From Methanofollis sp. W23 (GTDB taxonomy: Archaea; Halobacteriota; Methanomicrobia; Methanomicrobiales; Methanofollaceae): a stretch of 64,000 nucleotides of DNA. This document shows positions 1-64,000 of this stretch, piece after piece (positions within the stretch are counted from its first letter, which is position 1; each line of letters begins with the position of its first letter). The stretch is taken from assembly GCF_017875325.1 (NCBI RefSeq), contig NZ_JAGGMN010000001.1, forward strand, positions 496,001-560,000, read 5' to 3'. Position numbers and translations under genes: made by a program. A model generated the notes under the pieces. It did not search any database. It saw only the letters and a list, made by a program, of their open reading frames with translations, and was not told the origin of the DNA.

Positions 1-99
1 GACTTTCTGGGAGACCTCGCCCAGGTCGATGGAATCCGCGATGACACCAGATGCAACGATATTTTCGATCTTTAGTGACTCGTACCTTGAATCATCCAT
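1..99 (-). CDS. tbp: TATA-box-binding protein (TBP), N-terminal 33 residues, cut by window edge
   Basis: The minus strand from 99 down to 1 reads 33 codons beginning MDDSRYESLKIENIV and continuing VASGVIADSIDLGEVSQKV. This is the conserved start of the first TBP repeat in archaea (the SLKIENIVAS stretch). TBP binds the TATA box and recruits TFB and RNA polymerase. The start is the ATG at 97-99, the first in frame. An AT-rich TATA-like element lies about 30 bases upstream at 125-133, so the leader is short. The rest of the gene lies left of the window. I am confident of the family from these 33 residues, but the remainder cannot be checked. Confidence 0.9.
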   Translation of the reverse strand, partial: MDDSRYESLKIENIVASGVIADSIDLGEVSQKV

Positions 100-124
100 T
101 ATTTATGTGTGCATCCCCTCGCAC

Positions 125-133
125 TATAATACT
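125..133 (-). promoter_or_regulatory. TATA-like promoter element for tbp
   Basis: On the minus strand this stretch reads AGTATTATAG, an archaeal TATA-like box about 28 bases upstream of the tbp ATG. That spacing predicts a very short leader. A GAGGGG sits between the box and the start but is far (about 15 bases) from the ATG. Confidence 0.45.
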
Positions 134-179
134 AACTGGAAATCTTTATGATACGTTGAGTGCTCCGGGTATTGGCGCA

Positions 180-779
180 TAATCTGACAGATCCCGTGGC
201 CCGGATCACCCCCCGGGCGCGTCAGACGCGGTTTCAATGGTCGTGTCCCGAAATAACGCCGGGACGTCCCCCGGGCTTTCGAGGATTCCTCTTGATTGGT
301 CAGGGGGCGTGGACAACGGTCTTCCAGGGTCGCCGGGGTCAGGAGAGATCTCAGGGGGCTCTTCTGTCTTCACCTCGATGGGGGGAGGGGAAGAGAGGCA
401 TGAACCGAAGAAAGGCTTCCTCTCTTTGGTGGGGAGGGGTCGCCGTTCGAGAATCCATGACTTTCTGGCCCTGCAGAACCTCTTCTTTTTTCATCACCAT
501 ACCCTCTCTCTGGCTCACGCCGGAGGCGTGTCCCGGGATCCCCTGGATGACGATAGGGACGGGAAGGCTGGAAAAAAGATCCTGAAAGGCGAGATGTTGT
601 CTGTTGCCTCTCTTCGTGCGGGAGGTTCGGGGGGCGGCATGCCACGCCCCCGCCAGAGAGATTCATCAAGAGGATTTCTACAGAGCCGAAAGGATGCACT
701 TCAGTTCGAAAAAATGTTCACTCCAAGAGAGTTTTGGAATATGCTCATGGCAAACCCGTGCCGATTCTTGAAGGCGTGA
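180..779. repeat. Intergenic GC-rich repeat block (family A element plus module C)
   Basis: No convincing gene is present between tbp and the tRNA. From 467 to 687 lies a family A element: a degenerate left end GGCCCTGCAGAACC and a good right end GGATTTCTACAGAGCC (672-687), with the characteristic GGGCGGCATGCC hairpin core beside the right end. It is followed at 688-751 by module C, which reads as the decayed peptide DALQFEKMFTPREFWNML. Both motifs recur in many other intergenic regions of this window. The open frames across this block are products of the repeats and high GC. Confidence 0.7.
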
Positions 780-953
780 TGATCAGATCGCTCCTCCAGA
801 ACAAGAGCGCCGGTCCACAGACCCAGGGACCCACGAGAGTGTGCAGCCACATATGCGCGGGGCCTGGTAGTCCACGGGCCGCATATCCCCTGTCTCCTCC
901 CCTGCCCGGGAACCACAGCCTCCATGCCGGGTCGGCGAGGGCGTCTGGCCAAT

Positions 954-964
954 ATCTTTATTTT
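954..964 (+). promoter_or_regulatory. Probable TATA element of tRNA-Leu gene
   Basis: The sequence ATCTTTATTTT lies 25-35 bases upstream of the first tRNA base in an otherwise GC-rich flank, which is the position expected for an archaeal TATA box. Confidence 0.4.
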
Positions 965-988
965 CGAGGAGCGACAATAGGTAATAAC

Positions 989-1073
989 GCGAGGGTTGCC
1001 GAGCCAGGCCAAAGGCGTTAGGTTCAGGGCCTAATCTCGTAGGAGTTCGAGCGTTCGAATCGCTCCCCTCGCA
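989..1073 (+). tRNA. tRNA-Leu (anticodon CAG)
   Basis: A full class II cloverleaf can be drawn by hand. The acceptor stem is GCGAGGG (989-995) with CCCTCGC (1066-1072) and discriminator A1073. The anticodon stem is TTAGG/CCTAA (1018-1022/1030-1034) around loop TTCAGGG, giving anticodon CAG at 1025-1027. There is a long variable arm (1035-1048), and the T arm is GAGCG-TTCGAAT-CGCTC (1049-1065). CCA is not encoded, no intron is seen, and A73 with a long variable arm fits archaeal leucine tRNA. It reads the CUG codon, which suits this GC-rich genome. Confidence 0.95.
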
Positions 1074-1134
1074 CTTCGTTTCTGAGATCTTCTTTTGAAA
1101 GAGCGTATGCCCTCAGTGTTCGAGTGTTCCAACT

Positions 1135-1430
1135 GGGGGTCCTGTAGAAATCCTCCCCCTCTTCGTTGCCCAACCATGCCTTCCCACGCCACCGCGCCGG
1201 GAGGTTCACCCCCCGGACCCCTGGGATGGCGATAGGGGCGGGAAGGCAGAGTGATTGATCGTGAAGACGGGTTGCGATCCCCTGGCTATCTTCATCCAGG
1301 GGGTCTCGGGCGGCAGTCGCCCCCGTCGAAAGGCCGTGGGAAGGCGGGGGACACACATTCTCCCTGCGATACGTGAGGGTTTCTACAAGGCCAGAATTTC
1401 AGAAAAGAAGCACTTCGGTTTGAAGGGATC
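1135..1430. repeat. Family A element with terminal inverted repeats, plus module C fragment
   Basis: The left end GGTCCTGTAGAAATCC begins near 1138 and the right end GGGTTTCTACAAGGCC finishes at 1392, enclosing a CCTTCCC...GGAAGGC core with the GGGGG/CCCCC hairpin. It is followed by a module C fragment at 1393-1425 (CAGAATTTC, then CACTTCGGTTTGAAGG). The region 1431-1669 holds nothing I recognise apart from the leader of the next gene. Confidence 0.65.
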
Positions 1431-1669
1431 TGCTCCAGGTCTGCGTGAAGCGAGATCTCTCTGCAGACCCGAAAGTGCAGGACAATTCAGGAGAGTGTCT
1501 CCGGGCATTTACAGGGGACGATACTTTGAGATATGGTGCATCTCCACGCCTGTGAGGGCCGGTGAAACCGGCCCGACACCGCGCTCTCCCCGCGGCCCCG
1601 CGACACGATCACGGCCAACACAGAACCCACATATACCCCGGAGACCATAGCCGGACCTGTGAACGACCT

Positions 1670-2557
1670 ATGGCACCCTCACAGAAACCCCGGAAAAAGA
1701 TGGGGCAGTACCATGTGATCTCTCTTCTTGTCGCCGCCCTCCTTACAGGATGCGTCCTGGTGGGGGCCGCAGTGCTCCTCTCCCCAGGTGAAGAGAACCA
1801 GGTGAGTGTACAGGCCGATATGAACGAGAGCGCCGCCTCGGCGATCGTACACGCCGCAGTCCCCGCCGCAGAGACGCCGATACAGGGCACCCTCGTCGGC
1901 GACGCACCTGACGCCCGGGTCTGGGAGTTTGAGGTCTCCTCAAAAGAACAGGGATCAGGCGTGATCGGGATCGACGCAAAAACCGGAGAGGTCGTGTACG
2001 CCTACGGCGAGATCGCGGATCGTGCGGGGGTGAATACCGGCATCAGCATGGAGGAGGCAGGGGCGATCGCCGGGAATTCTCTGAAGGGCGAGGAGGTTGC
2101 AAGCACCCTCGCCGGCCCGGAAGTGTCGTACGAACCCCCACACTTTGCCGGTGATATCGGGCGCTACCGCGTCGCGTATACGCGGGTGATCGACGGGATC
2201 CCCTCCCTGGACGGCGTCACGATCTCCATAGATCCAGAGACCGGCACAGTTCTGAAATATCATATCTATTGGGATCTCCCCGAGACGATCGAGCCCGACC
2301 CGACCCCGACTCTCTCCGCCGCAGAGGCCGGCGAGATCCTGACGGCCGCCATGGAAGAGAGGCGCGGGTCTGAGGGGATGAAGGTCCTCTCGACCGAGTT
2401 GTGGTGGTATGACCGGGGGGAAGGCGAGCAGATCTCTCTGGCCTGGAAGGTCGAGTTTGAAGACGATTCTATCAGGTCTTATGAGACAGACCCGGCGAGC
2501 GCCTGGATCGATGCCCATACTGGAGAAGAACTCTTCCTCTCCTACTATCTCGACTGA
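1670..2557 (+). CDS. Secreted or membrane-anchored PepSY-like protein
   Basis: The 295-residue product starts with a basic stretch (MAPSQKPRKK) and one hydrophobic segment (residues about 14-34, ending CVLVGAAVLL), then an extracellular part. Two PepSY/YcdB-like repeats can be seen. In each, a strand pattern ends in an acidic I-D-x-x-T-G-x-V motif (GVIGIDAKTGEVVY and VTISIDPETGTVLKY), and a third similar ending, WIDAHTGEELF, closes the protein. PepSY domains are often extracytoplasmic and proposed to inhibit proteases; the role here is unknown. The frame stays open further upstream to 1562, but that part is repeat-like and has no signal-peptide character. ATG 1700 (MGQYHV) is an alternative start. 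A related protein lies at 28525-29463. Confidence 0.75.
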   Translation: MAPSQKPRKKMGQYHVISLLVAALLTGCVLVGAAVLLSPGEENQVSVQADMNESAASAIVHAAVPAAETPIQGTLVGDAPDARVWEFEVSSKEQGSGVIGIDAKTGEVVYAYGEIADRAGVNTGISMEEAGAIAGNSLKGEEVASTLAGPEVSYEPPHFAGDIGRYRVAYTRVIDGIPSLDGVTISIDPETGTVLKYHIYWDLPETIEPDPTPTLSAAEAGEILTAAMEERRGSEGMKVLSTELWWYDRGEGEQISLAWKVEFEDDSIRSYETDPASAWIDAHTGEELFLSYYLD

Positions 2558-2574
2558 AGAAATGAAGAGAGGGC

Positions 2575-3441
2575 CTAGACCTTCTCTTTCCCCGCCCAGT
2601 TCCAGGCGATGAACTCTCTGATCAATTTTGCGGCGACGGCCGCAGTCTGGCCGGCGTCGACCGGGCAGACCTCGACATAGTCGAAGCCCGACGCCTGTGC
2701 GGCAAAGCCCCGCACCACGCTCCGCAGGTCCCAGGTGGTGATCCCGAAGGGCTCAGGCGTCCCAAGACCTGGGGTGAGACAGCAGTCGACGGCGTCGGCA
2801 TCGATGGAGAGATACAGGCTCCGGTCCCCGACCGCTGCCTGTATCTCCTCGATCACCGAACCGATCCCCCGCTCCCGCACCTCGTCGGCAGAATACACGT
2901 GGATATGCTCAGACTCCCCGGCAAGTTCGAACTCCTCTGCAGGCCCGCTTCTGGCCCCGATAACGAAGATGTCCTCGACCCCCAGGTCCATCACCCGGTG
3001 GGTCGCGCAGGCGTGGTTCCACTGTGTCCCGCCAAACTCGTCGCGCAGGTCCAGGTGGGCGTCGCAGACGACATAGCACTGGGGCTTAATCGCCCTGACC
3101 GCGCCCGGCGTCAGCGTATGCTCGCCGCCGATCATGATCGGAACCTTCCCGTCTGCCGCGATCATCGCCGCCGTGTCCTCCACCTGCTCGACCACCAGGT
3201 CGGGAAGGGAGAGCGGTTCGATATCGCCGAGGTCGATGACCGGCACCTCCCAGAGGTCGACGCCGATGCCCGGGATATAAGTCTCGAAATTGTACGATAC
3301 GGCCCTGATTGCACCCGGCGCCTCGCGCGACCCCGCGCGATACGACGACGTGCCGTCATAAGGCACGCCGAAGACCACATACCGTGCATCGGTATATTCG
3401 GTCTCGGCGTCCGCAAAAAGATTATTTAAGAATACTTCCAT
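2575..3441 (-). CDS. speB: Agmatinase / ureohydrolase family
   Basis: The 288-residue protein belongs to the ureohydrolase (arginase/agmatinase) family, which hydrolyses agmatine to putrescine and urea with two Mn ions. The metal-ligand motifs are present in order: GGEHT, DAHLD and SIDADAVD, followed by TPGLGTPEP. Length and motif spacing are normal for archaeal agmatinases. I start at ATG 3439-3441 (MEVFLNN), because the longer frame would add eight residues lying in the spacer. It lies 50 bases downstream of the aIF5A gene on the same strand. aIF5A needs a modification derived from spermidine (deoxyhypusine/hypusine), so the pair has a clear functional link. It converges with the PepSY gene, leaving only 17 bases between the stops. 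Confidence 0.88.
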   Translation of the reverse strand: MEVFLNNLFADAETEYTDARYVVFGVPYDGTSSYRAGSREAPGAIRAVSYNFETYIPGIGVDLWEVPVIDLGDIEPLSLPDLVVEQVEDTAAMIAADGKVPIMIGGEHTLTPGAVRAIKPQCYVVCDAHLDLRDEFGGTQWNHACATHRVMDLGVEDIFVIGARSGPAEEFELAGESEHIHVYSADEVRERGIGSVIEEIQAAVGDRSLYLSIDADAVDCCLTPGLGTPEPFGITTWDLRSVVRGFAAQASGFDYVEVCPVDAGQTAAVAAKLIREFIAWNWAGKEKV

Positions 3442-3491
3442 GCGTGTGCACCCCTGGTGCGCCACACGGCCACGAAGGCCGGGCGGCAGGC

Positions 3492-3872
3492 TCAGAGGTC
3501 CAGTTTCCGCTTACCGAGTGCCTCAAGGTATGGGATCTCTTTCCCTGCTTCAAGTCCGGCGAGCTGATCCTCAGCGAGGTCGATCTCGAACATCTCGAAG
3601 TCCTTGACGTCCATCAACTGCACCGTGCTGCCGGCGACCGAGATGACCTGCGCCAGTTTGCGCTCGACGATCGGCACATAGACCTTTGCCGATACCGGCT
3701 GCACAATGGAACGCTTCTGCCCGTCGAAGATCCCGACCACGTCGATACGTGCCTTTGCCGCACCGTGCTTACCAGGCTTGGAGGTGGAGATCGAGAGAAT
3801 CTTGCAGGGTTCATCATCGACCACAACGTACCTGCCTTCCTTTAACTTTCCTGTCTCAGTTTGTTCCTTCAT
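3492..3872 (-). CDS. eif5A: Translation factor aIF5A
   Basis: The 126-residue product has the two-domain layout of archaeal IF5A: an N-terminal SH3-like domain with the modification loop SKPGKHGAAKAR, where the lysine of GKHG is the hypusine/deoxyhypusine site, and a C-terminal OB domain. It promotes peptide bond formation at stalling motifs and translation termination. ATG 3872 (MKEQTE) is the natural start. A GTG three codons upstream gives MNSMKEQ and cannot be excluded. It shares a 67-base divergent promoter region with the phosphatase gene at 3940 and probably heads a transcript that includes the agmatinase gene. Confidence 0.93.
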   Translation of the reverse strand: MKEQTETGKLKEGRYVVVDDEPCKILSISTSKPGKHGAAKARIDVVGIFDGQKRSIVQPVSAKVYVPIVERKLAQVISVAGSTVQLMDVKDFEMFEIDLAEDQLAGLEAGKEIPYLEALGKRKLDL

Positions 3873-3894
3873 CGAGTTCACGCTCGCAGTAGTA

Positions 3895-3922
3895 ATTTAT
3901 CTGAAAGGCAGTAAATAAATAC
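3895..3922. promoter_or_regulatory. Divergent promoter region between aIF5A and phosphatase genes
   Basis: The 67-base gap is AT-rich in the middle (AATTTATC at 3894-3901 and AGTAAATAAATAC at 3910-3922). The second element lies about 25 bases upstream of ATG 3940, so the plus-strand gene may be transcribed with almost no leader. The first could serve the minus-strand gene. Confidence 0.4.
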
Positions 3923-3939
3923 AACGCACGAGCGTTTCC

Positions 3940-4716
3940 ATGGACTTCATACAATGGTGCGGGCACCTGGCCGACAGAGTGGAGGAGGCGGTCAGGGAGA
4001 TCGCAGGCACGCCGGAAGGTGGGCGATATATCAAGATGGGTGCCGACGGCACCCCGACCGAGAAGATCGACCAGGTCGCGGAGGACTGCGTCGTGGCGGC
4101 TTTGCAGGAGGAACCGGTCTGCAAACGTCTCATCTCTGAGGAACTCGGGAGTATGGAAGTCGGCGGAGAGAAGGGCACGATCTACCTCGACCCTGTCGAC
4201 GGGACCTACAACGCGGTGCACGGGATCCCCTTCTACACCCTCTCGATCGGCTACGGCGAGGACGGCATTCTGAAAAAAGGGTTTATCAGGGACCTGTGCA
4301 CACACGAGACCTTCTGGGGAGAAACAGGCAAGGGCGCATATGTTGACGGCCGTCCATGCCAGGTCTCAGACACCGCCTATCTCAAGGACAGCGCCCTCTC
4401 GGTCTATGGACGGAAGTTCGACCCAAGCACCGTCCTCCCCCTCGGGCAGCAGATCCGGCGGTGGCGGCTCCTTGGTGCTTCTTCGCTTGAACTGGCCTAT
4501 GTCGCCTGCGGGCGACTCGACGGGTTCGTGGACGTCAGGAACACCCTGCGGGTCACCGACGCCGCTGCGGGGATCGTCCTCTGCGAGGCGGCAGGGGGTA
4601 TGGTCACCGACCTGGACGGCCACCCGATCACCTTCCCTGACGAGGTGAGTATGGGGCGCTGTCTCATCGCCACGAACGGCGTCATCCACAACAAAGTCAT
4701 CGAATATCTGAGGTAA
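3940..4716 (+). CDS. suhB: Inositol monophosphatase / fructose-1,6-bisphosphatase family
   Basis: The 258-residue protein is of the archaeal IMPase/FBPase type, a metal-dependent phosphatase that dephosphorylates inositol-1-phosphate, fructose-1,6-bisphosphate and in some archaea NADP. The signature DPVDGT lies at residues 84-89, with the upstream EE metal site (ISEEL, about 66-70) and the C-terminal Asp in TDAAAG, where the family usually has WDxAAG. It is five bases upstream of NAD kinase. In Methanocaldococcus the same two activities are fused in one protein (MJ0917, NAD kinase/NADP phosphatase), so this gene could be the NADP phosphatase half of a split pair. An inositol-phosphate synthase gene at the right end of the window makes an inositol role equally possible. 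Confidence 0.85.
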   Translation: MDFIQWCGHLADRVEEAVREIAGTPEGGRYIKMGADGTPTEKIDQVAEDCVVAALQEEPVCKRLISEELGSMEVGGEKGTIYLDPVDGTYNAVHGIPFYTLSIGYGEDGILKKGFIRDLCTHETFWGETGKGAYVDGRPCQVSDTAYLKDSALSVYGRKFDPSTVLPLGQQIRRWRLLGASSLELAYVACGRLDGFVDVRNTLRVTDAAAGIVLCEAAGGMVTDLDGHPITFPDEVSMGRCLIATNGVIHNKVIEYLR

Positions 4717-4721
4717 AATAC

Positions 4722-5540
4722 GTGAAAACACTCCTGATATCGCGAATAGACATTCCTGAGGTACTGGCCTATGCCGCTGAAGTGGAAGCTCTCCTCCTCT
4801 CGTACGGCTACCATGTGGCCATCGAGGGGAGCACGGCGATCGCCATGGGTCGGGAGGACGAAGCAGAGTGGCTCGACGAGACCGACGCCGACATCGTCGT
4901 CGCGATCGGGGGGGACGGGACCGTGCTCCTTGCCGTCCAGAAGATGAGACGGCAGATCCCGGTGATCGGGATCAACAAGGGGCATGTCGGGTTTCTCGCC
5001 GAACTTGAGTCCGCAGAGGTGCCGGCGTTCTTCCGCAACCTCCAGAGGCGGATGCGCCTCGAACTGCGGATGCGGATCGCCCTGAGCATCGGGGACAAGT
5101 ATCTGGGCGAGGCTCTCAATGAGGCGGTGGTCGTCACTGCCAGGCCGGCCAAGATGCTCAAGTTCACCATCGTCATCGACGGGGTGGCAGTCGAGGAGTT
5201 CAGGGCCGACGGTCTCGTCCTTGCCACCCCGACCGGTTCGACGGCCTATGCGATGAGCGGCGGCGGCCCGATCGTCGACCCCAAATTCGATGGGTTTCTC
5301 CTTGTCCCGCTTGCACCCTACATGCTCTCCTCGCGCCCGCACCTCATCGACAGCAGTCGGGACCTGAAGATCAGGTTGGAGAGCGCAAAGCCGGCCCAGC
5401 TTGTGCTTGACGGGCGCGGCAATGTTCCTATCGGCACCAGCGTCGAACTCACGGTCAGGCGAGCCGAAAACCCGGCGGTCTTCATCGATGCCGGGAAAAA
5501 TTTCTTCCTGAAGGTCCGCGAGAAACTTCATTCTCTCTGA
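4722..5540 (+). CDS. nadK: NAD kinase
   Basis: This 272-residue ATP-NAD kinase makes NADP from NAD. The catalytic GGDGT motif sits at residues 63-67 (VVAIGGDGTVL). The second diagnostic motif, ADGLVLATPTGSTAYAMSGG, and a C-terminal beta-rich substrate domain are intact, and the length is normal. It starts at GTG 4722, five bases after the phosphatase stop, which indicates a two-gene operon. See the phosphatase entry for the fused version in other methanogens. Confidence 0.9.
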   Translation: MKTLLISRIDIPEVLAYAAEVEALLLSYGYHVAIEGSTAIAMGREDEAEWLDETDADIVVAIGGDGTVLLAVQKMRRQIPVIGINKGHVGFLAELESAEVPAFFRNLQRRMRLELRMRIALSIGDKYLGEALNEAVVVTARPAKMLKFTIVIDGVAVEEFRADGLVLATPTGSTAYAMSGGGPIVDPKFDGFLLVPLAPYMLSSRPHLIDSSRDLKIRLESAKPAQLVLDGRGNVPIGTSVELTVRRAENPAVFIDAGKNFFLKVREKLHSL

Positions 5541-5608
5541 GCCCGGATTTACCTCCATGGCGACATTTTTTATCTTCTGAATTAGAGTAGAGAGTGGAGG
5601 CAATCTCA

Positions 5609-6325
5609 ATGGATGACATAAGAACCACAATCGATTATGAAAAAGTCTCTGAGAGCCTGAAAGAAACCCTTGGTCTCTCTGGGTCTCCGGTCGCCGTAAA
5701 GTTCGTACGAACAGAGGAAGAGATCCCTGAGGGCGTCGCGGCGCTCGACGAGACCACCCGTCACTGCCAGATGGTCAGCATGGCCAGGAAGGAAGGGAAG
5801 ATCTTCTATGCACCTGTCGACAAGCACTCGTGCTCTGGCGGTGCATGGGCCCTCGGTCTCAAGGGACTCACCCCGAGCCTGAAGAGCGGCGAGTTCTATT
5901 TCAAACTCGGGAAGTTCGACACCTGGGCGGCGTGCAAGCGGACCATCGACAGCATCCCGCACCTGGAGTCGGGGACGACCTATGCCACGATGTATGCCCC
6001 ACTTGAGAAGACGCCTTTCACCCCGACAGTCGTTCTCATCGTGGCCGAGGCCAGGATAATGCTCAAACTTGCCCAGGCCGTGCTGTACAAACTCGGCGGC
6101 AGGATCGAGGCAAACTTCTCCGGCATCCAGTCGGTCTGCGCCGACACCGCCGCTCAGACCTACCTCAACGGCAAGGTGAACTTCTCCCTTGGGTGCGACG
6201 GGTCCAGGAAGTTCTCAGGGATCGAGGACGGCGAGATGGTCATGGGCATCCCGGTCGAACTCCTGCCCGAGATCGCCGAGGCCATCCCGGTCGTCACCGG
6301 CGCACCTGGCTCGGTCAAGAAGTAA
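5609..6325 (+). CDS. DUF169 family protein
   Basis: The 238-residue protein has the DUF169 pattern: N-terminal LGLSGSPVAVKFVR, a central Cys-containing segment (RHCQMV, SCSGGAWALG), CKRTIDSIP, then CADTAAQTYLNGKVNFSLGC toward the C-terminus. DUF169 proteins are common in methanogens. Their biochemical role is unknown, although conserved cysteines suggest metal or thiol chemistry. The start is fixed by GGAGG at 5596-5600 placed eight bases before ATG 5609. It is probably a single-gene unit. Confidence 0.85.
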   Translation: MDDIRTTIDYEKVSESLKETLGLSGSPVAVKFVRTEEEIPEGVAALDETTRHCQMVSMARKEGKIFYAPVDKHSCSGGAWALGLKGLTPSLKSGEFYFKLGKFDTWAACKRTIDSIPHLESGTTYATMYAPLEKTPFTPTVVLIVAEARIMLKLAQAVLYKLGGRIEANFSGIQSVCADTAAQTYLNGKVNFSLGCDGSRKFSGIEDGEMVMGIPVELLPEIAEAIPVVTGAPGSVKK

Positions 6326-6366
6326 AAAAGGGTCAGGACTTCCTGATCTGAAATCTTTCTTTTTTT

Positions 6367-6808
6367 GGCTCTGTAGAACCCCTCACCACTTCTTGGTGTA
6401 AACATAACTCCTCCACCTTCCCCCATCCCCGCGCCGGGGGCTCTGCCCCCGGATCCCCCGGGATGAAGATTGGACCGGGAAGGCGCATTCAACGTTCTTG
6501 AAGAAGGTAATACGTTCTTCGACCAATCGTGTGGCGGGGGTCCGGGGGTGCACCCCCGGCGCGATTTGAGGTGGGAAGGCGTGTGATCTGAAGGCTACTC
6601 TGGCAGATCTATAGGGATTTCTACAGAGCCGATTTTTCTTTTTTTGGCTCTGTAGAATCCGGCATGGTCCCGGGTGGAGTTCATGCAGAGGGGATGAGAA
6701 TTTTTCATCGCTTGATCTCCCATATGAAGAGAGAAGAATCGGTGGGAGATGTGTTCAGTTCGCCGCCCCCGGCCAAAGAAAACTGTCCTGAGGATTTCTA
6801 CAGGGCCT
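6367..6808. repeat. Two adjacent family A repeat elements
   Basis: The first element runs from GGCTCTGTAGAACCCC (6367) to GGGATTTCTACAGAGCC (ends 6630), 264 bases. A second starts at GGCTCTGTAGAATCC (6646) and ends at GGATTTCTACAGGGCC (about 6808). Both left ends are preceded by the same CTTTTTTT. The inner CCTTCCC/GGGAAGGC inverted repeat with the GGGGGCTCTGCCCCC hairpin is complete in the first. The region 6809-6947 is unremarkable. Confidence 0.75.
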
Positions 6809-6947
6809 GAACTTGAAGATGGTGTTGCCGTTCCCGACCAATCGTGCGGGGAGGGTCTGGGGGGTGGTGCACCCTTCCGACGCGAGATGATGGGAAAAAT
6901 TCTGTGGTGGGGCTGGCCACTCCATCACAGGCCCCTCCTGCGCCCCC

Positions 6948-7385
6948 TTACTCCTCCACCATCTGGAGCACCCGCCGGCACGCCTCAGGGACGGCCGCCT
7001 CCACCTCAGGAGTCAACTCGCGTGAGAACGCCTCGATCTCCCCCCCCTCGACCCCGACGATGACCACCTCGGCGGTCACCCCGACCTCGCGGGCAAGGGC
7101 GAGCGTCTCGGCGATCCCGAGGTCATGAAGAGACATCGGGAAGACCGAGGAGGGGGGCACCTCGTGGAAGACCTGCACCTCGCCGGGAGTTCCCATCCCG
7201 GTCGTCGCATCGACGATGACGATACGGTCGTAGCCCTCCATCAGGGGGATGAGCCCAAACCCGCCAAGCCCCCCGTCGATGATATCGAGTTCAGGGTGAT
7301 CTGCAGAGAGCGCTTCCATCACGGCATGGCCGACGCCGTCATTGCCCATATAGGGGTTTCCGCAGGTGATAATACGGACCTTCAT
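6948..7385 (-). CDS. Hydrogenase maturation protease (peptidase M52 family)
   Basis: The 145-residue protein matches the HycI/FrhD-type endopeptidase that clips the C-terminus of the NiFe-hydrogenase large subunit after nickel insertion. Visible family motifs are GNPYMGNDGVGH (metal-binding Asp in NDG), IVDATTGMGTPGEV (second Asp) and SLHDLG (His). The start is ATG 7383-7385 (MKVRIITC), 25 bases after the stop of the upstream binding-protein gene. A longer frame would run into that gene. Decayed copies of the first part of this gene lie in the three spacers between the binding-protein paralogues (8424-8502, 9560-9634, 10651-10722). No hydrogenase subunit gene is in the window, but hypC, hypA and hypE are at 31453-33011. 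Confidence 0.87.
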   Translation of the reverse strand: MKVRIITCGNPYMGNDGVGHAVMEALSADHPELDIIDGGLGGFGLIPLMEGYDRIVIVDATTGMGTPGEVQVFHEVPPSSVFPMSLHDLGIAETLALAREVGVTAEVVIVGVEGGEIEAFSRELTPEVEAAVPEACRRVLQMVEE

Positions 7386-7410
7386 CAGAAAAAAGGGGCG
7401 GTTGGTAGTA

Positions 7411-8307
7411 TTATGCCTTCCCAAGCCAGGCATCGACCTGGTCCGGGTGGGCGTCAAGCCACTTGTTTGCGGCCTCGGTCTCTGTCATCCCATCGTCGAT
7501 ATCAAGCATCACCGACTCCATGTCCTCAGGGGTCCAGTGGAAGCGCTGGAGGATCGCGTAGGCCTCGGGATCGTCCTCTGCCAGGCCCTGGCGTGCAAGG
7601 GTGGCGACATGTTCCTCCCCGCCATAGATCCCCTTCGGGTCCTCAAGGTACTTCAGGTCCCAGCGTGCGAACTTCCAGTGCGGGGTCCACCCGGTGACCA
7701 CGATCCAGTCCTCGTTCTGCACTGCCTTCCTGAGAGCCGAGGCCATGCCGGCACTCGAACTGGAGACCAGAGTATACTCGAGGTCGTAGTCCTCGATCGC
7801 CTCCTCGGTCGCCGCCATGATCCCGGCACCAGGTTCGATGCCGATGATCTTCCCGTCGAACTGGTCCCTGACTCCGTTCATCTCCTCGATCGAGTCGATG
7901 GTCACGTAGGCCGGGACGACCAGTCCGATCCTGGTGCCGTTCATGTTGATGGCGACCTCATCGACCTGGTCCCCGAACTCCTCCATATAGGCCTGGTGGG
8001 TTCGTGGCAGCCACGACGAGACGGTGAAATCGAATTCGCCTTTTGCAAGTCCCTGGTAGAGGGGGGCGGCATCGACCGCGATGAGCGTGACATCATACCC
8101 TGCTTCCTCGAAGACCTGCTTGATCACGTTGGTGCTTGCGATCTCAGAGTCCCAGAGGACATACCCGATGGAGATCGACTTCGGTTCTGTGGTCCCGTCA
8201 GGGGGAGAGCCATCGTCGCCGGTACACCCGGCGGCGAAGAGACATGCAACGGTCAGGAGAGCGACAAGGATATATGTACATATTTTAGATTGCATCATAC
8301 ACATCAT
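7411..8307 (-). CDS. Glycine-betaine-type substrate-binding lipoprotein, copy 4
   Basis: The OpuAC/ProX-like solute-binding protein (about 295 residues) has a lipoprotein signal (LLTVACLFAAGC) and the aromatic ligand residues of this family: GYVLWDSEIASTN, VSSWLPRTH and GWTPHWKF. It would capture betaine-like quaternary amines outside the cell for the permease/ATPase encoded at 11643-13714. The start is ambiguous: ATGs lie at 8307, 8304, 8298 and 8295, and GGA at 8308-8310 best suits 8298. It is the last of four tandem paralogues and lies 25 bases upstream of the protease gene, which is probably the ancestral order. Confidence 0.88.
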   Translation of the reverse strand: MMCMMQSKICTYILVALLTVACLFAAGCTGDDGSPPDGTTEPKSISIGYVLWDSEIASTNVIKQVFEEAGYDVTLIAVDAAPLYQGLAKGEFDFTVSSWLPRTHQAYMEEFGDQVDEVAINMNGTRIGLVVPAYVTIDSIEEMNGVRDQFDGKIIGIEPGAGIMAATEEAIEDYDLEYTLVSSSSAGMASALRKAVQNEDWIVVTGWTPHWKFARWDLKYLEDPKGIYGGEEHVATLARQGLAEDDPEAYAILQRFHWTPEDMESVMLDIDDGMTETEAANKWLDAHPDQVDAWLGKA

Positions 8308-8423
8308 TCCAGCATCTTTTTCATACCGTCTCCGGCAGGGGGCGCTGCCCCTCTGGTCGAGCGCGATTCATCAGCCCCTCCATGACTGTCACTATGCTCA
8401 TCACCCCAGGGGAATGAGCAGAA

Positions 8424-8502
8424 AAATCGTTTCACTACAGCGTGTCCGATACTGACGCTGCCCGAACATCTGGTGGCGCAGACAATTGGACCGGGCCTAC
8501 AC
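8424..8502 (-). pseudogene. Relic of the maturation-protease gene start in spacer 3
   Basis: On the minus strand, just after the stop of binding-protein copy 3 and a run of T, the DNA aligns with the first part of the protease gene at 7385. The best-matching piece is GGGCAGCGTCAGTATCGG (relic) against GGGCAATGACGGCGTCGG (gene), and ACACGCTGTAGTGAAACG continues the alignment. The start codon is GTG and the frame is closed by stops. This is what tandem duplication of a binding-protein gene plus the 5' end of its downstream neighbour would leave. Confidence 0.6.
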
Positions 8503-8542
8503 CTGAAAAAAAGGAAGTCAGTATTATTATAGTTTTATATTC

Positions 8543-9430
8543 TCATGCCGTCTTCCCGAGCCAGGCATCGACCTGCTCAGGATGGGCCTCGACCCACTTC
8601 GCCGCCGCATCTTCGGCCTTCATGCCATCTTCGATATCAAGCATCACGGTGTTCATATCCTCGGCAGTCCAGTGGAACCGTTCGAGGATCGCGTAGGCCT
8701 CGGGGTCGTCCTCGGCCAGGCCAGGACGTGCAAAGGTGGCGATATACTCGTCCTTCCCAAAGACGTCCTGGGGTTCGTCCAGGAACTTCAGGTCCCAGCG
8801 TGCGAACTTCCAGTGCGGCACCCATCCCGTGACCACGACCCATTCGTCGCGGTCGACCCCTCTCTTCAGGGCGCTGACCATCCCGGCAGTGGAACTCGGG
8901 ACCAGTTCATAGTCCAGGCCATAGGCTTCGATCAATTTCTCGGCCGTATGCATGGTCCCTGAACCTGGGTCGATCCCATAGATCTTGCCGCCGAACTTCT
9001 CTTTGACGGCCGGGTCGTTGAGGTCTTCCACCGAGTCGATGGTCACATAGGTCGGGACGACCAGTCCGATGAGCGCCCCGCCTTCGAGGTTCTTTCTGAC
9101 CAGGTCGATCTGGTCGCCGTACTTGTCCCAGTACGTCTTCTGCGTCACCGGGAGCCATCCTGAGACCGAACAGTCGATGCTTCCCTGTGCCAGTCCCTCG
9201 AAGAGAGGGGCAGCGTCGATAGCAGTGATGGTGACATCATAGCCTGCTTTCTCAAAGACCTGCTTGATCACGTTGGTGCTTGCGATCTCAGAGTCCCAGA
9301 GGACGTATCCAATAGAGATCGACTTCTGTTCGGAAGACTGTGCACCTTCACCTGTGCATCCGGCAGTGAAAGCCGATGCAACAACAAGGAAGCCGATAAA
9401 GAGGTATACAAGACCTTTGATATGTTTCAT
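8543..9430 (-). CDS. Glycine-betaine-type substrate-binding lipoprotein, copy 3
   Basis: The 295-residue lipoprotein has signal MKHIKGLVYLFIGFLVVASA followed by AGC. It carries the GYVLWDSEIASTN, VSGWLPVTQ and GWVPHWKF ligand motifs of betaine-binding OpuAC proteins. It has the clearest start of the four copies (ATG 9428-9430). It is closely related to copies 1 and 4 in this cluster. A T-rich tract (CCTTTTTTT, 8506-8514 on the plus strand as A) follows its stop and could act as an archaeal transcription terminator. Confidence 0.9.
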   Translation of the reverse strand: MKHIKGLVYLFIGFLVVASAFTAGCTGEGAQSSEQKSISIGYVLWDSEIASTNVIKQVFEKAGYDVTITAIDAAPLFEGLAQGSIDCSVSGWLPVTQKTYWDKYGDQIDLVRKNLEGGALIGLVVPTYVTIDSVEDLNDPAVKEKFGGKIYGIDPGSGTMHTAEKLIEAYGLDYELVPSSTAGMVSALKRGVDRDEWVVVTGWVPHWKFARWDLKFLDEPQDVFGKDEYIATFARPGLAEDDPEAYAILERFHWTAEDMNTVMLDIEDGMKAEDAAAKWVEAHPEQVDAWLGKTA

Positions 9431-9559
9431 TCAATCACACAGCACTGCAAGATCACGCTCATGCAGTATGAGCGGGCTAAAGTCCAGGGCCAGACCGGGG
9501 TGCTGAACGGTGGTTGCACTCTTCGCCCCGGTTGCCCTCTGGCGTTTCACCAAGAAATA

Positions 9560-9634
9560 TGCTAGATGTTGGCTACGTGTCCGATGCCATTTGTTCAGAT
9601 AATGGTTGAGAGAGGCGATGGCCCGGACTTTTAC
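9560..9634 (-). pseudogene. Relic of the maturation-protease gene start in spacer 2
   Basis: Reading down the minus strand from 9634, GTAAAAGTCCGGGCCATCGCC corresponds in its central part to the protease start ATGAAGGTCCGTATTATC. After a small shift, the codons for N-G-I-G-H-V-A match the N-D-G-V-G-H-A metal motif of the intact gene. The start codon and the frame are destroyed. Confidence 0.55.
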
Positions 9635-9662
9635 CCAAAAAGTAGAATGGTTGTCTATCTTT

Positions 9663-10547
9663 TTATGCTTTGCTGCCGGTCCAGGCCTCGACCTGGTCGG
9701 GATGACTCTGTACCCACTTCTCTGCTGCCTCCTCAGGCGTCATGCCGTGCTCTTCCATGTCATACATCACCGAGGCCATATCTTCGGGCGTCCAGGTGAA
9801 ACGTTCCAGGACCGCATAAAGGTCGGGCATCTTGTCTTTGAGTCCCTGCCGGGCGTAGGTGGCGATGTATTCCTCGTCGCCGTACACGTTCTCCGGGTCC
9901 TCAAGGTACTTCAGGTCCCACCTGATGAACTTCCAGTGCGGCGACCATGCGGTGACCACGACCCACTCGTCCCGATCGATCGCAGACTTCAACGATGCAA
10001 GCATCCCCACCTCGCTGCCAGACTGGAGCGTATACTCAAGGCCGTACGCCTCGATCGCCTCGTCGGTCCCCTGCATGATCCCGGCGCCGGGTTCGATGCC
10101 GATGATCGTCCCGTCGAATTTATCCCTGACCCCGTTCAGTTCATCGATCGAGTCGATGGGGACATACGTGGGGACGGCAAGTCCGCACCGTGTCCCGATG
10201 AGGTTCTTGCGTACAAAATCGATCTTGTCCTCGTACTTGTCCAGATAATTTCCATGGCAGGTCGGGAGCCATGCATCCACGATGAAGTCCACATCGCCAC
10301 TGGCGACGGCCGCCCAGGCGATCCCGACATCCACCTCCTTGATAGTGATGGCATATCCGGCGTCTTCAAGCACCTCTTTGAGCACATGGGCACTCGACTG
10401 CGCCGTCCCGTAGGGGGTGCTGACAAGGGTCGCTTCTTTTTCGACGCTACTCACGTCTCCGCCGGTGCCGGTACACCCGGTGATGAGGACACAGGCAACG
10501 GCAAGGAGACCGATAACAAAAATTATGCAACTTTTTCTCATGTTCAT
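9663..10547 (-). CDS. Substrate-binding lipoprotein, copy 2 (divergent pocket)
   Basis: The OpuAC-like lipoprotein (294 residues) has signal peptide and lipobox LLAVACVLITGC. Unlike the other three copies it lacks GYVLWDSEIAST at the start of the mature domain and has STPYGTAQSSAHV instead. The remaining pocket motifs are VDAWLPTCH and AWSPHWKF. This suggests a different ligand or affinity. ATG 10547 or 10541 could be the start, and TTG 10550 is also possible. It lies between copies 1 and 3 in the same orientation. Confidence 0.87.
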   Translation of the reverse strand: MNMRKSCIIFVIGLLAVACVLITGCTGTGGDVSSVEKEATLVSTPYGTAQSSAHVLKEVLEDAGYAITIKEVDVGIAWAAVASGDVDFIVDAWLPTCHGNYLDKYEDKIDFVRKNLIGTRCGLAVPTYVPIDSIDELNGVRDKFDGTIIGIEPGAGIMQGTDEAIEAYGLEYTLQSGSEVGMLASLKSAIDRDEWVVVTAWSPHWKFIRWDLKYLEDPENVYGDEEYIATYARQGLKDKMPDLYAVLERFTWTPEDMASVMYDMEEHGMTPEEAAEKWVQSHPDQVEAWTGSKA

Positions 10548-10650
10548 CAATCAAGATAGAAATTGTGTTCGTCGGTCGGTACGACTGAGCGCCATGGCTC
10601 AGGTTCATCCGGTCGGGAACAATTCGCCGGTCTCTTGCAGTGCAGAGTTC

Positions 10651-10722
10651 TCAGGGAAAGAGATGTCCGATATCGTCGTTGCGTGTCGTCGATGTGTAAT
10701 AGGCGATGGTCCGGACCTTCAT
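10651..10722 (-). pseudogene. Relic of the maturation-protease gene start in spacer 1
   Basis: This is the best preserved relic. From ATG 10720-10722 it reads MKVRTIAYYTSTTRNDDIGH then LFP and a stop, against MKVRIITCGNPYMGNDGVGH of the intact protease at 7385. It follows the stop of binding-protein copy 1 after CCTTTTTCTTTTTTT at almost the same distance (24 bases) as the real gene follows copy 4. Confidence 0.7.
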
Positions 10723-10745
10723 CAAAAAAAGAAAAAGGAAGACAG

Positions 10746-11627
10746 TTACGCCTTCCCGAGCCAGGCGTCGACCTGGTCTGGGTGGGCGTCGATCCACTTC
10801 TTTGCGGCGTCCTCATGGGACATGCCCTCCTCGATATCGAGCATCACCGACTCCATGTCTTCAGGAGTCCAGTAGAAGCGTTCGAGGATCGCGTAGGCCT
10901 CGGGGTCGTCCTCGGCAAGGCCAGGACGTGCAAGCGTGCCGAGATACTCCTCGCCGCCAAAGACGCCTTTCGGGTCCTCAAGGTACTTCAGGTCCCAGCG
11001 GGAGAACTTCCAGTGTGGGGTCCACCCGGTGACCACGACCCATTCGGCCCGGTCGACCGACTTCTTCAGGGCTGAGGCCATGCCGGCGCTTGAACTGTAG
11101 ACAAGGTCATAGTCGAGGTCGTATTCCTCGATTGCGTCCTCGGCATTATTAACGACCCCGGCACCGGCGTCGATGCCGACGATCTTCCCGTCGAACTTGT
11201 CCTTGACCTCGTTCATCTCTTCGATGGAGTCGATGGTCACATAGGTCGGGACGACCAGGCCGATCTTGGCGCCTTCAAGGTTTTTCCTGACAAAGTCGAG
11301 CTGGTCCCCGTACTCGTCCATGTAGACCTTCTGGGTCCTGGGGAGCCAGGCGGAGACGGTGCAGTCCACGTCGCCGCTGACGATGGCCTGGTAGAGCGGC
11401 GCAGCGTCGACGGCCGTGATGGTGACGTCATATCCGGCCTTCTCGAAGACCTGCTTGACCACGTTGGTGCTCGCGATCTCGGAGTCCCAGAGGACATACC
11501 CGATGGAGATCGATTTCTGTTCTGATGGTTGTGCGTCTCCGCCGCTGCCGGTGCACCCGGCGCTGAGGACGAGTGCCACGGCAAGGAGGCCGCAGAGGAT
11601 GAATCCGATTCTGCTGTTCTGTTTCAT
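10746..11627 (-). CDS. opuAC: Glycine-betaine-type substrate-binding lipoprotein, copy 1
   Basis: The 293-residue lipoprotein has lipobox AVALVLSAGC. Its GYVLWDSEIASTN, VSAWLPRTQ and GWTPHWKF motifs place aromatic residues for quaternary-amine binding. It is the copy directly downstream of the permease gene (16 bases) and so probably the original partner in the operon. ATG 11627 (MKQNSR) is preferred, and a GTG three codons upstream is possible. The T-rich tract just after its stop may end much of the transcription, allowing different expression of the later copies. Confidence 0.9.
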   Translation of the reverse strand: MKQNSRIGFILCGLLAVALVLSAGCTGSGGDAQPSEQKSISIGYVLWDSEIASTNVVKQVFEKAGYDVTITAVDAAPLYQAIVSGDVDCTVSAWLPRTQKVYMDEYGDQLDFVRKNLEGAKIGLVVPTYVTIDSIEEMNEVKDKFDGKIVGIDAGAGVVNNAEDAIEEYDLDYDLVYSSSAGMASALKKSVDRAEWVVVTGWTPHWKFSRWDLKYLEDPKGVFGGEEYLGTLARPGLAEDDPEAYAILERFYWTPEDMESVMLDIEEGMSHEDAAKKWIDAHPDQVDAWLGKA

Positions 11628-11642
11628 GATAATCACTGATAA

Positions 11643-12494
11643 TTATTGTTCAGTACGTTTGGGGGCGAGGCTCTGGGTCACCCGGTCGAGGATGATCGCG
11701 ATGATCACGATCGCAAGCCCGCCTTCGAACCCGAGGCCGATGTCGAGACGCTGGATTCCCTCGAGCACCTTGTAGCCGAGACCCTGGGCCCCGATCATGG
11801 CGGCGATGACCACCATCGAGAGGGCCATCATGATGCCCTGGTTGATGCCCGCCATGATCGTCGGCAGGGCGACCGGCAGCTGCACCTTGATCAGTTTCTG
11901 TCTCTCGGTCGTACCAAAGGCGTCGGCAAGTTCGATCAGTTCCCTGGGCACCTGCTGGATCCCGAGGGCCGTGAGCCTGACCACCGGCGGCATCGCAAAG
12001 ATGACGGTGGCGATCATGCCTGGTACATTCCCGAGGCCGAAGAAGACCACGGCCGGGATGAGATACACGAAGGCCGGCATCGTCTGCATGAAGTCAAGGC
12101 ATGGCTTGATGAGCCGGTGGGTGGTCTCTGAACGCGCTGCCAGGATCCCGGTTGGGATCCCGATTATGAGCGCAAAGAGTGTGGACGCCAGGACCAGGGC
12201 AAGCGTCTCCATCGCCAGGGACCAGAGTTGGAGGTCCCAGATGAGCAAGAGCCCGACCGCCGAACCGATGGCGAGTTTGGTATCGCGTTTGGTGACAAGC
12301 CAGATAAGCACCGCCGCAACGGCGATGAAGACCGGGGCCGGGAGGATGAGAAGGACATATTTCATCCCCTCGATGATCCAGTCCAGCCCGTCGCTGATCC
12401 AGTCCAGGACGACGGCAAAATTGATCTCGATCCATTCGACGAGGGCCTCGACGGCGTCGCCGAGCGGGATCTTGGGGAGTTCAAACCCGTTCAT
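11643..12494 (-). CDS. opuAB: Glycine betaine/proline-type ABC transporter permease
   Basis: The 283-residue inner-membrane permease is of the ProW/OpuAB type. After an amphipathic N-terminus there are several membrane segments and the cytoplasmic EAA-type loop ELADAFGTTERQKLIKVQLP, which docks on the ATPase, followed by PTIMAGINQGIMMALSMVV. The start ATG overlaps the ATPase stop by four bases (12491-12494), so the two are translationally coupled. It imports osmolytes together with the ATPase encoded upstream and one or more of the four binding proteins. Confidence 0.92.
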   Translation of the reverse strand: MNGFELPKIPLGDAVEALVEWIEINFAVVLDWISDGLDWIIEGMKYVLLILPAPVFIAVAAVLIWLVTKRDTKLAIGSAVGLLLIWDLQLWSLAMETLALVLASTLFALIIGIPTGILAARSETTHRLIKPCLDFMQTMPAFVYLIPAVVFFGLGNVPGMIATVIFAMPPVVRLTALGIQQVPRELIELADAFGTTERQKLIKVQLPVALPTIMAGINQGIMMALSMVVIAAMIGAQGLGYKVLEGIQRLDIGLGFEGGLAIVIIAIILDRVTQSLAPKRTEQ

Positions 12495-13714
12495 TCTTCA
12501 TCTTCCTCCTCACCGCTGGCGGTGACGTCAAGGGCCCCGAGGAGCGACCCCCTGACAATGACTCCCCTGAGCCGGTTGTTCTCGTCGACGACCGCGACCG
12601 GGTACTGGGTCGTGGCCACGAGCCCCATCAGGTCACGGACCGGGGTGTCGGGGGCCGTGACCGGGGTGTCGGTAATGAGAATATCCTCGATGTTGGTCTT
12701 CTTTGCTCGTGCCGCGGCGACCGCATCTTCAACGGTCACCATGCCTCTGAAGGTCTTCCCCTTCCCGACCGCAAAGATCGTCGAGATCCCGTGGTCTTCC
12801 ATCAGTTTCATGGCGACCCTGGGACCTGAGACGATCGAGACTACCGGGTCGGGGTTTTTCATAACGCCTTCGGCGGTGAGCACCTTGGTCATGTCGACCC
12901 CGGCGACAAAGCTTGTCACATAGTCGTCGGCCGGGGAGGTGAGGATCTCCTCGGGCGTGCCGACCTGGACGACGGACCCATCTTTCATCAGGGCGATCCG
13001 GTCCCCGAGTTTGAGGGCCTCGTCGAGGTCGTGGGTCACGAAGATGATCGTCTTGTTCAGTTCGTTCTGGAGGTCGAGGAGTTCGTCCTGCATCCCGGTC
13101 CTGATAATGGGGTCGAGGGCGCTGAAGGCCTCGTCCATCAGGAGGATGTCAGGGTCGCTTGCAAGTGCACGGGCCAGACCGACCCGCTGCTTCATCCCGC
13201 CTGAGAGGGCGTCAGGTATGCTCTCCTCGTATCCGGAAAGCCCGACCATCTCGATGGTCTTCTTTGCCTTTTCAAGCCGTTCTTCCTCTGGCATCCCCTG
13301 GACTTCCAGTCCGAAGGCGACATTCTCGATGACGCTCCGGTGCGGAAGGAGGGCAAAGTTCTGGAAGACCATGCCCAGTTTCTTCCGTCGTACGTCCCTG
13401 AGTGCGTCCTCGTCGAGCGAGGCGATGTCGGTGCCGTCGATGAGAACCTCTCCTGAGGTCGGTTTGATCAATCGGTTTGTACACCTGAGAAGAGTAGACT
13501 TGCCTGAGCCTGAGAGGCCCATGACCACAAAAATTTCACCCTCTTGGATCGAGAGGTTCACGTCCCTGAGACCGATGGTCTGTCCGGTTTTGTCCAGGAT
13601 ATCCTCTTTGGAATGTCCTTCTTTCACCAGAGCGAAGGCATCGGTGGGATGTTTTCCGAAAATTTTATACAATGATCTGATGACGAGTTTGGGTTTTACC
13701 ATCTCCTGATTCAT
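12491..13714 (-). CDS. opuAA: Glycine betaine/proline-type ABC transporter ATPase with CBS domains
   Basis: The 407-residue ATPase shows Walker A GLSGSGKST, the signature LSGGMKQRVGLARAL and Walker B ILLMDEAFSALDP. A C-terminal pair of CBS domains (from about residue 285) follows, as in OpuA-type transporters where CBS domains sense ionic strength. The start ATG 13714 has GGAGG at 13721-13725 (six-base spacing). It is the first gene of the osmolyte operon. The 310-base upstream region contains a TATA-like stretch and a strong palindrome. Confidence 0.93.
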   Translation of the reverse strand: MNQEMVKPKLVIRSLYKIFGKHPTDAFALVKEGHSKEDILDKTGQTIGLRDVNLSIQEGEIFVVMGLSGSGKSTLLRCTNRLIKPTSGEVLIDGTDIASLDEDALRDVRRKKLGMVFQNFALLPHRSVIENVAFGLEVQGMPEEERLEKAKKTIEMVGLSGYEESIPDALSGGMKQRVGLARALASDPDILLMDEAFSALDPIIRTGMQDELLDLQNELNKTIIFVTHDLDEALKLGDRIALMKDGSVVQVGTPEEILTSPADDYVTSFVAGVDMTKVLTAEGVMKNPDPVVSIVSGPRVAMKLMEDHGISTIFAVGKGKTFRGMVTVEDAVAAARAKKTNIEDILITDTPVTAPDTPVRDLMGLVATTQYPVAVVDENNRLRGVIVRGSLLGALDVTASGEEEDEE

Positions 13715-14025
13715 GAAAACCTCCGCTGAGCGGTAACTAGATCCCCGCGATTGATACGTGCATTACAGGTGTACCCGGACAATGCAGGTGTTCTGCTAAA
13801 CCCTATCAGGACCCATTGTTGAACCCCTGTGAAAGGCGTCCAAAACGAGGTAATATTTGTGTTCTGACAGTGAGCAGGGACCTTTTGTTCTGGTTGTTCA
13901 TTACGTTTGAAGTAAGATTATAAATATATTTTTCATCTGAATTATATAGGATAAGTTTATGAGCGCCTGGTGGGCGCTCATATGGAAGGCTTATTTTGCC
14001 GGGATGTAAATATTAGAACGGTGGT
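13715..14025. promoter_or_regulatory. Divergent control region with a 10-bp-arm palindrome (13958-13982)
   Basis: The region between opuAA (minus) and the ACT gene (plus) turns AT-rich at 13912-13955 (TTATAAATATATTTTTC at about 13918-13934), which can supply TATA boxes. Immediately after it, TATGAGCGCC (13958-13967) is perfectly repeated in inverted form as GGCGCTCATA (13973-13982) with a 5-base loop. It could be a repressor operator for the plus-strand gene or an RNA hairpin in its leader. No repressor gene adjoins it. Confidence 0.5.
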
Positions 14026-14532
14026 TTGTTGCAGGTTTCCATGAAGATCGAGGTGAAAGATGCTCCCGGGCAACTGGTAGACGCCCTGCAGCCGATCTCT
14101 GAGGTCGGCGGGAACATCATGGCAGTCATTCATGAGTGGGACCCGACGCTGAGGCCGAAGACGCGTATCGTCCAGGTGGTCCTTGAGATCACCGACGAGC
14201 GTCTCGACGACCTTGTCAGGACTCTCAAGGACCGGGGTGTCTCGATCCTGGGGATCGGCGAGGAACAACTCCTGATGAAGAGGAGCGTCATTATGATCGG
14301 GCATATTATGCACACCGATCTCTCCGACACGGTCGGGTCGATCGACCAGACCGGGTTTGCCGAGGTGGTGGAGATGCATGTGACCATGCCAGGCATCAAC
14401 CGGCGGTCCTCGGCCCTTCTCACGATATCTGCAACCAATGAGGAGAGTATGGAACGCGCAATGGAGACCCTCAGATCGGTGGCCAGGGAGAAGAATCTGC
14501 TCATGGTCGAGACGATGGAGGAGGCCGCATGA
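14026..14532 (+). CDS. ACT-domain amino-acid-binding protein
   Basis: The protein of about 165 residues is built from two ACT-like modules. The first is recognised by IEVKDAPGQLVDALQPISEVGGNI and contains the DxPGxL ligand turn. The start is uncertain: TTG 14026, TTG 14029 (GGTGG at 14020-14024 upstream) or ATG 14041; I give the longest. Its stop overlaps the homoserine dehydrogenase start by four bases, so a role in sensing an aspartate-family amino acid such as threonine and regulating that enzyme is a reasonable inference. Confidence 0.82.
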   Translation: MLQVSMKIEVKDAPGQLVDALQPISEVGGNIMAVIHEWDPTLRPKTRIVQVVLEITDERLDDLVRTLKDRGVSILGIGEEQLLMKRSVIMIGHIMHTDLSDTVGSIDQTGFAEVVEMHVTMPGINRRSSALLTISATNEESMERAMETLRSVAREKNLLMVETMEEAA

Positions 14533-15515
14533 GAGTCGCGGTCCTTGGCATGGGGTCGGTCGGCCGCGGCGTCGTCTCGGTGATCGCCGAGAAAGGACTC
14601 GGGCTGACGGTCACCGGGCTTGCCGACTCGAAGAGTGGACTGATCGAGCCTGAGGGCATCGACCTTGCAGCCGCTCTGGAACAGAAGAGGACAACCGGGC
14701 GCTGCGGCGACCCGGCGATCTCGGCGATGGAGATCGTGGCACGCGGCGAGTATGATATCCTGGTGGAGGTGACCCCCACTGATATCAAGAGCGGGGAACC
14801 TGGTCTCACCGCGATCAGGACGGCCCTCTCGATGGGGAAGCATGTGGTCACCTCGAACAAGGGGCCGATCGCCCTCAAATACAGGGAACTGATGAATCTC
14901 GCCAGGGAGCACGGGGTGCAACTGCGGTACGAGGCGACGGTCTGCGGGGCTATCCCGATCATCCAGACGCTCCAGCACGGGCTTGCCGGGAACACGGTCA
15001 AGGCCGTCTATGGGGTCATGAACGGCACCTGCAATTATATTCTCACCAGGATGGCCGACGAGGGGTTGACCTACGAGCAGGCCCTCGACGAGGCCCGGGA
15101 GATGGGGTATGCCGAGGCCGACCCGACCTTCGACGTGAAGGGGATCGACGCCGCCCTGAAACTGGTCATCCTGGCCAATACGATCTGGAAGAATGGTGCC
15201 ACCCTGGCCGATGTCGACTGTACGGGCATCGACCTCCTGACGGTGGAGGCCCTTGCCCTTGCCGAGAGAAAAAACTGCACCATCAGGCTCATCGGCGAGG
15301 TGGTGCCTGAGAAGGGGGTGCTCAGGGTCTCCCCCAGGATCCTCCCGAAGAAGCACCCGCTGGTCGTCCGCGACAACCTCAACGCCGTGACGGTGGTCAC
15401 CGACCTGGCCGGGGCGGTCACCGAGGTCGGGAAGGGGGCGGGGTCGGTCGAGACGGCAAGTGCGGTCATCGGCGACCTGCTCTTTATCAAACAGTGTCAT
15501 GTCGAGGGTCATTGA
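14529..15515 (+). CDS. hom: Homoserine dehydrogenase
   Basis: The 328-residue enzyme reduces aspartate semialdehyde to homoserine with NAD(P)H for threonine and methionine synthesis. It has an N-terminal Rossmann motif GMGSVGRG, the VVTSNKGPIA segment, the catalytic-domain signature GVMNGTCNYILTRM, and the YAEADPTFDVKGIDAALK block with its substrate-binding Asp and Lys. It lacks its own C-terminal ACT domain. The ACT protein encoded just upstream, overlapping by four bases, may supply that function. Confidence 0.93.
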   Translation: MRVAVLGMGSVGRGVVSVIAEKGLGLTVTGLADSKSGLIEPEGIDLAAALEQKRTTGRCGDPAISAMEIVARGEYDILVEVTPTDIKSGEPGLTAIRTALSMGKHVVTSNKGPIALKYRELMNLAREHGVQLRYEATVCGAIPIIQTLQHGLAGNTVKAVYGVMNGTCNYILTRMADEGLTYEQALDEAREMGYAEADPTFDVKGIDAALKLVILANTIWKNGATLADVDCTGIDLLTVEALALAERKNCTIRLIGEVVPEKGVLRVSPRILPKKHPLVVRDNLNAVTVVTDLAGAVTEVGKGAGSVETASAVIGDLLFIKQCHVEGH

Positions 15516-16620
15516 GAGACGGCGGGAACTTCTCGCTGTGATGCGCAGGCTAACACTGGAACGGGGACACTTCACGGTTCCCGAGGTGATGAAACTCTGC
15601 ATGCTCCCGCGAAGCACGGTCCAGGACTGGGTGACCCGGCTCCTCGAAGAGGGGTGTATCGTGCAGAAGGAGGAGCGGCGCGGGCGGCACCCGGCGGTCT
15701 ATGCGGCGGCCTCGGCCCTGCCGGCAAGCGCGTGCCGACGGATCTTCACGACGGTCGACGGCGACCTGGTGGAGTGCTATCACGAATGTCTGAGTAGCGG
15801 GTGTGCGGCATTCTGCGCGTATCATCATGCCCTTGCTGGCGGGCCGCTGGTGCATGTGCAGCGGGACGGGACGCTGCTGCGCGAGTGCGGGGTCATCTCC
15901 GAGCACGACGAGGTCGAGATCGGGCTTGCCCCGTTGCCGGCGGTCGGGGTGGTCGGGATCAGGCGCGAGGGCGACGAGGTCGTGCAACAGATCCGGTGCG
16001 TTGGCGGCCCGGCTTACTCGCTCACCGACCAGATGGCTGAGGCCGAGGGGGTCTGCGGGGTCGAGGCGCGGCAACGCGGGCGGACGATCGAGGGCGAGGT
16101 GCGGACGCGGGCCCTGGCCCATCTCGGGATCGGGGTCGACGATACCGACGCCCCGGGCGGGGGCGCGACCTTCGCCCTGGCCCTGGCCCTCCTCCAGCAC
16201 CTGAGCACGATCAAGGGTGTGATCCCGATCGGTCACCAGGTGGCGATGCTCAAGCCAGACCTGCCTGAGCGGACGGCCGGGAACTCGTGCAGTTATATCG
16301 AACTCGCGGTGGAGCCTGGCAGGGTCGAGGAGGTCACCGAGCGGGCGGTCCGTTTTGTCTCGGCCGAGGCGCTCTCCCCTGAGTGGGGGATCGCGGTGCG
16401 GGAGGGGTTCAGGCTCCTGCCCGACCTCCGGGACTTTGGGGTGCGGGCACGCAAAGAGCGGGTCACCCCTGACGAGGCGTGGGGCCTCGCGGCCGGGAGC
16501 GGCATCCTCCTCAGGGGTGGGCGCGGGGTCGTCGGCGCCCTGGCGGCGGTGGCCCTGCGGGGGGTGCCGGTCGGGGCGTTGCTGGACCCGTTTGCCGGGA
16601 TTGATGAGCGACCGGAATAA
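15499..16620 (+). CDS. Winged-helix protein fused to a TiaS/methanogenesis-marker-11-like domain
   Basis: The 373-residue protein has two parts. Residues 1-75 look like a winged helix (FTVPEVMKLCMLPRSTVQDW with a basic wing). The rest resembles methanogenesis marker 11/TiaS proteins: CRRIFTTVDGDLVECYHEC, then LGIGVDDTDAPGGGATF (the GxDDTD nucleotide-binding motif), NSCSYIELA, and RKERVTPDEAW...LLRGGRGVVGALAAV. TiaS makes agmatidine in tRNA-Ile2; marker 11 has no known function. The HTH makes a DNA-binding or RNA-binding regulator possible. The start is ATG 15499, overlapping the end of hom by 17 bases, which makes it the third gene of the ACT-hom operon. Confidence 0.75.
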   Translation: MSRVIERRRELLAVMRRLTLERGHFTVPEVMKLCMLPRSTVQDWVTRLLEEGCIVQKEERRGRHPAVYAAASALPASACRRIFTTVDGDLVECYHECLSSGCAAFCAYHHALAGGPLVHVQRDGTLLRECGVISEHDEVEIGLAPLPAVGVVGIRREGDEVVQQIRCVGGPAYSLTDQMAEAEGVCGVEARQRGRTIEGEVRTRALAHLGIGVDDTDAPGGGATFALALALLQHLSTIKGVIPIGHQVAMLKPDLPERTAGNSCSYIELAVEPGRVEEVTERAVRFVSAEALSPEWGIAVREGFRLLPDLRDFGVRARKERVTPDEAWGLAAGSGILLRGGRGVVGALAAVALRGVPVGALLDPFAGIDERPE

Positions 16621-16739
16621 TTTTTTTCAGGATCAGCCGCCGTCTCATATTTTAGTGTCGAAGGCACGTTGCTCCAGACAGAAAAGAGGGCGAAGCATTT
16701 TTTCGGGTTTTATCGTGGCGCCTCTGAGAGTCCACTCTC

Positions 16740-16999
16740 GCGTCATTGCCGCCCCCGCCCTATCCTCGCTCCGGCGGGGTCCGGGGGTGCAACCCCCGGC
16801 GCGAGACGGCAGAAAAATTCTACGAAGTGAGAACGGCCCACCTGATCGATCGACGTGCCTTCCCCTTTATCTTCGCACCGGGGGCTCCGCCCCCGGACCC
16901 CCGGGATGGCGATAGGGCCGGGAAGGCACCGCGACTGATCATGAAGAGAGGCTTGCCGCCCCCGGCGAAGAGAACCATCACGATGATTTTTACAGAGCC
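16740..16999. repeat. Family A-type repeat remnant
   Basis: The block contains a GCCGCCCCC start, a CCTTCCC...GGGAAGGC inverted pair with GGGGGCTCCGCCCCC, and a right end GATTTTTACAGAGCC finishing at 16999. No left terminal motif is clear. It follows the stop of the marker-11-like gene by 120 bases. Confidence 0.6.
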
Positions 17000-17275
17000 A
17001 AATAATAGGCTCATTTCAACATCATGGATTTAATTCAAGATATAGTGACATTAAAAAGGGGCATCTGAACTATACTGTAAAATATATATTATGTTTAGTT
17101 ATAACGCCATTATATGGGCCAAGTACATTATATATCATACCCGTTGGAAATAATCAGTAACTTCAGGATATCCTATTAATCCTCTTAGAGCAGTTATTGC
17201 TAAAGATTTCTAGATCCGCTGATCACATTCTGCTTCACCATATTCCACTGGGAAAAATATCAAGGAGGTGATACC

Positions 17276-17353
17276 ATAATAAAAGAGATTAAAACAGTAA
17301 TTACGATTTTGGCTTTAATAATTCTTGGGATACTTATTATATTATTAATCTAA
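17276..17353 (+). CDS. Possible 25-residue hydrophobic micro-protein with AUA in place of the start codon
   Basis: AAGGAGGTGAT at 17262-17272 is a perfect match to the anti-Shine-Dalgarno end of 16S rRNA. Seven bases after its GGAGG core comes ATA followed by an open frame IKEIKTVITILALIILGI then LIILLI and a TAA. This is a short charged N-terminus and one membrane helix. There is no ATG, GTG or TTG in frame, so it is either initiated at AUA, damaged by one base, or a relic. The surrounding 17030-17345 stretch is far more AT-rich than its neighbours and otherwise holds nothing I recognise. Confidence 0.3.
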   Translation: MIKEIKTVITILALIILGILIILLI

Positions 17354-17932
17354 CTTTTTTCTCCTCCCCCATCGCTTCACCACAAACCCCCCCAACACCC
17401 CAACAAAGGCACCATTCACCACCACCCTGACGATCGGATCGCCAAAGTCGGTGCCGATGAGGTTCGCATGAACAACGATGAGAAAGAGAGCGGCGTACAT
17501 CAGCATATGAAACGGCCGCCATGAATCGGGATAGCGCCTCCTGAGGAGGACGGCCGCTAGGGCGATGGGGATGAGGATGAGGGCCACCCGCCCGCCATAG
17601 GTCCAGAAGAGGGTCCACGAGGCGAAGGAGGGGAGGAGGACCGAGAGGTCGCCGGCCCTGAAGGCGACGAGCGCCGGGTGGAGAATGGCGGCGGCGAGGC
17701 CGATGGTGGCAAAGAGGTGGTGGACGGCGAGGAAGGGGCGGCCGAAGACCGCCCTGATCCCGGCGAGGAAGGGGGTCATCGCCGCCGCGATCGAGAGGGC
17801 GAGGACGCCGTTGAGGGCGACGAGGCGGATGGCGAGCCCGAGCGGAGGGCCACCCTGCATGACGGCCCTGAGGCTGACGACGATGAAGAGGGCGGCGATC
17901 CCGCCGGCAAGGGCGACTCCGGACCATCGCAT
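17345..17932 (-). CDS. Ferric-reductase-like / YedZ-like haem membrane protein
   Basis: The 195-residue integral membrane protein has about five to six helices. Histidine pairs lie in HHLFATIGLAAAILHP and in WRPFHMLMYAALFLIVVHAN, the pattern of the ferric-reductase-like transmembrane domain (PF01794) that binds b-type haem. It could carry electrons across the membrane; its partner is unknown. The start is ATG 17932, preceded by GAGGGGTGA. GTG 17941 would add three residues. It follows the DNA-glycosylase gene by 30 bases and is the third gene of the tex operon. Confidence 0.72.
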   Translation of the reverse strand: MRWSGVALAGGIAALFIVVSLRAVMQGGPPLGLAIRLVALNGVLALSIAAAMTPFLAGIRAVFGRPFLAVHHLFATIGLAAAILHPALVAFRAGDLSVLLPSFASWTLFWTYGGRVALILIPIALAAVLLRRRYPDSWRPFHMLMYAALFLIVVHANLIGTDFGDPIVRVVVNGAFVGVLGGFVVKRWGRRKKLD

Positions 17933-17962
17933 GGCGCTCACCCCTCGTGGGCCGGGTCAGAC

Positions 17963-18460
17963 TTAAACTTTCTCGCCGGTCCGCGCCACCGCCTGCCAGG
18001 CCTCGATCTTCTCCTCCAGGGTGAGGCGGGCGTTCGCCGGACTGGTCGATGGGAGGGCGAGCACCCGCACACCGGGGCGCTCCAGGACCGCGGGGTGGAC
18101 ACGCCGCAGCCAGTGTTCCGCCGCCCGGCCGTTGAGGGCGACGATGCAGACGGTCGGGTGGCGGTCGAGGAAGCCGGGGATGTCGTTTGCCGCCACCTCT
18201 CTGATCGAGGCGTCGCTGCTCCCGTCCCGCGTGCACGCCCCGACGACGTCCCAGAGCGCGACGCCGGCCGCCTTCAGTCCTTCCAGCCGTTCGGCATAGG
18301 GGCGGTCGGCCGGCACCCCGAAGAGCGCCTCCATCACCCGCCAGAACCCGTTGCGCGGGTTGCCGTAATACTCGCGAACGCGCAGCGAGAAGACGCTCGG
18401 GAAACTCCCGAGCACCAGAATGACCGGCGCCGGCCCGACGACCGGCGGGAGACCGCTCAT
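17963..18460 (-). CDS. DNA-deoxyinosine glycosylase (UDG superfamily, family 6)
   Basis: The 165-residue protein has the UDG fold motifs in the form known from hypoxanthine-DNA glycosylases of methanogens: GSFPSVFS near the N-terminus, then YYGNPRNGFWRVMEALFG, VALWDVVGAC, the central VALNGRAAEHW, and LPSTSPANA near the end, the DNA-intercalation region. It removes deaminated adenine (hypoxanthine) from DNA. Its ATG overlaps the tex stop by four bases (18457-18460), so it is co-translated with tex. Confidence 0.85.
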   Translation of the reverse strand: MSGLPPVVGPAPVILVLGSFPSVFSLRVREYYGNPRNGFWRVMEALFGVPADRPYAERLEGLKAAGVALWDVVGACTRDGSSDASIREVAANDIPGFLDRHPTVCIVALNGRAAEHWLRRVHPAVLERPGVRVLALPSTSPANARLTLEEKIEAWQAVARTGEKV

Positions 18461-20604
18461 CCTCGCCGACTCTCCCGCATCGAGAGGGCGATCCGCCGGC
18501 GGGTCAGGTCCACCGAGAGGACGGTGACCGCGACGCGGTCGTGCACCCCGACGACGTCGAGGGGCCGGGCGACATAGGCGTCGGCGAGTTCGCTCACGTG
18601 GACCAGGCCGTCGGTCCCGACCCCGATGTCCACGAAGGCCCCGAAGGCCGTCACGTTGGTCACAGTGCCCTGGAGGGCCATGCCGGGTGCGAGGTCGTCG
18701 ATGGAGGCCGGGGCACCCTCGTAGGCGCTCAGGTCAAAGGGCGGTCGCGGGTCGCGGCCAGGCGCGGCGAGTTCGGCGCAGATGTCTTGCACTGTCGGGA
18801 GGCCGACGGCGCCGTGCACATAGCGTTCCGGTTCAACCTGCCCGAGGAGGGCCGGGTTGCCGACGAGGTCGCCGACCCCGACCCTGAGGTCGTCTGCCAT
18901 CGCCCTGACGGCCGGAGCGTGCATCGGGTGGACGGCGGTGGCGTCCAGTGGGTCGGCGCCGCCGACGACCCTGAGAAACCCGGCCGCCTGCTCGAAGGTC
19001 TTTGGCCCGATGCCGGGCACTTCGAGGAGGGACTGCCGTGAACCGAAGGGCCCGTGCTCCTCCCTGAAACCGACGATCCGTCCGGCCTGCCTGGACCCGA
19101 TCCCGGAGACCCTCGCGAGGAGGGGGGCGCTCGCCGTGTTCACCTCCACGCCGACGGCATTAACGGCGCTGACCACCGTGTCGTCGAGGGCCGCGGCCAG
19201 GAGTCGGCCGTCCACATCGTGCTGGTACTGCCCGACGCCCAGGGCCTGCGGGTCGATCTTCACCAGTTCGGCGAGCGGGTCCTGGAGACGCCGGCCGATG
19301 GAGACTGCGCTCCTGAGGGTGAGGTCGAGGTCGGGAAACTCCCGGCGGGCCTCGGCCGAGGCCGAGTAGACCGAGGCCCCGCACTCGCTCACCGTGACCA
19401 CTGGCACCTCCAGGCCGAGGGTCTGGAGGAAGGCCCGCGCCTCCCGGCCGCCGTGGCCGTTCCCGACGGCGACCACCTCGACGCCGTACCGCCGGCAGAG
19501 GTCGGCGAGCACCGCCCCGGACTTCTCCTCCTGCCGGTGCGGGGGGAGCGGGCGGACGACCGTGGCGTGGAGGAGCTTTCCCTGGCGGTCCAGGCAGGCG
19601 ACCTTGCACCCGGCCGCGAAGCCCGGATCGACGGCGAGCACGATCTTTCTCCCGAGCGGGGGCGCGAGGAGGAGGCGTCTGAGGTTGGCGGCAAAGACCT
19701 GCACCGCCTCCTCGTCGGCCCGCGCTTTTGCGGCCGCGAGGCTCTCGCGCTCCATCGCCGGGGCAAGGAGGCGGCGGTACCCGTCCTGCACCGCCGCGGC
19801 CACCACCTCTCCCGCCTGCCCGCGGCCCCGCTTCCCTATCAGGCCGAGCGCCCGTCTCTCAGGCGGGGCGACGGTGAGCGAGAGCAGCCCTTCCCGCGCC
19901 CCGCGCAGCACCGCATGGACACGGTGGCCTGGCATCGCCCCGAGCCGCCCGGTATATCCTGCATAGTCGGCGTACGGGGTGGCGGCGAGATCCTTCCCGC
20001 GGGCCGCCCGCACCGTGAGCACCCCCGCCTCCATGAAGAGCCGACGCATCGACGCCCTGACGGCGGCGTCCTCCGAGACGGTGGCGGCGATGATGTCGCT
20101 CGCGCCGGCAAGCGCCGCTGCGGCGTCGGCCGGACCGTCGGGCCTGACATACCTCTGCGCCGCGGCGAGCGGATCGGCGCACTCGCCCCCGAGCAGGGTT
20201 GCGGCCAGGGGGGCAAGCCCCAGTTCACGCGCCGCCGAGGCGCGGGTCCGGCGTCCGGGCCTGAACGGAAGATAGAGATCTTCGAGGACGGCCAGACTCT
20301 CCGCCCCCATCACCCGCACCGTCAGGTCAGGGGTGAGCACGCCCTGCTCCCGAAGGGACGCGAGCACCGTCTCCCTCCGGTCTTCGAGCCGCTCCATCGC
20401 CGCAAGACGGTCCCTGACCGCCGCGACGGCCACCTCGTCCAGGCAGCCGGTCGCCTCCTTCCGGTACCTCGCGATGAAGGGGACCGTCGCACCGCCCGCG
20501 AGGAGCGCCGCCGTCCCTGCCACCTGCTCCTCTCTCACCCCGAGGGCCGCCGCAATCCCGGCGGCGAACCGGCATGCACGTTCCCTGGTCGTTCGTGTCT
20601 CCAT
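18457..20604 (-). CDS. tex: Tex-family RNA-binding protein with C-terminal S1 domain
   Basis: The 715-residue protein has the full Tex layout. An N-terminal helical part contains VPFIARYRKEATGCLDE. A YqgF/RNase H-like core begins LAVDPGFAAGCKVACLD. Helix-hairpin-helix motifs follow (VNTASAPLLARVSGIG, LLEVPGIGPKTFEQAAGFLR), and a C-terminal S1 domain contains VTNVTAFGAFVDIGVGTDGL. Tex is a bacterial-type nucleic-acid-binding factor of uncertain transcription role, so it was probably acquired by transfer. The start is ATG 20604 (METRTTRE); the longer frame to 20667 has no family support. Confidence 0.92.
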   Translation of the reverse strand: METRTTRERACRFAAGIAAALGVREEQVAGTAALLAGGATVPFIARYRKEATGCLDEVAVAAVRDRLAAMERLEDRRETVLASLREQGVLTPDLTVRVMGAESLAVLEDLYLPFRPGRRTRASAARELGLAPLAATLLGGECADPLAAAQRYVRPDGPADAAAALAGASDIIAATVSEDAAVRASMRRLFMEAGVLTVRAARGKDLAATPYADYAGYTGRLGAMPGHRVHAVLRGAREGLLSLTVAPPERRALGLIGKRGRGQAGEVVAAAVQDGYRRLLAPAMERESLAAAKARADEEAVQVFAANLRRLLLAPPLGRKIVLAVDPGFAAGCKVACLDRQGKLLHATVVRPLPPHRQEEKSGAVLADLCRRYGVEVVAVGNGHGGREARAFLQTLGLEVPVVTVSECGASVYSASAEARREFPDLDLTLRSAVSIGRRLQDPLAELVKIDPQALGVGQYQHDVDGRLLAAALDDTVVSAVNAVGVEVNTASAPLLARVSGIGSRQAGRIVGFREEHGPFGSRQSLLEVPGIGPKTFEQAAGFLRVVGGADPLDATAVHPMHAPAVRAMADDLRVGVGDLVGNPALLGQVEPERYVHGAVGLPTVQDICAELAAPGRDPRPPFDLSAYEGAPASIDDLAPGMALQGTVTNVTAFGAFVDIGVGTDGLVHVSELADAYVARPLDVVGVHDRVAVTVLSVDLTRRRIALSMRESRRG

Positions 20605-20689
20605 CTTCTCAACTCTTGGACCCTCCGGGCATAAAGGCACCTCGGGAGCATGCGACCGTGAATTCAATCTGTGGAAAAAATCCTCAAGT

Positions 20690-21020
20690 GATGTGCCTTC
20701 CCTTCACTCGGGTCGGGGGCTCTGCCCCCAGAACCCCCCGGATGGCGATAGGGGCAGGAAGGCACCATCAATGACCATGGAGAGGGAGGAGCGTGCCGTC
20801 CCCCACCCTATCTTTGTCGTGGGGGGTCCGGGGGGTGCAACCCCCCGGTGTGAGATGACAGAACAGATCCGATGACGAGGGGACGGCATGTTCTTGATCG
20901 TGACGCCTTCCCTCGTTGTTTCGCCGGGGGCTCTGCCCCCGGAACCCCCGGGATGAAGATAGGGTCGGGAAGGCAGAGAGAGATGGACACGAAGAGGATG
21001 GTGCCGCCCCCCGGTGCAAG
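20690..21020. repeat. Family A-type repeat cores (three tandem hairpin units)
   Basis: Between tex and uvrA lie three successive copies of the core unit: CCTTCCC with GGGGGCTCTGCCCCC (20697-20762), a second in the opposite sense with GGGGGGTCCGGGGGGTGC (20795-20900), and a third with GGGGGCTCTGCCCCC (20908-20977). GAAGGCA joins appear between them. No clear GGCTCTGTAGAA end is preserved. The remainder to 21157 is leader sequence for uvrA. Confidence 0.6.
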
Positions 21021-21157
21021 ATGACGGTAAAGATTCGACGATGGGGGCGGCCTGTCTGAATGTAGATGTCTACCCCACCCAAACGCCTCCCCACCCGTTC
21101 ACTTTCACTGCCCGCGCCCACCCTTCTATTAGGGTCAGGGACAAGACGATCCTGAAG

Positions 21158-23967
<2,810 letters not shown>

Positions 23968-23971
<4 letters not shown>

Positions 23972-25518
23972 TCGACCTCGCCCTCGTCCCCGAAGAGCCC
24001 GGGTGCTACCTGTACCGCGACGCCGACGGGACGGTGATCTATGTCGGCAAGGCGAAGCACCTGAAGCGACGGGTCTCGAGTTATTTCCAGAAGCACGACC
24101 ACGACGCGAAGACGCAGAAACTTGTCGGGCAGATCGCCTCGGCCGAGTTCATCGTCACCGGGACCGAGGTTGAGGCGCTGATCCTGGAGAACACGCTCAT
24201 CAAGCGGCACCAGCCGAAGTACAACATCGACCTCAAGGACGCCCGGCGGTACGCCTACATCTATCTCAGTGCGGAACCGTTCCCGCGGATCGCGATCGCA
24301 CGGGAGGTCGGGGACGACGGCGAGTACTTCGGGCCCTTCGTCTCGGCGAAGGAACGGGACGAGGTGCTCGACGTGGTGAAGAGGGCCTTCGGTCTCCGCT
24401 CGTGCCGGCGCCTCCCGAAGCGCCCCTGTCTTCGCCGCCACCTCGGCACCTGTGCGGCCCCGTGCACCGGGACGGTGACGGAGGAGGAGTACGCCGCACG
24501 GGTGGACCGGGCGCGGGGCGTGCTCCGCGGCCGGGGAAAGGATCTCATCGAGGAGATGGAGGCTGAGATGGCCGAACGGTCGGAGCGCCTCGAGTTCGAG
24601 CGGGCCCTCGAACTCCGCGACGAGATCGAGGCGGTGCGGCACCTGGCCGAACGGCAGCGGATGGAGCGGCGGACCGACCACGACGAGGACATCATCGCCT
24701 ACCAGGAGCAGGACGGCACCCTCTTCCTCCTCCTCTTCCATGTCGAGAAGGGCACCCTCACCGGAAAACAGGAGTATGTCTTCGAGTCCTCGGACGACGC
24801 CGTCGAGGAGTTCCTGGTGCAGTACTACGGCGAGCACGCCCCGCCGAAGGAGGTGGTCCTCCCGACCGGGGTCGGCGAACCGGTCGCGGAGTATCTTGCC
24901 GACCGCCGGGGCGGGAAGGTGCGGGTGACGGTCCCGCAGCGGGGCGACAAGAGACGGCTCCTCGACCTCGCGGGCAAGAACCTTGACCTCACCTTCTTCG
25001 CCGACCGGATGAAGGTCGAGGCCCTGCGGGAAGACCTCCGTCTCCCCGACCTCCCGAATGTCATCGAGTGTTTCGACATCTCCCACCTCGCCGGCACGGC
25101 GATGGTCGGGTCGATGGTGCAGTTCAGGGGCGGGCGGCCGGACAAACGGAACTACCGGCGGTTTAAGATCAGGACGGTCGAGGGGATCGACGACGTCGCG
25201 GCGATCGCCGAGGTGGTCGGCCGCCGCTACGCCCGTCTCCTCAGGGAGGGAAAGCCGATGCCGGACCTGGTGATCGTCGACGGCGGCAAGGGGCAGTTGA
25301 AGGCGGCGACCGACGCGATCGCCGCCCTCGGCCTGCACCTCCCGATCATCTCGATCGCCAAGCGTGAGGAGGAGATCTATGTGCCAGGGTTCCCGTTCCC
25401 GGTCCCGATCGAACCCGACGCCCGCTCCTCCCTCTTTGTCCAGGAGATCAGGGACGAGGCACACAGGTTTGCGATCACCTACAACCGCCTGCTGCGGAGG
25501 AAGGCGATGAGAGGATGA
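23968..25518 (+). CDS. uvrC: Excinuclease ABC subunit C
   Basis: UvrC is the dual-incision nuclease of UvrABC. This 516-residue copy has the GIY-YIG domain at the N-terminus ([20 protein letters not shown]), a UVR motif ([19 protein letters not shown]), and the C-terminal RNase H-like nuclease domain ([31 protein letters not shown]). At 516 residues it is shorter than most bacterial UvrC and appears to lack the tandem helix-hairpin-helix tail. It starts in an ATGA overlap with uvrA and is followed after four bases by uvrB, so it lies in the middle of a three-gene operon. Confidence 0.95.
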
Positions 25519-25522
25519 GAGG

Positions 25523-27463
25523 ATGACTGAATTTGAATTGGATGCGGCATTTGTCCCGAAAGGATCGCAACCACAAGCGATCCGGGAACTGACCGAAGGG
25601 ATCGAGGCGGGCGAGCGGTTCCAGACCCTGCTTGGTGTCACCGGGTCAGGGAAGACCTTCACGGTCGCCAACGTCATCGAGGCGGTCCAGCGCCCGACCC
25701 TGGTGATCGCCCACAACAAGACCCTGGCGGCCCAACTCTACCACGAGTTCTCGGGATTTTTCCCGGAGAACAGGGTGGAGTACTTTGTCTCGTACTACGA
25801 CTACTACCAGCCCGAGTCGTACCTCCCGGCAAAGGACCAGTATATCGAGAAAGATGCCTCCATCAACCCCAAGATAGAGCAGATGCGTCTGGCGGCCACG
25901 GCCTCGGTGCTCTCGCGGCCAGACACCATCATCGTCGCCTCGGTCTCCTGCATCTACGGCCTTGGCAACCCGGCGAACTTCAAGGGGCTTGGGTTTGAAC
26001 TGAAACGCGGCGACCGGGTGCGGCGGGCCGATCTGCTGGAGCATCTGGTCGAGATCCAGTACGAGCGCAACGATCTCGACCTCGCCCCCGGACGGTTCAG
26101 AGCGAAGGGCGACACCATCGACCTGGTCCCGGCGTACTTCAACGACATCATCAGGATCGAACTCTTCGGCGACGAGGTGGACCGGATCTCGGAGATCGAT
26201 CCAATCACCGGGAGGAAGAAGGAGACGATGGAGTACTTCTATCTCTACCCGGCCCGCCACTTCGTCGCCACCGAGGAGGAGCGGGAACGGGCGGTCGTCT
26301 CCATCAGGCAGGAACTCGACGAGGTGCTCCCGACCCTCGACCTCCTCGAAGCCCACCGGCTCAAACAGCGGACCCTCTTTGACCTCGAGATGATCGAGGA
26401 GACCGGGACCTGCAAGGGGATCGAGAACTATTCCCGCCACTTCGACGGGCGCACGTCCGGCGAGAAGCCATACTGTCTTCTCGACTATTTCCCTGACGAC
26501 TTTCTGATGGTCGTCGACGAGAGTCACCAGACCCTCCCGCAGGTGCGCGGGATGTACCGCGGCGACCGTTCCCGCAAGGAGACCCTGGTGAACTACGGCT
26601 TCCGCCTCCCCTCGGCCTTCGACAACCGCCCCCTCACCTTCGACGAGTTCGAGGGCTACATGAAGAACGTCATCTGCGTCTCGGCGACGCCGGGGGCGTA
26701 CGAACTGAAGCACTCGGCCGGGGTGGTGGAGCAGATCATCAGGCCGACCGGGCTCGTGGACCCGGCGGTGGAGGTGCGCCCGGTCGAGGGACAGGTCGAG
26801 GACGTGATGAAAGAGATCAAGCGGACGATCGACCGCGGCGACCGGGTGCTGGTCACCACGCTCACCAAGCGGCTTGCCGAGGAACTGACCGACTTCCTCG
26901 CCGAGCAGGGGATCAAGACGAGGTATCTCCACTCAGAGATCAACGCCCTCGAACGCACCGAGATCATCCGCCGCCTCCGCCTCGGCACCTTCGACGTCCT
27001 GGTCGGGATCAACCTGCTGCGCGAAGGGCTCGACATCCCTGAGGTCGGGTTTGTCGGGATCCTGGACGCCGACAAGGAAGGGTTCCTCCGCGACGCCCGC
27101 AGTCTCATCCAGACCATCGGCCGGGCGGCACGCAATGTCAACGCCCGCGTGATTCTCTACGCCGACCACGAGACCGACTCGATCCGCACCGTCCTCGCCG
27201 AGACCGGACGCCGGCGTCAGATCCAGATCGCCTACAACCAGGCGCACGGGATCGTCCCGCAGACGATCACCAAACCGGTCCCGGCAAAGGAGGTGGACCT
27301 CACCGACACGAAGCATGTCCCGAAGGCCGAGATCCCCAACCTCATCATCGAGATGGAGGCGCAGATGTACGAGGCCGCCGAGCGCCTCGACTTCGAGCGG
27401 GCGATCTTTTTGCGTGACCAGGTGAGGGAGTTGAAGGAGAAGAGCGGGTCTTCAGGGATCTGA
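25523..27463 (+). CDS. uvrB: Excinuclease ABC subunit B
   Basis: UvrB is the helicase-like damage-verification subunit. In this 646-residue protein Walker A is [14 protein letters not shown], the beta-hairpin region is [12 protein letters not shown], motif II is DESHQTLPQ, motifs V-VI are [14 protein letters not shown] and QTIGRAARN, and a C-terminal UVR motif ([18 protein letters not shown]) contacts UvrC. It completes the uvrA-uvrC-uvrB operon. Mesophilic methanogens are known to have gained this system from bacteria. Confidence 0.97.
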
Positions 27464-27539
27464 TTTTTTTTCTGGCGGGTTTTTCTGGTCTCGAATAGGG
27501 GGGAATGTCTGGATTTTTTGGCCTTACGCTGTCCCTCTC

Positions 27540-28130
27540 CTCATCCTTCGACCTTGTGCTTTCCCATGGACTCTCGCCGGGGGCGCTGCCCCCGGCGCAA
27601 TTGATAGGGAAAGCACGTCGATCAGAACGGCCGCCCCCTCCTGGAGAATCTTCACTTCCGTCTCGCGCCGGGGGGTCACCACTCGATAATCAAAGATTTT
27701 CTCGACTCCCTCCGGTCGTCCCCCCGGAACCCCCCCCACGACGAGGAGAGGTGGGGGCGGCGAGTGAACACGGTCTCCTCCGACTCTCTAGTCTTGGAGC
27801 ATATCTCAAAACTCCCTGTGGCTTGACCATCGCCTTGAACTGAAGGCTTTCCTTCCTGGAGTTCTAAGCCCTATCCTCCACTGGGGGGCGGCACGCCTCC
27901 CGATCCCCCGCTGATGAAGATTCGCGAGGGGTCGCATCCCATCTTCACGATCATCGCGCTGCCTTCCCGACCCAATCGCCATCCCGAGAGCCTGGGGGCA
28001 GAGCCCCCGGCGCGGTGGTGTGGGAAGGCATGAATGCATGCATGGACCCGCAATGAAAAGGGGAGGATTTCCTCACAATATCTACTGCTTTCTTCTGGGT
28101 GGGGGAGGGCCGGAGAGTTTTGGGATGACC
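27540..28130. repeat. Compound repeat block with family B right end
   Basis: After uvrB come core hairpin units (27570-27760) and module C in minus orientation (about 27797-27870, GCATATCTCAAAACTCCCTG then CTTGAACTGAAGG). A family B element follows, with AAGGCATGAATGCATG (28025-28040) and the end GAGAGTTTTGGGATGACCTC (28111-28130). No gene is visible between 27464 and 28151. Confidence 0.65.
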
Positions 28131-28151
28131 TCTATCCGTGATCACGGTTCA

Positions 28152-28532
28152 TTATGACCGTCCCTCCTGTTTGACCGCATGGTGAACTCTCCTCAGACGC
28201 CTGAGTGCACTGACACCATAGGCGACAATCGCCCCGGATATCACAACCCAGGGCATGCAAACGAATGGCACGAATCTGATATCAAGTTCCATGGGATTAC
28301 AGTACCAGTATTCCAGAAAAAAAATCGTGATAAAAAGACCTACCCCAAAAATCGGGATACAAACAAAGGAGAGGATAAACCAGGCATACTCATTCAGCGA
28401 AATTTTCCCTTCTCTTTTCCCTGTGAAAGAGGGAATGAAGAACCAGACAGCAAAGATGGCCATCGCAATCGGGATCAGAGAGACCAGGTCATAGTACATA
28501 GTAATAAAGAGAACACTGGATCTCTCATTCAA
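28152..28532 (-). CDS. Small membrane protein, unknown function
   Basis: The 126-residue product has three strongly hydrophobic segments (LVSLIPIAMAIFAVWFFIP, YAWFILSFVCIPIFGVGLFI, FVPFVCMPWVVISGAIVAYG) and a basic C-terminus (RRLRRVHHAVKQ). I do not recognise a family. The frame begins at TTG 28532 inside the end of the upstream gene (eight-base overlap), which suggests coupling. ATG 28499 (MYYDLVSL) is an alternative start. It probably works with the upstream secreted protein. Confidence 0.55.
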   Translation of the reverse strand: MNERSSVLFITMYYDLVSLIPIAMAIFAVWFFIPSFTGKREGKISLNEYAWFILSFVCIPIFGVGLFITIFFLEYWYCNPMELDIRFVPFVCMPWVVISGAIVAYGVSALRRLRRVHHAVKQEGRS

Positions 28533-29463
28533 CCGCCTTCACATACGCCTGATATGACTCTCCAGACCCGTCATGATAGGCCGTCCCCGAGAAGACCCAG
28601 ACCGGCACGACCGTCTCCTGCTCAATGGTCCTTGGCTCCATCCAGTACCCAAGAGCGATCTCCTCGATTGAGACCCGGGCATCTCCAGGCACCTCCAGGG
28701 GGCGAATGGTCCTTCCCGCCTTCAGGTCCTCATATGCCTCCTCTGCCCGGATGATTTCTACCTCTCCTGCCGCCTCGACCTCACGCCAGCACTTCACCAT
28801 CCCGACGACCTCGCCGCCGTCGCCGATGATCACCGCCATCTCATCGCCATAGACCGGGAGGCCACTGAGTGCCCGCCCATACCTCACGGCAAGAGTCACG
28901 TCATAGACCTCTTCAGGCTCACTACCCCCCGCCTCCCAGACCTCCTGCCGCTGGTCCACTTCGACGGCATTCACCACCGCACCTGGGGACCGCTCTCCTC
29001 GTTCTGTCAGGAAGGCGTCGGCGATCTTTATCGCCTCGTCTCTTGCGGGGAGGGAGGGGCGCTCCTCAACAAGGTCAGGGAACTGTCTGTCAGGGATTTC
29101 ATAGAGGAGCGCCCCTGATGCAGGATACATAGAAAGGCGCATGAGTTCGCCCTTCGAGTCGTCGACCACCCTGACCTCGCCGGTTCTCTGGTTCGCCACC
29201 TCCGCCTTCCCGGTCATCCCGAACACTCCCGCGACCTCTTCCACCGACTCAAGCGTCGCCGCTGACACCGTGGTCCTGTACACGGGGTACGATGTCTCAT
29301 TCGTCTCTGGAAGCGGGGCCGAGAGTGTAAATTCGGTCTCGACGCCTTCCAGCGTTACCGCCAACGGGGTATTCTCCCCGCCGTCCGCGAGAAAGAGAGG
29401 ATAAACGGCCAGTGCGGCGATGAGTGCGAAGACACCGGCGATGATGATGGCGATCTTTTTCAT
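28525..29463 (-). CDS. Membrane-anchored extracellular protein, PepSY/YycH-like
   Basis: The 312-residue protein has an N-terminal anchor (MKKIAIIIAGVFALIAALAV) and a long acidic extracellular domain with beta-rich segments such as ASGALLYEIPDRQFPDL, VTLAVRYGRALSGLPVYGDE and IGDGGEVVGMVKCW. The last resembles the I-x-x-x-G-x-V-V strand ends of PepSY-like proteins such as the product at 1670-2557. Function is unknown. It is co-transcribed with the small membrane protein that overlaps its stop. Confidence 0.6.
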   Translation of the reverse strand: MKKIAIIIAGVFALIAALAVYPLFLADGGENTPLAVTLEGVETEFTLSAPLPETNETSYPVYRTTVSAATLESVEEVAGVFGMTGKAEVANQRTGEVRVVDDSKGELMRLSMYPASGALLYEIPDRQFPDLVEERPSLPARDEAIKIADAFLTERGERSPGAVVNAVEVDQRQEVWEAGGSEPEEVYDVTLAVRYGRALSGLPVYGDEMAVIIGDGGEVVGMVKCWREVEAAGEVEIIRAEEAYEDLKAGRTIRPLEVPGDARVSIEEIALGYWMEPRTIEQETVVPVWVFSGTAYHDGSGESYQAYVKAVE

Positions 29464-29778
29464 GGTTCATTTCCCCTTCGAATTGCGACACTGCACCCCC
29501 CTGGATCTCTCTGTCCGAGGGATGTTCCAGGAGTGCCGGTCCTCCTGAGGCCAGGTCAAACCTTCTTACAGGAACGTCCAGTCCCTTTGGGACAGCAATA
29601 TCAGTGTCGATGGCATGAGATATATCTGTCTCCGAATATATTGGTCGCGCTCCGCCCCCCTGCAACACGATTGGTCGAAGACCGCATGATCTTCATCAGG
29701 AACATCGAGTGTGTCTTCCAATGGTGAGGGAAAGCAATTGAACTGCAGTCACACCAAGAAGAGGTGAGGGTTTCCCAT

Positions 29779-30158
29779 GAGGTCATCCCAAAACTCTCTG
29801 GCCTTCCCCTACGCTCCTGCCCGGGGTGGTACGCCCCCTGGTGGAGGAGAGAATGTAGAATTTCTGGAAGGAAACACTTCTGTTCGAGGGGATGTTCTCT
29901 CCAGGAGAGTTAAGGGATATGTTCCATGGAAATAATCACAAATTCCGGCTATTTAGAAACCTTCTTGACGAATTTCTCTGGCGGGGGGCTGGCCGCCTCC
30001 CCCTATTTCCCCACGCCGGGATAGGCAGGGCGGCCTTTGATGATCTCCCTGCATGGTGTCATGCTCCGAAGGAGGAATATGGATCCCATCACCCTGGAGA
30101 CCTGTGAACAGGCTCATCCCCTATGCGTGAATGGGTTCATGCCGGATTTTTCAGAGCC
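29779..30158. repeat. Mixed repeat block (family B left end, module C, module D right end)
   Basis: The order is GAGGTCATCCCAAAACTCTC (29779-29798), a short hairpin core, and module C in plus orientation (29853-29925, reading FWKETLLFEGMFSPGEL). Next is a LLDEFLWRGAGRLP-type stretch with CTCTGGCGGGGGGCTGGCCGCC, then module D ending CATGCCGGATTTTTCAGAGCC at 30158. The stretch 29464-29778 contains no recognisable gene. Confidence 0.6.
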
Positions 30159-30179
30159 TAACATTCAACAAGTCTGATT

Positions 30180-30548
30180 TCAGATCTCCTCGATGGAGAC
30201 GACGTAGACCGGTCTGCCCCACTGCTGGATGGTCACTATCTCGTCGGCAGGTGCAAGGGTGAACCGCACCTCCAGTCCGTCCCGTTCGAACGCCTCGTCG
30301 AGGTCGAGAGGGAGGTAGTGTTCACCGTCGTCGCCGATGATCCCGTAGAACCCGCCTTCGAGGTCGATGTAAGTCACCGTGCCGGTGCCAGTGATCCCGT
30401 CCGGCATGGTCCCGGTCTCGGTCACCGTTTCGTTCACGGTCTCGTTTACCTCTTCACCACGGTCGGTGCCGGTGCACCCCGCGATGAGTACTGCACTACA
30501 GAGAAGTGCAACAACCGCCAGTACAACCGGCCATAGTCTGTTATGCAT
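30180..30548 (-). CDS. Small lipoprotein with one beta-barrel-like domain
   Basis: The 122-residue lipoprotein has signal VVLAVVALLCSAVLIAGC, a low-complexity NETVNETVTETG linker, then a compact domain starting GTGTVTYIDLEGGFYGIIGDDGEHYLPLDL. Such small domains occur repeatedly in methanogen lipoproteins, and I know no function. The start is ATG 30548 with GGTGG eight bases upstream. The longer frame to 30725 runs through non-coding DNA. A repeat end lies just downstream of its stop (30158). Confidence 0.65.
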   Translation of the reverse strand: MHNRLWPVVLAVVALLCSAVLIAGCTGTDRGEEVNETVNETVTETGTMPDGITGTGTVTYIDLEGGFYGIIGDDGEHYLPLDLDEAFERDGLEVRFTLAPADEIVTIQQWGRPVYVVSIEEI

Positions 30549-30879
30549 CTTTTCCACCACACTGAGATCGTCCCTGGGTAATATAGTGCTTCTTTTTACT
30601 GCGAATAATTTCGTAGTCTTGTACTGGAGGGTGCGTGCCCGGGGAGAGGGGAAGAAGTCACGAAGACTCCTGTCTTTGGGCTGTGTTGGGGCCCTCTGGA
30701 CAGCACTCTGGGTGGGGACGGGCATCCGATGGTGCTCGCTCCTGCAAGGTGTCTTGATCAGAAGGAGGGATCCAGATCAGTGCACGGTCCGGAGGTTTGT
30801 ATGATGATTTTCCCTCACCTGGTTCCTCCATACCTGATATACGAACTACAAAAACTCTCTCAGAATGATAGGCCCCCCT

Positions 30880-31090
30880 CAGCGCAGTACCTTTACCGTC
30901 GTCTCGCCCCGGGGCAACGCCCCCGGACTCCCCACGACGAGAAGAGGAGTGGGGCGGCAATGAGGCGGCGGTCTCACAGACTGTCCTGTGCTGAAGGGAC
31001 GGGCACGGACCCATCACACACCCTGGAGACCCGCGATCATGTTCATCACGTATGCGTGAACCTCAGGTTCATGCATGATTCTACAGAGCC
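30880..31090. repeat. Core hairpin plus module D, right end at 31090
   Basis: CCGGGGCAACGCCCCCGG (about 30909-30926) is followed by a GGGGCGGCAATGAGGC spacer. Module D in minus orientation follows: CACACACCCTGGAGACC, GATCATGTTCATC and the palindromic TATGCGTGAACCTCAGGTTC, finishing ATTCTACAGAGCC (31078-31090). The region 31091-31440 before hypC holds nothing I recognise except T-rich promoter sequence at 31410-31416. Confidence 0.6.
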
Positions 31091-31452
31091 GAAATATTTT
31101 CATCCTTCTGGCGAGTGGTCTGCCGGCCCCACTCTCATCAGAAGTGTGGGGGTGACTCTCAAGAGGACGGTGCGATCTGCGGCCCACTGGCGAAAAGATC
31201 AGGCCCCCCACTCCTCGTGAGACCCCTGTCCTGGGACCTCCATAGCAGTAGTATCCACGGTCCAGGTGGATGTCCGGGTTCCGGGCTCCGGGCCCTGGGC
31301 ACTCCAGGGGCATCTCATAGAAACCACTGCCATCCTGCGTTTTCATGGCATTTTCAAGCATTCTACAGGCGTTCCCGGCCCCAGATTCTCCCATGTCACT
31401 TCGGAAGGTGTTTTTACTTCTGACACCCATACTCCCTATCTGAGGAAATACG

Positions 31453-31677
31453 ATGTGTGTTGCAGTTCCTGCCGAAGTGATCGAGAAAAAAGACGGCAAT
31501 ATCGGCGTCGTCGACTATGGTGACCTCAAACAGGAGGTCCGTCTCGACCTGGTCGATGTCGAGATCGGCGAGTTCGTCCTCGTCCATGTCGGGTTTGCCA
31601 TCCAGAAACTCAGCCGCGAGGAGGGCCTTTCTACCAGGGAGCTCTTCAAAGAAGTCTACGCCGCAATGGAAGAGTAA
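31453..31677 (+). CDS. hypC: Hydrogenase assembly chaperone HypC
   Basis: The 74-residue HypC/HupF protein begins MCVAVPAEV. The N-terminal Cys exposed after Met removal is the residue that contacts HypD and the hydrogenase large-subunit precursor during Fe(CN)2CO assembly. The rest is an OB-like domain with VLVHVGFAIQKL. It is followed immediately by hypA (adjacent stop and start) and hypE, so the three form an operon. Confidence 0.95.
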   Translation: MCVAVPAEVIEKKDGNIGVVDYGDLKQEVRLDLVDVEIGEFVLVHVGFAIQKLSREEGLSTRELFKEVYAAMEE

Positions 31678-32019
31678 ATGCACGAGTACAGTATCGCATA
31701 CGACATCTACGCCACCGCCAAACGGGCTGCGGTCGAGAACGGGGCCGACGAGATCACGGCGGTCACCGTCGACGTCGGCGAGATCGCGATGGTGAACCCC
31801 GAACAGGTCATATTTCTCTTCGGGGTGATCGTGGAGGACGACCCCCTCTTTGCCGAGACCCACCTGGAGTGTCGGACCGTGAAGGTGCGGACCAGGTGCG
31901 AGTGCGGGTATGAAGGGGACGAGAAGTTTGTCTGCCCCCGGTGCGGCGGGCTCCCCCATGTTGTCGAAGGAAAGGAGATCGTAGTTAGCAATATCGAGAT
32001 CGAAGTGAACGAATCATGA
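31678..32019 (+). CDS. hypA: Hydrogenase nickel-insertion protein HypA
   Basis: The 113-residue HypA starts MHEYSIAYD, in which the N-terminal MHE supplies nickel ligands. It contains the zinc site as C-x10-C-x-C-x8-C-x2-C around CRTVKVRTRCECGYEG and FVCPRCGG. It delivers nickel to NiFe-hydrogenase precursors. The ATG follows directly after the hypC stop, and the stop overlaps the hypE start by four bases. Confidence 0.94.
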   Translation: MHEYSIAYDIYATAKRAAVENGADEITAVTVDVGEIAMVNPEQVIFLFGVIVEDDPLFAETHLECRTVKVRTRCECGYEGDEKFVCPRCGGLPHVVEGKEIVVSNIEIEVNES

Positions 32020-33011
32020 AAGTCAATCTGATGCACGGTGCGGGTGGAGAAGTGATGGGCGAACTTCTGAATGTGATCACGAAGTTCGAGAACAACAATG
32101 CCGGCGGGATCGGGCTTGAGTCCCTCGACGACGGGGCGGTGATCCCGGTCGGCGACCAGAAGATCGTCTTTACGACCGACAGCCATCTCGTCCACCCGAT
32201 CTTCTTCCCCGGCGGCGACATCGGCAGGATTGCCGTCTCAGGGACGGTCAACGACCTCGCAATGATGGGCGGCCGGCCGCTCGCCCTCTCGTGCGCGATG
32301 GTCATCCAGGAAGGCTTCGATGTCGCCGACCTCGAGCGGATCGTCGCCTCGATGGACGCCGCCCTCGGCGAGGTCGGGGCCTCGATCGTCACCGGCGACA
32401 CCAAGGTGCTGGAGCGCGGTTCGCTTGACGGGATCGTCATCAACACCGCTGGTGTGGGGGTCGCCAACCATGTCGTCAGGGACAATGGCCTCAGGCCAGG
32501 CGACGTGATCCTCTCGAGCGGCACCCTCGGCGACCACGGGCTTGCGATCATGGCCCACCGCGAGGGATTCGACCTTGGCGAACAGATCGCGTCAGACGTC
32601 GCCCCCCTCTGGGGCATGGTCGAGCGGGCGCTTGAGGCCGGTGAGATCCACGCCATGAAAGACCCGACCCGCGGCGGGTTTGCCAATGCCATCAACGAGA
32701 TGGCAAGCAAGGCCGGGGTCCATGTCGAGATCGACGAAGAGGCCCTGCCGATCAGGACCAGCGTGCGGAGCGCCTCGGCCATGCTCGGGATCGATCCCCT
32801 TGAGGTGGCAAACGAGGGCAAGACGATCATGGGCGTGCCTGCCGAGGACGCCGAGGCGGTGCTCAAGGCACTCCGGTCCCACAAGTACGGCAAGGACGCC
32901 GCGATCATCGGGCGCGTCACCGAGGGATCCGGCGTCGTGATGAAGACGAAGATCGGCGGCGAGCGGTTTATCGAAGCGCCGATCGGCGACCCGGTGCCAA
33001 GGGTCTGCTGA
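32016..33011 (+). CDS. hypE: Hydrogenase maturation protein HypE
   Basis: The 331-residue HypE of the AIRS/PurM fold dehydrates a carbamoyl group on its C-terminal cysteine to the thiocyanate that becomes the CN ligand of NiFe-hydrogenases. The C-terminus is the canonical PRVC. The ATP-binding pattern DDGAVIPVGDQKIVFTTDSH and the GGDIGRIAVSGTVNDLAMMG block are intact. hypB, hypD and hypF are not in the window. Confidence 0.96.
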   Translation: MKVNLMHGAGGEVMGELLNVITKFENNNAGGIGLESLDDGAVIPVGDQKIVFTTDSHLVHPIFFPGGDIGRIAVSGTVNDLAMMGGRPLALSCAMVIQEGFDVADLERIVASMDAALGEVGASIVTGDTKVLERGSLDGIVINTAGVGVANHVVRDNGLRPGDVILSSGTLGDHGLAIMAHREGFDLGEQIASDVAPLWGMVERALEAGEIHAMKDPTRGGFANAINEMASKAGVHVEIDEEALPIRTSVRSASAMLGIDPLEVANEGKTIMGVPAEDAEAVLKALRSHKYGKDAAIIGRVTEGSGVVMKTKIGGERFIEAPIGDPVPRVC

Positions 33012-33026
33012 AGGAGAAGAGAGAGA

Positions 33027-34292
33027 ATGGCCGGGCGTGCGGCGCTGGTGCTCGAAGGGGTCACCCTCCCTTCCGGCCGGGTGGCCGATCTCAGTCTTGG
33101 CGAGGGGCGGGTTCTCCATATCGGTGCAGGTATACCCGCCGACGAATGCGTCGACGCCTCAGGCCTCCTCTGTCTGCCAGCCGCGGTGGACATGCATACC
33201 CATCTCAGGGGCGGGCGGGCGCAGGCGGCCAAGGAAGACTGGACGACCGGGACGACGAGCGCCCTCTTCGGCGGGGTGACCGTCGTCGTCGACCAGCCAA
33301 ACACCCTCCCGCCGCTCACCTCACCGGAGGCGTACAGGGCGCGCGTTGCGGAGGCGTCAGAGCACGCCAGGTGCCGGTATGCGGTCAACGCCGGGGTGGT
33401 GCCCGGCGCCGATCTTCCCGCCCTCTGGCAGGCCGGGGCGATGGCTTTCGGCGAGATCTTTGCCGGGCCGTCCAGTTATGGTGCGGCGGTGCCGCCTGAG
33501 GTGCTCTCTCAGGCCTTCCTCACCCTCCGTGACCTCGGGACACTTGCCACCATCCATGCCGAGGATCCGCGGCCAGGGGTGCCTGAGAACCTGGCGGACC
33601 ACGAACGCCTCAGACCTGCCTCTGCCGAGGCCGCGGCGGTGACGGCGGTGGGCCGCCTGGTGCCCCCTGGGGGACGGGTCCACTTCTGTCATATGAGTTC
33701 GGCCGCGGCCGTCGACGCCGCCACCGGCGTCGGCACTGTCGAGGTGACACCCCACCACCTCTTCCTCTCCTGGGAACAGTTCGAGGCAGGGGACACACAT
33801 GCCAGGATGAACCCCCCTCTCCGGAGCGAGAAAGAACGAAAAACACTCTGGAACCGGTGGGGCGCGGTCGATGTCATCGCCTCAGACCATGCCCCGCACA
33901 CTGCTACGGAGAAGGCGGTGCCCTTTGCGGAGGCCCCGTCCGGGGTGCCGGGCGTCGAGACGATGCTCCCCCTCCTGATGGCTGAAGTTGTCGCAGGCCG
34001 GCTCACTCTTGCGTCTGTCATCGAAAAGACCGCGGTCAACCCGGCCAGGATCCTTGGCATCACTCCTGCAGGATTCGGGCCCGGCGAACGGGCCGACTTC
34101 GCGTTGTACCCGAAGATATCGACATCGATCGATCCTGACGCCCTGCACACGAAGTGCACCTGGACGCCCTTCGAGGGGATGGCCGCGGTCTTCCCTGAGA
34201 CCGTGATCATGGACGGCGCCGCTGCCGTCCTTGACGGCGAGTGCCTCGGGACCGAGGGCGCCTGGCTCCCTGGCAAAGGCTATATTCCCTGA
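33027..34292 (+). CDS. pyrC: Dihydroorotase
   Basis: This 421-residue amidohydrolase of the class I dihydroorotase type closes carbamoyl-aspartate to dihydroorotate in pyrimidine synthesis. The metal motifs are DMHTH (residues 55-59), ATIHAED (His177), FCHMSS (His222) and VIASDHAPH, with substrate loop PNTLPPL. At the position where many dihydroorotases have the carboxylated bridging lysine, this protein appears to have FGEIFAG with Glu143. It starts at ATG 33027, fifteen bases after hypE, with GGAG upstream. pyrE lies at 47145. Confidence 0.87.
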   Translation: MAGRAALVLEGVTLPSGRVADLSLGEGRVLHIGAGIPADECVDASGLLCLPAAVDMHTHLRGGRAQAAKEDWTTGTTSALFGGVTVVVDQPNTLPPLTSPEAYRARVAEASEHARCRYAVNAGVVPGADLPALWQAGAMAFGEIFAGPSSYGAAVPPEVLSQAFLTLRDLGTLATIHAEDPRPGVPENLADHERLRPASAEAAAVTAVGRLVPPGGRVHFCHMSSAAAVDAATGVGTVEVTPHHLFLSWEQFEAGDTHARMNPPLRSEKERKTLWNRWGAVDVIASDHAPHTATEKAVPFAEAPSGVPGVETMLPLLMAEVVAGRLTLASVIEKTAVNPARILGITPAGFGPGERADFALYPKISTSIDPDALHTKCTWTPFEGMAAVFPETVIMDGAAAVLDGECLGTEGAWLPGKGYIP

Positions 34293-34318
34293 GCCCAAAT
34301 ACTATCATGCCGATACAT

Positions 34319-34479
34319 GCACGTCCATAGGTCCCCGCGCGATCAATTGGCGATGCCCTGGATATGAGCTGCGGGACAACCCGGACGTGCGACAGGCATT
34401 ACGCCCGGCGCGAGGGTTAAGACCAGGTGAAGCACGGCACAAGCCACTGATGATCCATGGTCGTTAGCGCCGGGCGACA
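34319..34479 (+). ncRNA. Two-hairpin H/ACA guide RNA, predicted for 23S rRNA pseudouridines (E. coli 2586 and 1915)
   Basis: Hairpin I has a lower stem GCACGTCC (34319-34326) with GGACGTGC (34383-34390), then G and ACA at 34392-34394. Hairpin II has CGCCCGGCGC (34402-34411) with GCGCCGGGCG (34467-34476), then ACA at 34477-34479. In both, 14 bases separate the pocket from ACA, as H/ACA RNAs require. Pocket II has 5' guide GAGGGTTA and 3' guide GTTA, fully complementary to UAAC-UA-UAACCCUC of helix 69. Pocket I has GGTC and AACCC, matching GGGUU-UA-GACC. UGA-type kink-turn sequences sit in the upper part of hairpin II (TGAAGC / CTGATGATC). In Haloferax volcanii one H/ACA RNA (sR-h45) guides these same sites. 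A TATA-like AAATACTATC lies at 34297-34306. Confidence 0.82.
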
Positions 34480-34480
34480 T

Positions 34481-34813
34481 ATGGTGATTCTTGTGACCTC
34501 TTATGATGATGCAGTCTCTGGCTCAGACGACGGTGTCGTGATCACCCTCGACGTCTCTGCCGGGTGCAAAAAAGAGGCGTTTCCGGCCGACTACAATCCC
34601 TGGCGCAAGGCCCTTGTCTGTCATGTCGCGGCCAGGGCGGTGGGGGGCAAGGCAAACCGCGCGATTCTCGACCTCGTCGCCAGGACATTCGGGGTTCCAG
34701 GGTCTTCGGTGAGCATCGTCTCAGGTGCGACTTCGAGTACCAAAAGAATTGAAATTATCGGGATCTCAAGAGATGACGTTATATCCCGGCTCTCTGATCT
34801 TCTTGGGCCATAA
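34481..34813 (+). CDS. UPF0235 (DUF167) family protein
   Basis: The 110-residue protein has the DUF167/YggU pattern: SAGCKKEAFPADYNPWRKAL, then VGGKANRAILDLVARTFGVP and VSIVSGATSSTKRIEI. The family is conserved in archaea and eukaryotes without a settled function. I place the start at ATG 34481, just past the ACA of the guide RNA. The ATG at 34457 would lie inside the RNA hairpin. It may share the promoter of the RNA. Confidence 0.82.
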   Translation: MVILVTSYDDAVSGSDDGVVITLDVSAGCKKEAFPADYNPWRKALVCHVAARAVGGKANRAILDLVARTFGVPGSSVSIVSGATSSTKRIEIIGISRDDVISRLSDLLGP

Positions 34814-34856
34814 GAAGACTATTCTCTCCAGGTCTCTTTTCCTGGGTATGGGGGTG

Positions 34857-34926
34857 CATATAAGTATCCCTCCCTGTATATCTACTACTGTTATCTATGG
34901 TCTGTCATAGTAATCATGATATGACA
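34857..34926 (+). promoter_or_regulatory. dnaG promoter and leader palindrome
   Basis: The TATA-like CATATAAG at 34857-34864 precedes dnaG by about 80 bases. In the leader, TGTCATA (34903-34909) is repeated in inverted form as TATGACA (34920-34926) with a 10-base gap. This could be an operator or part of an RNA structure. GGAGG just before ATG 34944 is the ribosome site. Confidence 0.4.
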
Positions 34927-34943
34927 TACTCTGGAGGCTTACT

Positions 34944-36170
34944 ATGTACTCATCTGATACGACCAAGTATCTTATTCACATCAACTTACATACCGAGGGG
35001 GTGGTCGAGAAACCTGACGTAGTCGGTGCCATATTTGGCCAGACTGAAGGGTTGCTCGGCGAAGACCTCGACCTGCGCGATCTCCAGCGGACCGGGCGGG
35101 TGGGGCGTATCGACGTCCATATTACGAGTAAGAGGGGAGAGACACGTGGAGAGATCCTGATCTCGTCCTCCCTGGACCGGGCCGAGACGGCGGTGCTTGC
35201 AGCGTCTATGGAGACGATCGACCGGGTCGGGCCGTGTGTCGCCCATGCACGGGTCGAGCGGATCGAGGACATCAGGGTGACGAAGCGCAAGCAGATCGTG
35301 GACCGTGCAAAAGAGCTCCTGCTGACGCATTTCGACGAGACCACCATCGACTCCACCGAACTCCTGGACAATGTCCGTGAGTCAATGCGGATCGAGAAGA
35401 TCGGGGTGCTCGGGGAAGAGCGTGTCCCTGCCGGGCCAAATGTCCTTGACTCCGACGCCGTCATCGTCGTCGAGGGGCGGGCCGACGTGATCAACCTGCT
35501 CAGGTACGGGATCAAGAACGCCGTCGCCGTCGAGGGGACGAAGGTTCCGGCAGTGATCCCCAAACTCTGCGAGGTAAAGACGGCGACGGCCTTCCTGGAC
35601 GGTGACCGGGGCGGTGACCTGATCCTGCGTGAACTCCTGCAGGTGACCGATATCGACTATATCGCGCTCTGCCCGCGGGGCAAGAGTGTCGAGGACCTGA
35701 CCAGAAAGGAGATCATCAAGTCTCTCAGGAACAAGATGCCAGTCGAATACTTCAGGGACCAGCTTGAAGGGCCTGAAGTCCACCCGCCCGAGAAGGGCAA
35801 GGAACCGGTGAAGGAAGAGGCCACGCAGGTGATCATCACCGAAAAGTCTGAGGAGGAAGAGGAGACTGATCTTCCTCCGGTCACCGGTCCGACCTTTGAG
35901 CAGCAGGTGCGCGAGGTCGAAGGAAAGAAGACGGCGAGATTCCTGAACGCAGATTACACGCTCATCAATGAAGTGAGCGCTTCAGAGGTAGAAAAGGCTC
36001 TTGATGGCGCTGATACGGATGCAATCGGTGTGGTCATGGATGGGCCCGTGGATCAGCGGCTTATCGATGCGTTCCTTGCAAAAGGGATCGAATTTGTCGC
36101 GGCTCCTGAGTTTAAGGAGATTGTAAAGAGGCCGTTATCTCTACGGCTCATGAAAATTCGAAACGCGTAG
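34944..36170 (+). CDS. dnaG: Archaeal DnaG-type primase
   Basis: The 408-residue archaeal DnaG has an N-terminal domain opening [16 protein letters not shown] and the TOPRIM catalytic domain in the middle: [14 protein letters not shown] with the metal Glu, then [19 protein letters not shown] with the acidic DxDxG-type motif. The charged linker [11 protein letters not shown] and a C-terminal domain follow. In archaea DnaG can make primers and is also found with the RNA exosome. The start is set by GGAGG and ATG 34944. Confidence 0.94.
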
Positions 36171-36180
36171 CCCTAAGCAA

Positions 36181-36192
36181 ATATATATATAA
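36181..36192 (+). promoter_or_regulatory. TATA box of the UPF0058 gene
   Basis: ATATATATATAA lies about 40 bases before ATG 36226. It is the most AT-rich run in this neighbourhood and well placed for transcription start near 36211. Confidence 0.5.
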
Positions 36193-36225
36193 TAAAATTT
36201 CCTATTTCTCTTTCCAGGTCTGGAC

Positions 36226-36528
36226 ATGCATAAAGAAGAACTGATTACTCTCCACCAGATCCTTGTCGAGATCAAGGACTACTTTGAGATGGTCAATCCT
36301 GAACTGAAATTCCCCCAGTACGGTGCCCTGCGGATCAATCCTTCACAGATCCACAAGAGCAAACTTGAACACAAACATGCGATCTTCGTGCTCGGGGAGG
36401 AACTGGCCAATGCCATGAAGGATGTCGAGTTCACGGGTTCGACCAGGATCTCAGCGCGGATGAAGGATCTTGCCGAACGGGCCGAGAGAGAACTCGAACG
36501 CCCGATAGAGAACCCGAACATCCGGTAA
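36226..36528 (+). CDS. UPF0058 family protein
   Basis: The 100-residue, mostly helical protein matches the small archaeal UPF0058 family (MHKEELITLHQILVEIKDYF and the PSQIHKSKLEHKHAIFVLG region). The function is unknown; the family is restricted to euryarchaea. It has its own TATA element after dnaG. Confidence 0.85.
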   Translation: MHKEELITLHQILVEIKDYFEMVNPELKFPQYGALRINPSQIHKSKLEHKHAIFVLGEELANAMKDVEFTGSTRISARMKDLAERAERELERPIENPNIR

Positions 36529-36723
36529 AGGTACAGATCTTTCCATCGGATTGTCCGAGAAAAGGGCTGGTGTGAGGGGTTGGCATACATCCCCTTATCT
36601 TTATAGACTCTTTTTTTCCATAGTCAGGACCTCGTAGTGCTGGCTATGTGTTTGCATGGGTGATTATAGTCCTCTCCCCAGGAGTGGATACGGTTCTTTG
36701 CAGTGTGTTGATGAAACGGTCTT

Positions 36724-36942
36724 TTGGGTCTGGTCTGGGAAGAAGGATCGATCGAATTGAATTGCTGTGTAGTATTTCTATTCTGGACCTTTGTCGTCGA
36801 GTCGGAGAATGAACTCCTGTCGCTGTCTGAGAATCATCGAAACGAAACACAAAATTCTGTCGCGGTCTACCGCTGGGTCAGGATCGCCGCACTCGCTCTT
36901 CTCCTCTTTTTTGCACTGCAGTACCTGATACGGATCCTCTGA
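36724..36942 (+). CDS. Possible small tail-anchored membrane protein
   Basis: The C-terminal part, SENHRNETQNSVAVYRWVRI followed by AALALLLFFALQYLIRIL, looks like a real single-helix membrane protein. The first 25 residues are less convincing, and the frame starts at TTG 36724 without a ribosome site. The true start may be farther inside. I recognise no family. It lies convergent with the HTH gene that ends at 36980. Confidence 0.35.
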   Translation: MGLVWEEGSIELNCCVVFLFWTFVVESENELLSLSENHRNETQNSVAVYRWVRIAALALLLFFALQYLIRIL

Positions 36943-36979
36943 GGGGTGGGTCCGTCGATGAGTAGCGTCTCCTTTTGCG

Positions 36980-37591
36980 TCAGACCTCCAATTTCACCAT
37001 CTTGCTCATACCGTTCTCGTATCTTCGCACCAGATCGCGTGCTTCAAGGTCCTGGAGTGTCCGTGAGAGCGTTGACTTGGGGATCCCGGTCCTCTCAGAG
37101 AGTTTGGTCTGGTTCATCTCCCCGTGATCGATCAGTGTCTCGATGATTTTTCGCTCATTCCCTTTCAACAACCTCAGCATGGCCTGTTGATATTGGGGGA
37201 GGGGGGGTGCTTCAGTTTCGATGACATGAGGAGAGTGTGGGGGCGGTGCATCCTCACAATCAACAGGGAGATTGGTGGATGGCGAAACCACAGTGCCCTC
37301 AATTTCAATGTCGTCGTTCTCATGATCAACCGGTCCGTGCATCTCCTCAGAGATTGAATGCCTGGCCACCAGAAGATAGAAGAGCACTGCACCGAGGAGA
37401 GATGATACTAACGCGATGAGGAGGCAGTCGGAGAGGGTATAGACCGAAGGGATCTGATGGACGACTGGAGACTCATCTCCGATGACGATCTGCACCTGTC
37501 GTGGGAGGATGAATATCGAGAGAAGCGTGAGTATAGCGATGGCGATTATTCCTCCGGCAAAAGCGTTCCTCCCTCTCTGGTCCATATTCAT
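36980..37591 (-). CDS. Membrane-anchored winged-helix transcription regulator
   Basis: The 203-residue protein has two membrane segments (FAGGIIAIAILTLLSIFIL and CLLIALVSSLLGAVLFYLL), an acidic proline-rich linker, and a C-terminal winged helix (GNERKIIETLIDHGEMNQTK, then LSERTGIPKSTLSRTLQDLE with the recognition helix). Such membrane HTH proteins are frequent in Methanomicrobia and probably sense an outside signal. ATG 37591 (MNMDQRGRN) is preferred. The frame is open upstream to 37681 (MPMEEDFF), so 30 more residues are possible. Confidence 0.7.
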   Translation of the reverse strand: MNMDQRGRNAFAGGIIAIAILTLLSIFILPRQVQIVIGDESPVVHQIPSVYTLSDCLLIALVSSLLGAVLFYLLVARHSISEEMHGPVDHENDDIEIEGTVVSPSTNLPVDCEDAPPPHSPHVIETEAPPLPQYQQAMLRLLKGNERKIIETLIDHGEMNQTKLSERTGIPKSTLSRTLQDLEARDLVRRYENGMSKMVKLEV

Positions 37592-37858
37592 CACGGGTTC
37601 AAGATCGTTAGTCCTCTCCTGGTCGGCGACATCCTTGCGATGGACGGGATCCACTCTAAAGAAGTCCTCTTCCATGGGCATGATCGGATATCATTGATTC
37701 AGAGAGGCGAGTATTAAACATTGTGAGCACATCATCTAATTCAAGCAAAGAATCAGCCGAAGTATTATCCATCAAGTATTGTTGGTAAAATAATCTCCCC
37801 TATAAAAATAAAGGCCCCGGTTCTGTGATATGGCATACGGGAGGCTTTTTGATATTTG

Positions 37859-38090
37859 GGCTCTGTAGAAATCCTCTTGATGGATCTCTCTGGCGGGGGG
37901 CTTGCCGCCCCCCGAACCCCCCGCGACACGATAAGTCGTGGACGGCAACACTCTCTTTATGGTCACCTATTCTGCCTTCCTGGCCCTATCTTGCTCCCGG
38001 GGGTCTGGGGGCAGAGCCCCCAGTCAAAGGGGTAGGAAGGCGGGCGACACACATCTCCCCCATACAAGAGGCGAGGGTTTCTACAGAACC
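37859..38090. mobile_element. Family A element (232 bp) flanked by an 8-bp direct repeat
   Basis: The left end GGCTCTGTAGAAATCC starts at 37859 and the right end GGGTTTCTACAGAACC finishes at 38090. The flanks are GATATTTG (37851-37858) and AATATTTG (38091-38098), seven of eight identical, as expected for a target-site duplication. Inside are the GGCGGGGGGCTTGCCGCC hairpin, an AAGTCGTGGACGGCAACACT linker, and the CCTTCC...GGAAGG inverted repeat with GGGGGCAGAGCCCCC. There is no open frame for a transposase. Confidence 0.72.
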
Positions 38091-38098
38091 AATATTTG

Positions 38099-38455
38099 TA
38101 ACTTCAGCCATGAACATATCCCAGAACTCCCTGAGGCTTGAGCATCATCTTGAACTGAGGTCGTTCGTTCCTGAATTTCTAAACCCTCTCCTCCACTTGG
38201 GGACGTGCCGCCCCCTGGAACCCCCGTTGATGAAGATTGGTGGGGGAGCGCGTCCCTTCTTCACGATCCTCGCTCTGCCTTCCCGTCCTCATCGCCATCC
38301 TGAGTTGAGGGTCGGGGGGAGCCGTGCCCCCGGCGCGGTGGAGTTGGTGGAAGGCATGAAGACATGGTTGGGCAACGAAGAGAGGGAGGATCTCTCCACC
38401 ACATTCAGCGTTCTCTTCTGAGAGGGAGAGGGCTGGAGATTTTGGGATGGCCTCC
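38099..38455. repeat. Module C (minus) and family B element
   Basis: Module C in minus orientation (38113-38190: CATATCCCAGAACTCCCTGA, CTTGAACTGAGG, CCTGAATTTCTA) is followed by a GGGACGTGCCGCCCCC hairpin, a CCTTCCCG...GGAAGGCATGAAG core and the family B right end GGAGATTTTGGGATGGCCTC (about 38432-38453). The stretch to 38551 holds the 3' flank of the next gene. Confidence 0.6.
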
Positions 38456-38551
38456 ATGGTTGAAGGTCTACATTAAATTCAATTACATTGCAAAAAGGAG
38501 GATCCCCAAAGATAGGGGATCCATTTCACAAAAATCGCGTTAGAGTTCCAC

Positions 38552-38983
38552 TCAGAAGTCGTGGAGTGTGTACTCAATGGTTTTTGTGTTTTCATGTGGG
38601 CTTGCAACCATGATCTGCCAACTATCGCTGTCCCATGGGATGGAGAGGGTGGGCTCAGCAGAACCACCCGTGCAGACTGCAAGATGATGCTGTCCTGATG
38701 CCCCGTCATGGACACCAACATGCAATGTCTGGTTTGTGGGAGTCCATGAAACAGATAAAGTGACTTGGATTCCCTTTGACCAAGAGAATTCAGGGGAAAA
38801 AATCACTGCATGACCAGGTTTTAGAGAACTTGTATAATCGCAAATTCCAATGTCTGGGATTACGATGTTATAGTCGTCTGATGATCCTGAGATAACAGGA
38901 TACTCCAAGGCATTGTTACTCTCGCAGATTGGAGAGGCAGTTGCCCCACCATAGAGTGCACACAGTGATACCAGCAGGATCAC
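38552..38983 (-). CDS. Small secreted protein; signal peptide probably broken by a one-base shift
   Basis: The open frame gives 143 residues starting in the middle of a signal peptide (ILLVSLCALYGGATASPICE). The natural start, ATG 39001-39003 with GGAGG nine bases upstream, is out of frame because six A residues follow it (38995-39000 as T). With seven A the protein would begin MKKIGITVILLVSLCALYGG, a textbook signal peptide. Either the gene is frameshifted or phase-variable, a GTG at 38983 is used, or the sequence has an error. The mature part has two Cys and a beta-rich pattern (VTLSVSWTPTNQTLHVGVHD). I recognise no family. The region is also less GC-rich than its neighbours. Confidence 0.55.
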   Translation of the reverse strand: MILLVSLCALYGGATASPICESNNALEYPVISGSSDDYNIVIPDIGICDYTSSLKPGHAVIFSPEFSWSKGIQVTLSVSWTPTNQTLHVGVHDGASGQHHLAVCTGGSAEPTLSIPWDSDSWQIMVASPHENTKTIEYTLHDF

Positions 38984-39197
38984 AGTTATGCCAATTTTTT
39001 CATGATTTTATGCCTCCAGGGGCGTCATTCCTGCGATCAATGATTTCAGAGATGAAACACCCCTATGTTTTTCTTTGTTGGAACATCATTTCAGCGTGAG
39101 GTGAGACAGAATTTCAAAAAATGGAAATGGTATTGATTTTTTCGAAAATATTGTTTAATTGGTTGGAATTGGTCTCAAGGTGAGGGGTGCTCTCCTC

Positions 39198-40289
39198 TCA
39201 CCGCACATCGATCCTCATAAAACAGAGATAGGCAGTGAGAAAGAGCACGCCCGGGAGGGCCAGGAGGAGGACGATGTTCCCCCAGAGACCGGCAAGGACG
39301 TCTGTGAAATGCGGCGGTGCGGTGTCGGGGTCGATGACCAGAACTGAGAACGGACCCGGCTGGGTGTTTTCCTTCAATGCGACACGATAGGGATCGATGA
39401 TCGCACTGGTGATCTTAATGTAGTTCGTCTGCGGGGAGGCGGCCTCGACGACCGCGGTGACGAACGTCTTTTTCTCATAATATGCCCTGGCGTCGGCTTC
39501 GTACTTCATCATCGCCTCTTTCTCTTCCTGGAGGTCTCGCGCATGAGCATCTATGGGTTGTACGGGGCTATTCTCAGAATATATGAATGTCTGCACGAAC
39601 GGCACCTCGGGGCGATCACCCGCCCAGGTGTCGACGGCGATCTCTCCTGCAAGGGGGAGGAGGGAGGAGAGGACGATGAAGACGACGAGCGTGGCGATGA
39701 GTGCGCTCCCGCTGTCAGGCGCAAGAGTGGAGACGGTGAGGGCGAGGGTGAAATAGATGAGGAGGAAGAGGACAGAGACCACCCCGAAGGTAAGGATGGC
39801 AGAGCACTCGTCGATGGTCGGGACGATGCCGGCGATGAGGAGCATTGCAAGGGCGACGAGGAGCGCCGCCACGACCGCGAGGACGATCGCCGCTCCCCCG
39901 CCGAGGGCCTTGCCGTTGATCACCTCGTCGCGGTAGATGGGATGGGAGAGGAGGGTCTTGAGCGTCTTTGTCTCCTTCTCCTTTGAGACGAGGTCGAACC
40001 CGATCGCGATAGCAAGGACCGCCCCGATGATGACGAACTGGTCGGCGATCCCGGAGAAGACCGAGAGCACCGAGGGTCGCTCCGGCATCCATCCGGTCAG
40101 GGTGCCGCTCTCGACCGCCGCCATCGTCTCCTGGTACGAGATAAGGTCGCTGGCGTATTCGCCAAGACCCTGGTACATCCCGATGACCATGATGAGCAGG
40201 AAGAGCGCCATGAGGACAAAGAAGCGTTTGCTGGTGAGGTGGTCGACAAATTCCTTCTGTGCCACGATCAGAGATCTGGAGATCCCCAT
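39198..40289 (-). CDS. ABC-2 type transporter permease
   Basis: The 363-residue membrane protein starts MGISRSLIVAQKEFVDHLTS, a typical ABC-2/NosY-like N-terminus in which KEF is followed by a cytoplasmic loop and helix 1 (FFVLMALFLLIMVIGMY). A large extracellular loop follows, then a block of five helices in the second half, including IVLAVVAALLVALAMLLIAG and TFGVVSVLFLLIYFTLALT. The conserved SKEKETKTLKTLLSHPIYRDEVINGK loop is diagnostic. GGAGG at 40296-40300 suits the second of two ATGs (40289). No ATPase gene is adjacent, so its partner must be elsewhere. The substrate is unknown. Confidence 0.83.
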   Translation of the reverse strand: MGISRSLIVAQKEFVDHLTSKRFFVLMALFLLIMVIGMYQGLGEYASDLISYQETMAAVESGTLTGWMPERPSVLSVFSGIADQFVIIGAVLAIAIGFDLVSKEKETKTLKTLLSHPIYRDEVINGKALGGGAAIVLAVVAALLVALAMLLIAGIVPTIDECSAILTFGVVSVLFLLIYFTLALTVSTLAPDSGSALIATLVVFIVLSSLLPLAGEIAVDTWAGDRPEVPFVQTFIYSENSPVQPIDAHARDLQEEKEAMMKYEADARAYYEKKTFVTAVVEAASPQTNYIKITSAIIDPYRVALKENTQPGPFSVLVIDPDTAPPHFTDVLAGLWGNIVLLLALPGVLFLTAYLCFMRIDVR

Positions 40290-40299
40290 CATCCACCTC

Positions 40300-40738
40300 C
40301 TCGTGGCTGGAGGAACGCGGTGCGGGGTACGTGGAGTGACGCCATCATCATTGCTCCGCTGGAATATCATATTATGATGATGAAGAATAGTGTTCCAGAA
40401 AATGGAACGACAGGATCTGTAGATGCTGACGAGGAATAGTGTTGAAGGTTTTTAGCCATTTCAATCTCGTTCTTGCCTGCACCTCGATGGTCAGAGATCT
40501 TCTCAAAATTCTCTTCTACAATTCTCTGAAAAACAAGAGAGAAGAGGAGTGTGTTCTCTCATCTGGATCATCAAATGCCCTCCCCCCTGCATTGCACTCG
40601 TGGGATCGGTGACAGTGAGCGACAGCGAACATAAGAACCACAAAATATTTCGAGGGAAGAGCGACATTGAGATCTCTACCATCACAAGGTAGATTTTGAG
40701 GAGCGAACATAATAAAATTAGAGACACTCTATAAAATC
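40300..40738. other. Gene-free stretch, partly AT-rich
   Basis: Apart from the upstream region of the permease (to about 40380) I see no convincing gene. Two short similar pieces, CAGCGAACATAAGAACC (40626-40642) and GAGCGAACATAATAAA (40701-40716), are noted. The composition is much less GC-rich than in the flanking genes. It ends where a family A element begins (40739). Confidence 0.5.
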
Positions 40739-41188
40739 GGCTTTGTAGAAAACCCTCACTTCTTCTCAGTGCAAGGGTGACTCAATCGCCTTCCCACACA
40801 ATCACACCGGGGGCATCGTCCCCGGCCGAAGAAGGGGGAAGGCGGGTGACATACATTCTCCTCACACAATAGGTGGAGGTTTACCATGAAAATGATCCTG
40901 ACGATAATCTCTCCGGGTTTTATGAGAATTTGAAGTGTGGGAAGGCGCGATGATCGGGTGTGCCGCCCCGCCCCCCATCGTCGAATCGTCCCTGTCATCT
41001 CGTGCTGGGGGGGGCGCTGCCCCCTGACCCCCCGGAGAGAGGAGAGGGGTGGGGCGGTAGGTGAGTGGTGTTTCCTCCGTGGTGTCCTGCGCTACAGGGG
41101 GAGCACGGATCCACACACCCTGGGGAACTACGATCATGTTCAATCGCGTATGCGTGAACCGGAGGTTCATGCCGGATTCTACAGAGCC
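40739..41188. repeat. Long family A element (450 bp) with type ii left and type iii right ends
   Basis: The left end GGCTTTGTAGAAAACCCTCA (40739) continues CTTCTTCTCAGTGCAAGGG. The right end GCCGGATTCTACAGAGCC finishes at 41188. Between them are the GGGGGCATCGTCCCCGG core, a piece shared with 57785-57860 (GAAAATGATCCTGACG), a GGGGGGGGCGCTGCCCCC hairpin and module D in minus orientation (TATGCGTGAACCGGAGGTTC). The flanking bases show no clear direct repeat. Confidence 0.65.
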
Positions 41189-41210
41189 AAAAGGCGAGAA
41201 CTCTTCTTGA

Positions 41211-41320
41211 CATTTCACCATCAAAGTGATGAAGTTTCTGCGCAACCGGGTGGAGGATCCCATCAGGGGAAACGACAAGCACTACCTCGCCTGCTTCAAG
41301 GACCACGGACTTGAACTGAG
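41211..41320 (+). pseudogene. Fragment of a hemerythrin-like (HHE) protein
   Basis: The frame reads HFTIKVMKFLRNRVEDPIRG then NDKHYLACFKDHGLEL. This matches the last helix and C-terminus of bacteriohemerythrins (FL..WL..HI...D..Y..FL...G), with the HI iron-ligand position changed to PI and the preceding helices missing. A repeat element ends at 41188, just before it, so insertion or deletion may have removed the rest. Past about 41320 the frame continues to 41435 without resemblance. No ribosome site is seen. Confidence 0.5.
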
Positions 41321-41567
41321 ATTATCCTCTCCAGCGATAGTGCCGCATATTGGTCTTGATCGCTGGACAGGAAGATCATTGATCATGTGTGAATCGAGGT
41401 CTTCGAGGAAATCCTCAGTGAACTGTGTAGATTAATTCCAGATCTGTTGCGTTGGTCGTAGAATATTACACGCGGTGGGTTCAGATGGTCTTTGGGCTCC
41501 TGATTCTGTATCATGTGGGAGGAAGACGAGTGATCAAAGGGATAACTCTAACAAAAATGTATGAAGA

Positions 41568-42371
41568 TTATTCCCCGTTCTTCCTGAACGCCCGCTCTTT
41601 CTCGACGAGGTGCTCTGCAAGGAGCTGCGGGATCGGGGCCGCCATGCAGTGCCAGTTCGGGGTGCCGTTCACCTCGAGGACCGTGTAGCCGTCGGCGGTC
41701 TCGAGGAGGTCGACCCCGCAGTACGCCGCGCCTACCGCCCTTGCCGCCCCGGCGGCGACCTCCTGCATCTCGGCGTCGACCTCGACCGGGGTGCCGGTGC
41801 CGCCCTGGTGGATGTTGTGGGTGAGGTGCGGGGACTGCCGGCAGATCGCCCCGACCGCCTCCCCGTCGATGACAAAGACGCGGTAGTCGCGGTCGTTGGG
41901 GACGTACTCCTGGAGATAATAGGGGGCTTCACCGAGATCGCCCTCGTTGTTGATGAGGCAGACCCCGATCCCGTCATACCCATAGACCGGTTTGATGACT
42001 GCCTTGCCGTGTCTGGCCAGGAAGGCGGCGGCAAGGTCGCGTGAGGCCGTGAAAAGCGTCTCAGGTGAAGAGACGCCATGTTTGAGAAGGAGCGCGGTCG
42101 TCTTTACCTTGCTTGCGCAGGTGGCGATGGCGTCTGGCGGGTTGATGACCAGGTTGTCAAGAGAGAGGACATCCAGGCACTCGAACTGGTGAATGTCCTG
42201 CTTCATCCCGCAGACCCAGATCAGGTCGCCGCTGACCTCTGCGGCAAGGGGATCGATGGCGTCAAGGTCGAGGACCGAAAAGTCCGCCCCTATCTGCCTG
42301 AGGGCCGCGGTCACCATAGCAGTCGAGTTGTCGTCAGGGGTGTCGGTCGGTTTTGGTACGATGTGGATCAT
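41568..42371 (-). CDS. ATP-grasp (RimK-type) glutamate ligase, MptN/CofF-like
   Basis: The 267-residue ATP-grasp protein contains ASKVKTTALLLKHGVSSPET, the KPVYGYDGIGV glycine-rich nucleotide loop, YYLQEYVPNDRDYRVFVIDG, and the metal motif TVLEVNGTPNW. RimK-like ligases in methanogens add glutamate to coenzymes: MptN to tetrahydromethanopterin and CofF to F420. In Methanocaldococcus, mptN (MJ0620) adjoins the tetraether synthase gene MJ0619. A homologue of the latter is 2.6 kb to the right here, which favours MptN. The start is ATG 42371, with GTG 42377 also possible. Confidence 0.75.
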   Translation of the reverse strand: MIHIVPKPTDTPDDNSTAMVTAALRQIGADFSVLDLDAIDPLAAEVSGDLIWVCGMKQDIHQFECLDVLSLDNLVINPPDAIATCASKVKTTALLLKHGVSSPETLFTASRDLAAAFLARHGKAVIKPVYGYDGIGVCLINNEGDLGEAPYYLQEYVPNDRDYRVFVIDGEAVGAICRQSPHLTHNIHQGGTGTPVEVDAEMQEVAAGAARAVGAAYCGVDLLETADGYTVLEVNGTPNWHCMAAPIPQLLAEHLVEKERAFRKNGE

Positions 42372-42475
42372 GCTCACTCACGCTCTTGTGTCGCCGGCGC
42401 CAGGGGGCCGGACCGATTGTACCAGGTACTCGGCCGGTGGAGGGGATGAACATATCTATTCAGCCCCAGGCACCC

Positions 42476-43072
42476 TCAGATCTCGCCGAGCCCCGCCTCG
42501 ACCTTCTCAAGGAGCGTCTCGACAGCGCGGGCCTTCCCGAGCGCCTCGGGATTCAGGCCCGCCTCCAGGTTCAGGGCCGCCTCGTCGCAGAGGATCTCGA
42601 CCCGTCTGAGCAACCGTTCAGGCCTGGCTACCTCCTCCCCGCGGTCTTTCAACTGCCTCACCTCGTCCCTGACCGAGAGGACCTCACTCCTGGTGTCCAT
42701 GAGGTGCCGTTTCAACTCCTCTGCCACGCCAGGCCCCTCGAGAAGACGCCCTTCTTCCTCCCCTTCGGTCATGGCCCTGAGTTCGTCGTCGATATCGATG
42801 AGCGCAAGGGTGAGATGATGGACGAGCGGGCTGGAATTCGTCTCTTTGCTCGGGGTTTCGGATCGGTAGACGATCTGCAGGTCGGGCCCTGTCCGTCTCA
42901 CCTCTATAGTCCCGTACTCTCCCATCCAGGCGGTCTGGATCAGCGCCCACCCGGCAGAGTCGTCAGGCACGACTTCAGCCCCACTCTCTCTCAGAACCTC
43001 GACCAGGCGGTCAAGAAAGAGGTGATGAACCGTGGTCAGGCCATGGGCATAATATGTGTATGGCATGCACAC
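42476..43072 (-). CDS. Unknown protein with C-terminal coiled coil
   Basis: The 198-residue soluble protein has an N-terminal alpha/beta part (SGAEVVPDDSAGWALIQTAW, GTIEVRRTGPDLQIVY) and a long charged helix from about residue 95 on, with heptad-like spacing (EELKRHLMDTRSEVLSVRDE, RQLKDRGEEVARPERLLRRV). I recognise no family. The start is GTG 43072 or ATG 43066. A TATA box at 43097-43104 (minus) puts the transcription start within a few bases, so translation is probably leaderless. The stop is about 100 bases from the ligase gene on the same strand. Confidence 0.65.
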   Translation of the reverse strand: MCMPYTYYAHGLTTVHHLFLDRLVEVLRESGAEVVPDDSAGWALIQTAWMGEYGTIEVRRTGPDLQIVYRSETPSKETNSSPLVHHLTLALIDIDDELRAMTEGEEEGRLLEGPGVAEELKRHLMDTRSEVLSVRDEVRQLKDRGEEVARPERLLRRVEILCDEAALNLEAGLNPEALGKARAVETLLEKVEAGLGEI

Positions 43073-43096
43073 CCCATCCGTTCAACCGCGTCTGTT

Positions 43097-43131
43097 CATA
43101 TAAGCGTTCTGGTCCCGGTCCATGGACCGGG
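43097..43131. promoter_or_regulatory. TATA box plus 18-bp perfect palindrome
   Basis: On the minus strand CTTATATG (43097-43104) is a good TATA box for the gene starting at 43072. Ten bases upstream of it lies CCCGGTCCATGGACCGGG (43114-43131), a perfect palindrome in the divergent region shared with the dehydrogenase gene at 43303. The position suits an activator or repressor site. Confidence 0.5.
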
Positions 43132-43302
43132 GTGGCTCCCGCCCGGCCGTTTGGAGGTCTGTCTCTCTCGCGGTATCGACCGTGCAATCTTCCTGCGGGA
43201 TCGCATCTGAATCTGATTTTGTCCATCCGGGTCCGGGTCACTGGATCGCCCCTCCCTCCTCTCACCGGCAGGGATTAGTACAGGAAATGCGGTATCTCGG
43301 CC

Positions 43303-44238
43303 ATGAAATATTACCCTGAACGGGTGCTCCTCCCTCCGCTCGCCACCATCAACCAGGCGATCGAGAGGGGCTTCAGGGAACACGGGGAAGGACGGGTGCA
43401 GATGCCGGCGAAAGTCTATGTGTACTTTGAGAAGGGGGACTTCAGGACCATGCCTGCCTCCCTCCCCGGCCTCGGCATCGCAGGGGTCAAGATCGTCAAT
43501 GTCCACCCAGAGAACCCGATGATCGGTCTCCCGACGGTGATGGCCCTCACTGTCATCCTCGACCCTGAGACAGGGGTGCCAGAAGCGGTCCTGAATGCCA
43601 CGCTTCTCACCGACCTGCGGACCGGTGCGGCTGGGGCGGTCGCGGCAAAGTATCTTGCGCCGAAGAGGTCGGTGACGCTCGGCGTCATCGGGAGCGGCCG
43701 GCAGGCCGTCGCCCAGGTGAACGCCATCGCTGAAGTCGTGGAGATCGAGGAGATGCGAGTCTGGAGCAGGACGCCGACGAACGCCGAGCGGTTCGGTGCC
43801 TTCTTCGATGCTATCTCCTGCACCTGGGGGTCGATCGAGCGCGCCTGCGACGCTGACCTCGTCGTCACCACCACGCCGTCACGCAGGCCCCTGGTCCGCA
43901 CCGAATGGATCCACGAGGGGACGCATATCAATGCCATCGGGGCCGACGCCCCTGGAAAAGAGGAACTCGACCCCGCTCTCCTCAGCCGTGCCCGCGTCTT
44001 TGTCGACGACATGGAGCAGGCCGTCCATTCAGGCGAGGTGAATGTCCCCATCTCGGCCGGACTTTATTCCGCCGACGAGATTGCAGGGACTCTCGGTGAG
44101 GTGGTGTGCGGGAGAAAGAGGCGGGAGACAGGGGAGGAGGTGACGGTCTTTGACTCCACCGGGCTTGCGGTCCAGGACCTGGCCATCGCCGCCCTTGTTA
44201 TGGAATCGGACGAAGGGACTGAATTGAGGTTCCCGTGA
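43303..44238 (+). CDS. ala: Alanine dehydrogenase / ornithine cyclodeaminase family (archaeal type)
   Basis: The 311-residue NAD-dependent enzyme is of the ornithine cyclodeaminase/mu-crystallin superfamily. Visible are MPAKVYVYFEKGDFRTMPAS with the substrate residues, VKIVNVHPENP, the Rossmann motif GVIGSGRQAVAQ, VVTTTPSRRPLV and INAIGADAPGKEEL. In archaea, members of this family act as alanine dehydrogenases (AF1665 type); ornithine cyclodeaminase activity is the alternative. The start is ATG 43303. Confidence 0.85.
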   Translation: MKYYPERVLLPPLATINQAIERGFREHGEGRVQMPAKVYVYFEKGDFRTMPASLPGLGIAGVKIVNVHPENPMIGLPTVMALTVILDPETGVPEAVLNATLLTDLRTGAAGAVAAKYLAPKRSVTLGVIGSGRQAVAQVNAIAEVVEIEEMRVWSRTPTNAERFGAFFDAISCTWGSIERACDADLVVTTTPSRRPLVRTEWIHEGTHINAIGADAPGKEELDPALLSRARVFVDDMEQAVHSGEVNVPISAGLYSADEIAGTLGEVVCGRKRRETGEEVTVFDSTGLAVQDLAIAALVMESDEGTELRFP

Positions 44239-44257
44239 ATGGAAGTTCAGGATTTAT

Positions 44258-44643
44258 GGGTCTGTAGAAACCCCTACTCTACTCATCATGGGGAGAATGT
44301 GTGTCACACACTTTCCTATAGTCTCTTGCCGGGGACGTGCCGCCCTTCGAACCTCCAGAAGCAAGATAGGGGTGGGAAGGCAGAATGGACGACTATGACA
44401 AGAGTGCCGCCGTCCTCGTCCTATCGTGCGGCGGGGGGAGACCCTCCGGAACCCTCCCGTGGCGAGGATCGGGGAGGGGCGGCGGCGAAGCGGTGATCTC
44501 CGCTCGCCGCCCCAGTGCGAAGAGCGTGAACAGCGACATCCCGGGTGGACTCTCAGGGGGATGACATGACACTGCTCCAGAGACCCACGATCATTTCATC
44601 CCGTATGCGTGAGCCCGTGGCTCACGCCAGATTCTCCAGGGCC
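44258..44643. repeat. Family A/D repeat element
   Basis: The left end GGGTCTGTAGAAACCCC (44258) runs through CTTCCTAT-type core sequences and a GGGGGGAGACCCTCC hairpin into module D in minus orientation (CCAGAGACCCACGATCATTT, TATGCGTGAGCCCGTGGCTC). It closes with ATTCTCCAGGGCC at 44643. A short module C remnant (AGAACTTCAGAAAA) follows. Confidence 0.6.
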
Positions 44644-44669
44644 AGAACTTCAGAAAAAACCGTTCATCG

Positions 44670-44906
44670 AGCTCTGTAGAAGCCGTCTTGATGGTTTTTT
44701 TCGACGGAGTGCTGGCCGCCCCCCCCCGAACCCCCCGCGCAATGATAGACGGTGGACGGCATTACGCTCTTCATCATGACGATTGATTTTGCCTTCCCAG
44801 CCCCATCGTGGTCCGGGGGTCGGGGGGCAACGCCCCGGGCGTGATTGTGTGGGAAGGCGATTGCGTCACCCTTACACCGAGAGGAAGTGAGGGTTTCTAC
44901 AAAGCC
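44670..44906. mobile_element. Family A element (237 bp) with a perfect 8-bp target duplication
   Basis: The element begins AGCTCTGTAGAAGCCGTC at 44670 and ends GGGTTTCTACAAAGCC at 44906. GTTCATCG is present immediately on both sides (44662-44669 and 44907-44914), the clearest target-site duplication in the window. The interior has a CCGCCCCCC hairpin, ACGGTGGACGGCATTACGCT, TTGCCTTCCC, GGGGGCAACGCCCC, GTGGGAAGGCGATTG and a right arm homologous to the element at 54075-54304. It has no coding capacity. Confidence 0.78.
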
Positions 44907-45002
44907 GTTCATCGTGAAAAAATAGGCGTGCCACCCCTCCCCTGTGATTACAGGGGTCAGATGCCACCCAGAAAAAGGATGAGATGTTTATTGTGCCTGG
45001 TC

Positions 45003-46472
45003 TTACTCCTCTTTCTCAAGAGGCTGAGCAAACTTCTTCCAGACCTTTTCACGATAGACCGGCCCCGAGTTGTAGGTGCAGAACGGGATCATCCTGCCGT
45101 CCGGCGTCGTGTAATGGATACAGCAGCGCTGCACCCGTTCGAGGTCATAGTTGAAGTTGTCCATGAAGTGCATCGTGCCGATGAAGATCGCGTTCCAGTG
45201 GAAGTCCCTGAGTGCGTCGAAGTTCTGGAACACCAGTGCCTCTCCGAGAAGTTTCCAGAGTTTCGTCCCATTGACCTCACCTTTCGAGGCCGAGGCGCTC
45301 ATCTCCCTCACACCCTCGATCAGAGACATGTACTTGTTGATCGTCCCCCCGCTCTTCATCCTGACGGCCATCGTGTCGATCGCCTCGAAGAACTTATCGA
45401 CATCGACCATCTCGTTGATCGGCGTGAATTTGTCCCCCTCGACAAAGACATAGGTCGCCGCACCACAGTGCTGGTGGGTGGTGAACCGCACCTGGGGCCT
45501 GCCGGTATATGCCTCGACCAGGTCGGAGATCGGGATGACGCACGGCACCGGATAGAAATAGTCCTTCTTAATCACGCCATCAGTCTGCTCCTCGATCCGG
45601 TCGGCAAGGTCCGGGATGGTCACCCGCTCCCGCTTGATATCGTCCTCGCTCGCCGCCCCAGTAAAGGCGACCGGCTGGAAGTTGACCCCGCGGACGACTT
45701 CCACGTTCTCGGCGGCATATTTCAGGATCGCCCCGATCTCGTGGTCGTTCCTGCCATTGATGATCGTGGGGACGAGCACGACCCCGAGCCCGACTTCCTT
45801 ACAGTGCTCGACGACCTTCAGGCTCGTGGGAAGAATCTGGTTCGTCTCCCTGGTGACCCCATCGAAGTGAAGGTACACCGTGCTGAGCCCGACATCTTTG
45901 AGCTCCTGCACATAGGTAATGTCCTTTGCCAGTTTGATCCCGTTGGTTGCGATCTGGACCTGGGAGAACCCCATCTCTTTGGCCTTCCAGATGATCTCGT
46001 GGAGGTCGTCTCGCATCGTCGGCTCTCCTCCAGAGAACTGGACCGCCGGGGGTGGGACCGGTTTCTCCTCCCTGAGCATCTCCATCATCCCGATCACCTC
46101 GTCGAAACTCGGTTCATAGACAAATCCGCATGCCCGTGCATTGGCAAAACAGAAGTCACAGTGGAGATTGCACCGGTTCGTCAGGTCGATATTGGCAAGG
46201 AGTGTCCCAGAGTGGTGGTTCGAGCAGAGTCCACATGCTCCCGGACAGTCCCCTGGCCCGGCTGAGTTCTGGGGGTTTACGACACCGTCACCTATGCTCT
46301 CATACGCATCGAAGCGTCTGTACATCTCTGCATCTGACCAGTAGAGGTTCTTTGCGGTACCGTGGTCAGGGCAGGTGCGGGTGATCCAGACCTTCCCGTC
46401 CTCCTCAGTGATCTCCGCATCAAGCACTTTTCTACACACTGGACATAGGCTTTTGGTTTCTTTTAGGAGCAT
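45003..46472 (-). CDS. tes: Radical SAM protein, tetraether lipid synthase (Tes)-like
   Basis: The 489-residue protein has an N-terminal rubredoxin-like zinc or iron site (LCPVCRKVLDAEI...TCPDHG), further cysteines (CPGACGLCSNHH), the radical SAM cluster CNLHCDFCFANA, the SAM motif FSGGEPTMRDDL, and a C-terminal auxiliary-cluster region (CCIHYTTPDGRMIPFCTYNS). This layout matches the Methanocaldococcus MJ0619 family, shown to join archaeol chains into tetraether lipids; other radical SAM roles in this family are not excluded. It is divergent from carS, an archaeal lipid gene. GGTGG lies upstream of ATG 46472. Confidence 0.78.
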   Translation of the reverse strand: MLLKETKSLCPVCRKVLDAEITEEDGKVWITRTCPDHGTAKNLYWSDAEMYRRFDAYESIGDGVVNPQNSAGPGDCPGACGLCSNHHSGTLLANIDLTNRCNLHCDFCFANARACGFVYEPSFDEVIGMMEMLREEKPVPPPAVQFSGGEPTMRDDLHEIIWKAKEMGFSQVQIATNGIKLAKDITYVQELKDVGLSTVYLHFDGVTRETNQILPTSLKVVEHCKEVGLGVVLVPTIINGRNDHEIGAILKYAAENVEVVRGVNFQPVAFTGAASEDDIKRERVTIPDLADRIEEQTDGVIKKDYFYPVPCVIPISDLVEAYTGRPQVRFTTHQHCGAATYVFVEGDKFTPINEMVDVDKFFEAIDTMAVRMKSGGTINKYMSLIEGVREMSASASKGEVNGTKLWKLLGEALVFQNFDALRDFHWNAIFIGTMHFMDNFNYDLERVQRCCIHYTTPDGRMIPFCTYNSGPVYREKVWKKFAQPLEKEE

Positions 46473-46504
46473 ATCTCATCCACCGGCATTGTCTTTACAA
46501 TAGC

Positions 46505-46575
46505 ATTCCAATAATATATGGTACCGACTGTGTTGGGCGTTGACAAAGTGATTTGACCCGACAAGCATTTAAACT
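46505..46575. promoter_or_regulatory. Divergent promoter region of tes and carS
   Basis: Two AT-rich elements lie in the 145-base gap. On the minus strand CATATATTATTGG (46508-46520) would serve tes. On the plus strand CATTTAAACTTAAG (46565-46578) lies about 45 bases before GTG 46618 and would serve carS-pyrE. Confidence 0.45.
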
Positions 46576-46617
46576 TAAGTAAGAATTGAGGGGATTTGTA
46601 TTATTGGTATCGTTGAT

Positions 46618-47151
46618 GTGGCAACGGCTCTGATTGCTGCGTTCTGGATCATGGTCCCGGCCTACGTGCCCAATTCTGCCGCCGCTGCCCTGGGAGGAGG
46701 GACGCCGGTCGACCTTGGGAAGAACTGGCGGGACGGGAGGCGGATCCTCGGGGACGGCAAGACCTACCGCGGCTTTATCCTTGGCGTGGCGGCGGGGATC
46801 GCGGTCGGAGTCCTCCAGATCGTTCTGAGAGAGCACTTCGGGTGGTCCTTGCTCCCAGAACACACCCTTGTCACGGTCACGCTCCTGGCGACCGGTGCCC
46901 TTCTCGGCGACATGGCCGAGAGTTTTATCAAGCGGCGACTCGGCAAGGAGAGCGGCGAGGAATGGCCCCTCGCCGACCAGTACGACCTGGTCGTCGGGGC
47001 GTTCGTCCTCCTCATCCTCTTCCAGTATGCATGGGTGGTCAGGTACGTGGACCTCCTGGTCTTCTTCTGGATCCTCATCCTCACGCCCCTCCTCCACCGT
47101 GCCGCAAATATCATCGGCTATCTGATAGGAGTGAAAGAAGTACCATGGTAA
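46618..47151 (+). CDS. carS: CDP-archaeol synthase (CarS)
   Basis: The 177-residue integral membrane enzyme transfers CMP to unsaturated archaetidic acid to make CDP-archaeol, the activated precursor of archaeal polar lipids. The family pattern is clear: AFWIMVPAYVPNSAAAALGG, GKNWRDGRRILGDGKTYRGF, LLGDMAESFIKRRLGKESGE and PLADQYDLVVGAFVL. The start is GTG 46618; no strong ribosome site is visible. It overlaps pyrE by seven bases. Confidence 0.9.
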   Translation: MATALIAAFWIMVPAYVPNSAAAALGGGTPVDLGKNWRDGRRILGDGKTYRGFILGVAAGIAVGVLQIVLREHFGWSLLPEHTLVTVTLLATGALLGDMAESFIKRRLGKESGEEWPLADQYDLVVGAFVLLILFQYAWVVRYVDLLVFFWILILTPLLHRAANIIGYLIGVKEVPW

Positions 47152-47657
47152 AAGAAGTTGCAGAGTTGCTTAAGGCCCACGGAGCCGTCCAGTTCGGGGA
47201 TTTTGTCCTAGCTTCAGGGGCCAGGAGTACCTATTACCTTGACGTGAAGTCCGCGATCACCGATCCTATGCTCCTCAAAGAGATCGGGGCGGCATTTGCA
47301 GGGCGGTTCACCTTCGACGTCGTCGCCGGGGTTGCCGTCGGTGCCGTCCCCCTCGCGGTCGCCACTTCCCTTGCGTCAGGCAGACCCTATGCGATCATCA
47401 GAAAAGAAGAGAAATCGCACGGGAAGAGCGGACTGATCATCGGTGATGTCAAAGGGAAGAACGTCCTCCTGGTCGAGGACGTCACGACCTCGGGCGGGTC
47501 CGCCCTCTTTGGGGTTCGGGCGCTCAAGGAGGCCGGGGCCGAGGTCGTTGCGGTGGCTGTGGTCGTCGACCGCGAGAGCGGCGCGTCTGAGACATTTGCC
47601 AGAGAAGAGGTCCCGCTCGTACCCCTGACGACCGTGTCGGAGATCTTGGACCTATAA
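47145..47657 (+). CDS. pyrE: Orotate phosphoribosyltransferase
   Basis: The 170-residue PyrE converts orotate and PRPP to OMP. The PRPP-binding signature VLLVEDVTTSGGS and the flexible-loop region IIRKEEKSHGKSGLIIG are intact. The start is ATG 47145, inside the last codons of carS. It is co-transcribed with carS and lies just before purD and argF, giving a small nucleotide/arginine biosynthesis cluster. Confidence 0.94.
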   Translation: MVKEVAELLKAHGAVQFGDFVLASGARSTYYLDVKSAITDPMLLKEIGAAFAGRFTFDVVAGVAVGAVPLAVATSLASGRPYAIIRKEEKSHGKSGLIIGDVKGKNVLLVEDVTTSGGSALFGVRALKEAGAEVVAVAVVVDRESGASETFAREEVPLVPLTTVSEILDL

Positions 47658-47684
47658 CCAATTTATTTGCCGGAGTGTATACGT

Positions 47685-48980
47685 ATGGACATGAAGATCC
47701 TTGTTGTGGGCGGTGGAGGCAGAGAGCATGCAATTGTTCGCGCCCTTTCCCGCAACAGCGACGTGAAACTCTATTCTGTCATGGCCAGGCAAAATCCTGG
47801 CATTGCGCAGGTCTCTGAAAAGGTACTCCTGAAAAAAGAGACCGAGGTCAGAGAAGTAGCAGCGTTTGCGTCTGAGTGTGCGGTCGACTATGCGGTCATC
47901 GGTCCTGAAGCCCCTCTGGAAGCAGGGATCGCCGATGTGCTCCATGAAGCAGGCATCCCCTGCGTCGGCCCCACCAGAATGGCGGCCAGACTTGAGACTG
48001 ATAAGGCCTTCTGTAGGACCATGATGGAGAAGCACGGGGTTGCAGGGTGCCCGCTCTACCGGGTCTTCCATGGCGACGCCGAGGGCGCCTGCGACTTTAT
48101 CGACGCCTATGACGACGACCTCGTCGTCAAACCGATCGGGCTTACCGGCGGGAAGGGCGTCAAGGTCATGGGCGAGCAGGTCGATGCCAGGGGAGCGAAA
48201 GAATATGTGCATACCCTCGGCGGCGACGTCGTTCTTGAAGAGCGGTTGATCGGGGAGGAGTTCACGCTCCAGGCCTTTGTCGACGGCAACCACCTGGTCC
48301 CGATGCCCCTGGTCCAGGACCACAAGCGCGCCTATGAGGGCGACGTCGGTCCGAACACCGGTGGGATGGGGACGTACTCTCTTGAAGACCACCTCCTGCC
48401 CTTCGTCTCGCGTGTCGACTATGATGCGGCCCTTGAGATCATGCGCAGCGCCGTGGCCGCGATGATCACCGAGGGACAGCCGTACCGCGGGATCCTGTAT
48501 GGGCAGTTCATGAATACCAGGGACGGCCCCAAGGTGGTGGAGTTCAACTCACGCTTTGGCGACCCTGAGGCGATGAACGTCCTCTCGATCCTGGAGTCAG
48601 ACTTCTCTGAAGTGCTCTGCCGGATCGTCGACGGTACACTCTCCCAGGCCCATGTGAAGTTTGCGCCCAAGGCGACGGTCTGCAAGTACCTGGTGCCTGA
48701 GGGCTATCCTGCGGCCCCGGTGGCCGGGGCGCCGATCACCCTTGGCGACTATGGCGACGCTCTCCTGTATTATGCCAATGTCGAGGAGAAGGACGGCAGA
48801 CTCTCGACGCTCACCTCGCGGACGATGGCCTTCGTCGGGATCGGGGACACTCTGGAAGAGGCCGAGGCACAGGCCGAGACGGCCGCAGGCTCGGTCGGCG
48901 GTGGAGTATGGTACAGGCACGATATCGGAAAAAAAGAGATCCTTGAGAAGAGGATCGCACATATGAGGGAAATTCAATGA
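47685..48980 (+). CDS. purD: Phosphoribosylamine-glycine ligase (GAR synthetase)
   Basis: The 431-residue ATP-grasp enzyme catalyses the second step of purine synthesis. Its N-terminal PurD motif is [14 protein letters not shown]. The ATP-grasp loop is [14 protein letters not shown], the active-site stretch is [20 protein letters not shown], and the metal motif is [14 protein letters not shown] 47685 (MDMKIL) has GGAG nine bases upstream. Its stop overlaps argF by four bases. Confidence 0.95.
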
Positions 48981-49912
48981 AGAAGGATTTTTTAACGCTT
49001 CTGGACAGTGACGCAGTTGAGGTCGAGGCGCTGCTCGACGGCGCGGCGCGGCTGAAGAAGTATCGGGCCGAGGGCAAGTCGCATGCGATCCTCCCCGGGT
49101 GCAGCCTGGGGATGATCTTTGAGAAGGCCTCGACCAGGACAAGGGTCTCGTTTGAGGCCGGGATGCACGACCTCGGTGGCCATGCACTCTTCCTCAACCC
49201 GGCCGACATGCAGCTTGGCCGCGGCGAACTGGTGAGGGACACCGCACGGGTGCTCTCCAGGTTCGTCTCTGCGGTGATGATCAGGGCCTACAAGCACAGC
49301 ACCATCGAGGAGTTCGCAAAATATTCCTCGGTCCCAGTCATCAACGGGCTTTCAGACAAGGCCCACCCGTGCCAGGTGCTCGCCGATCTCCTCACCCTGA
49401 AGGAGCGGTTCTCGTCCCTTGAGGGTCTGCGGGTTGCATGGATCGGGGACGGGAACAATGTCTGCAACTCTCTCCTTGTTGCTTCGGCCTATACCGGGCT
49501 TGAGGTCCAGGTGGCGACGCCGCCGGGATACCGCCCGCCGTCATGGGCAGTGGAGGCGGCTGAGGAGCGCGGGGCGCGGTTCACGTTCTTCGATACGCCT
49601 GAAGAGGCGGCCGAGGGTGCGCACGCCCTGTACACCGATGTCTGGGTCTCGATGGGCAACGAGGAGGAGCGCGAGAAGCGTCTGCGCGACTTCAAGGGCT
49701 ACACCCTCACCGCCGACCTGGTCAGGCGTGCCGAACCGGACGCGATCGTGATGCACTGTCTCCCGGCGCACCGCGGCGAAGAGATCACTGAAGAAGTGCT
49801 CGAGGGGCCGCAGAGCGTGGTATGGGACCAGGCCGAGAACCGTCTCCATGCCCAGAAGGCCCTCTTGGTCAACCTGCTCAGTGATAAGGTCCACTCCTGC
49901 GGGATGCAGTGA
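48977..49912 (+). CDS. argF: Ornithine carbamoyltransferase
   Basis: The 311-residue enzyme makes citrulline from ornithine and carbamoyl phosphate. It has the carbamoyl-phosphate motif [20 protein letters not shown], the ornithine loop [12 protein letters not shown] and the catalytic [12 protein letters not shown]. It starts in an ATGA overlap with purD. The length and all motifs are normal. Confidence 0.95.
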
Positions 49913-49942
49913 ACGGATCTTTTTTCTTTTTTTTGCTTTGAG

Positions 49943-50985
49943 GTCATCCCAAAACTCTCCGCCCCTCATCCTCACCGATTGAGAGCGATGGATGACAATG
50001 AAGAGATCCCTGCATTTGTATCGCACACCCATGCATTCGTCGCCTTCCCCCTCGCCCTCGCCGGGGGCGAGTGCCGCCCGGACCCCTGGGATGGCGATGG
50101 GAACGGGAAGAGAGAAAATATCATGAAGACGGGATGCCATCCTCCGCCACTCTTCATCGGCGGGGAGTCCGGGAGGGGCAACCCCCGGCGCGAGAGGACA
50201 GGGGGAATCGACGAGTGGGGGGCGGCAGATCCATCAGAGGATTTTTCTATCCTCTGCGTATTGGTTTCAACAGGATATAGCGAGTTCAAACTCTCATGTA
50301 AACCTGAAGAGAGGAACGTCAGGATCTTTTTCATAGGAATCCCTCTGGATGGTTCTCTCTGGCGGGGGGCTTGGCCGCCCCGCCCCCCGCACCCCCACAC
50401 TGATGAAGATGAGCAGAGGAGTGTGTCCTGTCTTCACGTTCATCGCTCTGCATCCCTGGCTCTATTTTCCTCCAGGGGGTCCGTGGGCAGTGCCCTCGAA
50501 GCGGTGGTGTGAAGAGGCATGAATGCATGGGTGCGCAATGAAAAGGGGAGAACCTCCCCACTATATCTACTGCCATCTTCTGAGAGGGAAGGTCTGGGGA
50601 TATGGGGGTGTCACCCCTGGAGAAAAGAGGGGGAGGGCAGGGTGTCGCCTTCATGAAGGGCCCTGACAGGTTCATCCGGGGTCTTTTCTGTGAAGACATT
50701 TCTTTCTGCATGACACAACATCCCCACACATTCGCCGCCTTCTCACACCCTCATACCAGGGACGAATGCTCCCTGACCCCTGACCCAGGATAGCGATGAG
50801 GACCGGAAAGCGGAGAGAAAATCACAAAGACGGAAAGTGATCCCTGGCTCTCCTCGTCGTGGGGGGTCCGGGGGGCAAAGTTCTCCACTCGAGTGGAAAG
50901 ATGCGTTTTCGTTCGAGGAGACATTCAACCCAGGAGAGTTTCTGGATATGCTCGCGGAGTATGATCTCTCGTGCCGAGGGGATGT
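49943..50985. repeat. Largest repeat block: family B, family A cores and module C
   Basis: About 1 kb is free of genes. A family B left end GAGGTCATCCCAAAACTCTC (49943-49962) is followed by hairpin cores (50065-50200) and an arm GGAATCCCTCTGGATGG (50336-50352) with GGCGGGGGGCTTGGCCGCC. A second family B body follows (GGCATGAATGCATGGGTGCG, 50518-50537). Module C in plus orientation lies at 50889-50960 (reading WKDAFSFEETFNPGEFLDML). An AT-rich tract after 50985 leads to the next gene. Confidence 0.65.
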
Positions 50986-51155
50986 ACGAGAAATATATTG
51001 CACAAATAATAATTATATGTTCTCAACGATAGTACACCTATAGGACGCCGCACCCGGTGTCCCCCGGGATAATGTCGGCATGAAAATATGATCGGCAATT
51101 TTTCCTGTCTTTCCGGGGCGTGCTGCGTTCTTTGTTGGGATATATGGTGGAAGAG

Positions 51156-52349
51156 ATGAGAATATTCAGACGGGGTGTACTCTCCCTGCTGCTTTTACTC
51201 GTGATAATATGCAGCCCCATTGTCACAGCACTCGATATGCAGCCAGCAGAGGAAACATGTACGACCGCAACAGATGCACTCTCCCCAGAGAAGGAGTACG
51301 ACCCTGAAGACTACACACTTGTCAGGATGGTTGCACCGGATCTCAACACCGCCGACAGTGCACCGGATCAGGGGCTTGACCCTGTGACCCTCGAAAATGA
51401 GAGTAGAGCACTCCTTGAAACGTTTGTCCGGGAATTTGGGGAGACACTTCCTCCAGGCTATCTGGGAATGGCGGGTGTCACCCCTCCAGAAGATGCAAAA
51501 GTGGGAGCATACATCTTCAGAGTACTCCCGACCGGGGAGACCATCCAATACACCGGACTCTGCGGGAAAGCGTGTCTGGATTATTCTGATCTCCTGACAC
51601 GTGCAGAAGAATGGAAAGAATCCGAGTTGATCGCAGAAACAAATGAACTAACAGCGACAGGATCAAATCCCAGTCCCATCGCTTCCGTCACTCTGGAATG
51701 CAGTTATGACCGCCAGGAGTATGGAGAAGACTATGGGTATGCAAAGATCAAAAGCACATATTTCTGGGACAATGTAGAGACCGACCGTTACAATGACTAT
51801 TTCTATGTGAAAACCTATGCCCAGACTGACCCTGGTGTGAATTGTTTCCAGGGGAGCGTTTTTCGCAATCATATCTTTGAGATCTCACACGACTGGGTGC
51901 ACAATGGGTATCCAGGATGCGAACACCTCCCCTATGCCGATATCACAGATTATTCTCCTGGACAGACACCAGGATACACGACGGTTACGGCGTGTTTAAG
52001 TTCGAGCACAGGCGGGCTCGGGACATCTATGAGCTGGAGCACTGAAGTTCCTGATTATCGAGTCGACGATGATAGTCATCACTCACTTGACCTCGCAAAG
52101 TGGGACGAAGTCTTCAATTATGACGCAGCCTGTTCACAGAGGCAATTTGTGTTCCGTCCTGGTTCTACTGCGACCTGTCTCCAGTCCCTTTCCCGTGACG
52201 GGAGTATTTACACCATCTGTCGTGTGGAGATGGACTGCCACAGGGGATGGCTCTACGACGGATTGCTCTTTGATATAATGGGACCCATTGATGCCGGACC
52301 CCTGGCGTACAATCTCTATGCCCGCTGGGAGGATGGATGGACGACTTAA
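51156..52349 (+). CDS. Secreted protein of unknown function, paralogue 1
   Basis: The 397-residue secreted protein begins MRIFRRGVLSLLLLLVIICS, a clear signal peptide. The mature part contains ESRALLETFVREFGE, RVLPTGETIQYTGLCG, FEISHDWVHNG, GSTATCLQSLSRDG and CRVEMDCHRGWLYDGLLFD, all shared with the next gene, plus conserved cysteines that may form disulfides. I recognise no family. The start is ATG 51156 with GGTGG five bases upstream; ATG 51144 is also in frame. The composition is less GC-rich than its paralogue. Confidence 0.7.
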   Translation: MRIFRRGVLSLLLLLVIICSPIVTALDMQPAEETCTTATDALSPEKEYDPEDYTLVRMVAPDLNTADSAPDQGLDPVTLENESRALLETFVREFGETLPPGYLGMAGVTPPEDAKVGAYIFRVLPTGETIQYTGLCGKACLDYSDLLTRAEEWKESELIAETNELTATGSNPSPIASVTLECSYDRQEYGEDYGYAKIKSTYFWDNVETDRYNDYFYVKTYAQTDPGVNCFQGSVFRNHIFEISHDWVHNGYPGCEHLPYADITDYSPGQTPGYTTVTACLSSSTGGLGTSMSWSTEVPDYRVDDDSHHSLDLAKWDEVFNYDAACSQRQFVFRPGSTATCLQSLSRDGSIYTICRVEMDCHRGWLYDGLLFDIMGPIDAGPLAYNLYARWEDGWTT

Positions 52350-52546
52350 TTCCCTTTTTTTTGTGGGAAATGAATGAATGTGCCCTGTTCACCCATTATG
52401 GGTGTGAACATGATTTTCCCGCCTCCCCCCCCCCTCATATGTACCCGGGGGGGGGCGGCGAGCCCCCCGTCAAAGAGAACTCATCTGGAAGGCCTCTACA
52501 ATACCGATTTCAGGGACATTTCCCAGATCTCATGGGGGCGTGAGCA
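52350..52546. repeat. Short spacer with a repeat core
   Basis: The spacer contains CCCGCCTCCCCCCCCCCTC, then CCCGGGGGGGGGCGGCGAG and a GGCCTCTACAATACCGATTT segment (52491-52510) that resembles a decayed family A right end. It separates the two secreted paralogues. Confidence 0.45.
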
Positions 52547-53779
52547 TTGAGACGGAAAAAATCTGAGTTCCTCGCCCTGATCATGCTGCTGCTGATCGGG
52601 GTGGTGGGCATCGTTGCCGTCACGGTGCCCGGGTTGGCCGATCGCGATTCCCCTCCTGGAGAGGAGGCACCAGTTGCAACGACTCCTCTTCCCCCTCCCC
52701 CTCCTCCGCCCGGATATCACCCTGAGGAGTTCACTCTCGTAAAATACGTCGAAGAAGAAGGGACTGAAGGCATACCAGACACAGGGCTGGACCCATCCGC
52801 GCTTGAAGAGGAGAGCAGGGCACTCCTGGAAACCTTTACTGAAAAATTCGGGGAGAGGACCGCGCCACGCTACTTTGGTCTTGCAGGTATCACGCCACCT
52901 GAGGACACAAAGATTGGAGCATATCTCTTCAGGGTGCTCCCGACCGGGGAGACGATACAGTACATCGGGCTCTGCGGGAGGGGGTGCCAGGACTATTCAA
53001 GAGTCATTGCACGTGCAGACGAGTGGAAAGAGACTCTCTTGATCCCGCGGACAGACGGCACCCTGACGATGGGATCCAATCCGCAGCCCATCGCCACCGT
53101 CACCATGGACTGTGAGTATACCAGAATGGGATATGGGGAAGATTATGGGTATGCCAGGACCACGAGCACCTTCTCCTGGGACTGCGAGGAGAATGATCGG
53201 TTCAACGACTATTTCTTCGTCAGGACGATGGTCGTCGTCGATCCCGGCATACACCGCTCCTCAGGGGGCGTCTTCCACAATCATGTCTTCGAGATCTCGC
53301 ACGACTGGATGCACTGCGATTCTCCTGGTTCTGGACCCCTGCCTTATGCCTGCCTCAGTGACTATGGCCCTGGCCTGATCGCCGGACCTGCGGAGAGGGA
53401 GATCTCTCTGATGCCACGGGCGACTGGAAGTCAGGGCACGCCGCTGAGTTGGTGGACCTGCGCCGTCCCTGACGGAAACGTGTGGGACGACAGCCACCCT
53501 TCAGACGAACTGGCAAAGTGGGACCTGACTTTCGAGTACGATGCTGTGGATGCGCGGACGAATTTCACCTTTGATCCTGGCTCTACCGCGACATGCCTCC
53601 AGTCCTCCACCCGTGACGGGCGGGCCTACTCTGTCTGCCGCGTCGAGATGGACTGCCGCCAGGGCTGGTCCTATGACGGGTTCTTATTCTTCGATAAGAC
53701 CGGGCCTGAGAATGCGGGTCCACTGGGGTATACGCTCTCCGCGCGGTGGGTGGGGGACCACGAGGTCCAGGAGAGATAG
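52547..53779 (+). CDS. Secreted protein of unknown function, paralogue 2
   Basis: This 410-residue tandem paralogue of the preceding gene shares the same blocks (RVLPTGETIQYIGLCG, FEISHDWMHCD, GSTATCLQSSTRDG, CRVEMDCRQGWSYDG). It has a different N-terminal anchor (MRRKKSEFLALIMLLLIGVV) and a proline-rich linker (TTPLPPPPPPPGYHP). It starts at TTG 52547, which keeps the basic RRKK in front of the hydrophobic helix; ATG 52583 would remove it. The higher GC and the linker show independent divergence after duplication. Confidence 0.7.
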   Translation: MRRKKSEFLALIMLLLIGVVGIVAVTVPGLADRDSPPGEEAPVATTPLPPPPPPPGYHPEEFTLVKYVEEEGTEGIPDTGLDPSALEEESRALLETFTEKFGERTAPRYFGLAGITPPEDTKIGAYLFRVLPTGETIQYIGLCGRGCQDYSRVIARADEWKETLLIPRTDGTLTMGSNPQPIATVTMDCEYTRMGYGEDYGYARTTSTFSWDCEENDRFNDYFFVRTMVVVDPGIHRSSGGVFHNHVFEISHDWMHCDSPGSGPLPYACLSDYGPGLIAGPAEREISLMPRATGSQGTPLSWWTCAVPDGNVWDDSHPSDELAKWDLTFEYDAVDARTNFTFDPGSTATCLQSSTRDGRAYSVCRVEMDCRQGWSYDGFLFFDKTGPENAGPLGYTLSARWVGDHEVQER

Positions 53780-53869
53780 AGTCCTTAATTGATTTGGAGA
53801 GAGCCCCTGATCACTCCCTTCCCTCGCCTCGGTGCGGGGAGCGGGTACGTCCGAGCGTGAGAAGATCTT

Positions 53870-54530
53870 TGATCTTTGGGTTCTGTAGAATCAGGCATGA
53901 ACCCCTGGATCACGCATACGCGATTGAACATGATCGTTGGTCTCCAGGGTGTGTGGACCTGTGCCCCTCCTTCATCCTTCAGAGCGACACCATGGGGGAA
54001 CACCGCCTCATTGCCGCCCCCCCCTTGTCGTGGGGGGTCAGGGGGTGCACACCCGTCATCACGCCTCTCCATATCCTCTGTAGAAACCCTCTTGACGGTT
54101 CTCTTCGCCGGGGGGCTCGCCGCCCCCCGAACCCCCCGCACGAGGATAGGCAGAGGACGGCAACCCCCTCTTCATGGTCATTTTTTGCCTTCCCAACCCT
54201 ATCGTGGTCCTGGGGGTCCGGGGGCCGCGCCCCCGGCGCGATTGTGCGGGAAAGCGATTGAGTCACCCTTGCACCGAGAAAAAGTGAAGGTCTCTACAAA
54301 GCCGGTAAATCCTCGTGATGATGCTCTCCGCCAGGGGCATGCCGCCCCCGCCCACGTGAGCGATAGCAGGATAGTCAGAGGACGGCATCCCGACTTTTCA
54401 AGATCGTTTATTCAGTTTTCCCGGCTCCATCGTCGGCCCGGGGGGTCCACGGGCAGAACCCCTGAGACTTATGGGACGGCGGGTGACATGTATTCTCTCT
54501 ACACTGTAGGTGAGGGGTTCTACAGGGCTG
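53870..54530. repeat. Nested family A elements with module D
   Basis: An outer left end GGTTCTGTAGAATCAGGCAT (53879) leads into module D in plus orientation (CACGCATACGCG, GATCGTTGGTCTCCAGGGTG). An inner element runs from CCTCTGTAGAAACCCTCTTG (54075) to GTCTCTACAAAGCC (54304) and is nearly the same as the one at 44670-44906. A further right end GGGGTTCTACAGGGC closes at about 54530. The stretch 54531-54719 shows only a plausible promoter for the next gene (CATTTTTATCTTGC). Confidence 0.65.
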
Positions 54531-54719
54531 AAAAATCTCAAATTCTCTCTTGAGATATCTCCCAGACGATAGGGCCCAGAGACTCTGCTGAGATGACTGC
54601 ATGGGAGAACATGTACCGTCGTGCAAAGAGCCCCCCGGCCATGCCCGTCTCTCCTGACCACGCACCTCCTCACCGCTCGCCAGTGACATTTTTATCTTGC
54701 TGCAGGCCTATTGGGAGGT

Positions 54720-55124
54720 ATGGTACGTCTGGACGAGAAGATGAAGGAGATCTTTGAGAAGGCCCCGGTCTATCCGCTTGCAACTGCTTCAAAGACCGGA
54801 GAACCAAATGTCGCGCCGATGAAGTCGGTCTGGCTTGTCGACGATGAGACCGTCTGGGTCGCAGACAATTTCATGAAGAAGACTCTTGCAAACCTCGAAG
54901 AGAACCCGCGGGCCGCGATCTACCTCTGGGGGCCTGAGACCGGCGGCTGTATCCAGGTGAAGGGCGACGTCGAGATCCTCACCTCAGGGCCGGAGTACGA
55001 GAAGATGCGGGCGACGGTGAAGGCGAAGTCGGAGAAGTACCCGGCAAAGTCGCTGGTCGTGATCAGGATCACCGAGGCCTATTCCTGCGCTCCTGGTGCC
55101 GAGGCCGGGGATCTGATCGCATAA
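54720..55124 (+). CDS. Pyridoxamine-5'-phosphate-oxidase-like flavin-binding protein
   Basis: The 134-residue FMN-binding split-barrel protein contains APVYPLATASKTGEPNVAPM, VWLVDDETVWVADNFMKKTL and NLEENPRAAIYLW, then QVKGDVEILTSGPEYEKM. Such small proteins bind FMN or F420, and their substrates are mostly unknown. GGGAGG lies only one base before ATG 54720, an unusually short spacing. ATG 54741 (MKEIFEK), with GGACGAG upstream, is the alternative, although the family usually includes the extra residues. Confidence 0.83.
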   Translation: MVRLDEKMKEIFEKAPVYPLATASKTGEPNVAPMKSVWLVDDETVWVADNFMKKTLANLEENPRAAIYLWGPETGGCIQVKGDVEILTSGPEYEKMRATVKAKSEKYPAKSLVVIRITEAYSCAPGAEAGDLIA

Positions 55125-55132
55125 TCTTTTTT

Positions 55133-55533
55133 TGGGCTTTGTAGAATCCTCTGTATAGTTTTCTTTGACCGCCCGCGACGAAGATAGCCGAGGGGCGGCG
55201 GATTGTACCCGGTCCCCCCCGATTCTTCAGTCTTGAAAAGAGAGAGCAAACGACGAGAAATGTTCATCCCGTATGCGTGAACCAAGGGTTCATGCCCCAT
55301 TCTACAAAGCCCAGTTTTCGATCACCCGCGAGGCGAGGGGTCGCATACCATCTTCACCATCACCGCTCTGCCTTCCCGCTCCTCTCGCCATCGGGGGGTC
55401 CGAGGGCGCACCCCCCGATGCGGTGGGGTAAAAAGGCATGAATGCATGGGTGCGTAACGAAAAAGGGAGGAACTCCCCACCATATCTCCTGCCATCTTCT
55501 GGGGGGGAGGTCACGAGTGTTTTGGGATGGCCT
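55133..55533. repeat. Short family A element and family B element
   Basis: GGGCTTTGTAGAATCCTC (55134) to CCATTCTACAAAGCCC (about 55311) is a compact element with module D sequence in its right half (CCGTATGCGTGAACCAAGGG). From about 55315 a family B body follows: GCCTTCCCGC, AAGGCATGAATGCATGGGTG, and the end GAGTGTTTTGGGATGGCCTC (55514-55533). Confidence 0.65.
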
Positions 55534-55538
55534 CTCGG

Positions 55539-55739
55539 TCATTTTCTCTCCTGCACCCTGTCACCTTGAGTGCGGTGGCGTTCGTCCAGAGCACGCAGGA
55601 TTATGTCTGAGAGAGATTCACCGATCGCCGTCGCACGGGGTTTGGTACCTGGTGAGGCAGACTCCTCTCCTGTATCTTCCGCGGGGAGGCCATGAGAGAC
55701 TGAGGAGACAGGCGCCGGTCTTCTCTTTTCAAGGGTCAT
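55539..55739 (-). CDS. Possible small ribbon-helix-helix-like protein
   Basis: The 66-residue frame starts at ATG 55739 (MTLEKRRPAP). The C-terminal half, TKPRATAIGESLSDIILRAL followed by DERHRT, has the strand-helix-helix look of small DNA-binding regulators, while the N-terminal half is low in order. GGGG lies upstream of the ATG. It is divergent from the gene at 55874. No family can be assigned by eye. Confidence 0.4.
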   Translation of the reverse strand: MTLEKRRPAPVSSVSHGLPAEDTGEESASPGTKPRATAIGESLSDIILRALDERHRTQGDRVQERK

Positions 55740-55799
55740 TCTACCCCGCCGGTCATCTGGTGATCGCGCCGCTGGGTCATTACCCTCCCTCTGATACCA

Positions 55800-55812
55800 C
55801 AATATATATGAT
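55800..55812 (+). promoter_or_regulatory. TATA box for the small gene at 55874
   Basis: CAATATATATGAT is an AT-rich TATA-like element about 65 bases upstream of GTG 55874 and could also serve the minus-strand gene at 55739. Confidence 0.4.
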
Positions 55813-55873
55813 ATTCTATTTGCCCCATCTGGCGTTCATAGTATTCTTATCGATTATCGGTCAATTTTGTAGT

Positions 55874-56116
55874 GTGCCGGCAAACGAAGACAAGAGAGGA
55901 CAGATATCAGGAAGACTGCCCCTCCACCTCTACCACTGGTTGGAGGGGATGGTCTGCGATTCCGAACACCCGGACCGGAACTATCCAAACCTGAACCAGG
56001 CGCTCATCGGAGAACTCACAAAGGCAAAGACGCTCTCCCAGATCTCGGTGGAGATCAAGGACCTGAGACGAAGAGTCGAGGCGCTTGAGAAGGAGATGGA
56101 AGAGATCAGGTCATAA
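55874..56116 (+). CDS. Small protein with C-terminal coiled coil, unknown
   Basis: The 80-residue frame starts at GTG 55874 (PANEDKRGQISGRLPLHLYH) and ends in a charged helix with heptads (SQISVEIKDLRRRVEALEKE then MEEIRS). The compact composition and the leucine spacing look genuine. I know no family. The frame stays open upstream to 55442 through repeat DNA, which I do not accept as coding. Confidence 0.5.
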   Translation: MPANEDKRGQISGRLPLHLYHWLEGMVCDSEHPDRNYPNLNQALIGELTKAKTLSQISVEIKDLRRRVEALEKEMEEIRS

Positions 56117-56225
56117 ACTACGTGCTTTTTTGCTCCCTGACATCTCCGCATAGGGCGGAGCGTGCCGTGAACCTTTTCCATCCCAAGAGAGATACTCGAT
56201 GCAACGCGATCATCGAGGTCCCCCC

Positions 56226-57407
56226 ATGAACCGACAGGACATAATCTCTCTCCTCATCGGCCTCCTGCTCCTCCTCTCTCTGGGTGCGGGGTGTGCCGAC
56301 ACCGGCATGAACCCACCTGGAGAAGAACACCTCGAAGAGGTGGACGGCCTTGCCGCAGGGCCGGGGTCTGCCGATCTGCCAGAGGTGACGACGACTGCAC
56401 CGGCAAGGGAAGAGCCTGCCTTCCAGACGATCACGCCGGTGGCCGGGACACCGACGGTGACACGGGTCTTTGAGACAAAGTTCGGGACAAAGGTCTATCA
56501 AGTCAGGGTCGAGGTGAACGGCAGCGTCTATGCAGGAGCAAAAAACATCGACAGGGCCCTGCCGCCAGGTGCGGACTGGGACGACCCCGAGGTCATGACC
56601 GCATATTACGGTGGATTCATCGACGACCCGGCGATGACGGTTTTCTTCGATGATATGGCTCGGGGACTCAGGGCGGTCAAAGAGAGTAAGGGCTTCAACG
56701 AGAACGAGTACCTTGAGTTTCTGGTCACCTTCGTCCAGCAGATCCCCTATGACCCGGCGGCGAGGCCCCTGCCGCGCTATCCGGTCGAAGTGATCTGGGA
56801 GCAGACCGGGGACTGCGACGAGAAGAGTCTTCTCCTCCTCGGTCTCCTGGCCCACGAAGGCTATGACACCGCCTTCCTCCTCTTCCCTGACGAACACCAC
56901 GCGGCGGCCGGGATCGGGATCCGCACCGGCGCCACCCCCTCGTTCCGGGTCTTCAAGGGCCTGGAGACAGGGAAGTATTTCTACATTGAGAGCACGAGGC
57001 CCACCTACATCGGGCTGTACACTGATCCTTTCGAGAGTGCAGAGGTCTCTGTCGTCCCCATCGGCGAGGGCACCGGGCGTTTCACCCAGGTGAACTATAT
57101 CTGCCGGATCACCGGGACATTCCAGAAGATCGAGGAGCGCCTCCCCTTCATGCATGACAGGATGAAGGAATGGGAGACCGAGATCGCAGACCTGGAGAAG
57201 CGCCTCACTGGCGGGGACTACGAATCTCGTGCGGAGTGGAACCGCGACCACGAGGCCTATCTCACCCTCATCGATGAGCACAACGACTATGTCGAGAAGT
57301 ACAACACCTACCTTGAGGTCTACCACTACATCGCCGACCACCCCTATGATATCGAGGGGGTGTACCGCCACATCGACAATTCCGGGGTGGAAGATATCAC
57401 CATCTGA
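56226..57407 (+). CDS. Transglutaminase-like lipoprotein
   Basis: The 393-residue protein has a lipoprotein signal (ISLLIGLLLLLSLGAGC). A central transglutaminase/papain-like core follows: FVQQIPYDPAAR, then the catalytic Cys region EQTGDCDEKSLLLLGLLAHE and the His region FPDEHHAAAGIGI, with an acidic position in YFYIESTRPTYIGLY. A long helical C-terminal part (WETEIADLEKRLTG and later YVEKYNTYLEVYHYI) ends the protein. It is probably a cell-surface protease or cross-linking enzyme; the substrate is unknown. The start is ATG 56226 with GAGGT upstream. Confidence 0.75.
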   Translation: MNRQDIISLLIGLLLLLSLGAGCADTGMNPPGEEHLEEVDGLAAGPGSADLPEVTTTAPAREEPAFQTITPVAGTPTVTRVFETKFGTKVYQVRVEVNGSVYAGAKNIDRALPPGADWDDPEVMTAYYGGFIDDPAMTVFFDDMARGLRAVKESKGFNENEYLEFLVTFVQQIPYDPAARPLPRYPVEVIWEQTGDCDEKSLLLLGLLAHEGYDTAFLLFPDEHHAAAGIGIRTGATPSFRVFKGLETGKYFYIESTRPTYIGLYTDPFESAEVSVVPIGEGTGRFTQVNYICRITGTFQKIEERLPFMHDRMKEWETEIADLEKRLTGGDYESRAEWNRDHEAYLTLIDEHNDYVEKYNTYLEVYHYIADHPYDIEGVYRHIDNSGVEDITI

Positions 57408-57538
57408 AGACCGGACCCGGAAGAATGCGTGGATAACCCGCGGCAAAAAGGAAAAGATGCAGGAAGGTTGGGCACTGTAAAATTGGGCATGAGGGATAAG
57501 CACGTCTCAAGCGTACGGGATGAAACTTCTCGTCGTTT

Positions 57539-58023
57539 GGCTCTGTAAGATCAGGCATGAACTCCTGGTTCACGCATATGGGATGAATATAATCGTTGGT
57601 CTCCATGGTATGTGGACCTGTGCTCCCCCTGTAGCGCAGGACGCCACAGGGGGACCACCACCTACCTGCCGCCCCTACCTCTCTTCTGTCCGGGGGGGTC
57701 CGAGGGTGCACCCCCCGCACCCCCGCGATGACGATAGAACCTGGAAGGCAGAACGTCGATCATGCTGAAGGCATCTCTCTCATCTGTATGTCATCTTCAA
57801 CGATATCTGGCTGGTTCAAATTCTCATAAAAATCCTGAGAGATTATCGTCAGGATCATTTTCATGGTAAACCCCCAGGACCTCTCTCTGGCGGGGGGCGT
57901 GCCGCCCCCCGGTGGAGACAGGGTCAGAATTTCTGGAAGGAAGCGCTTCGGTTCGAGGGAGTGTTTAGCCCCAGAGAGTTCTGGGATATGCTCCAAGAAT
58001 AGGTGTGAATTTCTACAAGTCCC
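57539..58023. repeat. Family A/D element and module C
   Basis: The left end GGCTCTGTAAGATCAGGCAT (57539) opens module D in plus orientation (CACGCATATGGG, CGTTGGTCTCCATGGTATGT). A GGGGGGGTCCGAGGGTGCAC hairpin follows, then a piece shared with 40885-40935 (ATTATCGTCAGGATCATTTT). A GGCGGGGGGCGTGCCGCC arm follows, then module C in plus orientation (57924-57999, reading FWKEALRFEGVFSPREFWDM). A right end ATTTCTACAAGTCCC lies at 58009-58023. The region 58024-58188 holds nothing I recognise. Confidence 0.62.
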
Positions 58024-58188
58024 AATTTTCGAGCAGTCGAGAAAACTCCTGGGTCTTTGATTGACCTGCTCTTTCTGTCAAAGAGACCATCAGGAAAGTT
58101 TCTCCAGTCCAGGGAAAGGCACATGATCGGCCTGGATTTCATCAGGAATAAGACCTTTAGCCGAAATTCCTGCGACTCAGTGCATACC

Positions 58189-58197
58189 CCTATATAT
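58189..58197 (+). promoter_or_regulatory. TATA box of the crcB transcript
   Basis: CTATATATC lies about 25 bases before the first conserved base of the fluoride riboswitch, so the transcript probably begins at the riboswitch itself. Confidence 0.65.
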
Positions 58198-58215
58198 CGG
58201 GAGGTGCAGAATTAT

Positions 58216-58268
58216 GCAGGCGATGACGTCCGCCATCAACCGCCCTATTCTGGACTGATGACGTCTAT
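58216..58268 (+). promoter_or_regulatory. Fluoride (crcB) riboswitch
   Basis: The segment has the conserved crcB-motif parts in order: GCAGGCGATGACGTCCGCC (58216-58234), a short linker with ATCAACCGCCC, then GGACTGATGACGTC (58252-58265). GACGTC occurs in both halves, and the GGCG...CGCC stem closes the first loop. It sits in the leader of a CrcB fluoride exporter gene, which is the classic arrangement. The motif is known from bacteria and archaea; on fluoride binding it allows expression of the exporter. About 165 bases separate it from the crcB start. Confidence 0.85.
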
Positions 58269-58355
58269 TTTCCGGCCGGACGTGCTTTGCGCCATGTGGA
58301 ACACCATTACACCTCGCACTCTTCATGGGGCCTGCGGCATCTCCGGCCGACAAGG

Positions 58356-58383
58356 GTGATAGCACTCGCGTGATAGCACTCGC
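58356..58383 (+). repeat. 14-bp perfect tandem duplication in the crcB leader
   Basis: GTGATAGCACTCGC is repeated twice back to back (58356-58369 and 58370-58383), between the riboswitch and the crcB start. It is probably a recent slippage duplication, with no known function. Confidence 0.7.
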
Positions 58384-58433
58384 CCGTCATGACCAATCGT
58401 CGCATACACCTGCGACACACGGAGGAAAGAGAG

Positions 58434-58820
58434 ATGCAGACCTGGATTATTGTAGGTATCGGTGGATTTATCGGAGCGGTGCTTCGGTACTTCACCAGCG
58501 GCTGGCTGCAGGGAAGCGTCGGCACATTTCCCGTCGGCACCCTCGGCGTCAATGTGATCGGGAGTTTTTTCATTGGGGTTGTCATGTATCTCTCCGAATA
58601 TGGGGGCGTATTTGATATGGAGACCAGGATATTCCTGACCCTCGGCATGCTCGGGGCGTTTACGACGATGTCGACGTTCAGTTACGAGTCGTTCCGGCTC
58701 CTTGAACAGGAGGCGTTCGGGCTGTTCGCCCTCAACCTGCTTGCCACCATTACCCTGACCCTCCTTGCCGTCTGGGCAGGGAAGGTCGGGGCGGGGTATC
58801 TTGTGGAGGCTGCACTATGA
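58434..58820 (+). CDS. crcB: Fluoride channel CrcB/Fluc
   Basis: The 128-residue four-helix membrane protein opens TWIIVGIGGFIGAVLRYFTS, then GTFPVGTLGVNVIGSFFIGV and GAFTTMSTFSYES, the three signature blocks of Fluc channels (Asn in the pore, the Phe-box and the T-T-F-S stretch). Fluc works as a dual-topology dimer that lets fluoride out of the cell. GGAGG lies nine bases before ATG 58434. The upstream riboswitch and downstream DUF190 gene complete the unit. Confidence 0.94.
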   Translation: MQTWIIVGIGGFIGAVLRYFTSGWLQGSVGTFPVGTLGVNVIGSFFIGVVMYLSEYGGVFDMETRIFLTLGMLGAFTTMSTFSYESFRLLEQEAFGLFALNLLATITLTLLAVWAGKVGAGYLVEAAL

Positions 58821-59167
58821 AACTGGAAAAAAATGCACAGGCTGTGCTGCTCAGGATCTACATCGGTGAATCCGACCGATATGGGGGCAAACCCCTCTAT
58901 CGTTATCTTGTGGAACTGTTCAGGAAAGAGGGATTTTACGGGACGACGGTCCTGCGCGGGATCACCGGGTTCGGGATGACCAGCAGGATCCACAGCCATT
59001 CAATCCTCAGGCTCTCCACCGACCTGCCGGTCGTCGTCGAGGTGGTGGACTCGCGCGAGAAGATCGAGCAGATCAAACCAACTCTCGAAGAGATCGTCAG
59101 CGGGGGACTGGTCACCGAGGAGGAGGTCACGATCTGTTTCTATCGCAGTGACGAGGAGGAGGCGTGA
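58817..59167 (+). CDS. DUF190 protein
   Basis: This 116-residue DUF190 member (PII-like fold) contains LLRIYIGESDRYGGKPLYRY, GFYGTTVLRGITGFG, then LPVVVEVVDSREKIEQIKPT. DUF190 genes often follow crcB; a regulatory or ligand-binding role is supposed but unproven. It starts in a four-base overlap with crcB, so both are under the riboswitch. Confidence 0.9.
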   Translation: MKLEKNAQAVLLRIYIGESDRYGGKPLYRYLVELFRKEGFYGTTVLRGITGFGMTSRIHSHSILRLSTDLPVVVEVVDSREKIEQIKPTLEEIVSGGLVTEEEVTICFYRSDEEEA

Positions 59168-59317
59168 GGAGACGGGCGCGGAAGGGAGGCGCCGGGACGT
59201 GCCGCGCCTCTTCCTGCCCTGAGAATGTGACCCCCGCGTGGCACTCTTCTCTCTCGCCGCCTCCACGCACGCAACCGTGACGATGCTTTTCTCCCTATGA
59301 AATTATCCTGGACGTAA

Positions 59318-59440
59318 ATGTTCTCTCGAACCGAAACACTTTTTCCAGAGATTCGGATTTGTAAAAATTCTCGCCGTTCTGGGGGCGAGTGCCCCACGTT
59401 CCCCGCCAGAGAGACCACTCAAAAAAGGTTTACTACAGAC
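59318..59440. repeat. Module C (minus) and hairpin remnant
   Basis: CTCTCGAACCGAAACACTTT (59322-59341) and CCAGAGATTC are the reverse complement of module C, followed by CCGTTCTGGGGGCGAGTGCC and a decayed TTTACTACAGACCC end at 59429-59442. The stretch 59168-59317 shows no gene. Confidence 0.5.
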
Positions 59441-59496
59441 CCCAAATTCGTTTACTTTCTCTGCTCACCCCCAACCTCACGAGTGGTCAGGGGTGT

Positions 59497-60177
59497 TCAC
59501 AACCGCCCGAGCACCGCCGTAAACTCCTCCAGGTACTCCGCTGTGCTCAGACTCCCGTCAGGGAACCGTGCCGCCGGATCCCTGCACGCGGCGATGAGTT
59601 CGTCGGAAGGCGCGAGCGTGACCGGGACGCCGGTGCGGGCCGACGCCGCCTGCATCGCCTTGCGGAACTCGCCGAGGCAGTAGGCGACGCGGTGCCGGTA
59701 CGTACCGGCGGTTTTCTTGAGATACCCCTCCAGGCGTACGGTCTCGATCCGCAGGAACGACCGATGGACCGCCGGGTCAGGACAGCGCCCGAGCATGTAG
59801 CGGTACGAGGCATAAGGATACATCAGTTCGAGCTCTCGCGGCACCACCCCGCAGGTCCCGAAGACGACGACATGGACCTCTTCGGGCGGCAGGGCCTGGA
59901 AGATCACCCTGTCGAAGAGCCGGTGGCTCGGGCTGGTGCTATAGGGCTTTTTCACCGAACATGGGACAAAGACCGCCACCTCCCGTGCAGGGACCTGGTA
60001 GTGGTGGAGGATGAACTGGTAGGCCTCCTCGAATTCAGGTCTGAAGAAAGGCGGGATACCGGTGGCGATCGCCGGCGGGCGTGACCGGGCCCCCCCCGCG
60101 TCGTGCTCATCATGAGGAGGACAGTGTGGGGAGAATGAATGTGAATCGTCACCAGTTCGGGCATTACTGCTTTGCAC
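59497..60177 (-). CDS. ArcS-core-like protein (archaeosine synthase family)
   Basis: The product (up to 226 residues) carries VFVPCSVKKPYSTSPSHR, the PC-x3-KPY-x2-S-x2-H motif of the core domain of archaeosine synthase ArcS, which adds lysine to preQ0 in tRNA, and continues GTCGVVPRELELMYPYASYR. No TGT-like or PUA part is present, so it is a stand-alone core. The start is doubtful: GTG 60177 is in frame. A TATA box (60181-60190) would suit a leaderless ATG at 60164 (MPELVTIHI), but that lies in another frame, joined through an eight-G run at 60089-60096. The divergent neighbour is the tRNA methyltransferase. Confidence 0.75.
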   Translation of the reverse strand: MQSSNARTGDDSHSFSPHCPPHDEHDAGGARSRPPAIATGIPPFFRPEFEEAYQFILHHYQVPAREVAVFVPCSVKKPYSTSPSHRLFDRVIFQALPPEEVHVVVFGTCGVVPRELELMYPYASYRYMLGRCPDPAVHRSFLRIETVRLEGYLKKTAGTYRHRVAYCLGEFRKAMQAASARTGVPVTLAPSDELIAACRDPAARFPDGSLSTAEYLEEFTAVLGRL

Positions 60178-60216
60178 GCCTCTATATATCTGAGAATCCC
60201 CTATTAATGGGTAGTC

Positions 60217-61185
60217 ATGAAACTGCTCTTCGAGCTCTCAGGGGAACACCCGACCCTCCCCTTCGCCGAACTGGAATGTGCGGGCCAGGTCACCGACCGG
60301 CGGAGACGGGTGGCGGTGGCCGAGTGCCCTGTGCCGACAGCGACCAGGCGGCTGGCCCTTACTCATACAGTGATGGAATATCTCGGTGAGTGCGCACCGA
60401 CCGCCGACGCCCTCGCCGCCCTCCTCGACGACCTGGCACTGGAGACCGACCGCCCCTTTGTCGCGCGGGTCAAGGTGGTCGACGGTGCCGCCGACCACCC
60501 CGACCCTCTCTCCCTCGAACGCCTGATCGGGAGCCATATCAACGGTCCGGTCTCGCTGAAGTCGCCTGAAATAGTCTTCAGGGCCCTCATCTCAGAGGAC
60601 CGGTGCTTTTTCGGCCGAGTCATCTATGAAGGGCTCAGGAGCACCTATGAGGAGAGGAGCCCTATCACCAGGCCGTTCTTCCATCCCGGCGTCATGATGC
60701 CGAGGATGGCGCGGGCGATGGTGAACCTCTCGCTCGTGATGCCAGGCGAGGTGATGTACGACCCCTTCTGCGGGACCGGCGGGATGCTCGAGGAGGGGCG
60801 GCGGGTCGGCGCCAGGATCCTTGGGAGCGACGCCGACCTCTTCATGGTCAGGGGCGCAGAGCAGAACGTGCCTTCGGCCACCCTCCTCGTCGCCGACGCC
60901 ACTGCCCTCCCGGTCGCCGACGCCTCGGTCGATGCCGTGGTGACCGACCTGCCGTACGGGCAGTCGGTCTGCATCAAAGCCGAGAGTCTTGACCGCCTGT
61001 ACGACGGGTCGCTCACTGAACTGAGACGGGTGCTCAAAGACGGGCGTCGGGCGGTGGTCATCGCCCACCGTGACATCAGGGAGATCGCCGCCCGGCACTT
61101 CGCCGTCCTGCAATACCATGAACAGCGGGTGCACAAGAGTCTTACCAGGCGGGTTCTGGTGCTCGAGAAGAAGGCAACAGACTGA
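60217..61185 (+). CDS. trmG10: tRNA (guanine-10-N2) methyltransferase
   Basis: The 322-residue enzyme has an N-terminal THUMP/ferredoxin-like half and a C-terminal Rossmann methyltransferase. It contains RPFFHPGVMMPRMARAMVNL, the SAM motif MYDPFCGTGGMLEEG, and the catalytic DLPYG (N/D-PPY-type) motif in VVTDLPYGQSV. It makes m2G or m2,2G at position 10 of tRNA in archaea. The start is ATG 60217; ATG 60208 is out of frame. Together with the ArcS-like gene on the other side of the promoter it forms a tRNA-modification pair. Confidence 0.9.
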   Translation: MKLLFELSGEHPTLPFAELECAGQVTDRRRRVAVAECPVPTATRRLALTHTVMEYLGECAPTADALAALLDDLALETDRPFVARVKVVDGAADHPDPLSLERLIGSHINGPVSLKSPEIVFRALISEDRCFFGRVIYEGLRSTYEERSPITRPFFHPGVMMPRMARAMVNLSLVMPGEVMYDPFCGTGGMLEEGRRVGARILGSDADLFMVRGAEQNVPSATLLVADATALPVADASVDAVVTDLPYGQSVCIKAESLDRLYDGSLTELRRVLKDGRRAVVIAHRDIREIAARHFAVLQYHEQRVHKSLTRRVLVLEKKATD

Positions 61186-61242
61186 ACATCCATAAACGTT
61201 TATACAGATAGGCAGATCAAAAACGGGAAGACAGGAAATCCA

Positions 61243-62481
61243 ATGGCATTAAACAACGGGCTGGAGATGATCGAGTGGCTGCGAAAAAATTTCAATACCA
61301 TCACTCCGACGCACGCCCTTGCCCTGAAGGCAACCCGGCATCTCCGAAAATCTGAGAAGAAATATTTGTTTTCCGAGGACATCTCCCTGATGCGGACCGC
61401 AGAGGGGCGGTGGTATGAAGGGCTCATCTATGAGATGATGATCCTGGCGGCGTCGAAGTGCAAATATGTCAAGGGTATGATCAGGAAGGGGGCCGACGCT
61501 CCCTATACCAGGCATAAACTCTCCCAGCACCAGAACGGGACATTTTACTCGAATTATGGCGATATCAAGGTCAGGGGCAACGGCCAGGACCTTGCCGAGG
61601 TCGACCTCGTCCTCGTCGACCAGGAGAATACCGTCGCCTTTGCCGAGATCATCACGTCGCCCGCCGACCTCAAGGACTTCGAACAGGAGATCATCTTTAA
61701 GAAACGGCTCATCGGCTACCTGTACGGCCAGCCTCTTGTCCCGTTTATCCTTGTCTCGTCGGTGGACATCTCAAGGAACACCATCGTCCAGCGGATCATG
61801 AAGGAACCTGACTCGGTCCTGATCGTCACGCCGTCGTGCGAGGAGATCAAGAAGATGCTCAACCCGCGGGAGATCAGGTACAGGCCGAGAAAACCGATCG
61901 CCCACCAGAAATTAATCCCTCTTGCCGATGTTAGTCCGAAGCGTCCTTTCGATTATCGGGAACTCCATGACCGGCGCAGGGAACAGATGATCGCCTTGAT
62001 GGACGAGGGCGCACCCTGCGAGGCACTGACAGCCCCGGACGAGATCCCGCCGATCGTCAAGAAGATCGTCTTTGGCGCCCTCCACCCGCCGGCGATCAAG
62101 TATCTTTTCGAGCGCACGAAGGTCACGATCAAGGGCGAACCTCTTACCTATGACGAGGTGATGAAGCGCTTCTCCAAAGTGATCGTCGCGGTCAACCTCC
62201 CTGAGTGCCGCCCGATCCTGTACTTCAGGAGCCGCAAAAAGAAGGAGTATTTTAAGATGGTCCCGGCCAAGGTCGGGGGGTTCAAGTACGAGAGCAGGCG
62301 CACTCCGCATATGGCAGGGTTCTTCCTCTGGCTTGAGAGCACCAGACCTACGCTTGGCACCCGCAAGACCAGGATTCTTCTTGATTACTTTGTCAGGGAC
62401 GAGAAGAAAGAGGCAGTAAAAAAGAAAAGTCCTTCGAAGCGGTCGAAGCGTCCGAAGAGGACGAAGAAACGCAAGAAATAA
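61243..62481 (+). CDS. Unknown protein with PD-(D/E)XK-like segment and lysine-rich tail
   Basis: The 412-residue protein belongs to no family I can name. Residues about 105-150 have the look of a restriction-endonuclease-like core (AEVDLVLVDQENTVAFAEII, an acidic strand followed by a second strand with Glu), but the usual Lys after E-x is missing. The last 25 residues are almost entirely basic (KKKSPSKRSKRPKRTKKRKK), which suggests nucleic-acid binding. It follows the tRNA methyltransferase gene by 57 bases, possibly as its operon partner. Confidence 0.6.
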   Translation: MALNNGLEMIEWLRKNFNTITPTHALALKATRHLRKSEKKYLFSEDISLMRTAEGRWYEGLIYEMMILAASKCKYVKGMIRKGADAPYTRHKLSQHQNGTFYSNYGDIKVRGNGQDLAEVDLVLVDQENTVAFAEIITSPADLKDFEQEIIFKKRLIGYLYGQPLVPFILVSSVDISRNTIVQRIMKEPDSVLIVTPSCEEIKKMLNPREIRYRPRKPIAHQKLIPLADVSPKRPFDYRELHDRRREQMIALMDEGAPCEALTAPDEIPPIVKKIVFGALHPPAIKYLFERTKVTIKGEPLTYDEVMKRFSKVIVAVNLPECRPILYFRSRKKKEYFKMVPAKVGGFKYESRRTPHMAGFFLWLESTRPTLGTRKTRILLDYFVRDEKKEAVKKKSPSKRSKRPKRTKKRKK

Positions 62482-62700
62482 CGGTCCTGTAGAGATCCTC
62501 TCCCAGACCTCTCTGCCCCCCCCACAACACGATAGAGTCGAGGACGGCGACTCCCTCTATGGGATCGTCGGCGATGCCTTCCCGTCCTTATCTTCATCCC
62601 CGGGGCGAGCATGAAGAAAGGCCTGGGATCAGAACCTTGCTCAGAGAAACGACACAAGGGGTCGAGGGCCGCACCCCCCTCTTCATCTTCCCCTCGTCTT
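62481..62700. repeat. Decayed family A repeat
   Basis: ACGGTCCTGTAGAGATCCTC (62481-62500) is a worn left end overlapping the stop region of the preceding gene. CCCACAACACGATAGAGTCG, GAGGACGGCGACTCCCTCTA and GCCTTCCCGTCCTTATCTTC follow as in other copies. The right end is not recognisable. The stretch 62701-62800 is plain spacer. Confidence 0.55.
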
Positions 62701-62800
62701 CAATGAAGAGACGCAAGTGAAAGATGCGGCAGAGAATAGTTCCAGAACCCTCACGACCAAAAAAAATTCATAAAAAAATTCAGGAGAAACCCCTCGCCGC

Positions 62801-63904
62801 TCAGACCTGACGCCGCCCGGCGATGAACTCCTCGGTCATCGCATAGGCCTCGTCGTCAGGATACTGTTCTGGTGGATGCTTCATGAAGAACGAGGACGGC
62901 GAGACTAGCACCCCGCCGGTCCCCCGTTCGAGGGCGAGTTTGCAGCACCTGATCGCGTCGATGACCACTCCGCCTGAGTTCGGGGAGTCTTCCACCGAAA
63001 GCCGGAGTTCGAGGTTCATCGGGACATCGCCGAAAAGTCGCCCCTCCATCCGCAGGAAACAGACCTTGTTGTCGTTCTGCCACGGGACATAATCGCTTGG
63101 CCCGATATGGATATTCTCATCCTCAAGAGGGTGCGGGAGGACCGACTGGACCGCCTCCGTCTTCGAGACCCTCTTTGAGGCGAGGCGTTCATGCTTGAGC
63201 ATATTCAGGAAGTCGGTGTTCCCCCCGGTGTTGAGCTGGTAGGTCCGGTCCAGGACGACACCGCGCTTGGCAAAGAGATCGGCAAGCGTCCGGTGAGTGA
63301 TCGTCGCCCCGAGCTGCGCCTTGACGTCGTCGCCGATGATCGGGACCCCGCGGGCCCTGAACCGCTCCGACCATTCTGGATCACTTGCGATGAAGACTGG
63401 CATATTGTTGATGAGGGCCACCCCGGCATCGAGGGCGCACCCGGCATAGAACCTGGCCGCCTCCTCTGAACCGACCGGGAGATAATTGAGGAGGATCTCC
63501 GCACCCGACGCCTTCAGTTCTGCCACGACCTCCTCCTTCGTCGCCTCAGGTTCATCGCTCAGGACAAAGGTCCGCGCCTCAGGGTAGTGCTCCATATGAT
63601 CTGAACACCCGTCAAGGACCCTTCCCATCTTCACCGTCCGCCCTGTCTCCTGGATCTCAGGACAGAAGATCTTTGTGCAGTTCGGCGGAGCAAAGATCGC
63701 CTCGGCAATATCCCTGCCCACCTTGCGTCCATCGATATCGAAGGCGGCGACGACCTCGATGTCGCCCGGCGTATACCCGCCGATATCCCAGTGCATCAGC
63801 CCGATCGCGTCCAGGTCTGTACGGTTCCGATAGTACTCGATCCCCTGGATGAGGGAAGACGCACAGTTCCCGACACCGACGATGGCTATTTTTATCCGAT
63901 CCAT
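62801..63904 (-). CDS. ino1: Inositol-3-phosphate synthase
   Basis: The 367-residue NAD-dependent myo-inositol-1-phosphate synthase is of the archaeal/actinobacterial type. It contains IKIAIVGVGNCASSLIQGIE (Rossmann), LINNMPVFIASDPEW, GVPIIGDDVKAQLGATITHR (catalytic Lys and Asp region), NTGGNTDFLNM, then SKTEAVQSVL and GPSDYVPWQNDNK. It converts glucose-6-phosphate to inositol phosphate for archaetidylinositol lipids. The start is ATG 63904 (MDRIKIA), with GTG 63916 as alternative. The phosphatase at 3940 could act later in the same pathway. The right edge (63905-64000) shows only its promoter region. Confidence 0.93.
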   Translation of the reverse strand: MDRIKIAIVGVGNCASSLIQGIEYYRNRTDLDAIGLMHWDIGGYTPGDIEVVAAFDIDGRKVGRDIAEAIFAPPNCTKIFCPEIQETGRTVKMGRVLDGCSDHMEHYPEARTFVLSDEPEATKEEVVAELKASGAEILLNYLPVGSEEAARFYAGCALDAGVALINNMPVFIASDPEWSERFRARGVPIIGDDVKAQLGATITHRTLADLFAKRGVVLDRTYQLNTGGNTDFLNMLKHERLASKRVSKTEAVQSVLPHPLEDENIHIGPSDYVPWQNDNKVCFLRMEGRLFGDVPMNLELRLSVEDSPNSGGVVIDAIRCCKLALERGTGGVLVSPSSFFMKHPPEQYPDDEAYAMTEEFIAGRRQV

Positions 63905-64000
63905 AGAACCGTCCACTAATTAGGATATCGGCCTGTGATACTTTAATGATAACGAATCGGGCCAGGACGAATGGTGACTTTTTTCCAAAAATGAAGAATG

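Follow-up and report, generated by a model that had tools for sequence, protein, structure and literature searches.

Spacers in a Methanofollis binding-protein array as readable scars of an old tandem duplication

How did a single ATPase/permease pair of a betaine/choline-type importer come to be followed by four binding-protein genes, and why do the spacers between these genes resemble the beginning of the hydrogenase maturation protease gene that follows the last of them? The locus lies in a 64,000-nucleotide stretch of the Methanofollis sp. W23 genome (the window; its genome is G000 in the cross-species comparisons), with 25 nt separating X4 from the protease (Table 1). An initial annotation had proposed that a binding-protein gene plus the 5' part of the protease gene was duplicated at least three times, leaving decayed protease starts of 60-75 bases in every spacer.

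Table 1. Features of the binding-protein array and its neighbours (window positions)
Feature	Position	Strand	Evidence or remark
proV, ATPase of betaine/choline-type ABC importer	13714-12491	minus	TIGR01186 475 bits, above cut-off
proW, permease	12494-11643	minus	PF00528; final ~50 nt form the unit's left edge
X1, OpuAC-family binding protein	11636-10746	minus	PF04069 7e-70; trees; common to all array-clade species
S1 spacer (X1-X2)	10745-10551	minus	
S1 T tract and protease-start remnant	10664..10745	minus	nhmmer 15.6 bits; ATG kept, 23 codons open
S1 remnant, last ~50 nt of proW	10572..10623	minus	0/500 and 0/1000 shuffles
X2, OpuAC-family, different subfamily	10550-9663	minus	STPY[GD]T replaces WDSE motif; tree; alignment
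S2 spacer (X2-X3)	9662-9431	minus	protease-start remnant on 5' side; conserved; predicted long hairpin
X3, OpuAC-family binding protein	9430-8543	minus	PF04069; orthologous group in G001, G004, G011
S3 spacer (X3-X4)	8542-8308	minus	
S3 T tract and protease-start remnant (the window's longest)	8408..8529	minus	nhmmer 19.1 bits; orthologous spacers E 2e-21, 2e-17
X4, OpuAC-family binding protein	8307-7411	minus	PF04069; TATA-like CATAATAC in stop-codon region
Intact hydrogenase maturation protease, HycI family, remnant donor	7385-6948	minus	PF01750 9e-23; TIGR00072

The proposed homology of all three spacers to the protease start was borne out by a DNA profile (nhmmer) built from 12 intact protease genes, which matched S3 with 19.1 bits (E 5.3e-7), S1 with 15.6 bits (E 6.4e-6) and S2 with 12.5 bits (E 5.6e-5). 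With a version of the profile beginning at the ATG, used to keep the T tract from contributing, S2 and S3 scored above 500 of 500 shuffles and S1 above 499 of 500. Pairwise DNA alignment against shuffled spacers, the check originally proposed, upheld S1 (score 37 against a shuffle maximum of 26, 0/1000) and was scoring-dependent for the other two: under strict scoring neither S2 (p 0.92) nor S3 (p 0.04) stood out, and under looser scoring S3 was reached by 0/1000 shuffles and S2 gave p 0.007. Strict pairwise alignment was thus too weak alone for S2 and S3, and profiles were used instead. Aligned in register, S1, S2, S3 and the X4-protease junction all carry the described T tract and protease-like stretch, namely the tract, then ATGAAGGTCCG...ATCGCCT, then ATCGGACA about 40 nt further on, and the translation given for S1, MKVRTIAYYTSTTRNDDIGH, was correct. 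The 3' part of S3, considered as a continuation of the protease, was no better than shuffles and was rejected.

At the level of sequence comparison, the decisive evidence for the remnants comes from the orthologous spacers of relatives and not from the window alone. Against the protease profile, the G004 X3-X4 spacer matched with E 2e-21 and reached approximately 155 nt into the gene, followed by the G005 X2-X4 spacer (E 1.7e-17), the G001 X4-X4 spacer (E 8e-14) and the G005 X1-X2 spacer (E 6e-8), the G001 X2-X3 spacer being the weakest match (E 0.014). The remnant length first claimed is therefore too short for the S3-type spacers of relatives, which retain about 155 nt of the gene. Across the genus, a single spacer between binding-protein genes, the X1-X2 spacer of G001, consists of unrelated sequence; all others showed homology to the protease start, and the ATG-start profile beat shuffles for most of them. 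At the protein level, the G004 spacer matched protease residues 1-46 (43%, two stops; remnant VKVRVIACCTLHLGNDGVGRAVV against intact MKVRIITCGNPYMGNDGVGHAVM) and the G001 spacer residues 2-25 (63%); the G005 S3 remnant is frameshifted and other remnants contain stops. These comparisons confirm the observation of protease starts in the spacers.

On its opposite side the unit takes in the end of proW. A profile built from the final 300 nt of this gene found its last ~50 nt before X2 in both the window and G005 (0/500 shuffles each, and also 0/1000 for S1-type spacers), and local alignment found the same end in the G004 S3-type spacer (0/1000 shuffles), with a marginal match in the G005 S3-type spacer (p 0.04). 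In shuffle tests the proW end was undetectable in S2-type spacers and not significant in S3 of the window, which leaves it unproven that all three spacers share one junction. A proW end beside a protease start forms the junction that is expected when a segment ending inside both of its neighbours is repeated, and the data suggest a clean junction, between approximately protease codon 50 and the proW end, common to several species. The repeated unit, well supported in the X1-X2 spacer, is then the end of proW, a binding-protein gene and the start of the protease gene; the unit first claimed was right at the protease edge and incomplete at the other, since the proW end belongs to it too. The locus shows homologous repeats, downstream-gene homology on the 5' side of the spacers and a simple gene order in relatives, together with upstream-gene homology on the 3' side of S1-type spacers and the G004 S3-type spacer.

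Two other explanations of the remnants, chance and copying of a larger unit, can be set against these data. T-rich tracts followed by GC-rich sequence could imitate a protease start through composition, as the unremarkable strict pairwise scores of S2 and S3 would allow, but shuffles are outscored even when the profile omits the T tract, the orthologous G004 spacer matches far too well (E 2e-21), and the G004 remnant as a query was specific genome-wide: in the window's own genome it matched best at 7330-7397 of the window, where the intact protease begins (E 2.4e-10), and second best in S1 (window 10701-10730, E 0.003), the next match having E 0.4. Chance similarity, contradicted by the relatives, is extremely improbable. 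Alternatively, the whole protease may have been copied with each proX and then shortened by deletions; the gene start is retained in all spacers, shortening of pseudogenes by deletion is a known process, and relative to the window ~30 nt have been lost from the S1-type spacer of G004. However, no spacer has a convincing match past approximately nt 155 of the gene, and in the G004 S3 spacer the proW end follows directly after approximately nt 155, as in a direct junction, leaving whole-gene copying an improbable course of events.

A third possibility is that the remnants were kept for function, the carried protease promoter (CATAA at -30, T tract, first codons) now serving the binding-protein genes downstream, either in their transcription or in regulation by a leader. 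In each of the 12 genomes CATAA stands 29-30 nt ahead of the protease ATG. It is kept even in G002 and G006, where proX is 0.76-1.1 kb off and no more than the final ~15 nt of an X gene are left, and no ribosome-binding site is evident before the protease. From this arrangement we infer a leaderless protease transcript with a promoter overlapping the end of X, which the duplication would have copied into every spacer. S3-type spacers retain TATAATAAT at the distance of CATAA, and the S2 sequences of G000 and G011 share 84% identity over 231 nt, compared with 55-69% at 4-fold sites and 34-61% for plainly intergenic stretches (one 58-nt divergent promoter, at 83%, being the exception); only plainly intergenic rows were counted in this control, with antisense reading frames elsewhere taken as genes. 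S2 also folds better than shuffles, with z -4.2 in the window and z -3.5 to -3.7 in three species. Conversely, S1 has no TATA-like box in the window and G005, S3 is only 65-66% identical between G000 and G004/G005, no better than 4-fold sites, and covariation in S2, from three sequences only, is not clearly above shuffles (3 double changes against 1.4, 65/500). A scan for sigma-70 promoters and intrinsic terminators returned no more than chance, with models not suited to archaea. Retention for function is conceivable, though we consider it doubtful.

Within this comparison S2 deserves separate mention, as the claimed decay of the protease starts agrees with the stops and frameshifts of the remnants but not with the unusual conservation of this one spacer. 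The difference from the other spacers is one of degree, since some spacers of the close pairs G000-G001 and G004-G005 likewise exceed 4-fold sites somewhat in identity. The 5' arm of its predicted long helix is the protease-start remnant, one pair in the helix is compensated, and in the three sequences 92.7% of cells are paired, compared with ~40% when slid. S2 is single-copy in every genome having it, and an Rfam search of 6300-13000 gave one sub-threshold match only and none for S2. The conservation and predicted fold of S2 are suggestive of co-option, and it is conceivable, if rather unlikely, that promoter and first codons of the protease became a conserved structured leader controlling the downstream binding-protein gene. 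A regulatory RNA would then have been born from a duplication scar, and a functional S2 would illustrate how a regulatory leader can be made from the broken start of a gene. An inverted repeat, ACTGCA-N12-TGCAGT, lies just upstream of the X3 start (window 9431-9475), is kept in G001 and G011, and could be an operator or a hairpin.

The spacers were also considered as a dispersed element and this was rejected, as the G004 remnant matches just the protease and S1 in the window's own genome. A separate dispersed repeat, GGCTCTGTAGAA, occurs in the window at 676, 6367, 6619, 6646, 31079, 37859, 41177 and other positions, with 17 sites at no more than one mismatch where 0.2 are expected; genome-wide it has 265 exact copies (reversed control 0). 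It is sometimes found in facing pairs, is also present on the G001 contig with the X4-X4 array (L035), and perhaps forms the termini of a small element, non-coding and either mobile or structural.

Comparison with relatives having fewer copies showed the simple order proV-proW-X-25 nt-protease in five single-copy species (G003, G007-G010), in which the sole binding-protein gene lies 25 nt before an intact protease. In the species tree, clade A comprises G006, G007, G002 and G003, with one X each, and clade B comprises (G004, G005, G000, G001) and (G011, (G008, G009, G010)). In G002 (L036) and G006 (L040), 0.76-1.1 kb of GC-rich repeat-like sequence lies between proX and the protease, though ~15 nt from the end of an X gene still stand in front of the latter. 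The tree of copies, a check that the initial annotation had proposed, identified X1, X3 and X4 (~70% identical) as duplicates within the genus, forming orthologous groups inside clade B with an only moderately supported branching order, but did not place X2 (54%) as a tandem copy. The tree gives duplications that would predate the split of the array-bearing species, and copy losses in G004, G005, G011 and G008-G010. X2 is missing from G004 and X3 from G005, each species keeping the flanking spacer types, G011 retains X1-S2-X3, and the single X of G008-G010 falls in the X1 group, from which it follows that these three species lost their other copies. In G001, X4 is present twice, the two copies being separated by an S3-type remnant; the X2 of this species (L034) is broken by a stop codon and a frameshift and lacks its 5' part, and the adjoining S2 is 90% identical to that of the window. 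At least three duplications are consequently not forced: three spacers do not by themselves amount to three duplications, given that X2 was recruited and copies were lost in relatives, and the tree gives two events for X1, X3 and X4 with a later duplication of X4 in G001.

X2 does not fit the claim that all four genes are amplified copies, as it belongs to a different, order-wide subfamily, from which the sequences indicate that it was recruited into the array. Its closest relative outside the genus is in G027 (65%, compared with 56% to X1), and the tree unites it, at support 99/92, with binding proteins that stand alone in other genera, so that the array is a mosaic. In alignment, the place of VLWDSE in X1, X3 and X4 is occupied in the X2 group by STPY(D/G)T or something close to it, X2 itself having STPYGT. 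The OpuAC pocket is a three-tryptophan prism (PMC2861598), of which the WDSE tryptophan is presumably one member; X2 would be without this candidate position, and its ligand is likely to be different. Members of this subfamily (STPYDT for WDSE) in G027, G017, G012 and G037, all four from other genera, have no recognisable proV/proW pair adjoining. The idea that X2 itself combines array sequence with foreign sequence was rejected, with no clear breakpoint. X2 is flanked by remnants on both sides, and simple tandem duplication does not explain how this came about.

Taken together, tandem duplication with junctions of protease start and proW end, followed by decay, divergence, recruitment of X2 and losses, is very probably the correct explanation of the locus. 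The ancestor of one Methanofollis subclade would have had the order proV-proW-proX-protease, with 25 nt from proX to the protease. Recombination between approximately codon 45-52 of the protease and a point ~50 nt before the end of proW, a presumed breakpoint, would have produced a tandem proX and left a protease start/proW end junction between the copies, as seen in the X1-X2 spacer and one X3-X4 spacer. Further copies may have arisen by unequal recombination between the long repeats, carrying the junction along, a step supported by the S3-specific features of the G001 X4-X4 spacer. The truncated protease starts, having no protein function, would then have decayed and the X copies diverged; X2, from another subfamily and altered in its betaine pocket, would have occupied one slot, and some species would later have lost copies. 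The resulting array probably lets one ProVW importer take several related solutes, or use differently regulated receptors. Many tandem duplications have no readable junction, so that unit size and edges are usually guessed; the edges here are readable in several species, which makes it possible to put in order how copies were gained and lost and when a foreign binding protein joined the array.

In the literature searched, this array is undescribed. It is like a ProU/OpuA-type importer (proVWX) in having a proV with a CBS domain, a proW and OpuAC-family binding proteins (PF04069), and X1, X3 and X4 keep their PF04069 score and the WDSE, WLP and WxPHW motifs of Lactococcus lactis OpuA; it differs in having four binding-protein genes per one ATPase/permease pair, and in an X2 without the WDSE tryptophan. 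The protease at 6948-7385 satisfies the superfamily cut-offs of the HycI-family maturation proteases (TIGR00072, 113 bits against 47; PF01750, 81 against 23) but not the equivalog cut-off of TIGR00130 for FrhD, the F420-hydrogenase protease (58 bits against 135), nor those of the HycI and HupD models. As in tandem duplication by illegitimate recombination, the unit is head-to-tail with its edges inside both neighbours, the end of proW and the start of the protease, fragments decay and copy number changes later by homologous recombination. The process is known and it is the good preservation that is notable: the spacers are scars of an old tandem duplication, and the locus differs from the usual outcome in that its junction fragments are readable across a subclade and despite copy losses, one slot holds a gene of another subfamily, and one spacer appears conserved.
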